Made by a program: the position numbers and the translations under genes. The notes below the pieces were generated by a model. It did not search any database. It was not told where the DNA came from and worked only from the letters and a program-made list of their open reading frames with translations. A stretch of 36,784 bases of DNA from Candidatus Onthousia faecipullorum (GTDB lineage: Bacteria > Bacillota_I > Bacilli_A > RF39 > UBA660): positions 1 to 36,784 of the forward strand of contig DVKQ01000075.1 in NCBI GenBank assembly GCA_018715925.1. Direction: 5' to 3'. This document shows, in pieces, positions 1 to 36,784 of this stretch. Numbering within the stretch: the first letter of the stretch is position 1; each line of letters opens with the position of its first letter.

Positions 1-402
1 AAGGATTTTAAAATTCACGAAGTGTATCTTGATAATTACAAAGGAATAAGATATAATGGAGACAATAAAGAAGAAGCATATCTATCTTTATTTACTGCAA
101 CTTCTTATGAAGAGTTAAGAGAAATAGCAGGCGATGATAAGGAGGCATTAAAGATTGTGGATGAATTAGAAAGACTAGGACTTGATGACAAATTTGGATT
201 AGCATATGACAATGAATTGATGCAGAAAAAAATGATTAATACCGCTCGTAACTGGGGTTATGATGATGGTAAGGAAGCAGGTGCTAGGGCAAAAGAAATA
301 GAAATTGCTCAAATAATGCTTAAGACAAAAGAACCACTTGAAAAGATTGTGAAATATACAGGCTTAAGTGAAGAAGAGATTAATAATTTAACAGTTGAAT
401 AA
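1..402 (+). CDS. Rpn family nuclease / putative transposase, C-terminal part (5' end outside window)
   Basis: The reading frame is open from base 1 (KDFKIHE, then VYLDNYKGIRY), so this is the 3' part of a longer gene and the GTG at 22 is just an internal valine. The visible 133 residues look like the C-terminal region of Rpn (recombination-promoting nuclease, PD-(D/E)XK transposase-like) proteins: a helical stretch with YLSLFTATSYEELREIA, an acidic DELERLGLDD segment, the RNWGYDDGKEAGARAKE stretch, and a tail with a TGLSEEEI turn. The nuclease core would lie upstream and cannot be seen. Established knowledge: many rpn genes also make a short C-terminal protein (RpnS) from an internal start, which inhibits the full-length toxin. 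An internal ribosome binding site and GTG occur here (separate entry). The family call rests on recall of C-terminal sequence patterns, so it is likely rather than proven. Confidence 0.7.
   Translation, partial: KDFKIHEVYLDNYKGIRYNGDNKEEAYLSLFTATSYEELREIAGDDKEALKIVDELERLGLDDKFGLAYDNELMQKKMINTARNWGYDDGKEAGARAKEIEIAQIMLKTKEPLEKIVKYTGLSEEEINNLTVE
157..402 (+). CDS. Possible internally translated short Rpn C-terminal protein (RpnS-like)
   Basis: Within the rpn frame there is AAGGAGG at 139-145 and, 11 bases later, an in-frame GTG at 157 that would start an 81-residue product beginning MDELERLGLDD. This is exactly the residue at which the stand-alone copy at 433 starts (MNELERLGLDD), which has its own AGGAGG 12 bases before its GTG. 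A strong Shine-Dalgarno inside a coding region at the same spot in both copies is hard to explain by chance alone, although GGAG-containing codons do occur by chance in genes. Known for the family: RpnS antitoxins are made by such gene-within-gene starts. Translation here is inferred. Confidence 0.5.
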   Translation: MDELERLGLDDKFGLAYDNELMQKKMINTARNWGYDDGKEAGARAKEIEIAQIMLKTKEPLEKIVKYTGLSEEEINNLTVE

Positions 403-585
403 CTAAACAGTAATAGGAGGTATTGCAGAAGAGTGAATGAATTAGAAAGACTAGGACTTGATGATAATTTTGGGTTAGCCTATGACAATGAATTGATGCA
501 GAAAAAAATGATTAATACCGCTCGTAACTGGGGTTATGATGATGGTAAGGAAGCAGGTGCTAGGGCAAAAGAAATAGAAATTGCT
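160..585 (+). repeat. Tandem duplication of 150 bp: 160-309 and 436-585
   Basis: Bases 160-309 and 436-585 align without gaps with about five mismatches by eye. All of them are in the first 50 bases, and the remaining ~100 bases are identical. The repeat covers the part of the Rpn C-terminus from the internal GTG to the GARAKEIEIA segment, after which the two copies diverge completely into different tails. The duplication is recent or kept homogeneous by gene conversion. Confidence 0.9.
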
Positions 586-681
586 AAAAATTTCCTTAAA
601 GATTGTATACCTATAGAAGTAGTATCTAGAAATACTGGTTTAAGTGTAGAAGAATTAGAAGAGTTAAAGAAAGAAGCTTAG
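433..681 (+). CDS. Stand-alone C-terminal Rpn paralogue (RpnS-like short protein)
   Basis: This 82-residue ORF starts at GTG 433 with AGGAGG at 415-420 and ends in the loop of a terminator hairpin. Residues 1-51 nearly repeat the last third of the preceding rpn gene, including ELMQKKMINTARNWGYDDG. The tail (NFLKDCIPIEVVSRNTGLS, then VEELEELKKEA) differs in sequence but keeps the same length and TGLS turn. It has no nuclease core. It could be a degraded duplicate. However, the good ribosome binding site, the start at the equivalent of the internal GTG, and the intact frame make a functional small inhibitor of Rpn an attractive reading. The function is inferred. Confidence 0.6.
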   Translation: MNELERLGLDDNFGLAYDNELMQKKMINTARNWGYDDGKEAGARAKEIEIAKNFLKDCIPIEVVSRNTGLSVEELEELKKEA

Positions 682-697
682 TAACTTCTTTCTTTAA
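664..697 (+). terminator. Rho-independent terminator after the Rpn copies
   Basis: A perfect 13-bp stem (664-676 with 685-697, TTAAAGAAAGAAG / CTTCTTTCTTTAA) and an 8-base loop contain the stop codon of the short ORF. The T-tract is interrupted. It separates the rpn unit from addB. Confidence 0.7.
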
Positions 698-718
698 TCC
701 TAAAAATGAGGTGTTGAT

Positions 719-3004
719 ATGAACTTTAAATTTACTGACAATTCTATCTATATTGTTCCTAATAGTTTAAAATTAAAACTATTAGATATCTTATCAAATG
801 ATAGTAAAATATATAATATAACTTTTATTAGTTTAGAAGAGTTAGAAAAACATTATTTCTTTGATATAAAAGAAGATTCCTTACTATATTTATTAGATAA
901 GACTAATGAGAATATAGATGTGTTAAGACTTATGTTAAAGAATCTTTATAAAATAGATATTACTAAAGAATATAAAGAGTCTAAATTAAATAATCTTAAG
1001 AGATTATATTATGACTTAAAAGATAATAATTATTTAGTATTTGATAATGGTTATAAAGAGTATTTATTGACTAAAAATATCTATATTTTAGGTTATAGTA
1101 TGTTAGAACCTTATGAGAAAGAGATGCTAGATAGTATTAACACTAACTATTTAGATATTAGTGGTAATTTATCTATAGATACTGTTTATACATATCACTC
1201 TATGAAAGATGAGATAATTAGTACGGCTTTAAAGATAAGAGAACTTAATAGTAAATGTGTTAGTTATAATAAAATCTTTTTAGCAGGTATAGATAATAGT
1301 TATAACTATTTACTTAAAACTTTTTTTTCTATGTTTGATATACCACTATATCTTAAATCTACTAATAAATTAACCTCTTTAATAAGCGTTAAAGAGTATT
1401 TAAAAGATAAAGATATTAGTCATATTAAAGATATTAATTTAAAGAGTAAGATAATAAAGATAGAAAGTGATTTAAGTTATGCTAAGAATAGTAAGTATTA
1501 TGATATTTTATTAAAAGATAAACTAGATAATACTACAATAGACAGTATAGAGTTAGTGGAGTCTGTTAAAGTCTTAAATGAAGCATTGGATGTTCCTTAT
1601 TTAGTTAGTGATGATGAATACTTGTTTGTCCTTGGTTTTAATCAGAATTATTTACCTAAAATATATAAAGATGAAGAGTACTTAAGTGATAATTTAAAGA
1701 ATAAATGTAATTTAAATACATCTTTTATTAAGAATAAACTAAGTAAGGAAAATCTAGTTAAAGTCTTAGGGACTATTAAAAATCTAACTATTTCTTATAA
1801 ATTAACATCATTAACTGGAGAGTATGCTAAGTCTAGTTTGTTAAATGAACTTAATTTAAAAGAAGTAGATAGTTTTAATTATAATTATAACTATAGTAGG
1901 GACTTTAATAGTTATAGAGTTAGTAGTGTTTTAGATAATTATTATAAATACCATGAAAAAGATAATGATTTTGACTTTTTAACTACTAATATAGATACGA
2001 GTAAATATACTAGTTTTGATCATAAATTTAAAGGTATTAATAGAGAGGTTACTCCGTATAGTCTATCTTACTCTAGTATAGATGATCTTGCTAAGTGCCC
2101 TTTTAAATACTATTTAAAATATATTTTAAAACTAGATAGTTTTGATGAGAACTTTAATACTAAGATAGGCAATATCTTTCATAGCATCCTAAAAGATAGT
2201 TATAGTAATAACTTTTCTTTTGAAGAGTCTCTTAATAAAGCTTTAAAAGATAATCCTTTAGATAAGAGAGAAAGTATTTTATTTAAAAGATTAGAAACTG
2301 AATTACAAGAAATAGTTAATTATAATAAGCAAGTTGAAAAAAGAAGTTTTTTAACTGAATTTTATGGAGAGAAAAGGTTAGAGATACCATTAAGTGAACA
2401 TGCTACTTTGAAAGGTTTTATTGATAAAATATTATTTAAAACATTCCATGATAAGACTTATTATGCAGTTTTTGATTATAAGACAGGTAATGCAACCTTA
2501 AACTTAGATTACTTAGAAGATGGTTTATACTTACAATTACCTTTATATATTTACTTAATAAATAAGAGTAATCTATTTGATAACCCTTCCTTTGTTGGGT
2601 TCTTCTATCAGTATTTATTGCAAAACTATAAAGATAGTGAAGAACAAATAAAAAATTTAAAACTAGTAGGATATACAACAGATGATAAAGTAATACTTTC
2701 ATATTTAGATGAAGACTATGAAAATAATTCTTTTGTTAAGGGTTTAAGTGTAAAAAAAGATGGAGAATTATCTAGTAGAAGCAAAGTATTATCAGATAGT
2801 GAGTTAGAAGATATAATGAACTCTATTAATAAAGCCTTAGAAAAATCCCTTAAAATAATAGATAATAATGCCTTTGATATTGCCCCTAAAATAATTAATA
2901 ATAAAAATATTTCTTGTGAGTTTTGCCCATTTAAAGAAGTATGTTTTGTAAGTGCAAGTGATTATATCTATCTTACTAAGAAAGAAGGTGATGATAATGC
3001 CTAA
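719..3004 (+). CDS. addB: ATP-dependent helicase/nuclease AddB (RexB-like, short form)
   Basis: This is the AddB subunit of the AddAB double-strand-break end-resection enzyme, acting with AddA on DNA ends. The C-terminal RecB-type nuclease domain is clear: PYSLSYSSIDDLAKCPFKYY with IGNIFHSIL (about residues 445-495), then a DYKTG motif (about residue 590) and LQLPLYIYLI. The iron-sulfur cluster cysteines of the family are present as Cys460 and the C-terminal set Cys733, Cys736 and Cys742 (CEFCPFKEVC). At 761 residues it is much shorter than the ~1150 of Bacillus AddB. The N-terminus shows no Walker A motif where AddB normally has GxxGxGKS (here IYIVPNSLKLK), so, as in RexB, it is probably not an active ATPase. 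GAGGTG at 709-714 precedes ATG 719. It overlaps addA by 8 bp, which implies translational coupling. Confidence 0.88.
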   Translation: MNFKFTDNSIYIVPNSLKLKLLDILSNDSKIYNITFISLEELEKHYFFDIKEDSLLYLLDKTNENIDVLRLMLKNLYKIDITKEYKESKLNNLKRLYYDLKDNNYLVFDNGYKEYLLTKNIYILGYSMLEPYEKEMLDSINTNYLDISGNLSIDTVYTYHSMKDEIISTALKIRELNSKCVSYNKIFLAGIDNSYNYLLKTFFSMFDIPLYLKSTNKLTSLISVKEYLKDKDISHIKDINLKSKIIKIESDLSYAKNSKYYDILLKDKLDNTTIDSIELVESVKVLNEALDVPYLVSDDEYLFVLGFNQNYLPKIYKDEEYLSDNLKNKCNLNTSFIKNKLSKENLVKVLGTIKNLTISYKLTSLTGEYAKSSLLNELNLKEVDSFNYNYNYSRDFNSYRVSSVLDNYYKYHEKDNDFDFLTTNIDTSKYTSFDHKFKGINREVTPYSLSYSSIDDLAKCPFKYYLKYILKLDSFDENFNTKIGNIFHSILKDSYSNNFSFEESLNKALKDNPLDKRESILFKRLETELQEIVNYNKQVEKRSFLTEFYGEKRLEIPLSEHATLKGFIDKILFKTFHDKTYYAVFDYKTGNATLNLDYLEDGLYLQLPLYIYLINKSNLFDNPSFVGFFYQYLLQNYKDSEEQIKNLKLVGYTTDDKVILSYLDEDYENNSFVKGLSVKKDGELSSRSKVLSDSELEDIMNSINKALEKSLKIIDNNAFDIAPKIINNKNISCEFCPFKEVCFVSASDYIYLTKKEGDDNA

Positions 3005-6000
3005 ATTTACTGAAGATCAACAGAAAGCGATAGATTTAGAAGGTTCTAACATTTTAGTAAGTGCAGGAGCAGGGAGTGGTAAGACTGCTGTTTTAACAGA
3101 GCGAGTCTTAAGAAAAATAAAAGAAGGGACACATATAAATGAACTCTTAATACTAACTTTTACTAATAAAGCAGCCCTTGAAATGAAAGAGCGAGTTAGG
3201 AAAAAACTTAAAGAAAATGAACTAATAGAAGAGCTAGATTTACTTGATAGTAGTTATATTACAACCTTTGATGCTTATTCTCTTGCCTTAGTTAAAAAAT
3301 ATGCTGATACTATTCATTTATCAAGTAATATAATAATCGCTGAATCTAGTATTTTAGATCTTGCTAAAAAAGAGATACTTGATGAAATATTTTTAGATTA
3401 TTATGAGAGATGTCCTAACGACTTTCTTAATTTAATTACTAAATTTTGTCTTAAAGATGATAAAACTATTAAGAAAAGAATAGTAGAACTTGATAGTACC
3501 CTAGACTTAAAACTAAATAAGGATGAGTTTATTGATACTTATATCACTAAATATTATAGTGATGAACTAATAGATAAATATATTAAAGAATATTTAGAGC
3601 TTTTAAGTAAGAAAAAAGAGAATATTATAGACCTTTATAATGAAGTTAGATCTCTTACATCTAGTAAGTATTTAGAACAGTTAGAAGAGATGTTTTTACC
3701 TTTTATAAATGCAAGTAGTTATGAAGAGTTAAGAAGAACAATCTTTACATCTTTACCTAGAGCAAGGACAGGTGTAGATAGTGATTCTAAAGAGATAAGA
3801 GATAATTTAATAGCATTACTAAAAGAATTTAAAGAGCTAGTTATATATGAGAGTGTTGATGATATAAAAAATAGTATAGTTAAGACTAAAGAATATATCT
3901 CTATAATACTAGAACTAGTTAAAGAGCTAGATAAAAGATTTACTTTATATAAGAAAGAGAATAACTACTATACTTTTATGGATATAGAGAAACTTGCTAT
4001 TAGCCTAGTTCGTGATAATTTAGAGATTAGAGAAGAAGTAGGTAACTCTTTTAAAGAAATATTAATAGATGAATATCAAGATACAAATGATATTCAAGAA
4101 ACCTTTATTAGTTATATCTCTCATGATAATGTTTATATGGTAGGAGATATTAAACAGTCAATTTACCGTTTTCGTAATGCTAATCCTTCTATTTTTAAAG
4201 ATAAATATGATAACTATAAAAAAGAAGTTGGGGGACTAGTAATAGATCTTGCTAAAAACTTTAGAAGTAGAAGAGAAGTCTTAGACGATATAAATCTTTT
4301 CTTTTCTCACATCATGGATGATTATTTAGGTGAAGCAGACTATAATAATGGTCATGCCATGGTTTTTGGTAATATGACTTATGAAGGTAGTGCCAAAACA
4401 ACTAATAATAACTACTTAGAGATTTATACTTATGATACTAAAGATAAGGAGTATAATAAACTAGAAAAAGAAGCTTTTATTATTGCAAATGATATTAAAG
4501 AAAAAGTTAATAGTAAGTACTTAGTCTATGATAAAGATTTAGATATCTTAAGAGAAATAGAGTATCGTGACTTTGTTATTCTTTTAGATAGAGCGACTGA
4601 TTTTACTACTTATAAACAAGTATTTGAGTATTTAGGACTACCTATTACTTTATATGAAGATGAGAAGACTAGTGGTAGTACTGATTTATATTTATTAAAA
4701 AACTTCTTTATTATGGCTAAATCTATTATTACTAATACTTTTGATACTAAGTTTCGTCTTGCTTTTACCTCTATTTCTCGTAGTTTTCTCTTCTCTTATA
4801 CAGATGATGAAATCTATCAGTGCCTAATTAATAATACTTATAAAGAGACTAGTGTTTTTAAATTATTTAAAGAAATATTAGAAAATGCAGACATATTAAC
4901 ACCTGCTAGTTTTTTAGAATTAATATTAAATAAATTAAACTATATAGATAAGCTTACTTTAATAGGCAATGTTGATATTAATATGAGTAGGATGGAATAC
5001 TTCTATAATCTAATTACAAACCTTGAAAATAGTAATTTTACTATTCTTGACGTTAGTGATTATTTAGAGAAAATTAACGATGAGAAATTAGAGATAAAGC
5101 TTGCTATTAGTAAAGAGGATAGTAATAGTGTTAAGATTATGACTATTCATAAATCTAAAGGATTAGAATATCCTATCTGTTATTTTGCAGGATTTTATAA
5201 AGACTTTAATAAAGATGAATATAAGAGTAATGTCTTATTCGATGAAGATTATGGCATAATTATAGATGAAGTTGATACTAATAATAAATTAATTACTAAA
5301 ACTCTTTCCTTAGAGAAGTTAAAACAAAAAGATATTAGTGAAAAGATTAGACTTTTATACGTAGCATTAACTAGAGCAAGAGAGAAAATGATAATAGTTA
5401 TGCCTAATATAGAAAATGATAAAGAAATAGGCGATATCGTTAATACTTATGATAGACTTAATTATACTAACTTTGCTAAGATGGTTATTAGCGTAGCATC
5501 TTTATTTAAAGATAAGACTAAAGAGATAACTGATATTAAAGATATTTCTAAAGCTTATTTAGAGGTTAAAAAGGTAGATTCTAAAATAGATAATAATATT
5601 AAAGAATTAGAGATTATTCCATCTATTTATGATAATAGTGTTTTAGAGAAAGAAACATATCATAAAGAAAGTGATGATGCTAAAACAGAAGAAGAGTTGA
5701 AACTTTTAGAAGTAGGAAGAATTGTTCATACTTTATTTGAAAGAATTGACTTTATTAATAATAAGTTACCTTATATAGAAGATAACTATTATAAAGAAAA
5801 ACTTACTAACTTTCTTAATAGTAGCTTTATCTCTAAATATAAAGACTATAAAAAATATCAAGAATATGAATTTATTTGGGGGAATAGTAATAAAACTTAT
5901 CATGGCAAAATAGACTTATTATTAGTAGGGGATAGTGAAGCGATAATTATCGATTACAAACTAAAAAATACTAAAGATAAAGCTTATATAGACCAACTTA

Positions 6001-6092
6001 ATGGTTATAAAGAAGTAATTAGTAATAAGTTAAATCTACCTACAAGTTGTTATTTATATTCAATAATTGATGAAATTTTCGAGAAAATTTGA
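2997..6092 (+). CDS. addA: ATP-dependent helicase/nuclease AddA (UvrD/RecB superfamily 1)
   Basis: AddA is the helicase-nuclease motor of AddAB. All superfamily 1 helicase motifs are visible: Walker A AGAGSGKT (residues 23-30), ILTFTNKAA (Ia), LIDEYQDTND (II), VGDIKQSIYRFRNANP (III), KNFRSR (IV), MTIHKSKGLEYPI (V) and RLLYVALTRARE (VI). The C-terminal RecB-like nuclease has GRIVHTLFERI, a GKIDLL segment, IIIDYKLKN, and DQLNGYKEVI. The length of 1031 residues is below the ~1230 of B. subtilis AddA. ATG 2997 was chosen because GAAGG at 2984-2988 sits 8 bases before it. In-frame starts upstream (2952, 2991) lack usable spacing. The gene ends TGA, showing TGA is a stop in this organism. Confidence 0.95.
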   Translation: MPKFTEDQQKAIDLEGSNILVSAGAGSGKTAVLTERVLRKIKEGTHINELLILTFTNKAALEMKERVRKKLKENELIEELDLLDSSYITTFDAYSLALVKKYADTIHLSSNIIIAESSILDLAKKEILDEIFLDYYERCPNDFLNLITKFCLKDDKTIKKRIVELDSTLDLKLNKDEFIDTYITKYYSDELIDKYIKEYLELLSKKKENIIDLYNEVRSLTSSKYLEQLEEMFLPFINASSYEELRRTIFTSLPRARTGVDSDSKEIRDNLIALLKEFKELVIYESVDDIKNSIVKTKEYISIILELVKELDKRFTLYKKENNYYTFMDIEKLAISLVRDNLEIREEVGNSFKEILIDEYQDTNDIQETFISYISHDNVYMVGDIKQSIYRFRNANPSIFKDKYDNYKKEVGGLVIDLAKNFRSRREVLDDINLFFSHIMDDYLGEADYNNGHAMVFGNMTYEGSAKTTNNNYLEIYTYDTKDKEYNKLEKEAFIIANDIKEKVNSKYLVYDKDLDILREIEYRDFVILLDRATDFTTYKQVFEYLGLPITLYEDEKTSGSTDLYLLKNFFIMAKSIITNTFDTKFRLAFTSISRSFLFSYTDDEIYQCLINNTYKETSVFKLFKEILENADILTPASFLELILNKLNYIDKLTLIGNVDINMSRMEYFYNLITNLENSNFTILDVSDYLEKINDEKLEIKLAISKEDSNSVKIMTIHKSKGLEYPICYFAGFYKDFNKDEYKSNVLFDEDYGIIIDEVDTNNKLITKTLSLEKLKQKDISEKIRLLYVALTRAREKMIIVMPNIENDKEIGDIVNTYDRLNYTNFAKMVISVASLFKDKTKEITDIKDISKAYLEVKKVDSKIDNNIKELEIIPSIYDNSVLEKETYHKESDDAKTEEELKLLEVGRIVHTLFERIDFINNKLPYIEDNYYKEKLTNFLNSSFISKYKDYKKYQEYEFIWGNSNKTYHGKIDLLLVGDSEAIIIDYKLKNTKDKAYIDQLNGYKEVISNKLNLPTSCYLYSIIDEIFEKI

Positions 6093-6117
6093 CAAAAAGC
6101 TAATTTTGTAGTATAAT
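6089..6117 (+). promoter_or_regulatory. Sigma-A promoter for the 6165 gene
   Basis: Consensus TTGACA (6089-6094), 17-bp spacer and consensus TATAAT (6112-6117). The -35 box overlaps the addA stop codon, so the next gene starts its own transcript. Confidence 0.88.
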
Positions 6118-6164
6118 ACAAGCAACTTCAAGATATGGGGGTTTTAATAAAGGGGGTTATACAT

Positions 6165-6584
6165 ATGGAGAAGTCATTTATATTTGAATATTTAGATGAG
6201 AATGATTTTAGAAAAAGAGAACGTTCTGTAAGAAAATATAATATGTTAGCTTATAAAAAATTAACATTTGAATATTATCCAGAATTAAGAAAAGGTCATT
6301 TTTTAGGTGAAAAGGTTAGTGAAGATACTAAAAACTGTACTATGAACTATGAACTTAAATTACCAACAGATGAGTTATTTGCCAAAGTTCATGGAGAGAT
6401 TAGAGTTCATTATACAGTATATCCTGATAAACATGTTATTCTACTTACTAATATTACTCCAGAAGGTATTTTAAATGAAGGCCATATGGCTGAGTTATCT
6501 ACTTATAAAGGAGTAATGATATCTAAATCTCACCCTGAAAAAGATATGTTTAAAATCAACTTATTAAATATGCTAAATAAATAG
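6165..6584 (+). CDS. Hypothetical protein, 139 aa
   Basis: I do not recognise this protein. It is soluble, basic and rich in Tyr/His, with no signal peptide or membrane segment. Secondary structure looks mainly beta in the middle (LFAKVHGEIRVHYTVY, then HVILLTNITPEG), which suggests a small alpha+beta fold. ATG 6165 is preferred to the ATG at 6135 because AAGGGGG at 6149-6155 is correctly placed for it. The gene is a single transcription unit: a consensus promoter lies just upstream (6089-6117) and a hairpin terminator overlaps its stop codon, so it is probably expressed constitutively. Confidence 0.8.
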   Translation: MEKSFIFEYLDENDFRKRERSVRKYNMLAYKKLTFEYYPELRKGHFLGEKVSEDTKNCTMNYELKLPTDELFAKVHGEIRVHYTVYPDKHVILLTNITPEGILNEGHMAELSTYKGVMISKSHPEKDMFKINLLNMLNK

Positions 6585-6610
6585 TCATAAAATTATGGCT
6601 ATTTTTCTTT
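6580..6610 (+). terminator. Terminator after the 6165 gene
   Basis: A 10-bp stem AATAGTCATA / TATGGCTATT with one G-T pair and loop AAAT is followed by TTTTCTTTTC. Confidence 0.8.
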
Positions 6611-6667
6611 TCTAAAAAAGAATATTTTGATATGATAATAGTGTAAGGTAAGAATAGGAGTAAGAGT

Positions 6668-7549
6668 ATGGGTAATTCAATAAAGAATGTTTCACAAGGA
6701 TCAACAAAGATTTCTAATAAAAATGAAATTAATATTACACAAATGAAAGCGACAGAGTTTAAAACTGGTTCTAAAAATGGTAAGATTGATTTAACTTTAC
6801 CTACTAATGTTGATAATGTAGAAGTAGAGAAAGTTAATTTTGTAGATGATTTTCTTGATTTTGTTGGTAGTAGTAAATTAAGTAAAGATACTGGTTTATC
6901 TTGTTTTACAATGAATGATTTTGATTTTGTTGAAAAAAGCGATATAAAAGACGTTGAAAAAAGAGGACCAAAAGGAGAGAATATTTTAGTTACTTTAAAA
7001 AATGGTGATTCCTACTTTTTTGTAGAAGATAATGGTATGATGGAGTTATATGAAGTTACTGATAAAAATGGTTCTACTATGTCTTTTCCAGATGGTTTTT
7101 CCAAGTTTAGTAGTATGTTTAGAAGTTATAGTTTAGGTGGTGATGCTTCACCTATTGATTCTATGAATATTACTGATAATTATTTTTATGTAGACTCTTT
7201 GGGAACTGAGTATATCTTTGATACAGATACTGGTAAAATAAATTCAATTGATACAGGCGATAAGTATTTCACAGCAGCTGATATTAATAATTATATGGAA
7301 GACTTTTGTAATAAATTAGCATCTTATTGTAATGAAGGAGAAGATTTTGCTAAATATATTATGGATAGATATAACTTAACAACAGATAATTTAACTTATA
7401 TTAAAGCTAATAGGGGACAATTAATTCTTAATTTTAATGGAGTCAGTGTTAGTACGATAACATCAGGCTCAATTACTAGTTATACAATTTCTGATAGTTC
7501 AGGTTTTGATATTATTCCAGTTCCTGAAGGCGAAAATCTTACACTTTAA
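6668..7549 (+). CDS. Hypothetical protein, 293 aa
   Basis: I do not recognise this protein. The first ~50 residues are Ser/Asn/Lys-rich and look disordered (SIKNVSQGSTKISNKNEINI). The rest is rich in short beta strands and turns with several repeats of a Y/F-x-D/V plus G pattern (GDSYFFVEDNG, NYFYVDSLGTEYIFDTDTG). A short helical insert lies near residues 205-235 (INNYMEDFCNKLASYCNEGE). There is no signal peptide or membrane segment, so a secretion route is not visible. ATAGGAG at about 6654-6660 precedes ATG 6668. A possible weak promoter (TATGATAAT near 6634) lies just after the preceding terminator. It stands alone between a terminator and the tRNA promoter. Confidence 0.75.
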   Translation: MGNSIKNVSQGSTKISNKNEINITQMKATEFKTGSKNGKIDLTLPTNVDNVEVEKVNFVDDFLDFVGSSKLSKDTGLSCFTMNDFDFVEKSDIKDVEKRGPKGENILVTLKNGDSYFFVEDNGMMELYEVTDKNGSTMSFPDGFSKFSSMFRSYSLGGDASPIDSMNITDNYFYVDSLGTEYIFDTDTGKINSIDTGDKYFTAADINNYMEDFCNKLASYCNEGEDFAKYIMDRYNLTTDNLTYIKANRGQLILNFNGVSVSTITSGSITSYTISDSSGFDIIPVPEGENLTL

Positions 7550-7580
7550 ACAATTTCTTTAATAATTATTACAAAAAATC

Positions 7581-7609
7581 TTGCACAACATAAAAAAATA
7601 TGCTACTAT
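7581..7609 (+). promoter_or_regulatory. Promoter of the tRNA-Ile2/tRNA-Leu unit
   Basis: TTGCAC (7581-7586), 17-bp spacer, TACTAT (7604-7609). Start of transcription would fall about 15 bases before the first tRNA. Confidence 0.75.
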
Positions 7610-7629
7610 TAAATAGCAGTAGCAATTAT

Positions 7630-7706
7630 GGACCCTTAGCTCAGTTGGTTAGAGCATCCGGCTCATAACCGGACGGTCGATGGTTCGAGTCCATCAGGGT
7701 CCACCA
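7630..7706 (+). tRNA. tRNA-Ile2 (anticodon CAU, lysidine-modified type)
   Basis: Full cloverleaf with encoded CCA: acceptor GGACCCT / AGGGTCC, D-arm TAGCTCAGTTGGTTAGA, anticodon stem CCGG/CCGG with loop CTCATAA (anticodon CAU), T-loop TTCGAGT. The CAU anticodon is shared by tRNA-Met and tRNA-Ile2. The GGACC acceptor with the GGCUCAUAACC anticodon arm matches remembered Bacillus and Mycoplasma tRNA-Ile2. A separate elongator tRNA-Met is present at 28736-28812. AUA decoding would require TilS. Confidence 0.88.
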
Positions 7707-7714
7707 TTTATCTT

Positions 7715-7798
7715 GCGGGTATGGCGGAATTGGCAGACGCGCTAGACTTAGGATCTAGTGTCAAAGACGTGCAGGTTCAACTCCTGTTACCCGCACCA
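7715..7798 (+). tRNA. tRNA-Leu (anticodon UAG)
   Basis: Class II tRNA with a variable arm. Acceptor GCGGGTA / TACCCGC, D-arm GGCGGAATTGGCAGACGC, anticodon stem CTAGA/TCTAG with loop CTTAGGA (anticodon TAG), T-arm CAGGTTCAACTCCTG, and encoded CCA. It lies 8 bases after tRNA-Ile2 in the same transcript. Confidence 0.95.
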
Positions 7799-7808
7799 AA
7801 TTGCATGT

Positions 7809-7834
7809 AACCCTTATTTTATGAGGGTTTTTAT
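7809..7834 (+). terminator. Terminator of the tRNA unit
   Basis: Stem AACCCTTA / TATGAGGGTT-type pairing (8 bp with one G-T) followed by TTTTTATT. Confidence 0.85.
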
Positions 7835-7859
7835 TATGTTTTAAAAAAAAGTAAAGATA

Positions 7860-7868
7860 TGGTATAAT
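7860..7868 (+). promoter_or_regulatory. Extended -10 promoter of the 7890 gene
   Basis: TGGTATAAT (TGnTATAAT) lies 22 bases before the ATG. The -35 region (TTTAAA at 7840-7845) is weak, as expected for extended -10 promoters. Confidence 0.7.
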
Positions 7869-7889
7869 GTACTTACTGGAGGTATTGTT

Positions 7890-8480
7890 ATGATTAGTAA
7901 AAATGATTTAGAATATATAAGGGATGACTATAGTGATATTGATAAACAATATAAAAAAATAGAACAAGAAATATGGGGATTAGAAGAGACTCCTATAGTT
8001 AAAAAGTATATTGGATTACAAAAAAAGAAAACTGAACTTGAAATTAAAAGAAAAAATCTACATGGATTAATGGAACATGGTGAGTATGAAAACTGTAATC
8101 ATTTATGGAGTATTTCTATGGATGAATATGGAGAATATGATTGCTTTTGTGTTAAATGTGGTTTGAATTATAAGTCATTGAGATTAACTAATAGAGGAAA
8201 AGAAAATAGCCTTTCTTTTGATGAGAGAGTTATGGCATCTGTTTTAAAAGAACAGAGTTTTGTAAATGATGCTGATATAAATATAGTTTGTGATAGAGAA
8301 CTTGCTATGGCTATCTATAAAAAGATTAGAGAATATTATCCTGATATTGATGATAAAACAGTTATCAAGTATTTTGAGATAGCTTTAAATGATATTAGAA
8401 ATATAGAAGTAAGTGATGAAAGAAAGAAGAGTAGAGCGAAAAGATTAGGTTTAAGTAAAGATTTTAATAAATGGAAATAG
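7890..8480 (+). CDS. Hypothetical coiled-coil / zinc-ribbon-like protein, upstream partner of HipA-like kinase
   Basis: I do not recognise this protein. Residues ~1-60 form a charged helical, probably coiled-coil segment (DIDKQYKKIEQEIWGLEE, LQKKKTELEIKRKNL). A likely metal-binding module follows, with CNHLWSIS and CFCVKCG (Cys/His spaced as in a small zinc ribbon). The C-terminal half is helical with KKIREYYPDIDDKTVIKYF. TGGAGG at 7877-7882 precedes ATG 7890. It is the first gene of an operon, 12 bases ahead of a HipA-like kinase, in the position where hipB would normally sit. However, no helix-turn-helix of the HipB (Xre) type is apparent. A regulatory or partner role for the kinase is a guess from position. 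Confidence 0.8.
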   Translation: MISKNDLEYIRDDYSDIDKQYKKIEQEIWGLEETPIVKKYIGLQKKKTELEIKRKNLHGLMEHGEYENCNHLWSISMDEYGEYDCFCVKCGLNYKSLRLTNRGKENSLSFDERVMASVLKEQSFVNDADINIVCDRELAMAIYKKIREYYPDIDDKTVIKYFEIALNDIRNIEVSDERKKSRAKRLGLSKDFNKWK

Positions 8481-8492
8481 AGAGTGATAACA

Positions 8493-9677
8493 ATGAAAGT
8501 AGTCTTAATGAATCAAAATAAAAAAGTATTGTTAGCAGAAATGGATGGGAGTAATACATTTCAAGAAATATATCAATATTATGATATTAACTATGCACCA
8601 TTATCTTTATATAATGCCTATAACCATAATGAAGAGGTATTAGTTGCATTAAATTCATGGTTTAAAGGTAGGGGTATTCCAGCGTGGAGACAAAATATAG
8701 AAAAGTTATTAGAAAAGTTAAATGTAGTATCTCCTACAGAGCTTTTAAATAAAGCCTATGGATTATCTTTGTCTGATCAATATTGGATTAAGGGTGAAAG
8801 GCAGAATTTGAAATGGAAAGATATAAACTTTTTTATTAATGATTTTGATTATAAAGATTATTTAGATGTATCACTAAATTTTAATTCAAGAGAATCAAGT
8901 ACAATAATTAGTTTGCATTCTCCTAATAATACTACCGATGGGATGGTAAAAAAAGGGTGGATTATTGATAAAGATAATAATAGAGTCTTAGTAAAAGGAG
9001 CATATTCTATATCAGGATTAGAACCAATAAATGAGTGGCTCGCTTCTAAAATTTGTAAAAGGCTTGATTTAGATTATTGTAATTATACTTTAGATATATT
9101 ATCTGGACAATTAGTAAGTATGTGCAAGAATTTTTTAACTCAAGATGAAGAAATTATATCAGCTAGTGATATTATGAATTTAAATAGTGATGATAATCTT
9201 AGTGATTATGAAAAGTATGTTAGTATCTTAGAGTCTTATGGTATTAAAGATGTAAAAAAGAAGTTATCAGATATGTATATAGTTGATTATTTAATGTTAA
9301 ATACAGATAGACATATGAAAAATTATGGAATTATTAGAAATGTTAAGACTTTAAAATGGGAAAGAGTAACGCCTATTTTTGATACAGGAACAAGCCTACA
9401 ATCAGATGTAACACTTCCATATTTAGATTTTGATAATGAAGAATATAAGTTTTTCCATTATCATAATATGACAGTTAATGAGTTAGTTAACTATATAAGT
9501 TTAGAAAAATATGATTTAACAAAATTAGATGGTTTAAAAAATGAATATAAAGAAGTCTTAGAAAAATATTCTGATATAATAGAATTAAATCCCAAAAGAT
9601 TAGAAAGAACAGTAGAGGGTTTTGGTGAAAGAATAGAGTTATTAAAACAAGCAAAGGAAAAATATAAAGATGAGTAA
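8493..9677 (+). CDS. HipA-like kinase domain protein
   Basis: This is a HipA/PI3-4-kinase-like fold protein of 395 residues. The kinase residues expected of the family are visible: a lysine in the nucleotide-binding strand (RVLVKGAYS), the catalytic loop LNTDRHMKNYGI with Asp and Asn, and the metal-binding Asp in IFDTGTSL. HipA proteins phosphorylate protein targets such as glutamyl-tRNA synthetase and act as toxins. Many Bacillota members of this wider family have no tested function, so the toxin role is not assumed. ATG 8493 was chosen over GTG 8484 because GAGAG just upstream fits it. It follows the 7890 gene by 12 bp and is co-transcribed with it. No HipB-like gene is adjacent on either side. 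Confidence 0.75.
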   Translation: MKVVLMNQNKKVLLAEMDGSNTFQEIYQYYDINYAPLSLYNAYNHNEEVLVALNSWFKGRGIPAWRQNIEKLLEKLNVVSPTELLNKAYGLSLSDQYWIKGERQNLKWKDINFFINDFDYKDYLDVSLNFNSRESSTIISLHSPNNTTDGMVKKGWIIDKDNNRVLVKGAYSISGLEPINEWLASKICKRLDLDYCNYTLDILSGQLVSMCKNFLTQDEEIISASDIMNLNSDDNLSDYEKYVSILESYGIKDVKKKLSDMYIVDYLMLNTDRHMKNYGIIRNVKTLKWERVTPIFDTGTSLQSDVTLPYLDFDNEEYKFFHYHNMTVNELVNYISLEKYDLTKLDGLKNEYKEVLEKYSDIIELNPKRLERTVEGFGERIELLKQAKEKYKDE

Positions 9678-9719
9678 ATACTATTAAATAATAATATAAT
9701 TAATTAGGAGTATGATGTA

Positions 9720-10577
9720 ATGCAAAGATTTAAAGCTACTAAGGTGGCAAGTTTTTTAGGAATATTTTTTAATTTATTTTTATTTGTAATTAAGTTTAGT
9801 GTATCATTTTTTACCTCAAGTCAAGCGATGATGGCAGATGCTGTTAATAGTTTAGGAGATATATTCTCATCACTTATGACTTTAATAGGTAATAAAATAG
9901 CAAGTAAACCTAGTGATGATGATCATAATTTAGGCCATGGTAAAGCTGAGTATATTTATTCTCTATTAATAAGTATTGTTATTATTGTGGTAGCAGTTAC
10001 ATTATTTAAAGACTCATTAGAATCAATATTTGTTAAGAGTAATTATATCTTTTCATATATGTTAATAGTAGTTTGTCTCATTACTATAGTAGTTAAATTA
10101 TCACTATATTTCTATACTAATAAACTGTCTAAGAGTCTAAATAGTTTGCTACTTAAAGCTAACTCTAAAGACCATTTATATGATGCTATTATTACTACTA
10201 TTAACTTATTATCAATAATATTAACTAGTTTTGGAATTTACTTTGTTGATGGTTTAGTTGGAGTTTTAATTGCCTTATGGATTTTATATAGTGGTCTTAA
10301 GATATTTAAAGAAAGTTATGATGTTTTAATGGATAAAGCGATAGATGATGATACTAAATACAAGGTTTTAGAAGTAGTAAAAAAATATAAAGAAGTAAAG
10401 AAGATAACACACTTTAATGCTACACCAGTAGGATATAAATATCAAATATCTTTTACTATCTTTGTAGATGGTAATATGTCTACTTATGAATCTCATGATA
10501 TTGCTAATAAAATAGAAAGAGAACTTGAAAAGTTTGAAGAAATTTATTTAACAGTAATTCATGTTAATCCAATTTAG
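9720..10577 (+). CDS. Cation diffusion facilitator (CDF) family metal efflux transporter
   Basis: This is a membrane antiporter that exports divalent metals (Zn, Mn, Fe, Co) in exchange for protons. Hydrophobic segments lie near residues 10-32, 38-58, 80-100, 115-132, 152-172 and 176-192, followed by a cytoplasmic C-terminal domain (about 205-285). The site in TM2 reads ADAVNSLGD and the conserved HNLGHGKAEY follows. The second site in TM5 is HLYDA. The TM2 site has Asn where Zn transporters usually carry His, which points towards Mn/Fe rather than Zn. That substrate call is tentative. AGGAG at about 9706-9710 precedes ATG 9720. A TATAAT at 9695-9700 may be a private -10. Confidence 0.9.
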   Translation: MQRFKATKVASFLGIFFNLFLFVIKFSVSFFTSSQAMMADAVNSLGDIFSSLMTLIGNKIASKPSDDDHNLGHGKAEYIYSLLISIVIIVVAVTLFKDSLESIFVKSNYIFSYMLIVVCLITIVVKLSLYFYTNKLSKSLNSLLLKANSKDHLYDAIITTINLLSIILTSFGIYFVDGLVGVLIALWILYSGLKIFKESYDVLMDKAIDDDTKYKVLEVVKKYKEVKKITHFNATPVGYKYQISFTIFVDGNMSTYESHDIANKIERELEKFEEIYLTVIHVNPI

Positions 10578-10593
10578 AAACGAGTGATTATTT

Positions 10594-13188
10594 ATGGGGG
10601 ACAATAATAAATTTAACATTGTAAAGTATTTTGAAGATATAAAAAGACAGTTATATAGTTTAGGTTATGAAAATAAATTAGTAAGTGTTAAAGAAGTAGA
10701 AGATTTATATAATATATATGGATATGGATTTAGTTTAAATACATTTTTAAGAGAAGTTTTAGAAATTGAGACATCGTGGTTTATTCAAGCTAGAGCTAGT
10801 GATAAAAGAGTAACAATATTAAAAATAAAGGATAGATTAACAGATAAGGAAATAATAGAATTAAGTAATAGACTTATAAAACTAGGTTATGCTATGAATA
10901 AAGTTAATTATTTTGAATTAGAAAAAATATATAATAAGTTTGGTAAAAATTTAACTTTAAGAACATTTGCTACTAGAGTTTTAAATCTTAGTTTTGGTAG
11001 TTATGAACAAATGCTGAAACATAGAGATAAAAAATTTATAATATTAAAAAATGTTGGTAATATAGAAAATATTAAGAGAATAATGTTAGATGATGGATAT
11101 GAAAATTATATAATTTCTTCATATTCTAACTTATTAGATTTATATAGTACTTATGGTTATACTTTTACTGAAACTATTTTTGCTACTGAAGTTCTTGGTA
11201 TGTCTTATAATCAATATAGAGTGTTAAAAAGAACAAAAAATAATTATAACGTTAAAGTATTAACTAGAAGTCTAACACTAGAAGAAATAAGTGAAATAAT
11301 TGATATTTTGAAAAAGCAGGGATATGAAAACAAAAAAATTTCTTATAATGATTTTTTAGCTTTGTATAATATCTATGGTGAAAATACTAATATAAAAGAA
11401 TTTTCTATCACTGTCCTTAATATGTCTCTTGATGATTTTAAAACACTTAAATATAATAGAGGAAGTGTGATTATTTCTTTTAAAGATACTAATAAAAAAT
11501 ATAATGCTATAATTGAAAAAATGGTTCAAGATAGATTACTCAATAAATCTATTACTTATAAAGAGCTACAACAATTACATTTTAAATATGCCAAAGAACT
11601 TACTGAAAAAGAGTTTGCCCTAGAAGTACTTGAAATTTCTCTTGATAACTATAGAGCTTGTAAAAAGACTAATAATCCTGCTAGAGTTATAATTTTAAAA
11701 AAGAATATTGAAAAGGAAATAACAAAAATAAAAGAAATATTAATATCTAAAGGTTATACTAATAAAAAGATATCCTATCAAGAATTTCTAAATTTATATA
11801 AACAATATGGTTATTTTTTGAGTGATAGAAAGTTTGCAAATGAAGTTTTAGGAGTTAATTATTCTACATATGATGCATCTAAAACTTTAAAAAGAGATAT
11901 TATTGTTTTACCATTAAAAAATAAACCAATTAAAGAGTTACAAGATATTAAAAAAGCCTTAATTGAATATGGTTATGAAAATAAAGAAATCGATGTAGAA
12001 CAAATAGATATTTTATATGAGTGCTTTGGACATGGAATAACTAAGACTGACTTTATTAATAAAGTTCTAGGAGTAAATCTAGAAAAAGATCAAAAAAAGA
12101 AAGTAATTTTAAAAAAGATTGATATATTAAATGAAGACGAGATGGAGGATTTAAAACAAAAAATATATTCTTTAGGATATTATCATAAAGATATATTAGC
12201 TAGTGAAGTAATAGAATTATATAATAAATATGGAACAGAATTAAGTTTCAAAACATTTAGAAATAGAATTTTAAATATAACTGCTCCTCAATTAAACTTT
12301 GCTAAAAAATATAACTTGTTTATTAGAATTAATGATATAAATGTAGATAATACTATGGAATATATTAGAAATGTATATTTAAATGACTATAGATATTATA
12401 GTAAAGAAGAAATAATAATGCTATGTAACTACTATAATATTAGTTTTGATGACTTTATATATTATGTTTATTTAAAAAAATATAAAAAATTGCATGAGAA
12501 ATACTTTAATAGATATAAAGAAATTTTAGTTAAACATGGAAAACTATGGATTGGTAATGGGATAGTTGATATGAATATGTTACAAAAATATTATGATAAA
12601 ATATCTAAAAGTATTAGGCAAGCTATTACGCATTTAAAAAATGAAAAGTATTATCTTTATAAAAACCAAAGCGAGTATAATGATGTATTTCAAGATGCTT
12701 TATTATTTTTTATGGAAAATGGTTCAGAAATTCAAAATAATTATATGGTATATGAAGATGATTATAATTGGGAGAGTTATTTACAAGGAAAAATAAAGAA
12801 ACATTTGATGTATAAATATTATGCAAAAGTTAGAAAATATATACCTTATGCAAGCAGATATTATAATAAATATTCAGATGAAGAACGGGAATTTGTTGAT
12901 GAGAATACAGATACTGCAATTAATGCTATAGATAATTTGCAGATAGATAATCTAAAAAGAGTTGATGAATGTATTACTAGTTTAGGCAATTTGATATTAG
13001 AAGGATATAGTATAAAAGAATCTAAAGAATTAATATGTAAAAAAATGAATATTGATGAAATTACTTTAAAGGAAATTATGGAAATATATATAGAGGAACA
13101 TAATATTATTAATTTTGATATTAGTGTTTTAGAATTTGGTGGTGATACTGAAAATAATAGAAATTATCAAAAAGTTAAAGTAAAGTAG
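10594..13188 (+). CDS. Large repeat protein (eight ~72-residue repeats) with sigma-70-like C-terminal region
   Basis: This 864-residue soluble protein is not one I recognise. Residues ~9-579 are eight divergent repeats of ~72 residues. Each has the pattern LxxxGYxNKxISYxEhxxLYxxYG, then a helix-turn-helix-like LSxxxFAxxVLxIS, then Y and a basic strand ending ILK. The last 285 residues are different. Residues ~694-745 (EYNDVFQDALLFF, WESYLQGKIKKHLMYKYY) resemble sigma-70 region 2 (the xDLxQExxLxLL and FxxYLxxxIRxxL patterns). Residues ~789-834 (SLGNLILEGYSIKESKEL, CKKMNIDEITLKEIM) could be a region-4-like helix-turn-helix. The start ATG 10594 has only a weak GAGTG upstream. It lies 16 bp after the CDF gene. 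A repeat-bearing DNA-binding or transcription protein is inferred; a direct sigma function is not shown. Confidence 0.8.
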   Translation: MGDNNKFNIVKYFEDIKRQLYSLGYENKLVSVKEVEDLYNIYGYGFSLNTFLREVLEIETSWFIQARASDKRVTILKIKDRLTDKEIIELSNRLIKLGYAMNKVNYFELEKIYNKFGKNLTLRTFATRVLNLSFGSYEQMLKHRDKKFIILKNVGNIENIKRIMLDDGYENYIISSYSNLLDLYSTYGYTFTETIFATEVLGMSYNQYRVLKRTKNNYNVKVLTRSLTLEEISEIIDILKKQGYENKKISYNDFLALYNIYGENTNIKEFSITVLNMSLDDFKTLKYNRGSVIISFKDTNKKYNAIIEKMVQDRLLNKSITYKELQQLHFKYAKELTEKEFALEVLEISLDNYRACKKTNNPARVIILKKNIEKEITKIKEILISKGYTNKKISYQEFLNLYKQYGYFLSDRKFANEVLGVNYSTYDASKTLKRDIIVLPLKNKPIKELQDIKKALIEYGYENKEIDVEQIDILYECFGHGITKTDFINKVLGVNLEKDQKKKVILKKIDILNEDEMEDLKQKIYSLGYYHKDILASEVIELYNKYGTELSFKTFRNRILNITAPQLNFAKKYNLFIRINDINVDNTMEYIRNVYLNDYRYYSKEEIIMLCNYYNISFDDFIYYVYLKKYKKLHEKYFNRYKEILVKHGKLWIGNGIVDMNMLQKYYDKISKSIRQAITHLKNEKYYLYKNQSEYNDVFQDALLFFMENGSEIQNNYMVYEDDYNWESYLQGKIKKHLMYKYYAKVRKYIPYASRYYNKYSDEEREFVDENTDTAINAIDNLQIDNLKRVDECITSLGNLILEGYSIKESKELICKKMNIDEITLKEIMEIYIEEHNIINFDISVLEFGGDTENNRNYQKVKVK
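10618..12330 (+). repeat. Region encoding eight ~72-aa protein repeats
   Basis: Anchor points of the units are the GY/GYxNK motifs (YSLGYENK, IKLGYAMN, LDDGYENY, KKQGYENK, VQDRLLNK, ISKGYTNK, IEYGYENK, YSLGYYHK) and the following LYxxYG-FxxxVL cores. DNA-level identity between units is low, so the repeats are old. Confidence 0.8.
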
Positions 13189-13362
13189 AGAATCACATTG
13201 ATTATACATGATAATATTTATAATTATGAAAGCTTGTGATAATGTAATTGATTTTGCTTTTACAACTAATTATATAGAAACTGGAGTTGTTCTAAAAAGA
13301 AAATATTTCCGTGGTTTAGGAGAAATAAATAGTTATTTTTCCTTTTAAATGCAACAAAAGTG

Positions 13363-13371
13363 TGATATAAT
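13363..13371 (+). promoter_or_regulatory. Extended -10 promoter of ppaC
   Basis: TGATATAAT (TGnTATAAT) ends 24 bases before the ppaC start, with no good -35. The 200-base gap before it (13189-13395) otherwise holds only a 46-codon ORF (13208-13348) without clear support. Confidence 0.7.
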
Positions 13372-13395
13372 CTACAGGTAGAAAGAAGGATTAAT

Positions 13396-15018
13396 ATGGA
13401 AAAAATATATGTTTTTGGGCATCGTAAACCAGATACAGATTCAGTTAGTGCAGCGATAAGTTATGCTTATTTAAAAAAACAATTAGGTTTTAATGTAGAA
13501 CCTCGGGTATTAAGTGCAGTTAATAAAGAGACTAAATATGCTTTAAATTACTTTAAAGTAAAAGAACCGGCCTATTTAAATGATGTTAAATTACAACTTA
13601 AAGACGTTAATTATCATAAGGGATATTTTTTAAATGAAAAGAAATCTATCTTTGATAGTTATATTTATATGTTAAATGAAGGATTAACTGGTGTACCAAT
13701 AGTAGATGATAAAAATAAGTTTCAAGGAATAGTTACCATTAAAGACTTAGCTCATGCTTTTATCGATACTAAAATAGAAGAGCTTGAAACTAGTTATGAT
13801 AATTTACTTAATGTTTTAAATGCTGAAGAAGTAAATAGAGTTGATGATGAGATTATTGGTAATATCTTAGCAGCTTCATATCGTAGTACAACCTTTATTA
13901 ATACAGTTAATCTTACTAGTGATGATATCTTAATAGTTGGAGATAGACATAGTGTTATAGAGTATGCCGTTAATTCTAAAGTTAAGATGATAATACTATC
14001 GGGATATAGTGAAATAAAAGATGAACATATTAAAATTGCTAAAGAAAATGGTGTTAATATTATTAGAAGTAGTTATGATACTTATCATATCGCTAAATTA
14101 GTTAGTTTATCTAATTATATTAGAACAATGAAGAGAACTACTAAAGATGCAGTTTATTTTGATGAAAATAGTTATGTTGATGATATATTAGATGTTAATA
14201 AGAAACTAAGACATACTAATTATCCTGTTATTAATGGAAGAACTGGTAAATGTTTAGGACTTTTAAGAATTACTGATTTAGATTCTAAAAATCCTAAAAA
14301 AGTAATATTAGTTGACCATAATGAAGAAAAACAAAGTGCTGAAGGTTTAAATGAAGCAGAGATTGTTGAAATAGTAGATCATCATAATTTAAGTAGTTTA
14401 TCTACTCCTAGTCCTATTAATTTTAGAAATATGGCAGTAGGATCAAGTAATACAATAATTTATTCTTTATATAAAGAAAGAAATATTCTAATACCTAAAG
14501 AAATAGCTGGGCTTATGTTATCAGGAATTTTATCAGATACATTAATACTTAAATCTCCTACAACTACTGAATTAGATAGAACAGCAGTTAAGGAGTTATC
14601 TAGTATAGCAGAAGTTAATTATGAAGAATATGGTCTTAATTTAATTAAAGCAGGTACATCTCTTGATGGTATGACTCATGAAGATGTATTATATAATGAT
14701 TTTAAACTTTATACAGTAGATGATAAGACTTTGGGTATAGGACAATTCTTTACTACTAATTTTGATGAAATAGAAAAAGATATGGAAAATTATCTTAATA
14801 CATTAGATAGAGAAGCAGAGGGTAATAACTATTCTTTAATCGCTTTATATATAACAGATATTATTAAGAACGGTTCTTATGTTCTATTTAATAGGAAAGC
14901 TAAAGATATTATGGATAATGCTTATGACAAAGATATGAGTGAAGGAGAATATTTACAAGACTGTGTATCTCGTAAGAAAAATGTTGTTCCAGTAATAATG
15001 GCAAGTTTTGAGAAATAG
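13396..15018 (+). CDS. ppaC: Manganese-dependent inorganic pyrophosphatase, CBS-domain (family II) type
   Basis: It hydrolyses PPi to phosphate in the cytosol, pulling biosynthetic reactions forward. DHH-family metal ligands are visible: GHRKPDTDS (His9, Asp13, Asp15), VDHN and the VDHHN signature (about residues 310-335), then GSSNTIIY and the DHHA2 C-terminal domain. Between the first catalytic motifs and VDHN lies a regulatory insert with two CBS domains (IFDSYIYMLNEGLTGVPIVD near 77-95; VDDILDVNKKL near 260) and a DRTGG-like middle part. This gives 540 residues versus ~310 for the plain enzyme. Known for the family: CBS-PPases are inhibited by AMP/ADP and activated by ATP or Ap4A. AGAAAGGA precedes ATG 13396, and a strong terminator directly follows the stop. 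Confidence 0.95.
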   Translation: MEKIYVFGHRKPDTDSVSAAISYAYLKKQLGFNVEPRVLSAVNKETKYALNYFKVKEPAYLNDVKLQLKDVNYHKGYFLNEKKSIFDSYIYMLNEGLTGVPIVDDKNKFQGIVTIKDLAHAFIDTKIEELETSYDNLLNVLNAEEVNRVDDEIIGNILAASYRSTTFINTVNLTSDDILIVGDRHSVIEYAVNSKVKMIILSGYSEIKDEHIKIAKENGVNIIRSSYDTYHIAKLVSLSNYIRTMKRTTKDAVYFDENSYVDDILDVNKKLRHTNYPVINGRTGKCLGLLRITDLDSKNPKKVILVDHNEEKQSAEGLNEAEIVEIVDHHNLSSLSTPSPINFRNMAVGSSNTIIYSLYKERNILIPKEIAGLMLSGILSDTLILKSPTTTELDRTAVKELSSIAEVNYEEYGLNLIKAGTSLDGMTHEDVLYNDFKLYTVDDKTLGIGQFFTTNFDEIEKDMENYLNTLDREAEGNNYSLIALYITDIIKNGSYVLFNRKAKDIMDNAYDKDMSEGEYLQDCVSRKKNVVPVIMASFEK

Positions 15019-15048
15019 TATAGTTTGTGGTCTAAACTATACTTTTTT
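15017..15048 (+). terminator. Terminator after ppaC
   Basis: Perfect 10-bp stem AGTATAGTTT / AAACTATACT, 7-base loop, and six T. It starts at the ppaC stop codon. Confidence 0.92.
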
Positions 15049-15067
15049 GATAGGGAGGAGAGTAGCG

Positions 15068-15799
15068 ATGAGAGATACAATGACTTATAAAGATGTATTA
15101 GATTATGTTTTGGAGGTTCCTTCTTCTAAAGATAAAATAGGACTTAGTCAAGATGAAAGATTTAAAATTTTAGAAGAAAACAGGGCAGATATTGAAATAT
15201 ATAAGTATTTAAAAGAAAAATTAGAAAATTTAACTATAGAAGTTTGTGGTGATTACGAGGGACTAGTTTTAGATTTAATGAGCTGTCGTGCTTTAGAAGG
15301 TTGGTGCTGGCAAACTACCGAAAGTGCAATAGTTTTTCTTAATGATGATGACTATATAGAAAGAGGAAACTTAATATTTGAACAATATGAGAAAATGGTT
15401 AAAAAATATTATCACTCTTGGATTAATTTTCACTATGAGGGTTTAGAGTATACTTTTGATCCATGTTTAAATATTTTATGTGATAAAAAACTATATCAAG
15501 AAGTATTTGAAACTGATGTAATGGGAAGAGTTGATGCTAACGAAGTAAGAGATGAATTAATTAATGCTATTTTAAATCCTAAACCTAAGAAAATAGATAA
15601 TTCTCCTAGTGTAAGATTTGCTAGAGAATTTATGGAAAAGTTTTTTGGAGATGCCTTGGAACAAGCGAGAAACGAAACTCATATTACAGGTAATGATGAT
15701 GTTAATTCTCCAATGTATCGTAATAATACAGGTTATAAAGCTGAGATTGAAGATGGTAAAATTAAGAAGTTAGTTGCTCATTTTTATCTAAATGGATAG
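15068..15799 (+). CDS. Hypothetical protein with transglutaminase-like Cys-His-Asp pattern
   Basis: This is a 243-residue cytosolic protein. The middle third reads like the core of a transglutaminase/papain-like fold: LEGWCWQTTESAIVF (candidate catalytic Cys followed by a helix), then YYHSWINFHYEG (candidate His in HxW) and TFDPCLN (candidate Asp in DP). That order and spacing are typical of transglutaminase-like proteins with C-H-D triads. The call is inference from pattern, and the enzyme activity is unknown. ATG 15068 was chosen because GGGAGGAG at 15053-15060 lies just before it. The longer reading from 15008 would run through the ppaC terminator. No independent promoter is seen, so read-through from ppaC or a weak site inside the terminator region is needed. 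Confidence 0.7.
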   Translation: MRDTMTYKDVLDYVLEVPSSKDKIGLSQDERFKILEENRADIEIYKYLKEKLENLTIEVCGDYEGLVLDLMSCRALEGWCWQTTESAIVFLNDDDYIERGNLIFEQYEKMVKKYYHSWINFHYEGLEYTFDPCLNILCDKKLYQEVFETDVMGRVDANEVRDELINAILNPKPKKIDNSPSVRFAREFMEKFFGDALEQARNETHITGNDDVNSPMYRNNTGYKAEIEDGKIKKLVAHFYLNG

Positions 15800-15851
15800 T
15801 GTTTAGATGTGTCTAATTGACTTTATTGTTCTTTTATTTCTTCTTTTTTAA

Positions 15852-15860
15852 TGATATACT
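15852..15860 (+). promoter_or_regulatory. Extended -10 promoter of the envelope operon
   Basis: TGATATACT (TGnTATACT) lies 25 bases before uppP, preceded by a T-rich stretch with a poor -35. No other good promoter is visible until the terminator at 23042. Confidence 0.6.
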
Positions 15861-15884
15861 TAATTAGTAGAAAAGAGGTTAATT

Positions 15885-16700
15885 ATGACAGATATTATTA
15901 ATACAATTATTTTAGGAATTATTCAAGGTATTGCTGAATTTTTACCTATTTCAAGTAGTGCTCATTTAATTATTTTTAGAGATTTATTTGGAATAGGTGC
16001 TGATATGTCTACTAAAGTTGCCTTATGCTTTGATTTAGCATTACATTTAGGTACATTACTTGCAATAGCGGTGTTCTTCTTTAAAGACTTTCTAAATATG
16101 GTTATTAAAGGCGTTACTAAGGGAGTAAAAGATAGTGATGGTAAATTATTTTGGCAAATAGTAGTTGCAACTATTCCTGCTGCTATTGTAGGGGTTTTAT
16201 TTGAAAGTACTATTGAAAATGCTATTAGAACTAATTATCTTTTAATTGCAACTGCCCTAATAGTAATGGGTGTTATCATTTATCTTGTTGATAAAAAATG
16301 TAGGGAAGAAAAAAATACTAAAGAAATATCATTTAAAGATGCTATTATTATAGGATGTTCTCAAGTCTTTGCCCTAATACCAGGTTTTTCTCGTAGTGGT
16401 ACAACTATTGCTAGTGCAAGAGCTTTAAAAGTTGATAGAGAAAGTGCAGCAAAGTTTTCCTTTTATCTATCAGCACCTGTTGTTCTTGGAGCCTGTGTCC
16501 TTCAATTACTTGATGATGGAGCAGTATCACTAATTATGGAAAATTGGGCTATCTTTATTTTAGGAATTGTTGTCTCATTTATTACTGGTTTAATTTGTAT
16601 TAAATTTTTACTACAATATCTTAAAAAGCATGACTTTAAACTATTTATGATTTATCGTATTATCCTTGCTATAATTGTTATTTTAACAGTGATATTTTAA
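15885..16700 (+). CDS. uppP: Undecaprenyl-diphosphatase (UppP/BacA)
   Basis: This integral membrane enzyme dephosphorylates undecaprenyl diphosphate to recycle the lipid carrier for peptidoglycan. Overproduction confers bacitracin resistance in known cases. Signature motifs are complete: QGIAEFLPISSSAHL near residues 14-28 (the Glu and Ser-rich motif) and PGFSRSGTTI near 166-175 (catalytic Arg). Several hydrophobic helices follow, and the length of 271 residues fits the family. AGAGG precedes ATG 15885. It is the first gene of the long envelope operon, 14 bp ahead of the DUF1016 gene. Confidence 0.95.
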   Translation: MTDIINTIILGIIQGIAEFLPISSSAHLIIFRDLFGIGADMSTKVALCFDLALHLGTLLAIAVFFFKDFLNMVIKGVTKGVKDSDGKLFWQIVVATIPAAIVGVLFESTIENAIRTNYLLIATALIVMGVIIYLVDKKCREEKNTKEISFKDAIIIGCSQVFALIPGFSRSGTTIASARALKVDRESAAKFSFYLSAPVVLGACVLQLLDDGAVSLIMENWAIFILGIVVSFITGLICIKFLLQYLKKHDFKLFMIYRIILAIIVILTVIF

Positions 16701-16714
16701 GGAGGTAGAAAGTT

Positions 16715-17446
16715 ATGTTAGATAAATCATTTAGAGAAATATGTGATGGTATTAAAAAAGATGTTAAAGATACTCAGTTAGAGATCATGATAAATGCTAA
16801 TACTAATTTAGTTAATCTTTATTATAGAATAGGAAAAATAATTAGTGAGAACTTTTCTTGGGGAAATAAATTTGTAGAAAATGTTTCTTTTGAACTTAAA
16901 AATACCTTTCCAACTTTAAAAGGCTTTTCCGCTCGTAATTTAAATTATATGAAAGCTTTTTACGAAGAATATAAAGATGATGAAGAATTTTTGCACTGCT
17001 TAAACTGTGCAAAATTACCTTGGAAGCATAATATTACTTTAATGCAAAAAGTAAAAGATAAAAATATTCGTAAATGGTATATGGAAAAATGCTTAGAAGA
17101 AGGTTGGTCAAAGAATATTTTAATCTATCAGATAGATACTGATTTATATAAAAGACAGGTAGAAAATGTAAAACATAATAATTTTAAGGTAACTTTGAAA
17201 GAGAATAGTGATCTTGCTAATAATATTATGAAAGAGCCTTATGTAGATGATAATGATAATCCTTCTATTGGTATTATTTTGTGTTCTAGTAAAAATAACC
17301 AAATAGTAGATTATACTTTAAAATATATTAATAAACCACTAGGAGTTAGTGAATATAAAATATTTAATAAACTCCCTAATAATTTATTAAAAGATTTTCC
17401 AACAGAAGATGAATTAAATATCTTTATGGATATAGATGAGGGGTGA
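16715..17446 (+). CDS. DUF1016 (YhcG-type) protein lacking its PD-(D/E)XK nuclease core
   Basis: The N-terminal ~175 residues match the DUF1016 helical/winged-helix domain (GFSARNLNYMKAFYEEY, LPWKHNITLMQKVKD, WYMEKCLEEGWS). The C-terminal ~65 residues match the very end of such proteins (NDNPSIGIILCSSKNN, NKPLGVSEYKI, LPTxEEL-like FPTEDEL). In intact relatives, about 100 residues containing the catalytic Asp and the ExK strand lie between them. Here MKEPYV (residue 177) runs directly into DDNDNPSIG in frame. The protein is therefore 243 residues rather than ~340 and should be nuclease-dead, though the DNA- or partner-binding ends remain. AAGGAGG (16699-16705) gives it a strong ribosome binding site. 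Whether it is functional or a remnant is open. Confidence 0.8.
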   Translation: MLDKSFREICDGIKKDVKDTQLEIMINANTNLVNLYYRIGKIISENFSWGNKFVENVSFELKNTFPTLKGFSARNLNYMKAFYEEYKDDEEFLHCLNCAKLPWKHNITLMQKVKDKNIRKWYMEKCLEEGWSKNILIYQIDTDLYKRQVENVKHNNFKVTLKENSDLANNIMKEPYVDDNDNPSIGIILCSSKNNQIVDYTLKYINKPLGVSEYKIFNKLPNNLLKDFPTEDELNIFMDIDEG

Positions 17447-17452
17447 TAACTA

Positions 17453-18202
17453 ATGAATAATACACTTGCTTTATTTATAACTTTCTTATTAGGATTTTTT
17501 ATCATTATAGGAGTTATAATAGCATTCTTTTTAAAGAAACAAAAGAAGGTCTTAGACTTTATCTTTGCCTTTGCTCTTTCTATTCTTACAATGTTAATAC
17601 TAACAGATTTATTAGGACATACTATAGAGCATTTAGGAATTAAACATATTTATCTATTTATTCTTTTCACATGTCTTGGACTTTTAATCTTTAAAATAAT
17701 AGATGATTTTGTTCCAGAACATGAAGATGCAAAATTAACTAAGAGGGAAGAATATAAAAATATTGTTCATATTGGAATGCTTTCAACAATCGCTTTAATC
17801 ATCCATAATTTTGTAGAGGGTATGGCTATTTATTTAACTTCTGCTAATGATCTTAATTTAGGTATAATGATGGCTTTAGGAGTAGGACTTCATAATATTC
17901 CTTTAGGTATCATTATTACAACTACGTTAAATAATGATAAAAATACTTTCAAATATCTTTTCTGTATAGGTTCTTTATTTATATCAAGTTTCTTAGGAGG
18001 TTTATTACTTTACTTATTAAATATTAATACTGTTAGTGATATCGTAATAGGCTCTTTACTTGCTCTTACTATAGGTATGATTTTATATATAATTATTTTT
18101 GAATTATATCCTAAAGTTAAGAAGACTTCTAATAAGAAAATCACTATTATAGGATTAGTTACTGGTATAGTACTTGCTCTTATAGGAACATTTATTGGAT
18201 AG
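17453..18202 (+). CDS. ZIP family metal transporter
   Basis: This is a polytopic membrane protein for uptake of divalent metals (Zn, Fe, Mn). About eight hydrophobic helices are visible. The family's metal-site helices are HNFVEGMAIY (about residues 122-131) and HNIPLGIII (about 148-156), matching the HNxxEG and HNxPxG signatures. A charged His/Glu/Asp-containing loop (DFVPEHEDAKLTKREEYKN) lies before them. The length of 249 residues fits ZupT/GufA-like bacterial ZIPs. GAGGGGTGA overlapping the previous stop acts as its ribosome binding site, and it lies 6 bp downstream of the DUF1016 gene in the envelope operon. Substrate cannot be told from sequence. Confidence 0.88.
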   Translation: MNNTLALFITFLLGFFIIIGVIIAFFLKKQKKVLDFIFAFALSILTMLILTDLLGHTIEHLGIKHIYLFILFTCLGLLIFKIIDDFVPEHEDAKLTKREEYKNIVHIGMLSTIALIIHNFVEGMAIYLTSANDLNLGIMMALGVGLHNIPLGIIITTTLNNDKNTFKYLFCIGSLFISSFLGGLLLYLLNINTVSDIVIGSLLALTIGMILYIIIFELYPKVKKTSNKKITIIGLVTGIVLALIGTFIG

Positions 18203-18209
18203 GTGAGAT

Positions 18210-18938
18210 ATGTTAGATACAGTTTGTTATGTTTTCCTTTTATTTATAATTTATTCATTTGTTGGTTATATTTTAGAAATTGCTAATTGTTCAATACAAT
18301 CAAAAAAGTTAGTTTTAAATAGAGGTTTCTTTTTAGGACCATATTTACCTATATATGGTGTATCATGTCTTTTAATGGGATCTTTTATTATTAGATATAA
18401 AGATGATTTACTTACAGTGTTTGTTATGAGTGCTTTTGTTTGTACAACAGTTGAATATATTACTAGTTATGTTTTAGAAAAAATATTTAAAGCTAGATGG
18501 TGGGATTATAGTGACAAAAAGTTTAATATAGAAGGTAGAGTTTGTTTATTTAATGCTTTTCTATTTGGTATAGGGGGAGTTTTCTTTACATATGTTCTTA
18601 ATCCTTTTGTTTTAACTATTGTAGGAAAACTTCCTATATTAGTACTTAGAATAGTTTCTCTAACTTTAATAGTTGTTTTCTTAGTAGATGTTATTATAAC
18701 TATTACAACTTTATATCAAGTAAAAGTATCAACTATTAAATTTAAAAAACGTGATGTAACTCAAGAACTTACTAAGATAATTAGAGAGGAACTTGCTAAG
18801 AAACGTGATATTAAGACTAATTTCTTTGTTAGGCATATGTTAAATGCCTTTCCTTGGATTAATCTTAGTGATTATGATAATCCTTTAAGTAAATTAAAAA
18901 GATATAGTATTAAAGGAATAAAGAAAAAACAGAAATAA
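18210..18938 (+). CDS. CmpB-type (putative ABC transporter type IV) membrane protein
   Basis: This matches the 'putative ABC-transporter type IV / CmpB' family of Bacillota. The conserved start SFVGYILEIANCSI, the NRGFFLGPYLPIYG motif, VEYITSYVLEKIFKARWWDY and NIEGRVCLFNAFLFG are all present. Four to five membrane helices are followed by a basic cytoplasmic tail (from about residue 180, ending KGIKKKQK). The biochemical role is unknown despite the family name, and no ABC ATPase is next to it. AGGTGA precedes ATG 18210. It sits 7 bp after the ZIP gene and 12 bp before the PMM/PGM gene, so it belongs to the envelope operon. Confidence 0.85.
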   Translation: MLDTVCYVFLLFIIYSFVGYILEIANCSIQSKKLVLNRGFFLGPYLPIYGVSCLLMGSFIIRYKDDLLTVFVMSAFVCTTVEYITSYVLEKIFKARWWDYSDKKFNIEGRVCLFNAFLFGIGGVFFTYVLNPFVLTIVGKLPILVLRIVSLTLIVVFLVDVIITITTLYQVKVSTIKFKKRDVTQELTKIIREELAKKRDIKTNFFVRHMLNAFPWINLSDYDNPLSKLKRYSIKGIKKKQK

Positions 18939-18950
18939 AGTGGAGGATTT

Positions 18951-20324
18951 ATGAAGATAAAAGAAGATATTAATAAATATATATTTAGAGGTTATGATAT
19001 TAGAGGAGTGGTTCCTACTAATATAGATGTAGATACTGCTTATACTATAGGTATAGGTTTTGGTAGTAAATTAATAGATTTAGGAAAAGAAAATTGTGTT
19101 GTAGGTCATGATAATAGACTATCTTCTCCTGATTTACATCAAGCCTTAATACAAGGGCTTATTGATACAGGGGTTAATGTTTTTGATTTAGGACTATGTA
19201 CGACACCAATGTATTATTTTGGATGTATTAATCTTAAAATAGATTCAGGTATTATGATAACTGCTAGTCATAATCCTAAAGATGAAAATGGGTTTAAATT
19301 TGCCTTTAAAGATTATGATAATGCTAAAGGAAAAGAGATAGAAGATTTCTATAATTATATAAAACAAGGTAACTTTCATTATGGGGAGGGTTCTATTACT
19401 AAGAAAGATGTAAAAGATGATTATTTAAGTGCCCTAACAGATAATCTATCTTTTGGTAATAGAAAGGTTAAAGTAGTACTTGATCCTGGTAATGGGACAA
19501 CATCAATACTATTAGATGATGTATTTAAAAGAGTAGATTTAGATTATACCATTATTAATGGAAAAAGTGATGGTAGTTTTCCTAATCATCATCCTGATCC
19601 ATCTATTGAAGATAATCTTAAAGACTTAAAGGAAGCAGTTATAGATAGAAAAGCTGATGTAGGACTTGCTTTTGATGGAGATGGAGATAGAGTAGGAGTT
19701 ATTTCAGGTAGTGGTAAATTTATACCAATAGATTATTATATGATTATTATAATTAGAGATATTATTAATAAAGTAGATAATAAGACCTTTTTATATGATG
19801 TTAAATGTAGTAAGAGTTTAGAAGATGAAATTATTAAACTAGGGGGAACACCTTACTGTTATAGAACAGGTAATTCATATACTAAGGCGAAGGTTAAAGA
19901 GTTAAATCTTGCTTTTGGAGGAGAATTATCAGGACATGTTTATTTTAGAGATAAATTCTTAGGCTTTGATAGTGGTATTTATGCAGGACTTAGATTACTT
20001 GAGATACTTTCTAATACTAAGAAATCTGTTGATGAATTATTAGATGGTATTAATAGATATTATTCTACTCCTGAGACTAAATATAAGACTACTGATGAGA
20101 TTAAGTTTGATGTAGTTAAGAAAATAGAAGAGTACTGTAAAGAGAAAGGTTATACTTATAACAATATTGATGGAGTTAGAGTAACTTTTGATGATTCTTG
20201 GGCTAGTGTTAGAGCATCTAATACAGGACCTAATTTAACAGCAAGATTTGAAGCTTCTAGTGAAGAACGTCTTAAAGAAATAAAAGAAGAATTTGAAAGT
20301 TTAATTACTAAATATAATAAATAA
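18951..20324 (+). CDS. Phosphomannomutase / phosphoglucomutase
   Basis: This is an alpha-D-phosphohexomutase that interconverts hexose 6- and 1-phosphates for sugar-nucleotide synthesis (wall and capsule precursors). Four family motifs are visible: GYDIRGVVPTN at the N-terminus, the phosphoserine loop TASHNPKDENGFK (about residue 105), the metal loop FDGDGDRVGV (about residue 240), and the sugar-binding GGELSGHVYFRD (about 323-334). A C-terminal RASNTGPNLTARFEA phosphate-binding loop is also present. The latter resembles AlgC-type PMM/PGM rather than GlmM (RPSGTEP). Length is 457 residues. TGGAGG precedes ATG 18951. The neighbouring murG/murB fit a supply role for the envelope. Substrate preference (mannose versus glucose) is not decided. 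Confidence 0.92.
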   Translation: MKIKEDINKYIFRGYDIRGVVPTNIDVDTAYTIGIGFGSKLIDLGKENCVVGHDNRLSSPDLHQALIQGLIDTGVNVFDLGLCTTPMYYFGCINLKIDSGIMITASHNPKDENGFKFAFKDYDNAKGKEIEDFYNYIKQGNFHYGEGSITKKDVKDDYLSALTDNLSFGNRKVKVVLDPGNGTTSILLDDVFKRVDLDYTIINGKSDGSFPNHHPDPSIEDNLKDLKEAVIDRKADVGLAFDGDGDRVGVISGSGKFIPIDYYMIIIIRDIINKVDNKTFLYDVKCSKSLEDEIIKLGGTPYCYRTGNSYTKAKVKELNLAFGGELSGHVYFRDKFLGFDSGIYAGLRLLEILSNTKKSVDELLDGINRYYSTPETKYKTTDEIKFDVVKKIEEYCKEKGYTYNNIDGVRVTFDDSWASVRASNTGPNLTARFEASSEERLKEIKEEFESLITKYNK

Positions 20325-20353
20325 ACATATCTTATAATAGGAAGGACGATAAT

Positions 20354-21436
20354 ATGAAAGTAGTTATAACAGCAGGAGGAACAGGGGGACATATATTTCC
20401 AGCTTTAGCTTTAATTTCTAAATTAAAAGAAAAAGATAAAGATGTAGAGATTCTATATATTGGAACAACTGATAGGATGGAGAAAGATATTATACCTAAT
20501 ATGGGTATTCCTTATGTAGGTATAGAGATGAAAGGTTTAGATAGAAGTCATATCTTTAAAAATATAGAGGTTATGAAAACATATTTTAGAGCTTGTAAAA
20601 CTGCTAAAAGTGAACTTATTAAGTTTAAACCAGACGTTGTTATAGGTTTTGGAGGTTATATTTCTGCCCCTGTTATATATTCAGCTTCTAAACTTAAAAT
20701 AAAAACTCTTATACATGAACAAAACTCTATTCCAGGTGTTTCTAATAAATTCCTAGCAAGATATGTAGATAAAGTATTAGTATCATTTAAAGAGAGTATT
20801 AAAGACTTTCCAAAGGATAAAACTGTCTATACAGGTAATCCTCGTAGCGAACAGATAAAAGATATAGAAAAAGTTAGTAAAACAACATTAGGCTTTAAAA
20901 AAGATAAAGCTCTTGTTATAATAGTTATGGGATCTTTAGGATCTTTAACAATGACTAAGAAATTAAAAGAAGTATTACCTCTATTTAAGAATAAAAATTA
21001 TCAAGTCTTACTTATTACAGGAAAAAACTATTATGATGAATATAAAGATATTAAACTAAGTAGTAATGTTAAAATAATTCCTTTTTATGATAACTTAATA
21101 GGACTTATGAAAGATACTGATTTAATAGTTACTAGAAGTGGAGCATCTACTATTGCAGAGATTACTAGTATAGGATTACCTGCTATTATGGTTCCTAGTC
21201 CTTATGTTACTAATAATCATCAGTATGTAAATGCTAAGAGTCTAGAGGATGATGGAGCATGTATTATATTAGAAGAGAAATACTTTAATAGTAATAGTTT
21301 AGTTAATCTTTTAGATAAGACTATTAATGATAAAGAGAAATTAAATACGATGAGTAAAGCTATGTTAAAAAGAGGAGTATTAAATAGTGCTTCTAGAATA
21401 TATGAAGAGATTATAAAATTAGTTAGGGATGAATAG
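20354..21436 (+). CDS. murG: UDP-N-acetylglucosamine--lipid I GlcNAc transferase MurG
   Basis: MurG adds GlcNAc to lipid I to make lipid II on the cytoplasmic face of the membrane. The GT-B fold signature is clear: ITAGGTGGHIFPALAL at the N-terminus, VIGFGGYISAPVIY and HEQNSIPG in the acceptor domain, then MGSLGSLTM (variant of GGSxGA) and the UDP-GlcNAc site TRSGASTIAEITSIGLPAI with NNHQYVNA. At 360 residues it is family length. AGGAAGGA precedes ATG 20354, about 30 bp after the PMM/PGM stop. murB follows after 2 bp. Confidence 0.97.
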   Translation: MKVVITAGGTGGHIFPALALISKLKEKDKDVEILYIGTTDRMEKDIIPNMGIPYVGIEMKGLDRSHIFKNIEVMKTYFRACKTAKSELIKFKPDVVIGFGGYISAPVIYSASKLKIKTLIHEQNSIPGVSNKFLARYVDKVLVSFKESIKDFPKDKTVYTGNPRSEQIKDIEKVSKTTLGFKKDKALVIIVMGSLGSLTMTKKLKEVLPLFKNKNYQVLLITGKNYYDEYKDIKLSSNVKIIPFYDNLIGLMKDTDLIVTRSGASTIAEITSIGLPAIMVPSPYVTNNHQYVNAKSLEDDGACIILEEKYFNSNSLVNLLDKTINDKEKLNTMSKAMLKRGVLNSASRIYEEIIKLVRDE

Positions 21437-21438
21437 AA

Positions 21439-22347
21439 ATGAAGGAGTTTTTACGTGAAGTTGAATCTAATGACATAGGAAAGATTCAAAAAGATGTTTT
21501 TGCTAGTAAGTTTACTACTTATAAAGTAGGAGGATTAGTTAGAGCGATTATAATACCTAAAAATACTGATAAGTTAGTATTACTTTGTAAACTTATTAGA
21601 AAGTATAATATTAAATATAAAATACTTGGTAATGGAAGTAATCTATTATTTAGTGATAAGACTTATGAAGGTGTTCTAATTAAATTAGATGAATTTAATA
21701 AAATAGAGTTCTTTGGTACTAAAGTAGTATGTGGGGCAGGGGCTAGTTTAATGAAAGTAGCGAGAGAATCTATTAAAAAAGGTCTTGCAGGATTAGAATT
21801 TGCTAGCGGTATACCAGGAACTATTGGTGGTGCAGTTTATATGAATGCAGGAGCTTATAAGAGTGATATGGGCTATATTACTAGGACTGTTAAAGTATTA
21901 ACAGATGATTTAAAAATCATAACACTTACTAATGAAGAGATGGATTTTCATTATCGTAGTAGTTTCTTACAAACTCATCCTAATTATATTTGTTTAGAAG
22001 CAACAATAGGTTTAACTAAAGGAGATAGAAATGTTTTAGAAGAAGTTGTTAAAGATAGAAAGATGCGAAGAATTAAGTCTCAGCCTTTAAATTATCCTAG
22101 TGCAGGTAGTGTTTTTAGAAATCCAGAAGGATATGATCCTGCAGGTAAATTAATAGAAGATTTAGGACTTAAAGGACTTACTAAAGGAGGAGCGGAAGTT
22201 AGTAGTGTTCATGCTAATTTTATAATTAATAAAGAAGGGGCAAGTGCTAAAGATATACATGATTTAATACTATTTGTAAAAGATGCAGTTAAAGAGCATT
22301 ATGGAATAGATTTAAAAGTAGAACAAGAATTTGTAAATTGGGAGTAG
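21439..22347 (+). CDS. murB: UDP-N-acetylenolpyruvoylglucosamine reductase MurB
   Basis: MurB is the FAD- and NADPH-dependent enzyme that reduces enolpyruvyl-UDP-GlcNAc to UDP-MurNAc. Motifs: FTTYKVGG near residue 28, LGNGSNLLF (FAD site), GIPGTIGGAVYMNAGAY, FHYRSSFLQ, SAGSVFRNP with the catalytic Ser, and near the end GGAEVSSVHANFI with VEQEFVNW. The length of 302 residues matches Bacillus MurB. It is tightly coupled to murG (2-bp gap) and divIB (4-bp gap). Confidence 0.96.
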   Translation: MKEFLREVESNDIGKIQKDVFASKFTTYKVGGLVRAIIIPKNTDKLVLLCKLIRKYNIKYKILGNGSNLLFSDKTYEGVLIKLDEFNKIEFFGTKVVCGAGASLMKVARESIKKGLAGLEFASGIPGTIGGAVYMNAGAYKSDMGYITRTVKVLTDDLKIITLTNEEMDFHYRSSFLQTHPNYICLEATIGLTKGDRNVLEEVVKDRKMRRIKSQPLNYPSAGSVFRNPEGYDPAGKLIEDLGLKGLTKGGAEVSSVHANFIINKEGASAKDIHDLILFVKDAVKEHYGIDLKVEQEFVNWE

Positions 22348-22351
22348 ATAT

Positions 22352-23035
22352 ATGGCTAAAGTGATCAAGAAGAAAAAATTAAGACTATTACCGTTTTTAA
22401 TATTTATTATAGTTATCGCTGTAATAGTTTTTGTATGTTTAATTATTCTTGATACTAAAGTTAAAAATATTATTATAAGTGGTAATGAAGTACTTAGTGA
22501 TGATGATATTATAGAATTAGCAGGACTTACTGATTATCCGAGTTTCTATAAGACTTTAAATATGACTATGAAAAATAATATCAGTGATAATCCTTTGATT
22601 AAAAGTGTTGATATTAATAGAAGTTTCTATCATGTAATAGAAATAGATGTTGAAGAGTATGAGATTTTTTATAAAAGAGAAGATAATGGTAAGTATGTAT
22701 TAGAAAATAAAGATGAGATTACTTTAGATAAAGAGACACCTTATGCTATACCTAGGTTAATAAATGAGATTCCTAATAAAATATTAGATAGATTTATAAA
22801 ATATTATAAAAGAGTTGATTTAAGTATTAGAGAAAAGATAAGTGAAATAAAGTATGATCCTAATGACTTTGATGAAGAGAGATTTTTATTATATATGGAT
22901 GATGGTAATAGTGTTTATATAACTATTACTAAGTTTGAAAGGTTAAATTATTATAATGATGTACTACCTCAGTTAGATGGTAAGAAAGGAATACTTTATT
23001 TAGATTCAGGAAATCATTTTCAGATAATGGGTTAA
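22352..23035 (+). CDS. divIB: Cell division protein DivIB/FtsQ
   Basis: This is a bitopic divisome protein. A short basic cytoplasmic tail (MAKVIKKKKLRL) and one membrane helix (about residues 12-33) precede a POTRA domain starting VKNIIISGNEVLSDDDIIELAGL. A beta domain follows with SVDINRSFYHVIEIDVEEYEI-type strands and DDGNSVYITI. 227 residues is close to FtsQ/DivIB length. GGGAG in the murB stop region acts as its ribosome binding site. It is the last gene of the operon, with a terminator 6 bp after its stop. In many Bacillota ftsA and ftsZ follow divIB, but here they do not. Confidence 0.9.
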   Translation: MAKVIKKKKLRLLPFLIFIIVIAVIVFVCLIILDTKVKNIIISGNEVLSDDDIIELAGLTDYPSFYKTLNMTMKNNISDNPLIKSVDINRSFYHVIEIDVEEYEIFYKREDNGKYVLENKDEITLDKETPYAIPRLINEIPNKILDRFIKYYKRVDLSIREKISEIKYDPNDFDEERFLLYMDDGNSVYITITKFERLNYYNDVLPQLDGKKGILYLDSGNHFQIMG

Positions 23036-23041
23036 GTGTAA

Positions 23042-23077
23042 AATAATGGTTAAATAGTATTAATCATTATTTTTTTG
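23042..23077 (+). terminator. Terminator of the uppP-divIB operon
   Basis: 12-bp stem AATAATGGTTAA / TTAATCATTATT (one G-T), 6-base loop, and eight T. Confidence 0.92.
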
Positions 23078-23204
23078 TTGATTATATTGGACTCTATGTG
23101 GTATATTTGTAATGTAAGTAAGGTATTTAGATTACCCTTATATAAAATATTAGTATAAGAACAACTACTTTGGGTAGTATAAAAGTAGATGAGTGTAATA
23201 TATT

Positions 23205-23363
23205 ATGGTAAAAAATAAGAAAAATATTTTAATATTAGGATTAGTATTGTTATTGATAATAGCGATTGTAGGAGTAAGTTATGCTGTGTTTAATTATAGT
23301 GCCTTAGGTGGGCCTCACAGTAGCAACTCGTTCTGCCTCGTGATGAGCGTGACTAGTCCGTAA
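23205..23363 (+). pseudogene. Truncated prepilin-like / SipW-type leader ORF, 52 aa
   Basis: ATG 23205 opens a frame with a basic start (MVKNKKN), a 17-residue hydrophobic helix and VGVSYAVFNYSALG. This is the typical N-terminus of SipW-dependent or pilin-like surface proteins in these bacteria. After SALG the frame enters a GC-richer structured block and stops at 23363, so the surface domain is missing. It is either a decayed gene interrupted by an insertion or a short leader peptide placed over an RNA structure. No strong Shine-Dalgarno is seen. Confidence 0.5.
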
Positions 23364-23461
23364 GGACTAAGCGAATTAGAGGCTTGAACTAGTTAAAGCA
23401 AATTTTATCTAACCTTAGACAGTGTATAATCTAGTGTGTAAAAAACATACTAGATTTTTTC
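23310..23461 (+). ncRNA. Possible structured RNA of unknown class ending in a terminator
   Basis: The 75-base block is visibly richer in GC than its surroundings. GAGGC (23379-23383) can pair with either of two GCCTC copies (23312-23316 or 23335-23339). A 6-bp stem TAGTCC / GGACTA with a GTAA tetraloop (23354-23369) sits inside, followed by GCGAA. CTCGTGATGAG (23338-23348) could close a small hairpin. A strong terminator follows (23430-23461). It matches no RNA class I can name. It could be a relic of an IS200/IS605 right end rather than a free RNA. Confidence 0.35.
23430..23461 (+). terminator. Terminator
   Basis: Stem TCTAGTGTGT / ACATACTAGA (10 bp, one G-T), A-rich loop, and TTTTTT. It ends whatever transcript covers 23205-23390. 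Confidence 0.88.
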
Positions 23462-23644
23462 TTTAAAATAGATATTCTTTTCTTTTCCCATAATTTCCCA
23501 CATTTCTTTTATAATTTATACACTTTTAATTGATATGATTAATACGTAAAAGAAAGGAAGTGGTAAATGTAGTAGAGAATTTTAAGTTACGTTTACAACT
23601 ATAGTTTTTTTACATAAATTATAGAAAAGAAAGGAGAGTGGTAA

Positions 23645-23680
23645 AGCCTACTTGTAGGCTAAAACTATTAATGTTATACT
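23645..23680 (+). promoter_or_regulatory. Promoter of the two-component system with overlapping inverted repeat
   Basis: TTGTAG (23652-23657), 17-bp spacer, TATACT (23675-23680). A perfect 6-bp inverted repeat AGCCTA-CTTG-TAGGCT (23645-23660) covers the -35 box and could be an operator, for example for the response regulator itself. Confidence 0.6.
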
Positions 23681-23697
23681 AGGGGTAGGTGGTGTTT

Positions 23698-24357
23698 ATG
23701 TATAAAATTTGTTTAGTTGAAGATGAAACTGATTTGCTGGCTGTAGTTAAAATGTATCTAGAAAAAGCAGGCTATGACGTTGTTACCTTCACTAAAGGTG
23801 CTGACGCAATTGCTTACATCGGTAATCCTGTCGATGTTTGGATTCTAGATATTATGTTAGGAGATGATGTTAATGGCTATGATGTAATCAAAGCAATTCG
23901 TGAAAAATATCCCCTTGTACCTGTAATATTTACTTCTGCAAGAGATCAGGATTTGGATCGAATTTTAGGCCTTGAGTTAGGTAGCGATGATTACATTACT
24001 AAACCTTATTCTAGTAAAGAACTTGTTTTAAGAGTAAATAATATTATTAAAAGAGTATATCAAAGTACTGATAGTAAAATCATTAATTACTTAGATTATA
24101 CAATAGACGTTGATAAACGTATTGTAAGTGTTAAAGATAAACCTATTAAACTTACGACACTAGAGTTTGATTTACTTCTTTTATTAGTAGAAAACATTAA
24201 TAAAAGTTTTTCAAGAGAAGATATACTTAATGCAGTATGGGGAAATGATTACTTCGGTAGTGATAGAGCTGTTGATGATTTAGTTAGAAGACTTAGAAAG
24301 AAAATGCCTTTATTAAACGTTAATACTATTTATGGATATGGATATAGATTATTATAA
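23698..24357 (+). CDS. OmpR/PhoB family response regulator
   Basis: The receiver domain spans residues ~1-115, with acidic pocket EDE near residue 8, phosphoacceptor Asp51 (WILDIML), FTSA (Thr/Ser switch) and the conserved Lys in ITKPYSSKEL. A winged-helix DNA-binding domain follows (about 130-219) with TTLEFDLLLLLVEN, FSREDILNAVWG, RAVDDLVRRLRKKM and TIYGYGYRL. ATG 23698 was preferred over GTG 23689 because the AGGTGG/AGGGG stretch lies before it. It overlaps the sensor kinase by one base (TAATG), so the two are translationally coupled. The regulon is unknown. Confidence 0.95.
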   Translation: MYKICLVEDETDLLAVVKMYLEKAGYDVVTFTKGADAIAYIGNPVDVWILDIMLGDDVNGYDVIKAIREKYPLVPVIFTSARDQDLDRILGLELGSDDYITKPYSSKELVLRVNNIIKRVYQSTDSKIINYLDYTIDVDKRIVSVKDKPIKLTTLEFDLLLLLVENINKSFSREDILNAVWGNDYFGSDRAVDDLVRRLRKKMPLLNVNTIYGYGYRLL

Positions 24358-25631
24358 TGAAATATTTCAATAAACTGTCTCATCAGTTATTAATATTAAT
24401 AATAGTAGTATTTCTAGCTTTCTTTCTAACTTTAGGCATTATCTTACCACAAGTAATTGTTCCATCTGCAGAGAGTAATATTTATAGTTACTTAAGAGAA
24501 CCTCTTGAATTTGTCCAATCAGATATAAATGAAGACTTAGTTACAACAGAGATTGCTTACCTATATAAAATAGGAAATACAGTTGCATATTCAGATAATA
24601 TTCATGATATTATAGAATTTAATGATGTTAGTGATATTATGAATGCCTTTACCGATAATTACGGAAAATTTATCTATAAAAATCAAATTTATTATTATTA
24701 TACACTCCATAATGATGATGTTACTAAAATAGCTCTTACCAATGATACTTATATTGAAAAGACTAAACAAGATATATTAGATGCAGTCCTACCTGTAGTA
24801 ATACTAGCTTTTCTAATAATAGCCCTTATTCTTATATTCTGGGGAAGCTTTATAGTCCGTAAAATAGAAAAGTTAAAACAAAAAATTGACAATATAGATA
24901 ATGATAACTATGATCATAGTATATCATTTCAAATTGACGATGAAATGCGTTCATTAGAACTGGCTATTGAGGATATGCGAGTCTCTTTAAAGAACCAAGA
25001 AGAGTATCGTAATCAAATGTATCAAAATATTTCACATGATTTTAAAACACCTCTCACCGTAATAAAATCATATATAGAAGCTTATAATGATAAAATAGAA
25101 GATGCTAATACTGTAATAGATGTTATTAGTGAACAAACTGATAAGCTTGAATTAAAAGTTCATTCACTTCTTTATTTGAATAAATTAGATTATTTAAAAG
25201 ATAATAAAAAAGTAGACTTTGCGTTAGTAGACATAAAGAAAATTATTAATACTGCGATAAAAGAATTTAAGTTTAGAAGAAAAGATGTTAAATTTGAAGT
25301 TACTTTTGATAAAAATAGTAAATTCTATGGTACATACGACTACTTTGAGACTGTTATTGATAATATCCTTGCAAACTTTATGCGTTATGCTGGGTCTACA
25401 ATTAAAATTACTGCCAAAAATAACCGTTTAACCTTATATAATGATGGTCCTAATATTGATGATACCCTTCTTGAAGGAATCTTTACTCCGTTCCGGAAAG
25501 GTATTAAGGGTGAATTTGGATTAGGACTCTCAATAGTCAAGAAAACCTTATTACTAATGAACTATGATATTAAAGTTAAGAACGAAAAAAAAGGTGTATC
25601 CTTTGTTATATTTAAGAAGACTTCTAAATAA
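24357..25631 (+). CDS. Sensor histidine kinase
   Basis: This is a membrane-bound partner of the preceding regulator. A TM helix (about residues 10-32), an extracellular domain of ~110 residues and a second TM (about 142-165) are followed by a HAMP-like linker (VRKIEKLKQKIDNIDND). The H-box is NISHDFKTPLTVIKSY with phosphorylated His227. The catalytic ATPase domain has the N-box IDNILANFMRYA, FTPFRKG and the G-box GEFGLGLSIVKK. The length of 424 residues is usual. Its stop codon lies in the loop of a terminator, so the two-gene unit ends here. The stimulus is unknown. Confidence 0.95.
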   Translation: MKYFNKLSHQLLILIIVVFLAFFLTLGIILPQVIVPSAESNIYSYLREPLEFVQSDINEDLVTTEIAYLYKIGNTVAYSDNIHDIIEFNDVSDIMNAFTDNYGKFIYKNQIYYYYTLHNDDVTKIALTNDTYIEKTKQDILDAVLPVVILAFLIIALILIFWGSFIVRKIEKLKQKIDNIDNDNYDHSISFQIDDEMRSLELAIEDMRVSLKNQEEYRNQMYQNISHDFKTPLTVIKSYIEAYNDKIEDANTVIDVISEQTDKLELKVHSLLYLNKLDYLKDNKKVDFALVDIKKIINTAIKEFKFRRKDVKFEVTFDKNSKFYGTYDYFETVIDNILANFMRYAGSTIKITAKNNRLTLYNDGPNIDDTLLEGIFTPFRKGIKGEFGLGLSIVKKTLLLMNYDIKVKNEKKGVSFVIFKKTSK

Positions 25632-25645
25632 TAGAGGTCTTTTTT
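25617..25645 (+). terminator. Terminator of the two-component operon
   Basis: Stem AAGACTTCTA / TAGAGGTCTT (one G-T) with six T after it. The left arm lies within the last codons of the kinase. Confidence 0.9.
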
Positions 25646-25672
25646 GGCTATATTAATACTAGGTGATAAAAA

Positions 25673-26458
25673 ATGAATATATTAATAACAGGATCAAGAA
25701 GTAATATAGGGTATAGTCTTGCTAAGCATCTATCTTTAAGAGGTCATATTGTATATGCAGGGTGTAAGACATTGAAAGAGAAAGTTGCTTTAGAAGAAAA
25801 AATAAGTCAAGAAAAGATTATTATGTTTCCTATAGTTTTAAATCTTTTAGATAATGATTTTAGTATTATAGATAATATTGATATAGACTGCTTAATATTA
25901 CATGCTTCTATTTCTAATGGTGGTAGTATCTTAGAGATATCTAATGATAGATTTAATGAAGTAATTGATGTTAATATTAAAGGCAACTTTAGACTATTAC
26001 AAAAATATTTAAGATATTGTTATAGTAATAAAAGACGTGGTAAAGTCTTTATAACATCATCAATCGCTTCATTTTATCCGTTACCTTATTTATCTACTTA
26101 TACATCAAGTAAGCTATATTTATATAATATGGCAAGCACACTAAGACTTGAACTGTTATATCAAAACCTTGATGTAAGCATCTCTTTAATAATACCTGGT
26201 GCCTATTATACAGGTTTTAATAACTTAATGATAGATAATAAATCTATGGATGAATATATCATAAAAGATAAAGCTCTTACAATGACTAAATATCAAAAAA
26301 TAATGTTTTGTTTATTAGAGAGTACTGACTATAGTGATTTAGTTAAAGAGTCTGTTAAAGAGATAGAGAAGTCTAATCCTAAATTTATTATAAGTAGACC
26401 TTTTAGTCAAAAATTATTAACAAAAATATATATCTTAATTAAGACTTTCATAGTATAA
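25673..26458 (+). CDS. Short-chain dehydrogenase/reductase (SDR)
   Basis: This is a NAD(P)-dependent oxidoreductase of the classical SDR family. A Rossmann start MNILITGSRSNIGYSLAKHL carries the TGxxxxIG motif. LILHASIS takes the place of NNAG. FITSSIASF with the catalytic Ser is followed by the YTSSK active site (Tyr-x3-Lys), and IIPGAYYTGF by the usual PG motif. 261 residues is family length. A hydrophobic C-terminus (LLTKIYILIKTFIV) may touch the membrane. AGGTGAT precedes ATG 25673. The substrate is unknown. It heads a four-gene run to 28680. Confidence 0.9.
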   Translation: MNILITGSRSNIGYSLAKHLSLRGHIVYAGCKTLKEKVALEEKISQEKIIMFPIVLNLLDNDFSIIDNIDIDCLILHASISNGGSILEISNDRFNEVIDVNIKGNFRLLQKYLRYCYSNKRRGKVFITSSIASFYPLPYLSTYTSSKLYLYNMASTLRLELLYQNLDVSISLIIPGAYYTGFNNLMIDNKSMDEYIIKDKALTMTKYQKIMFCLLESTDYSDLVKESVKEIEKSNPKFIISRPFSQKLLTKIYILIKTFIV

Positions 26459-26488
26459 TATTATGTGTCTAGTAAAAGAGGGATGTAT

Positions 26489-27388
26489 ATGGATGCAAGT
26501 ACATATTTAAATAATATAAGAGATAAAAATGATGATAATAGTATTAAATATGATAAGATGATTAGTGAAATTCCTTATATTACTAATCCTAAAGATTTAG
26601 AGAAATTAAAAGAAATACTAAGTGAGTTAAAGAATGAAAATAAAGATTTATATGATTATATTATCTCTTTATTAAAGAAAACTGATGACTTATCCGAATT
26701 ATTTCTTCTATATAAAGAGTATAAAGAGGCAAAGTTAAGAGAAGAAGTACTAGATAAAGAGATTAGGTCTAAGACAAAAGAGTTTAATAATATAAAAGAA
26801 GATTTAAGTGATAAAGAAGATAATCTTAAAGACTTTGATAATATTGCAAAAGATTTAAAATCGACTGGTAAGATAATTGATGATTTAAGTTCTACTACTA
26901 GTATTAACCTAGATAGAACATTTGTAGATTTAGAAAAAGAAGATGCTAAAAAGTTAGGTTTTGGAACTAAAGCATTACTTGCCTTAGGTAGTTTTCTTGC
27001 CTTTAAAAATAATCATAATATTGTTGGGACACTACTTGCCACATATCTTTCTTATAAAGTATTAAGTGAACTATCTTCATCAAATAAAGAAAACTATATA
27101 GATTTATGTAATGAATATATAGATAGTTTAGAGTCTTATAAAGATAATGCTATAGAAATAGAGAAAAACTTACTTAGTAATTTAGATAATATAGAAAAAG
27201 TAGAAAGTGATTTAAAGACAAAATATAAAATTTATCTAAAAGAATCTGAATTTAAAAGAATCTTTAAATTAATAGATGATATTAAAGATACAGTTAAATA
27301 TAGTCTAAAAGATATAGATAAGACTAAAGATAATATTGATAGAAGTATAGATAATGGTAAAGTTAAAATAAAAGTAATGGAAGGTTAA
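26489..27388 (+). CDS. Hypothetical coiled-coil protein with central hydrophobic hairpin
   Basis: I do not recognise this protein. Long charged helices (LREEVLDKEIRSKTKEFNNI; then KEDLSDKEDNLKDFDNI) are interrupted by a hydrophobic pair (TKALLALGSFLAF and IVGTLLATYLSYKVL) that could form a re-entrant or two-pass membrane hairpin. More coiled coil follows to the C-terminus. ATG 26489 (MDASTYL) was chosen because AGAGGG at about 26477-26482 fits. GTG 26465 and ATG 26483 are alternatives. A TATAAT at 26454-26459 could be a private -10 with a poor -35. It is followed 4 bp later by the pentapeptide-repeat gene. Confidence 0.75.
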   Translation: MDASTYLNNIRDKNDDNSIKYDKMISEIPYITNPKDLEKLKEILSELKNENKDLYDYIISLLKKTDDLSELFLLYKEYKEAKLREEVLDKEIRSKTKEFNNIKEDLSDKEDNLKDFDNIAKDLKSTGKIIDDLSSTTSINLDRTFVDLEKEDAKKLGFGTKALLALGSFLAFKNNHNIVGTLLATYLSYKVLSELSSSNKENYIDLCNEYIDSLESYKDNAIEIEKNLLSNLDNIEKVESDLKTKYKIYLKESEFKRIFKLIDDIKDTVKYSLKDIDKTKDNIDRSIDNGKVKIKVMEG

Positions 27389-27392
27389 TAAT

Positions 27393-27980
27393 ATGTTTGA
27401 TAATTTTATTGATGATGAGACATTTTATGATAGAGAGTATTCAAATGATAAATTTCCTCTTACCCCTTATTATCTAAGTTTTAGAAATTGTACCTTTACT
27501 AATATAGATTTTAGTAATAGTGATTTAGAAAGAGTAGATTTTATGTCATGTAAATTTAACTATTGCGACTTTCGTAATGCTAACTTTAGTAATAATGGTA
27601 TAAAAGATTTAACATTTATTAATTGTAATCTACTAGGAATAGACTTTAGTAATAGTATGCTTATAGATTCTACTATTAATGATTCTAACTTAGATTATAG
27701 TAACTTTACTTTAGTTAAGTTTAATAACTTTAAATTCAATAACTGCTCTATAAAAAGTTCAAGTTTTGATGAAGTTAAATTTAAGAAGATAGAATTTAAT
27801 AATTGTAATTTACAAGAAGTAGAGTTTTTAAATACATCTTTAAATAAAATAAAACTAAATACTTGTAATATTAAAGGCTTAAAAGTCTCTTTAAATAATC
27901 TAAAAGGGGCAGTAGTTAACATAAATCAAGCTTTAGACTTAAGTCTATTACTAGGTATTAAAATAGAAGAGAGTGATTAG
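27393..27980 (+). CDS. Pentapeptide-repeat protein
   Basis: Most of the 195 residues follow the A(D/N)LxX pentapeptide pattern in its F-rich variant: CTFTNIDFSNSDLERVDF, CKFNYCDFRNANFSN, then CNLLGIDFSNS, SNLDYSNFTLVKFNNF and CNLQEVEFLN. This folds as a right-handed quadrilateral beta-helix. Some members (Qnr, MfpA) mimic DNA and protect gyrase, but most have no known role and nothing here points to gyrase protection. It lies 4 bp after the coiled-coil gene and overlaps the start region of the GDPD gene. Confidence 0.9.
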   Translation: MFDNFIDDETFYDREYSNDKFPLTPYYLSFRNCTFTNIDFSNSDLERVDFMSCKFNYCDFRNANFSNNGIKDLTFINCNLLGIDFSNSMLIDSTINDSNLDYSNFTLVKFNNFKFNNCSIKSSSFDEVKFKKIEFNNCNLQEVEFLNTSLNKIKLNTCNIKGLKVSLNNLKGAVVNINQALDLSLLLGIKIEESD

Positions 27981-27981
27981 A

Positions 27982-28680
27982 TTGAATATATATGCTCATA
28001 GGGGAGTATTTGATAATAAAAAAATAGTAGAGAATACTATTAGTGCTTTTAAGAAAGCTTTATTAGATAATTTTAATATAGAACTTGATATTAGAGTAAC
28101 TAAAGATAATAAAATTATTGTATTTCATGATGAAAATATTAAAAGATTAACTAATATAGATAGATTAGTTAGGAATATGACTTATGATGAATTAAAGAAT
28201 ATTAAACTTTTAAATACAAATGATAGGATACCTTTATTAGAAGAGGTATTAACCCTAGTAAAAGGTAATGTTACTTTATTAATAGAGATTAAAGATAATT
28301 TTTCTAGTAATACTTTAAGAGATTTAGATAAATTATTACTTGATTATAATGGTAAAGTATTATTACAAAGTTTTAATCCCATAATAATTAGAAAAATGGC
28401 TTCTACAAGCTTAAAAAGATATCATATGGGTATTTTATTAACTAATAATTATAAAGGCTTTAAAAGGGCTTTATATGAAGTATTTATTTATAAATACTTC
28501 ATAAAACAAAAATCTATAAGTTTTATTTCTAGTCCTAAAGAATTAGTATTTAAAGTGAAAGAGGTAACAAATAAAGAATTGTTTATTTGGACTATTAAAA
28601 CTATTGAAGAATTTATCAAATACAAAAAATATAGCAATAATTTAATATGTGAAGAAAAGGGAATAGTTAAAGATAAGTAA
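27982..28680 (+). CDS. Glycerophosphodiester phosphodiesterase (GDPD family)
   Basis: It hydrolyses glycerophosphodiesters to glycerol-3-phosphate and an alcohol, in lipid or teichoic-acid turnover. Motifs: NIYAHRGVFDNKKIVENT (catalytic HRG with ENT), IELDIRVTKDNKIIVFHDE (metal Glu/Asp and the second His), and LIEIKDN. There is no signal peptide, so it is cytosolic. TTG 27982 gives MNIYAHRG, the usual start of the family, with GAGAG upstream. GTG 27973, overlapping the previous gene, is the alternative. It is the last gene before a strong hairpin. Confidence 0.9.
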   Translation: MNIYAHRGVFDNKKIVENTISAFKKALLDNFNIELDIRVTKDNKIIVFHDENIKRLTNIDRLVRNMTYDELKNIKLLNTNDRIPLLEEVLTLVKGNVTLLIEIKDNFSSNTLRDLDKLLLDYNGKVLLQSFNPIIIRKMASTSLKRYHMGILLTNNYKGFKRALYEVFIYKYFIKQKSISFISSPKELVFKVKEVTNKELFIWTIKTIEEFIKYKKYSNNLICEEKGIVKDK

Positions 28681-28690
28681 CTATTCCCTT
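28657..28690 (+). terminator. Hairpin at the end of the GDPD operon
   Basis: Perfect 13-bp stem AAGGGAATAGTTA / TAACTATTCCCTT with an 8-base loop that contains the start of the stop codon. Few T follow on the + strand, so efficiency is uncertain. Confidence 0.7.
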
Positions 28691-28701
28691 ATAAAATAAA
28701 T

Positions 28702-28725
28702 AAAAAACTAGGTGTAAATCCTAGT
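28702..28725 (-). terminator. Terminator of tRNA-Met
   Basis: Read on the minus strand: stem ACTAGG / CCTAGT with a 7-base loop and TTTTTTA after it, 11 bases beyond the tRNA 3' end. Confidence 0.85.
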
Positions 28726-28735
28726 GATTGATAAA

Positions 28736-28812
28736 TGGTAGCGAGAGGGGGATTCGAACCCTCGACCTTTCGGGTATGAACCGAGTGCTCTAGCCAACTG
28801 AGCTATCTCGCC
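28736..28812 (-). tRNA. tRNA-Met (elongator, anticodon CAU)
   Basis: Minus-strand cloverleaf: acceptor GGCGAGA, D-arm TAGCTCAGTTGGCTAGA, anticodon arm CTCGGTTCATACCCGA (anticodon CAT), T-arm GAGGGTTCGAATCCCCC, and encoded CCA. The GGTTCATACCC arm is that of elongator tRNA-Met, and the paired first base pair rules out the initiator. Confidence 0.93.
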
Positions 28813-28818
28813 ATAAAG

Positions 28819-28860
28819 TGTTAACAAAGATATCTTACCATATTTGTTAACATTTGACAA
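28819..28860 (-). promoter_or_regulatory. tRNA-Met promoter with flanking inverted repeat
   Basis: Minus strand TTGTCA (28855-28860), 17-bp spacer, TAAGAT (28832-28837). A 10-bp perfect inverted repeat TGTTAACAAA / TTTGTTAACA (28819-28828 and 28843-28852) brackets the -10 box. Confidence 0.75.
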
Positions 28861-28924
28861 CCTATTTTTATTTATTTTCATAAGTGATACTTTATGTTTT
28901 TAGTTTTGACACAATATTTATGAA

Positions 28925-29662
28925 TTATACATTTAAATTTTTATTTTTTGCATCACTGTAGATATAATCTATTGGTCTTTTATAGCCGTTCAGTCTTTTA
29001 GAGAGAATTTTTACTGTTCTATTACCATTAGTTGTCAAAGGAAATAGTTTATTACTTATATAAGAAGTGTAGAAACAGTTATGCTGTTGTAAGTTACTGT
29101 GATTTTTTTGTATAGATAATTCAACTGCTTCATTAAAACAACTTGCTAAAGCATTAATGTTTAACTTTTTAACTGTAGATTTACTTTCTTTATAATAGTA
29201 CCAAGAATCTGAATCAATTAAAACGATGTTATTTTGAGTCAAAATTAAATTATTTCTTTTCAAATCATCTACTCTAATACCATATTTACTTAATTCATTT
29301 AATAGTTTTATTATTTCTTCAATATTATATATTAAATAGTCACTAGATACTTCTAATATATCTTCATATTTTTCTTGATAATAGCTAGATAAATAACCAT
29401 CTACTACATATTTATTAGTATTTTCTTTTTTATACAATATATCTTTAATATAAATCAAATGGGGATTTTCTATTTTTTTTAAATCGTTATATATTTTTGT
29501 GCTTAAAAAAAATTCAGTATTAGTAACTTTTCTGTTATAACATTTAAAACATGTTTTATCATCATATCTATAAACGGTTCCACATTCGCCATGACTTATT
29601 TCTTTGTCAAAGACATTATCTGGTATAATAATTCTATTATTATTTACATCATAAAACTCCAT
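28925..29662 (-). CDS. Protein-kinase-like fold protein
   Basis: The 245 residues show a eukaryotic-like kinase layout. A glycine-containing loop ISHGECGTVYRY is followed by the candidate ATP-anchoring Lys in CFKCY, and a catalytic loop GIRVDDLKRNNLIL keeps the D-L-K-x-x-N pattern of HRDLKxxN. Where DFG is expected the sequence reads LIDSDSWYY. The N- and C-lobes are short and there is no membrane segment. It may be an active small kinase or a pseudokinase. The substrate is unknown. GGAAGG precedes ATG 29662 and an extended -10 promoter lies at 29684-29692, overlapping the end of glmS, from which it is 34 bp away on the same strand. Confidence 0.65.
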   Translation of the reverse strand: MEFYDVNNNRIIIPDNVFDKEISHGECGTVYRYDDKTCFKCYNRKVTNTEFFLSTKIYNDLKKIENPHLIYIKDILYKKENTNKYVVDGYLSSYYQEKYEDILEVSSDYLIYNIEEIIKLLNELSKYGIRVDDLKRNNLILTQNNIVLIDSDSWYYYKESKSTVKKLNINALASCFNEAVELSIQKNHSNLQQHNCFYTSYISNKLFPLTTNGNRTVKILSKRLNGYKRPIDYIYSDAKNKNLNV

Positions 29663-29683
29663 AATATTCCTTCCTTAGGCTAT

Positions 29684-29692
29684 ATTATACCA
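29684..29692 (-). promoter_or_regulatory. Extended -10 promoter of the kinase-like gene
   Basis: Minus strand TGGTATAAT (TGnTATAAT), 21 bases before the ATG. No clear -35. Confidence 0.6.
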
Positions 29693-29696
29693 CATT

Positions 29697-31499
29697 TTAC
29701 TCAACTGTAACAGATTTTGCTAAATTTTTTGGTTTATCTATGTCAGTTCCTTTAAGTAATGCTGTATAATAAGCGATTAATTGATAAGGGATAATAACTA
29801 ATATTGGTTTAATAAAAATAGATACTTTAGGTATATTTATAATAGTAAAGCTTTTATCTTTATAATTATCATCTGTAATTAAATAAATGTCTGCACCTCT
29901 TGCTAATACTTCTTCTAAATTACTAATAGTCTTAGCATTTAACTTAGTATTAGTTGCACTAGAAATTACAGGAGTACTTTTCTCTATTAAAGAAATAGTA
30001 CCATGCTTAAGTTCACCTGCAGAATATGCTTCACTATGAATATAAGATATCTCTTTTAATTTTAAAGCTCCTTCCATACTAAGATAATAATCAAGACCTC
30101 TACCTATATAAAAGATATCTTTTTCTTTATAGATTTTTTTAGCAATAGATAAATATAGATCTTTATCATCAAGTAAAGGAGAGATTAAGTTATCTATATT
30201 TTTAAACTGATCTATAACTTTTAAAACATAATCTTCACTAATAGTCTTATTTCTTAATCCATGAGAAAGTACAAGTACTGATAAAAGTGCTATTTGTGCA
30301 GTATAAGCTTTAGTAGATGCTACTGCTATTTCACTACCTGCTTTAGTATAAAGACATTTATCCACTAAGTATGAGATAGTACTATTATCTACATTAATAA
30401 TACCAAGAGTAGGGTAACCTTTACTTTTAACTAGTTTTAAAGAAGAGATAGTATCAGCAGTTTCTCCTGATTGAGATATAAATATAGTTAAAGTATCTTT
30501 AGATAAAAAATTATTCTGATATCTAAATTCACTAGCAAGATAAACATTACATTTTGTATTAGTAATTTCTTCAAATAGATATTTAGCAACTAACCCTGCA
30601 TGATAAGCAGTACCACATCCTACAATGTAAATCTCTTTATATTTAGTTAAATCAGGTAGTTTTGAAAGAGAATCTATTCCATCTTCTATAAATGATAATA
30701 CTGTTCTTAAAATAGTCTTATTCTGTTCCATAATCTCTTTTAACATATAATGCTTATAATGACCTTTAGAGTTATCAATCTCTTCTAAATTAATAGTATG
30801 TAACTCTTTACTTAAAATATCTCCATTAACTGATTTAATTATAACGTCATTAGTATTAACTTTAGCATATTCAAAATCATTTAATATATAATATTTATTA
30901 GTATATTTTACTATCGCTCTAATATCACTAGCGACTATATTAGTATTATCACTAATACCTATTACTAAAGGACTTTCTTTTTTTAAGACATAAATATTAT
31001 CTAAGTCATTATCAATAATCATAACAATAGCATAACTACCAATTATCTTTTTCATAAATTCTTTTATAGTCCTATCAACATCTCTAAACTCTTCATAATA
31101 GTAATTTAATAAAGCACAAGCAACTTCTGTATCAGTACTAGATTTAAAAGAATAGTTTTCTTTTTCTAACATATCTTTAATCTCTTCATAATTTTCAATT
31201 ATACCATTATGAACGATAGTAATATGTTTAACACTATGAGGATGAGCATTAATACTAGTAGCTTTCCCATGAGTAGCCCATCTAGTATGAGCGATTCCTA
31301 TATTACTTTTATCATTTTTATTAAGTTTATTTTCAAGATTAATAATTTTCCCACTAGTTTTAACAATATTTATTTTCTTATTTTTAAGGTATGCAACACC
31401 TGCTGAATCATAACCCCTATATTCAAGATTTTTTAATCCTGTAATTAAAATAGGCAATACATTTCTATCTTTAGAAATAGCCCCAACAATTCCACACAT
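29697..31499 (-). CDS. glmS: Glutamine--fructose-6-phosphate aminotransferase (isomerizing) GlmS
   Basis: GlmS makes glucosamine-6-phosphate from fructose-6-phosphate and glutamine, the first step to UDP-GlcNAc for MurG/MurB elsewhere in the window. The N-terminal glutaminase starts MCGIVGAI with the nucleophile Cys, then LEYRGYDSAG and TRWATHG. Two SIS domains follow: CGTAYHAGLVAKYL, FISQSGETADT, and KAYTAQ in the first; GRGLDYYLSMEGALKLKE, EAYSAGELKHGTI and the C-terminal LAKSVTVE in the second. 600 residues is family length. GGAG lies just before ATG 31499, and the 5' leader is long and structured. Confidence 0.97.
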   Translation of the reverse strand: MCGIVGAISKDRNVLPILITGLKNLEYRGYDSAGVAYLKNKKINIVKTSGKIINLENKLNKNDKSNIGIAHTRWATHGKATSINAHPHSVKHITIVHNGIIENYEEIKDMLEKENYSFKSSTDTEVACALLNYYYEEFRDVDRTIKEFMKKIIGSYAIVMIIDNDLDNIYVLKKESPLVIGISDNTNIVASDIRAIVKYTNKYYILNDFEYAKVNTNDVIIKSVNGDILSKELHTINLEEIDNSKGHYKHYMLKEIMEQNKTILRTVLSFIEDGIDSLSKLPDLTKYKEIYIVGCGTAYHAGLVAKYLFEEITNTKCNVYLASEFRYQNNFLSKDTLTIFISQSGETADTISSLKLVKSKGYPTLGIINVDNSTISYLVDKCLYTKAGSEIAVASTKAYTAQIALLSVLVLSHGLRNKTISEDYVLKVIDQFKNIDNLISPLLDDKDLYLSIAKKIYKEKDIFYIGRGLDYYLSMEGALKLKEISYIHSEAYSAGELKHGTISLIEKSTPVISSATNTKLNAKTISNLEEVLARGADIYLITDDNYKDKSFTIINIPKVSIFIKPILVIIPYQLIAYYTALLKGTDIDKPKNLAKSVTVE

Positions 31500-31674
31500 A
31501 TAAACTCCTTACTACTATGATATATGTTTTGTTGTAATAAAAGATTTTACTTTTTGTCATATATCTTACGACTAGTAGCCGTGGTAACATAACCGCTGTT
31601 TAAGCGATAACTACCATTCACACAATAGTTAGACTGTGCTAAAATAAGTTATTACCTCCATCTAACTTATCCTT
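31500..31674 (-). promoter_or_regulatory. Structured 5' leader of glmS (candidate cis-regulatory RNA)
   Basis: Minus-strand leader of ~175 nt. Helices seen: AGTTAGA / TCTAACT closing ~30 bases; a hairpin TGGTA-GTT-ATCGCT-TAAAC-AGCGGT-TATGT-TACCA with an asymmetric internal loop; CGGCT-ACT-AGTCG; and an 8-bp GATATATG / CATATATC pair just before the ribosome binding site. I see none of the glmS ribozyme core sequences, nor a T-box. It is either an unassigned regulatory RNA or simply a structured leader. Confidence 0.5.
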
Positions 31675-31680
31675 AATAAT

Positions 31681-31710
31681 AGTTTATGTTAATTTTTGTT
31701 AGTTTGTCAA
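31681..31710 (-). promoter_or_regulatory. glmS promoter
   Basis: Minus strand TTGACA (31705-31710), 18-bp spacer, TAAACT (31681-31686). Confidence 0.65.
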
Positions 31711-31727
31711 ATTATATGTATTAATAA

Positions 31728-31756
31728 TTGTAAATCGAAGTAGCGAGTGCTATAAT
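31728..31756 (+). promoter_or_regulatory. tRNA-Arg promoter
   Basis: TTGTAA (31728-31733), 17-bp spacer, TATAAT (31751-31756) with TG extension (TGCTATAAT). It is back to back with the glmS promoter. Confidence 0.85.
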
Positions 31757-31764
31757 TTAGTTAT

Positions 31765-31841
31765 GTTCACGTAGCTCAGTAGGATAGAGCATTTCCCTCC
31801 GAAGGAAAAGGTCGCAGGTTCGATTCCTGTCGTGAACACCA
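31765..31841 (+). tRNA. tRNA-Arg (anticodon CCG)
   Basis: Acceptor GTTCACG / CGTGAAC, D-arm TAGCTCAGTAGGATAGA, anticodon stem TTTCC/GGAAA with loop CTCCGAA (anticodon CCG), T-arm GCAGGTTCGATTCCTGT, and encoded CCA. No terminator separates it from the next ORF 22 bp downstream. Confidence 0.95.
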
Positions 31842-31863
31842 TTAATTATTTAGGAGATTTTGT

Positions 31864-32979
31864 ATGAATATTAAAGAAGAATTGATTAAGCTAAGAAATA
31901 GGTTATTGGCTAGAAGTGATACAGAAAAAATAAAAAAACAAGAAGAGAAAGAAGAAAATATTCCTAATGATACTATAGAAGTTGTTAAAGATTATTATGC
32001 AACTTTTAGACTAATAGATTCAAGGTTAAGAAATCTGGATGATAAAGTTGATAATTATATAAATTGGTATTATAACAATGCTGTAAAAGGGCACTATACT
32101 CCTAATGGTGAATATAATGAACCAAGAAGAATGTGTGATATAATAGAAAAAGTTGCAGTATGGTATGAATTGAGATATCCTGAATATGAAGTTAATAGAC
32201 TAATGCCTGGTTCTTCTCTAGAAATAACTGAGATTAATGATGTTATGTTTAATAATAATCAATATATTACTGATACGCTTAGTAATAATCAAAATGTAGA
32301 CACCTTAAATTGGCCAGATTTCTATAATAAAGAAGTTTTTATTAAGTCCTTACCAAGTGATGAACAGTTTATGTTTAGAGAAGTACATTATAGAAGCAAT
32401 GTGAATGTAGATACTGGTAAGCCTTATGTAACAAGGCTATACCTTACACCAGATGGCATAGTAGAAGAGGCCGAGAACTTTAATTGTTTAAAAGAAGATT
32501 TACCTAATACTCATATTGATTTAGATAATTATTTTAAAGGTAAACATATTAAAGAGGTATTAGAATATTTTAAATCTAATAACATTATTCTTCATCCTAA
32601 CAACGAAATAGAAGATGCTATTAAATGGTATGATAAATGGGTATTTCTAAAAGATGAATTTCTAAATTGCATCATGTATAGAATTATTGAACGTGGTGGG
32701 AATAGAATTGGTCCTCGTAGAGCTTTCTTATTTGCTAAAGAATTTAATAGAAATATAGATATTCCTATGATGTATGGGGTTGATACAAGTGATCCAGGAC
32801 TAAAGTTATTTGTAGATGAGTATATTAAAGCAGGCGGTTCTAAAGACTTAGTTTGTTATGAAAACTATCATAGAAAATCAAGTAAGAATGAGATACTTAG
32901 AACTATTAAAGTTGGCGAAATAATCGAATGGCTTGAACCTATAGAAAAACGTTCTAAGGATAGGCAATTTGTAAAATAA
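31864..32979 (+). CDS. Hypothetical protein, 371 aa
   Basis: I do not recognise this protein. The N-terminal ~45 residues are charged coiled coil (EELIKLRNRLLARSDTEKIK). Next is a Tyr/Trp-rich helical part (YINWYYNN, EKVAVWYELRYPEYE). The C-terminal ~110 residues form a distinctive block with CIMYRIIERGGNRIGPRRAF, FAKEFNRNIDIPMMYG and DPGLKLFVDEYIKAGG. It has no signal peptide or membrane helix. AGGAGA at about 31852-31857 precedes ATG 31864. The gene directly follows tRNA-Arg without a visible terminator and may be read from the tRNA promoter, an arrangement also typical of integrated cargo, but no att repeat of the tRNA end was seen nearby. Confidence 0.78.
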   Translation: MNIKEELIKLRNRLLARSDTEKIKKQEEKEENIPNDTIEVVKDYYATFRLIDSRLRNLDDKVDNYINWYYNNAVKGHYTPNGEYNEPRRMCDIIEKVAVWYELRYPEYEVNRLMPGSSLEITEINDVMFNNNQYITDTLSNNQNVDTLNWPDFYNKEVFIKSLPSDEQFMFREVHYRSNVNVDTGKPYVTRLYLTPDGIVEEAENFNCLKEDLPNTHIDLDNYFKGKHIKEVLEYFKSNNIILHPNNEIEDAIKWYDKWVFLKDEFLNCIMYRIIERGGNRIGPRRAFLFAKEFNRNIDIPMMYGVDTSDPGLKLFVDEYIKAGGSKDLVCYENYHRKSSKNEILRTIKVGEIIEWLEPIEKRSKDRQFVK

Positions 32980-32997
32980 CTTTAAAAAGTACTTATT

Positions 32998-33492
32998 ATG
33001 AAAATAGAAATTATTAATAAAAACGAATTTAATAAATATAAAGATTCTATTGATAGAATACACATGGAAAATGCCTATCCCAATGGTTATTTAATAGATG
33101 ATGATTATTTAACTAAGGCAGATAAGATAGTATTAGCAATTATAAAAAGTAGAGTAGTGGGGTATGCTTCTTTATCTAAAGAAGATATTACTTATGATAA
33201 TGAATGTTCATTTACCATTACGTTATCACCTAATAACATAAAAATAAAGCAGATTGCTATTACTAAAAGTTATCAAAATAAAGGCGTTGGAACATCTATA
33301 ATTAACTATTTAAAGAAATATGCTAAAGATAATAATATTGATTATATTTACCTATATTCATTTTATTTAAATGAAAAAGGGAAAAACTTTTATATAAAGA
33401 ATAATTTTGTTATTAGTGGTGTATGGAGTACTGATGAGTATAAAGGCATCAAAAATCCTAAATCATATTTTTATTCTTATAAAGTCAAATAA
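32998..33492 (+). CDS. GNAT family N-acetyltransferase
   Basis: The 164-residue GNAT fold transfers an acetyl group from acetyl-CoA to an amine. Strand 4 and the CoA-binding loop are clear: IKQIAITKSYQNKGVGTSII (Q/RxxGxG/A variant QNKGVG), followed by a helix and IDYIYLYSFYLNEKGKNFY with the terminal KNNFVISG motif. The substrate cannot be told. The start ATG 32998 has no clear Shine-Dalgarno, and it lies 18 bp after the previous gene, so translational coupling is possible. A bidirectional terminator follows its stop. Confidence 0.88.
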   Translation: MKIEIINKNEFNKYKDSIDRIHMENAYPNGYLIDDDYLTKADKIVLAIIKSRVVGYASLSKEDITYDNECSFTITLSPNNIKIKQIAITKSYQNKGVGTSIINYLKKYAKDNNIDYIYLYSFYLNEKGKNFYIKNNFVISGVWSTDEYKGIKNPKSYFYSYKVK

Positions 33493-33514
33493 AAAGAAGC
33501 ATCTTGCTTCTTTT
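33492..33514. terminator. Bidirectional terminator between the GNAT and the 33518 gene
   Basis: Stem AAAAGAAGCA / TGCTTCTTTT with loop TCT. A/T tracts on both sides serve the + strand GNAT and the minus-strand gene. Confidence 0.92.
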
Positions 33515-33517
33515 ATT

Positions 33518-34807
33518 TTACATTGCTATACCCATAAAATTGTATAGAATAGTCATTAAATTATTTTCTATAGTTGTAATATCTGCTTCTGTTAAATTAT
33601 TAACACTGATATTATTAGTTGTATCTATATTAGAAAAATCAGCTACACCATCAGTAATAGTCTTATTATCAGTTGCTGTTAAGATATCAACACTACTACC
33701 ATTAATAGATAAAGCTATTGCAAAAGTTGTTGTTATATTATTATTAGAAGTATTACTAGTAATATTAGCAGTTATACCTGTATTAGTTGCACTATCTAAA
33801 ACTATATTAAGATTAATGTTATTTTCATTAATAGTAACAGTACCTAAATTAGTATTATTACTACTTAAAGCAATTGTTGTAGTATCATTATTATTAGTTA
33901 TAATTCCTTTTAGAGTTTCAGTATTTCCTTCTTTAATAATAAAGCTTTTTTCATCACCATTATTAAACTCTATACTATAATCACCCTCACTATCATTTAC
34001 TCCAAATTCATAAGTTACAATATTATCTTTCTCAAGATAAATATTATAGTATAAATAACTATTATTATCAGTTGTACTACTATCACTTGAAGTATCAAGA
34101 TTATCTAACCCTTCTCCTAAAATTTCTTTAGCTCTATCATCTTTCTTTAAATCTTCTACTATATTCTTACTAATCTCATCAAGTCTTTTTTCATCTAGTT
34201 CTAAACTTATCTTCTTTTTGCCATCAACATTTGTAACTTTAATATCATCATTAGTAATATTATTACCAAGACTTTCAATTATCTTATCATAAATATAATT
34301 AATATCATCAACTGCTTGTTCACTTTCTTCTAAGTATGTAAAGAAATCATTATCTTCTATAACAATATATTTATCAAAGATATTTCTTAAAAATACATAA
34401 CTAATACTTTCAGCTTGATAGAAATTAATTCCTAACATCTCAGCATTACTAAATAATAGTGATCCATCTAAATACATATTTTTAGATTCTGTATCAAGAC
34501 GATATTCATAGTTAAACACACTATTATTTAGGTTGTTGATAATAATATCACTACCATCAGTACTATTTCCTAACAAAGGATTAATGTTAAATGTAGTACT
34601 ACCAGTTACTGTTTGTCTAATACTACCATTATTAGTATTTTCTTCATTAAGATTTAATGTTTCTACTAAAGCTGTCTTTAATTCATTAAATGATGTTACT
34701 ATTCTATTTTTATTAGAATAATTTTGATATATCAATATACCTCCTGCCACTAACAATGCTACCGCTACAATAATTGCTATTGTAACAATAATTTTTTTCT
34801 TTTTCAT
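33518..34807 (-). CDS. Membrane-anchored extracellular Asn/Thr-rich protein, 429 aa
   Basis: The N-terminus has a signal/anchor: MKKKKIIVTIAIIVAVALLV then AGGILIYQNY. The rest is acidic and rich in Asn, Thr, Ser, Asp and Ile, with low-complexity strands (TNNNDTTTIALSSNNTNLG), and reads as an extracellular beta-rich protein. No LPxTG-like motif or lipobox Cys is seen, so it is probably held by the N-terminal helix. I do not recognise a family. ATG 34807 was chosen because GAGGAG lies 9-10 bases before it; the reading from 34825 has no such site. A TATAAT on the minus strand near 34847 is a possible -10. Its neighbour on the other strand is the sortase. Confidence 0.78.
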   Translation of the reverse strand: MKKKKIIVTIAIIVAVALLVAGGILIYQNYSNKNRIVTSFNELKTALVETLNLNEENTNNGSIRQTVTGSTTFNINPLLGNSTDGSDIIINNLNNSVFNYEYRLDTESKNMYLDGSLLFSNAEMLGINFYQAESISYVFLRNIFDKYIVIEDNDFFTYLEESEQAVDDINYIYDKIIESLGNNITNDDIKVTNVDGKKKISLELDEKRLDEISKNIVEDLKKDDRAKEILGEGLDNLDTSSDSSTTDNNSYLYYNIYLEKDNIVTYEFGVNDSEGDYSIEFNNGDEKSFIIKEGNTETLKGIITNNNDTTTIALSSNNTNLGTVTINENNINLNIVLDSATNTGITANITSNTSNNNITTTFAIALSINGSSVDILTATDNKTITDGVADFSNIDTTNNISVNNLTEADITTIENNLMTILYNFMGIAM

Positions 34808-34942
34808 AAATTCACTCCTCACCAATATTATTATAAGTAAATTATATCTTAAAAATTTATTTAATTAAAGAGAATTATAAAAAAACTCAACTCTTTACAT
34901 AATATGACATATTTTATCAAATAATAAAATAGAGGTGAAGAT

Positions 34943-35647
34943 ATGAGGAAAAGAAAATGGTATATAATATTAATAGTTAGCATTATTATTGTTTTTATTT
35001 TAATCTATAATATTACCAGTTACTACTTTGATTATAAAAAAGATTTAGAGTTAAAAAAAGAACTAGAACAAATAGAAAAATATGATTTTGATACTCTAAA
35101 AAAGATAAATCAAGATATAGTAGGCTATATTGAAGTAAAAAATACTAATGTTAGTTATCCTATCGTTAAGAGTAGTGATAATAGTTACTACTTAAATCAT
35201 TCCTATGATAAAGAAAAAAATAATGTCGGTTCTATATTCTTAGATTATCGTAATGATTTAGAGAATTTATCTCGTAATAATATTATCTATGGTCATGGTA
35301 GACTAGATAAAAGTATGTTTGGTAGTCTAAATAACTTATTAGAAAAGGATTGGCTTAGTAATAAGGATAATTATTATATAACAGTAACTACACCTAATAA
35401 GATAATGACATTTAAGATATTTAGTGTTTATACTATAGATAAAGAAAGTTATTATATAAAAACATATTTTAGTAGTAATAAATATTTTAAAGATTTTTTA
35501 GAAACAATTATGAAAAGAAGTATTTATAACTTTGGTACTGATGTTAATACAACTGATAAAATACTAACTTTATCTACTTGTAAAAATGATTTTGGTAAAA
35601 GAATAGTAGTTCATGCAAAACTCTTAAAAAAAGAAGAAACTAGCTAG
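34943..35647 (+). CDS. Class B sortase
   Basis: This membrane-anchored transpeptidase attaches surface proteins to peptidoglycan. An N-terminal anchor helix (about residues 6-24) precedes a linker and the sortase barrel. Catalytic residues: His118 in IIYGHGRLDK, Cys213 in TLSTCKND, Arg220 in GKRIVVHA. The SMFGSL after the His and the extra N-terminal helices mark class B. 234 residues is family length. AGAGGTGA precedes ATG 34943. It is convergent with a gene whose product ends in NPETS plus a membrane helix and charged tail, which fits the NPxTx-type signals cut by class B sortases. Confidence 0.93.
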   Translation: MRKRKWYIILIVSIIIVFILIYNITSYYFDYKKDLELKKELEQIEKYDFDTLKKINQDIVGYIEVKNTNVSYPIVKSSDNSYYLNHSYDKEKNNVGSIFLDYRNDLENLSRNNIIYGHGRLDKSMFGSLNNLLEKDWLSNKDNYYITVTTPNKIMTFKIFSVYTIDKESYYIKTYFSSNKYFKDFLETIMKRSIYNFGTDVNTTDKILTLSTCKNDFGKRIVVHAKLLKKEETS

Positions 35648-35652
35648 TTTCT
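35625..35652 (-). terminator. Terminator of the sortase-substrate gene
   Basis: The palindrome AGAAACTAGCTAGTTTCT (35635-35652) is followed on the minus strand by TCTTTTTTT. It lies over the last codons of the sortase gene and may act weakly in the + direction too. Confidence 0.65.
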
Positions 35653-35653
35653 C

Positions 35654-36403
35654 TTATTCTTTATTAAGAATTTTATTAAAAGCATAACTTGATAAAATAA
35701 CAAAGATAGATAAAAAGAATATATTTAATAATAACGAGTCACTTGTCTCTGGGTTTTCAATAGATTCTTCTAGTTCATTTATTTCATCAAGAGTTAGTTC
35801 TTCTCCTGAGTTTAGTTCAAATTCAGTATTACCAATTTCTATAACAGCACCATTTGTATCAGCAGGTACCCATATTGTTGGTTTATCAGCACTTTCAGTT
35901 GTATTAATGATTTCAGCATTATCAGTTATTGTTAGAGTAGGAGCTTCTGTAACTCCACTACCTTTACCAAGTTCAATACCACCAAAACCATTACCAGATA
36001 CATCTATTTTACCTACAAATGTAGCATGTCCACCATTTATAAGAAGTCCTGCATTACCACCAGTTAATTTAATATTTTTTAAAGTAACATTACTCTTATA
36101 AATCTGTAATACATAAATTCCTCCCCATACAGTATTATCACTACTACTGCTAGAGCCAAACTTTCCTACATACTTAATTGTTTTATTATTACCATCAATA
36201 GTAACATCTCTCATTATATTAATCTTTTCGGTTGTTTCTATATTACTACCAAGAATAATGGTTGATATATTACTATCATTTAAAGCTTCTTTAAGTTCAG
36301 CTTGGTTGTTAACAGTCTTACTAGTTGCAGCCTTAACGTTTATTGTAGTACTTAAGGTAATTGTTAAAACAAATAGTAATAGAATCTTACTGATTTTTTT
36401 CAT
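35654..36403 (-). CDS. Cell-wall-anchored beta-helix surface protein (NPETS sorting signal)
   Basis: The 249-residue exported protein has a signal peptide MKKISKILLLFVLTITLSTT ending near NVKAA. The body shows parallel beta-helix (pectate-lyase-like) repeats such as DVTIDGNNKTIKYVG, NVTLKNIKLTGGNAG and PTLTITDNAEIINT. Its C-terminal sorting signal is NPETS (residues 217-221), a hydrophobic helix (LLLNIFFLSIFVILSSYAF) and a charged tail NKILNKE. This is the natural substrate candidate for the class B sortase next door. ATG 36403 was chosen because AAGGAGG lies 7 bases before it. The ligand or role of the beta-helix is unknown. Confidence 0.85.
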   Translation of the reverse strand: MKKISKILLLFVLTITLSTTINVKAATSKTVNNQAELKEALNDSNISTIILGSNIETTEKINIMRDVTIDGNNKTIKYVGKFGSSSSSDNTVWGGIYVLQIYKSNVTLKNIKLTGGNAGLLINGGHATFVGKIDVSGNGFGGIELGKGSGVTEAPTLTITDNAEIINTTESADKPTIWVPADTNGAVIEIGNTEFELNSGEELTLDEINELEESIENPETSDSLLLNIFFLSIFVILSSYAFNKILNKE

Positions 36404-36438
36404 TATTTTCCTCCTTTCCACTATTAGTCTTTGTTATC

Positions 36439-36468
36439 TTAATAGAAAATATGCAAGAAATTTGTCAA
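36439..36468 (-). promoter_or_regulatory. Promoter of the surface-protein gene
   Basis: Minus strand TTGACA (36463-36468), 18-bp spacer, TATTAA (36439-36444). Confidence 0.6.
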
Positions 36469-36489
36469 ATTATAGATGTAATTTTTGGT

Positions 36490-36722
36490 AAAAAAGAAAA
36501 GAGCTTTAAGCTCTTTAGACCAGTAGTAAGACTTCCTGGTGTTGTACATAAATTATTATATGTACATTATTATAATAAGCAGTATTTTCTCAATTATTCA
36601 CTTTTTTAATATTTTTTTATATAATAGGAAATTCATACTTAAAAATCGAAAAAATGTATTGACAAACATATCTTCTGGATAGTACACTTAAGTTACAAAT
36701 ATTAAACAGAGGTGTTCGGATT
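36490..36722. other. Left flank of an IS200/IS605-type (tnpB) element
   Basis: This holds no gene. A hairpin AAAGAGCT-TTA-AGCTCTTT (36498-36516) has a T-rich run on the minus strand and looks like a minus-strand terminator. An 8-bp inverted repeat TGTACATA / TATGTACA (36543-36566) could be the subterminal hairpin that IS605-family transposases recognise. TTGACA (36659-36664), an 18-bp spacer and TACACT (36683-36688) form the tnpB promoter. The exact element end cannot be set. Confidence 0.5.
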
Positions 36723-36784
36723 ATGAAAATATATAGAGCATATAAATTTAGGTTATATCCAACAGTAGACCAAAGAATATTAAT
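36723..36784 (+). CDS. tnpB: TnpB (IS200/IS605 OrfB), first 20 residues, cut by window edge
   Basis: MKIYRAYKFRLYPTVDQRIL is the characteristic TnpB/OrfB start (KxYKFRLYPxxxQ). AGAGGTG at 36708-36714 gives a ribosome binding site 8 bases before ATG 36723. TnpB proteins are RNA-guided nucleases of IS200/IS605 elements whose guide (omega RNA) comes from the element's right end. That end lies outside the window. No tnpA is visible upstream, so a tnpB-only element is likely. Confidence 0.85.
   Translation, partial: MKIYRAYKFRLYPTVDQRIL

Follow-up and report, generated by a model that had tools for sequence, protein, structure and literature searches.

An eight-repeat array joined to a sigma-like C-terminal region: a candidate modular recruiter of RNA polymerase

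The gene studied here lies in a window of 36,784 nucleotides (the whole stretch of DNA that was analysed), part of contig C52 of a 1.4 Mb draft genome. It occupies positions 10594..13188 of the + strand, and its reading frame, unbroken from an ATG start to a stop codon, encodes an 864-aa protein with an array of eight repeats followed by a sigma-like C-terminal region; the strand opposite 10594-13188 carries no long frame. The neighbouring genes, which we named by reading of their sequences, are a cation-efflux-type transporter gene upstream (9720-10577) and a ppaC-type pyrophosphatase gene downstream (13396-15018). Two other genomes carry an intact array gene (L007:3737-6328 (-) and L052:2606-5242 (-)) that has retained its full length at 41-50% identity, and the comparison of intact orthologs gives a divergence of 0.35/0.26/0.43 at the three codon positions, the pattern of a translated gene. 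The whole 864-aa protein has no match above cut-off in Pfam, NCBIfam or PHROG, and the same searches found no nuclease, ATPase or recombinase domain in it; a weak PDB sequence match (9r2r) was discarded because it appears compositional. Elsewhere in the window, two neighbouring ORFs at 22-681 have an almost identical stretch in common (LERLGLDD.FGLAYDNELMQKKMINTARNWGYDDGKEAGARAKEIEIA) and look like tandem remnants of what we take to be Rpn/PD-(D/E)XK-type transposase tails, a 397-aa ORF at 8484-9677 is presumably HipA-type kinase-like, with no adjoining HipB partner evident, and a 195-aa ORF at 27393-27980 presumably encodes a pentapeptide-repeat protein-like product.

A sequence-only reading of this DNA had described eight repeats of about 72 residues and had proposed a repeat HMM as a check. 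That the repeats are real is borne out by self-comparison of the protein, in which diagonals score as high as 211, at offsets between 68 and 145 residues, and far exceed those of 20 shuffles (<=57), and by the HMM, which finds exactly eight copies in the window protein (E 1e-23 to 1e-29). The sequences used in building the HMM match it by construction; it also finds eight copies in an ortholog that was left out of the building and six in a distant relative. The length of 72 residues holds for the spacing of the copies (68-74 residues) but not for the copies themselves, which span only 60-68 residues, the remainder being linker. As delimited by the HMM on the + strand, they are repeat 1 at 10630..10824 (residues 13-77), repeat 2 at 10852..11052 (87-153), repeat 3 at 11062..11265 (157-224), repeat 4 at 11287..11487 (232-298), repeat 5 at 11500..11703 (303-370), repeat 6 at 11719..11922 (376-443), repeat 7 at 11938..12117 (449-508), which the alignment also shows to be shortened, with a weak recognition helix, and repeat 8 at 12142..12336 (517-581). 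A search of the same genome found no second repeat array.

An AlphaFold2 model of the full-length protein, built from three sequences, gives most repeats the order alpha-beta-alpha-alpha-alpha-beta, with a pLDDT of about 75-88 over most of the array. In an ungapped alignment on the Cro/434 pattern, the repeat segment L-G-I-N-Y-R-N-Y-Q-K-M-R-T-Q-G pairs with L-G-V-Y-Q-S-A-I-N-K-A-I-H-A-G of Cro. In the near-identical arrays of relatives (G003, G858 and G266), the columns that vary are those of the DNA-contacting residues in 434 repressor and Cro, positions that we take to include T27, Q28, Q29 and Q33 of the former, and the buried columns stay fixed. The columns matching these four residues have a mean entropy of 1.20 (versus 0.45 for the repeat core), a value that 100,000 randomly drawn column sets never matched; they were picked after the variability had been seen, so that this figure is descriptive. 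In G003, G858 and G266, the repeats within one protein are near-identical and, outside the linkers, their variation centres on the last helix. Among four 8-repeat proteins, repeats of the same index match each other best in 22 of 24 comparisons, and in the 8-repeat orthologs the 434-contact columns are repeat-specific yet conserved, the most repeat-specific column being the equivalent of Q29. A long target site that is itself conserved would be expected to leave such index-wise conservation together with repeat-specific contact columns, and the combination of hypervariable, near-identical arrays with conserved repeat-specific columns in orthologs has the appearance of a modular DNA reader.

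The repeats of one relative exceed the Pfam cut-off for the HTH family PF13022 in three stretches. Single repeats show weak HTH similarity only (HTH_26 and HTH_50, about 0.02), with no consistent match to HTH families in Pfam, so that the assignment of the fold rests on the model and on the pattern of variation. The presence of a helix-turn-helix in each repeat, as originally suggested, agrees with the modelled secondary structure and with the variation at the 434-contact columns for the array in general, but repeat 7 has no good recognition helix. We regard the repeats as HTH modules that are putatively DNA-reading, a conclusion that is supported, not proven. Matches of the repetitive relatives to acetolactate synthase, villin, S48 peptidase and the like were discarded as sums of many short matches, and single weak repeat matches to CYTH-like proteins in genomes of the same genus were judged coincidental. 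The end of two such proteins, which we take from their appearance to be CYTH-like (KKLGYNEDKITTLDVDSIYKKYGYNL; L026:1087-1617(+) and L028:1480-2094(-)), is similar to the beginning of the window repeats, probably by coincidence.

Beyond the array, the alignments define a connector (12337..12558, + strand, residues 582-655) that contains a family-wide L(W/F)IG motif (12544-12555, + strand, residues 651-654). Structural look-ups and profiles then place sigma region-2-like helices at 12568..12825 (+ strand, residues 659-744) and an HTH-like segment resembling region 3/4 at 12946..13113 (+ strand, residues about 785-840). In the full-length model, residues 659-744 superpose on residues 372-445 of E. 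coli sigma-70 (Z 5.8, rmsd 2.6, 74 residues), a structural Z of 5-7 being also reached by unrelated helical proteins; they match region 2 of AlgU, SigH/E and mycobacterial SigA as well, and residues 784-840 align with sigma-type or other HTH domains. When the C-terminal region was modelled alone, sigma factors made up 13 of the best 14 structural rows, which include ECF sigma factors across region 2 and region 4 jointly at an rmsd near 25, meaning that the relative placing of the region-2-like and region-4-like parts is unreproduced in that model. Confidence in these C-terminal models is low (pLDDT mostly 45-65, mean 50), and Foldseek found no match at E below 0.001 with either the full-length or the C-terminal model, the former giving weak EF-hand-like and HEAT-like rows. 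By inspection, D697, Q700, W726 and Y729 align with D, Q, F and Y in region 2.2-2.3 of the RpoD of the same genome. The structural match and the sequence motif imply one register: 744 falls on 445 (an offset of 299) in the former, and W726 falls on F427 and Y729 on Y430 in the latter, which also puts D697 on D403 and Q700 on Q406 in what we take to be the E. coli sigma-70 numbering; the motif spacing was confirmed on the genome's own RpoD. RpoD has a tryptophan pair (WW) that serves in promoter melting; the window protein has GK in its place.

Profile comparisons point in the same direction. A first hhalign comparison of the C-terminal profile with the sigma factors of the same genome was not significant and rose above all shuffles once members had been added: the profile of 15 C-termini scores 26.0 against region 2 of RpoD (best of 60 column shuffles, 15.1), and the same profile scores 16.2 against sigma region 4 (shuffles <=12.0), the regions being in the correct order. 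With the C-termini of the HTH-array type alone, the score against sigma region 2 was reached by 1 of 60 shuffles and is not clearly separated. The two best matches of the C-terminal profile in the whole PDB sequence set are SigA proteins, at a non-significant E of about 0.2. At E values up to 10, the Pfam matches listed for the 15 C-termini do not include Sigma70, and the genome's true sigma factors do match the Pfam Sigma70 profiles. The sequence-only reading had seen a likeness to sigma region 2 and perhaps to region 4 at the end of the protein, quoting stretches (YNDVFQDALLFF and WESYLQGKIKKHL) that do occur in it, and had proposed structure prediction as a further check. Its region 2 gains support that is consistent but not decisive from the structural rows, from the common register and from a profile score that none of 60 shuffles reached, with the reservation that Pfam Sigma70 is absent from all 15 lists and that the prediction of residues 659-744 is of low confidence; its region 4 survives as an HTH-like element, subject to the same low confidence. 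Taken together, the C-terminal region probably has a sigma-derived fold, and strict membership of the window protein in the sigma-70 family is not established.

The same C-terminal domain also follows an entirely different array. In G262, G156, G121, G373 (two proteins), G185 and G819, it is preceded by repeats of 31 or 33 residues (L053:1-2031(+), L074:2164-3909(+), L100:2137-5076(-), L101:1228-3423(+), L102:2-1129(+), L103:2425-4722(-) and L104:2014-3150(-)); array and tail are in different reading frames in G156, and G262 has an additional, broken copy. These repeats follow the pattern CPxILAxGKSxEIxxILxLLExKG, with 21 anchored copies in one protein, and their most variable positions are 16, flanked by the invariant A and G-K, and 12, which follows the invariant C-P, a hypervariability that looks TALE-like in its distribution. 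They match neither mTERF nor TALE proteins in the PDB by sequence, nor the Pfam mTERF profile. The tails of the two array types align with each other in hhalign over 203 columns (probability 98.5%, E 2.2e-15) with reversed decoys silent, and the tail HMMs cross-match in both directions, down to 1e-14 at Z 100,000; the homology of the tails across both kinds of protein is secure from these alignments. That two unrelated hypervariable arrays sit on one tail is our strongest argument, and suggests that the arrays serve as interchangeable readers for a common effector, the tail. A candidate third array type in G069 (73-aa repeats, L075) was rejected, as its weak match is internal and not at the C-terminal domain. 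The L075 protein (L075:1-2631(+), 876 aa, about seven 73-aa repeats, EEEYREALEIWKRENPDKEYRDIP..., with matches to Pfam DUF7738) possibly represents another repeat-array family in the same bacterial family.

The distribution of the array gene is patchy. Of 40 relatives searched with the full-length protein, its own genome counted among them, 3 gave a match: that genome itself, G001 (a syntenic ortholog at 50% identity) and G003 (a distant relative); within the genus, intact relatives occur in 2 of the 34 other species and four sites are empty, and a broken relative is found in another genus. When profiles of the C-terminal region and of the repeats were run more widely, against as many as 395 genomes in a single search, further members came to light in additional genera of this bacterial family. 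Among them, G868 has the same 8-repeat protein interrupted by a stop codon, G266 has array repeats at a contig end, and G858 has two tandem array genes with 4 + 6 near-identical repeats in the same neighbourhood as in G003. A pair of tandem array genes of this kind (L073:3294-7310 (+), 4 + 6 repeats), whose recognition helices differ, would be useful for decoding. In G401, the 8-repeat protein is encoded within a region holding serine recombinase and MobV-like genes; in that region (L064:4325-13158) the array gene lies between two serine recombinase genes and MobV-like mobilisation/relaxase genes, as if it were cargo of an integrated mobile element. No conserved partner gene accompanies the copies, and searches of phage, plasmid and viral contig collections gave no match.

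At the site itself, the gap between the transporter gene and ppaC measures 2.8 kb in the window and contains the array gene. In four genomes of the same genus (L110, L111, L117 and L118), the end of the transporter gene is followed by ppaC after about 60 bases with nothing between, and several others have differing short inserts here (window 10578-13395; L106-L124); the window stretch directly upstream of ppaC resembles the insert end in L112 and L120. Since these gaps are empty or differently filled within the genus, the array gene looks like variable-site cargo. The transporter-ppaC gap is an insertion hot spot, and the array gene is accessory.

Our preferred reading, to which we give a probability of roughly 0.55, is that the window protein is a sequence-directed, sigma-like recruiter of RNA polymerase with an interchangeable DNA-reading array. 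Each of the eight small HTH modules, held on short linkers, would read a few base pairs through its recognition helix, so that the whole array would recognise a long, specific DNA site, a view that the patterns of variation and the predicted fold support. The C-terminal 280 residues would be a diverged sigma-70-type unit, made up like an ECF sigma factor of a region 2 and a succeeding HTH, and we infer that this unit docks on the core polymerase clamp. Polymerase would thus be brought to, or held at, promoters chosen by the array, in place of ordinary -35/-10 recognition. The binding of DNA, the binding of polymerase and the choice of promoter are each presumed steps. Across the bacterial family, a single C-terminal unit occurs with two or more unrelated arrays, which suggests that reading head and tail are exchangeable modules, and because relatives keep the tail with this array or with an unrelated one, the system may be a natural means of steering transcription to chosen sequences. 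We would extend this only tentatively to a modular sigma-like class, in which a code-bearing repeat array, made of tandem HTHs or of mTERF/TALE-like repeats, picks the promoter in place of sigma regions 2.4 and 4, and in which arrays evolve by repeat duplication and changes of a few residues and are swapped on a common polymerase-binding tail.

A protein of this build could also have ceased to initiate, and act as a site-specific repressor, a roadblock, or a pausing or anti-termination factor whose sigma-derived tail may still touch RNA polymerase, in the manner of mTERF or GafYZ in other organisms. The evidence from the array (contact-column variation and repeat-specific conservation) applies just as well to such a factor; pTERF proteins bind specific DNA with no sigma role reported (PMC11417379), and GafYZ binds DNA and polymerase and acts by activation and anti-termination (PMC11150451). 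The promoter-melting residues are not conserved in the window protein, and the loss of this aromatic pair makes a role in recruitment, pausing or anti-termination a serious rival. On the other hand, the order of region 2 and HTH is retained in both array types, which suggests selection on the polymerase-facing unit as such, and on balance we consider a non-initiating factor possible, though somewhat unlikely.

The patchy distribution, the insertion in a hot spot, the copy between serine recombinase and MobV-like relaxase genes and the absence of a conserved partner gene would also suit an array protein of a mobile or selfish element that serves to partition plasmids, to control replication, to target recombination or to defend against invading DNA, its helical C-terminal domain merely resembling sigma factors. 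The phage and plasmid collections without matches, the lack of nuclease, ATPase and recombinase domains and the ranking of sigma factors above other helical proteins in both models make this quite unlikely. Even less probable is that the repeats form a protein- or RNA-binding helical scaffold, that the tail is an unrelated helical bundle and that the likeness to sigma and HTH is due to chance. The lack of a significant Foldseek match, the EF-hand-like and HEAT-like structural rows and the lack of a Pfam match above cut-off would fit such a scaffold; it is opposed by variability that sits on DNA-contact columns with other columns fixed, by a sigma fit of the combined profile that exceeds all shuffles and by one tail common to two unrelated arrays with hypervariable positions.

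If true, the sequence-directed recruiter would be a modular promoter selector that could be retargeted by repeat change, whereas sigma factors otherwise rely on fixed domains to read promoters. A repeat array in control of a sigma-like core might also yield programmable starters of bacterial transcription, and tandem HTHs with hypervariable recognition helices would be a new, code-like scaffold for DNA reading.

Among known systems, the tail is closest to sigma-70 factors, especially those of the ECF type (SigH, SigL, AlgU), with which it shares the spacing of the D..Q and aromatic motif of region 2.2-2.3 and, as predicted by the models, the order of a region-2-like part and a C-terminal HTH; it differs from them in having no significant profile match and no promoter-melting tryptophans. 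We know of no sigma factor with an N-terminal array of eight HTHs. The repeats recall the Cro/C1-type HTH of 434 repressor and lambda Cro in the length and hydrophobic pattern of the recognition helix, but the window family has six to eight tandem copies per chain, with an extra helix and strands. TAL effectors, STAR and TALE-like proteins likewise consist of near-identical repeats with a few hypervariable positions each. Their repeats are of 33-35 aa with a variable di-residue in a loop, whereas those of the window protein have 60-68 aa, vary in a helix, adopt a predicted HTH fold with beta strands and contain no TALE repeat sequence; the sigma-like tail stands where TALEs carry activation or secretion signals.

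The pTERF proteins are prokaryotic mTERF-like tandem repeat proteins with short helical units from uncultured gut Bacillota (Hu et al., 2024; PMC11417379), and two members are reported to bind specific DNA; the paper that describes them does not contain the word sigma and mentions no sigma-like C-terminal domain. The sister 31-33-aa arrays (L053, L074, L100-L104) look like pTERF by description and resemble the mTERF motif (a three-helix unit of about 30 aa with proline 8 and hydrophobics at 11, 18 and 25) in their C-P followed by I-L. This motif is missing from the window repeats, whose 60-68-aa units are HTH-like and not mTERF-like. The gene transfer agent regulators GafA/GafYZ combine DNA-binding and RNA-polymerase-contacting parts in one protein or pair (PMC11150451), a likeness by description to the window protein, and have no tandem array. 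In the open-access journal literature, we found no description of a tandem-repeat or HTH array fused to a sigma-like tail, in keeping, as is the lack of library matches above cut-off, with the original impression that the protein belongs to no named family. DNA-reading repeat arrays and sigma-like factors are each known as parts, and there is a fair chance that their combination in one protein represents a new class.

What the first reader, a model, noticed from the sequence alone, without database searches (positions are those of the whole stretch)
16715..17446. DUF1016 protein with a clean in-frame loss of the nuclease core, embedded in a cell-wall operon
Both ends of the family are recognisable, but roughly 100 residues with the catalytic PD-(D/E)XK core are missing between KEPYV (residue 177) and DDNDNPSIG (from 178). 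The frame is open, the ribosome binding site is strong, and spacing to uppP (14 bp) and the ZIP gene (6 bp) is operon-like. A maintained nuclease-dead version could act as a regulator, immunity partner or scaffold. The repeat-like GATGATAATGATAAT at the junction hints at the deletion mechanism.
Basis: partly seen in the sequence, partly recalled or inferred. Interest (0 to 1): 0.6.

Follow-up and report, generated by a model that had tools for sequence, protein, structure and literature searches.

The report
Decaying nuclease gene with hidden palindrome
The shortened nuclease gene is one of several independently broken copies of a gene that comes and goes at this spot in related gut bacteria, but many genes of this family, from archaea to E. 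coli, turn out to carry a mirror-image DNA site at one fixed place inside their own coding sequence.

Summary
The 243-aa ORF has the whole DUF1016_N domain but lacks 94 residues of the YhcG PD-(D/E)XK domain; the remaining tail is predicted unfolded. The "maintained nuclease-dead regulator" reading is not supported. In 34 genomes of the genus with a readable uppP-ZIP interval the gene is intact in 10, broken in 9 (none shares this deletion), a short remnant in 2 and absent in 13. The junction repeat is ordinary coding sequence of intact relatives. The gene is more alike between some species than its flanking genes are, so it moves. Surviving codons show no relaxed selection, which fits a recent deletion. 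Following the alignment led to something stronger. At one fixed position of DUF1016_N (window 16989-17014) many DUF1016/YhcG genes carry a DNA palindrome whose arms change together: 250 of 264 inner pairs match, against 50% when arms of different genes are combined. In a held-out archaeal and bacterial sample 34 of 64 sites had arms of 8 bp or more, against 3 of 320 shifted positions. G-T pairs are rare, so it looks like a DNA dyad, perhaps the nuclease's own site. I found no report of it.

The parts
16715..17446 (+). DUF1016/YhcG (PADLOC PDC-S02) ORF, 243 aa, catalytic core deleted in frame
16751..17155 (+). DUF1016_N domain, complete, residues 13-147; residues 1-150 predicted folded (ten-residue block means of pLDDT 63-94)
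16989..17014 (.). intragenic palindrome TTTTGCAC-N10-GTGCAAAA, the long-loop form, in this genus, of the palindrome found at this position in many DUF1016 genes
17245..17246 (+). deletion junction: 282 nt (94 codons, L037 residues 178-271) missing
17246..17443 (+). retained last 66 codons of the nuclease domain; predicted disordered (residues 154-218 pLDDT under 50)
16701..16705 (+). ribosome binding site GGAGG
15885..16700 (+). uppP, left neighbour; found in 34 of 35 genomes of the genus, next to ZIP where the interval is empty
17453..18202 (+). ZIP-type transporter gene, right neighbour

Best explanation
The ORF is a recently truncated, nuclease-dead allele of a horizontally moving single-gene nuclease (DUF1016/YhcG, listed by PADLOC as phage-defence candidate PDC-S02) that sits in the uppP-ZIP interval of some species of this genus and is repeatedly broken and lost there. 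Shown: the deletion, the other lesions, the empty sites, and the gene/flank incongruence; inferred: that the window's deletion is recent. Many intact members carry, inside the DUF1016_N coding sequence, a DNA palindrome at a fixed place whose arms co-vary over bacteria and archaea. Shown: the palindrome, its covariation, its excess over codon shuffles, hybrids and shifted positions, and the rarity of G-T pairs. Inferred: a dimer of the nuclease, or its N-domain, reads this dyad, so the gene carries its own DNA site and site and protein change together. What the site is for (self-cleavage and gene movement, or repression of its own gene) is not settled.
For: Decay: 34 uppP-ZIP intervals: 10 intact, 9 broken, 2 remnants, 13 empty; different lesions; 13 state changes on the flank tree. 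Movement: synonymous divergence of the gene 0.13 against 0.48 (uppP) and 0.58 (ZIP) for G000-G004, 0.18 against 0.52/0.95 for G000-G013, but 0.66 against 0.23/0.17 for G004-G008; flanks reject the gene's clade G000+G004+G013, AU p 0.003. Dead core. Palindrome: same register in 33 of 50 aligned genes (33 distinct sequences), Watson-Crick in 250 of 264 cells at distance 1-8 against 0.50 for hybrids of arms; 11 of 12 pairs changed on both sides, covariation score 0.661 against 0.048-0.108 for slid versions; 22 of 50 genes (one per 70%-identity cluster) beat all 60 synonymous shuffles; held-out 34 of 64 against 3 of 320, 31 of the 34 in one register; arms of 10 bp or more in 32 of 75 DUF1016 ORFs against 9 of 327 control ORFs. 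DNA rather than RNA: G-T in 4 of 264 cells, fewer than in hybrids (0.065). E. coli yhcG has three such palindromes in tandem in frame and one 16 nt after its stop; the outer bases of the downstream one differ symmetrically between strains.
Against: No relaxed selection on the surviving codons of the window gene, so a conserved function of the short form is not excluded. The AU clade was named after the gene tree was seen, and the reverse test on the gene did not reject the flank grouping (p 0.20). Palindromes are not universal: 30 of 64 held-out sites fell below 8-bp arms, and L005, L030 and L189 have none at the site. Flanking palindromes in general are not copies of the own site (4 of 51 against 57 of 1020 for random genes). 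Association of palindrome type with any one protein segment is weak. The empty uppP-ZIP intervals carry no palindrome. No binding or cleavage was measured.
Confidence: 0.7

Rival explanations
1. The short protein is a maintained, nuclease-dead DUF1016_N regulator or scaffold.
For: Open frame, RBS, N-domain predicted folded; no relaxed selection; another congener (G012) also has a shortened open frame, of 154 aa.
Against: Deletion unique to this genome among 34; eight other broken alleles at the same locus, most of them destructive; tail predicted disordered; the deletion may be too recent for selection to show.
Confidence: 0.12
2. The palindrome acts as an RNA hairpin in the mRNA (translation control or decay), not as a DNA site.
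For: It lies in the transcript, and pairs co-vary as they would in a stem.
Against: G-U makes up 4 of 254 Watson-Crick-or-G-U cells at distance 1-8, below the hybrid background, whereas RNA stems tolerate G-U; E. coli also has a copy outside the gene and one in a gene-less interval.
Confidence: 0.15
3. No function: the palindrome is kept symmetrical by template-switch (quasi-palindrome) mutation alone.
For: Symmetrical double changes between close relatives are what template switching makes in one step; tandem in-frame copies in E. coli.
Against: Does not explain one fixed register across phyla (31 of 34 held-out) or the rarity of such palindromes in control ORFs.
Confidence: 0.15
4. The symmetry follows from the amino acids that the protein needs there.
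For: A loose motif (hydrophobic-Q-x-x-x-A-K/Q-hydrophobic) is conserved there.
Against: Synonymous shuffles of the same proteins destroy it and hybrid arms do not pair; residues vary where the palindrome stays perfect (e.g. L161, L177, L188).
Confidence: 0.03

Closest known systems
YhcG/DUF1016 family (COG4804, PF06250 + PF17761)
   Same: Domain order, conserved residues in the intact orthologues, PD-(D/E)XK fold predicted
   Different: The window copy lacks the catalytic core; an intragenic palindrome is not mentioned in the passages that I read on the family (PMC1189080, PMC1913061, PMC4316617)
PADLOC phage-defence candidate PDC-S02
   Same: Intact orthologue E 1.2e-123, window protein 7.9e-69
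   Different: A candidate; I know of no test of its function, and the window copy is truncated
Free-standing homing endonuclease genes (from general knowledge)
   Same: Empty, occupied and degenerate alleles at one site, gene moving apart from its flanks, short nuclease gene
   Different: The empty uppP-ZIP site has no palindrome; the site lies inside the gene itself; no cleavage shown
Rickettsia palindromic elements and PARCEL coding repeats (PMC2996958, passages read)
   Same: Palindromic DNA within coding sequence, in frame
   Different: Those are dispersed or tandem elements in many unrelated genes; this one is fixed at one position of one gene family, with co-varying arms and sequence that differs from gene to gene

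Membership tests
DUF1016/YhcG nuclease family | DUF1016_N domain | tested here: met
   131.3 bits against cut-off 32.8, profile 2-137 of 137
DUF1016/YhcG nuclease family | complete YhcG_C PD-(D/E)XK domain with catalytic residues | tested here: not met
   94 residues with D230 and K247 of the orthologue missing; the intact orthologues meet it. The window ORF is a degenerate allele of a family member
DUF1016/YhcG nuclease family | nuclease activity | not testable with these tools
   sequence only
Homing-type mobile gene | occupied, empty and degenerate alleles at one site | tested here: met
   10 intact, 9 broken, 2 remnants, 13 empty of 34
Homing-type mobile gene | gene history differs from that of its flanks | tested here: met
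   the reverse AU test was not significant
Homing-type mobile gene | recognition site present in the empty allele and disrupted by the gene | tested here: not met
   No palindrome in 13 empty uppP-ZIP intervals. In E. coli the one gene-less gltD-nanQ interval read (L205) holds one, and so does an IS-rearranged locus (L206), but occupied alleles keep a palindrome too
Homing-type mobile gene | site-specific cleavage | not testable with these tools
   needs protein
Dispersed palindromic element (REP or RPE kind) | many copies over the genome | tested here: not met
   E. coli: median 2, at most 5 places per genome; a 14-mer of the site occurs at one place in each of the 4 genomes that have it, of 9 searched

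The most novel reading that the evidence does not exclude
DUF1016/YhcG genes are self-addressed: each carries, in the loop of its own N-domain coding sequence, the palindromic DNA site that its product reads, so that nuclease and target travel, recombine and change specificity as one unit (a single-gene analogue of a restriction specificity or homing system, conserved from archaea to E. coli).
Probability: 0.35. Interest if true: 0.88.

Novelty: new variant of a known kind. Interest (0 to 1): 0.66.

Why it matters
The truncated ORF itself is ordinary gene decay. The palindrome matters: a widespread nuclease family (a phage-defence candidate, with a match in 4420 of 5426 complete E. coli genomes) shows a DNA-level signal that has stayed in place over bacteria and archaea although its sequence keeps changing. 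It gives a concrete substrate to test for a family whose activity, as far as I know, has not been shown, and a case where a DNA site appears to constrain the protein sequence that it encodes.

Tried and rejected
Junction repeat as deletion cause: rejected, it is native coding sequence. Palindrome as a dispersed element: rejected (a pattern scan of viral contigs found nothing). Flanking palindromes as general copies of the own site: not enriched, though single cases exist (E. coli downstream, L240, L002). Finding a recognition segment by matching palindrome distance to protein-segment distance: inconclusive. Sequence search of solved structures with the family profile: no convincing hit. Fold comparison puts the nuclease domain near EndoMS/NucS (Z 11.5 and 11.3); the N-domain was barely tested by it. 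In one search the gene of G024 was cut wrongly; one search repeats the calculation correctly. In one search the first breakpoint printout failed because of a base difference; the deletion length is taken. MAFFT misplaced L161 and L162 at the site, though both have palindromes nearby. PARCEL and Rickettsia palindromic elements were considered and differ (passages only). Papers holding DUF1016 or YhcG together with 'palindrom': 3 and 4, six distinct; I read passages of three of them (PMC4316617 for DUF1016 only; PMC7967276; PMC1913061) and found nothing on this; the other three I saw only in the listing.

Full report
What is there. The ORF at 16715-17446 encodes 243 aa and has a good ribosome binding site. 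Pfam finds the complete DUF1016_N domain and only part of YhcG_C. Aligned with the intact orthologue L037 (337 aa), residues 1-177 and 178-243 of the window match 1-177 and 272-337; 94 residues are missing in frame. They include invariant E189, E206, F211, D230 and K247. An AlphaFold model of the intact orthologue has a confident nuclease domain (mean pLDDT of the protein 81.5), similar to EndoMS/NucS (Z 11.5). The model of the window protein keeps the N-domain but has residues 154-218 below 50. So the nuclease is dead.

Is it maintained? uppP was found in 34 of 35 genomes of the genus and ZIP in 34 of 35; one genome, G018, gave neither. In the 34 with a readable interval the gene is intact in 10 (G004, G007, G008, G009, G010, G013, G016, G021, G024, G030), broken in 9 (G000 = window, G001, G003, G011, G012, G019, G032, G033, G034), a remnant of 115 or 131 nt in 2 (G015, G023; for G023 the palindrome is the main evidence) and absent in 13. 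G033 is split over two contigs. The lesions differ: one-base insertions or deletions (G003, G032, G033), deletions with or without frame loss (G000, G011, G012, G019), truncation with stops (G001, G034). G011 shares the right end of the window's deletion but not the left. These are draft metagenome assemblies, so single-base lesions may include errors; the large deletions are unlikely to. GATGATAATGATAAT at the junction is the normal codons for DDNDN.

Selection. Over the 240 retained codons compared, dN/dS between window and nearest gene (G004) is 0.16; intact pairs give 0.08-0.29. Changes unique to the window lineage are 6 synonymous and 0 nonsynonymous against four agreeing relatives, or 3 and 1 by a stricter rule. 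Clearly decayed G001 and G034 have 19 and 8 private nonsynonymous changes and new stops. The window allele is therefore recent or still constrained; these data cannot separate the two. With the other lesions at the locus I prefer recent loss.

Movement. The gene's synonymous divergence is far below that of both neighbours for G000-G004 (0.13; 0.48, 0.58), G000-G013 (0.18; 0.52, 0.95) and G004-G013 (0.17; 0.58, 0.92), and far above for G004-G008 (0.66; 0.23, 0.17). Of 55 pairs, 8 are below half of both flanks (three of these are near-identical genomes and say little) and 2 above twice. The flank tree rejects G000+G004+G013 as a clade (AU p 0.003), while the gene tree joins them with G001 (support 97/99); I named this clade after seeing the divergences of the gene, and the reverse test on the gene gave p 0.20. 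State changes 13 times on the flank tree of 26 genomes. PADLOC lists the family as defence candidate PDC-S02.

The palindrome. In the alignment, orthologues carry an inverted repeat in the N-domain coding region whose arms change together (TTTTGCAC/GTGCAAAA, TTGTGCAC/GTGCACAA, TTTTGCAAC/GTTGCAAAA). Other DUF1016 genes have different but equally perfect palindromes at the same protein position, among them E. coli K-12 yhcG, an archaeon, Actinomycetota, Fusobacteriota, Bacteroidota and Wolbachia phage WO. Tests: (a) longest inverted repeat per gene against 60 synonymous shuffles: 22 of 50 genes, one per 70%-identity cluster, were never reached; (b) fixed register: 33 of 50 aligned genes of A1 (a partly different set of 50, with more close relatives of the window), the other 17 being the window's genus and its close relatives with indels in the loop (10), one shifted by half a base (L198), and L005, L030, L161, L162, L171 and L189 with another or no site; (c) in the 33, 250 of 264 cells at distance 1-8 are Watson-Crick, 4 G-T, 10 other, against 0.50 Watson-Crick and 0.065 G-T when arms of different genes are combined; (d) 11 of 12 pairs changed on both sides, 91.7% of cells paired, covariation 0.661, slid versions 0.048-0.108; (e) control ORFs in the same loci: 9 of 327 with arms of 10 bp or more, against 32 of 75 DUF1016 ORFs; (f) held-out genomes of the phyla of L076 (32 of 196 genomes with the family) and L072 (34 of 198), plus a few loci: 34 of 64 sites with arms of 8 bp or more against 3 of 320 shifted positions, 31 of the 34 in one register. 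Only the best loci of those searches were fetched. Of 73 aligned domains, 9 were dropped (gap at the site, too near an end, or duplicate). So the feature is widespread but not universal.

E. coli. A match to yhcG is found in 4420 of 5426 complete genomes. K-12 and SCU-171 have three palindromes in tandem, in frame, at the site, and one 16 nt after the stop; an O157:H7 allele has lost 78 bp with two of the three; the downstream copy differs symmetrically between strains (CTGCAGACA in K-12, CTCCAGACA in SCU-171). In two kinds of allele, one next to IS1 (L199) and one next to a transposase gene (L200, also seen in an E. coli B strain, L204), the broken end lies inside the palindrome. A gene-less gltD-nanQ interval of 67 bp (L205) holds a palindrome alone. 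Copies are not spread over the genome (median 2, at most 5 places).

Interpretation. Symmetry kept while sequence changes, with few G-T pairs, is what a dyad-reading DNA-binding dimer would impose; an RNA stem would tolerate more G-T. The loop that it encodes has the lowest confidence of the N-domain model (residues 91-100, mean 63), so the protein can probably bear the changes there. I infer a cognate site of the nuclease. For a homing role speak the empty/occupied/broken pattern and the gene's own history; against it, the empty uppP-ZIP sites lack a palindrome and flanking palindromes are not in general related to the gene's own. Autoregulation fits too. Template-switch mutation may help to keep the symmetry but does not explain the fixed place. 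Among the 11 broken or remnant alleles of the genus, 9 still have a readable palindrome, including G011, G015 and G023, which have lost most of the gene; G001 has it mutated and G012 has lost it (read). That is suggestive only, and noticed after the fact.

Novelty. The search of the paper library for DUF1016 or YhcG with 'palindrom' gave 3 and 4 papers; the passages that I read say nothing of it, and most subscription papers are not held. The nearest described things are palindromic coding elements (PMC2996958, passages), which differ in being dispersed or tandem in unrelated genes.

Noticed in passing
G000 contigs C54, C51, C18, C16 (two), C20, C78, C4: The window's 1.4-Mb genome has several further DUF1016 genes or fragments; C54, C18 and both on C16 have open frames of 306-365 aa, C51 has a stop, the rest are fragments.
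   Followed up: partly
L199 and L200/L204, E. coli yhcG CDS nt 385-406: Two different insertion-sequence events end inside the same palindrome, so the site may be an IS hotspot.
   Followed up: partly
Orthologue codons 198-208 in G003, G032, G033: Three species carry one-base frameshifts close together near short A and T runs, just where the nuclease domain starts; could be slippage, switching or assembly error.
   Followed up: no
E. coli L202 against L203, yhcG; G009 against G007: Otherwise near-identical alleles differ in a block that ends around the palindrome (identity falls to 56% and 71%), as if N-domain block and palindrome are swapped together.
   Followed up: partly
window 10594-13188 (+): 864-aa ORF made of repeated units of about 70 aa, function not looked at.
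   Followed up: no
L078:1839-1898 and 8259-8319: Two long palindromes (arms 29-30 bp) a few kb either side of a Coriobacteriia DUF1016 fragment.
   Followed up: no
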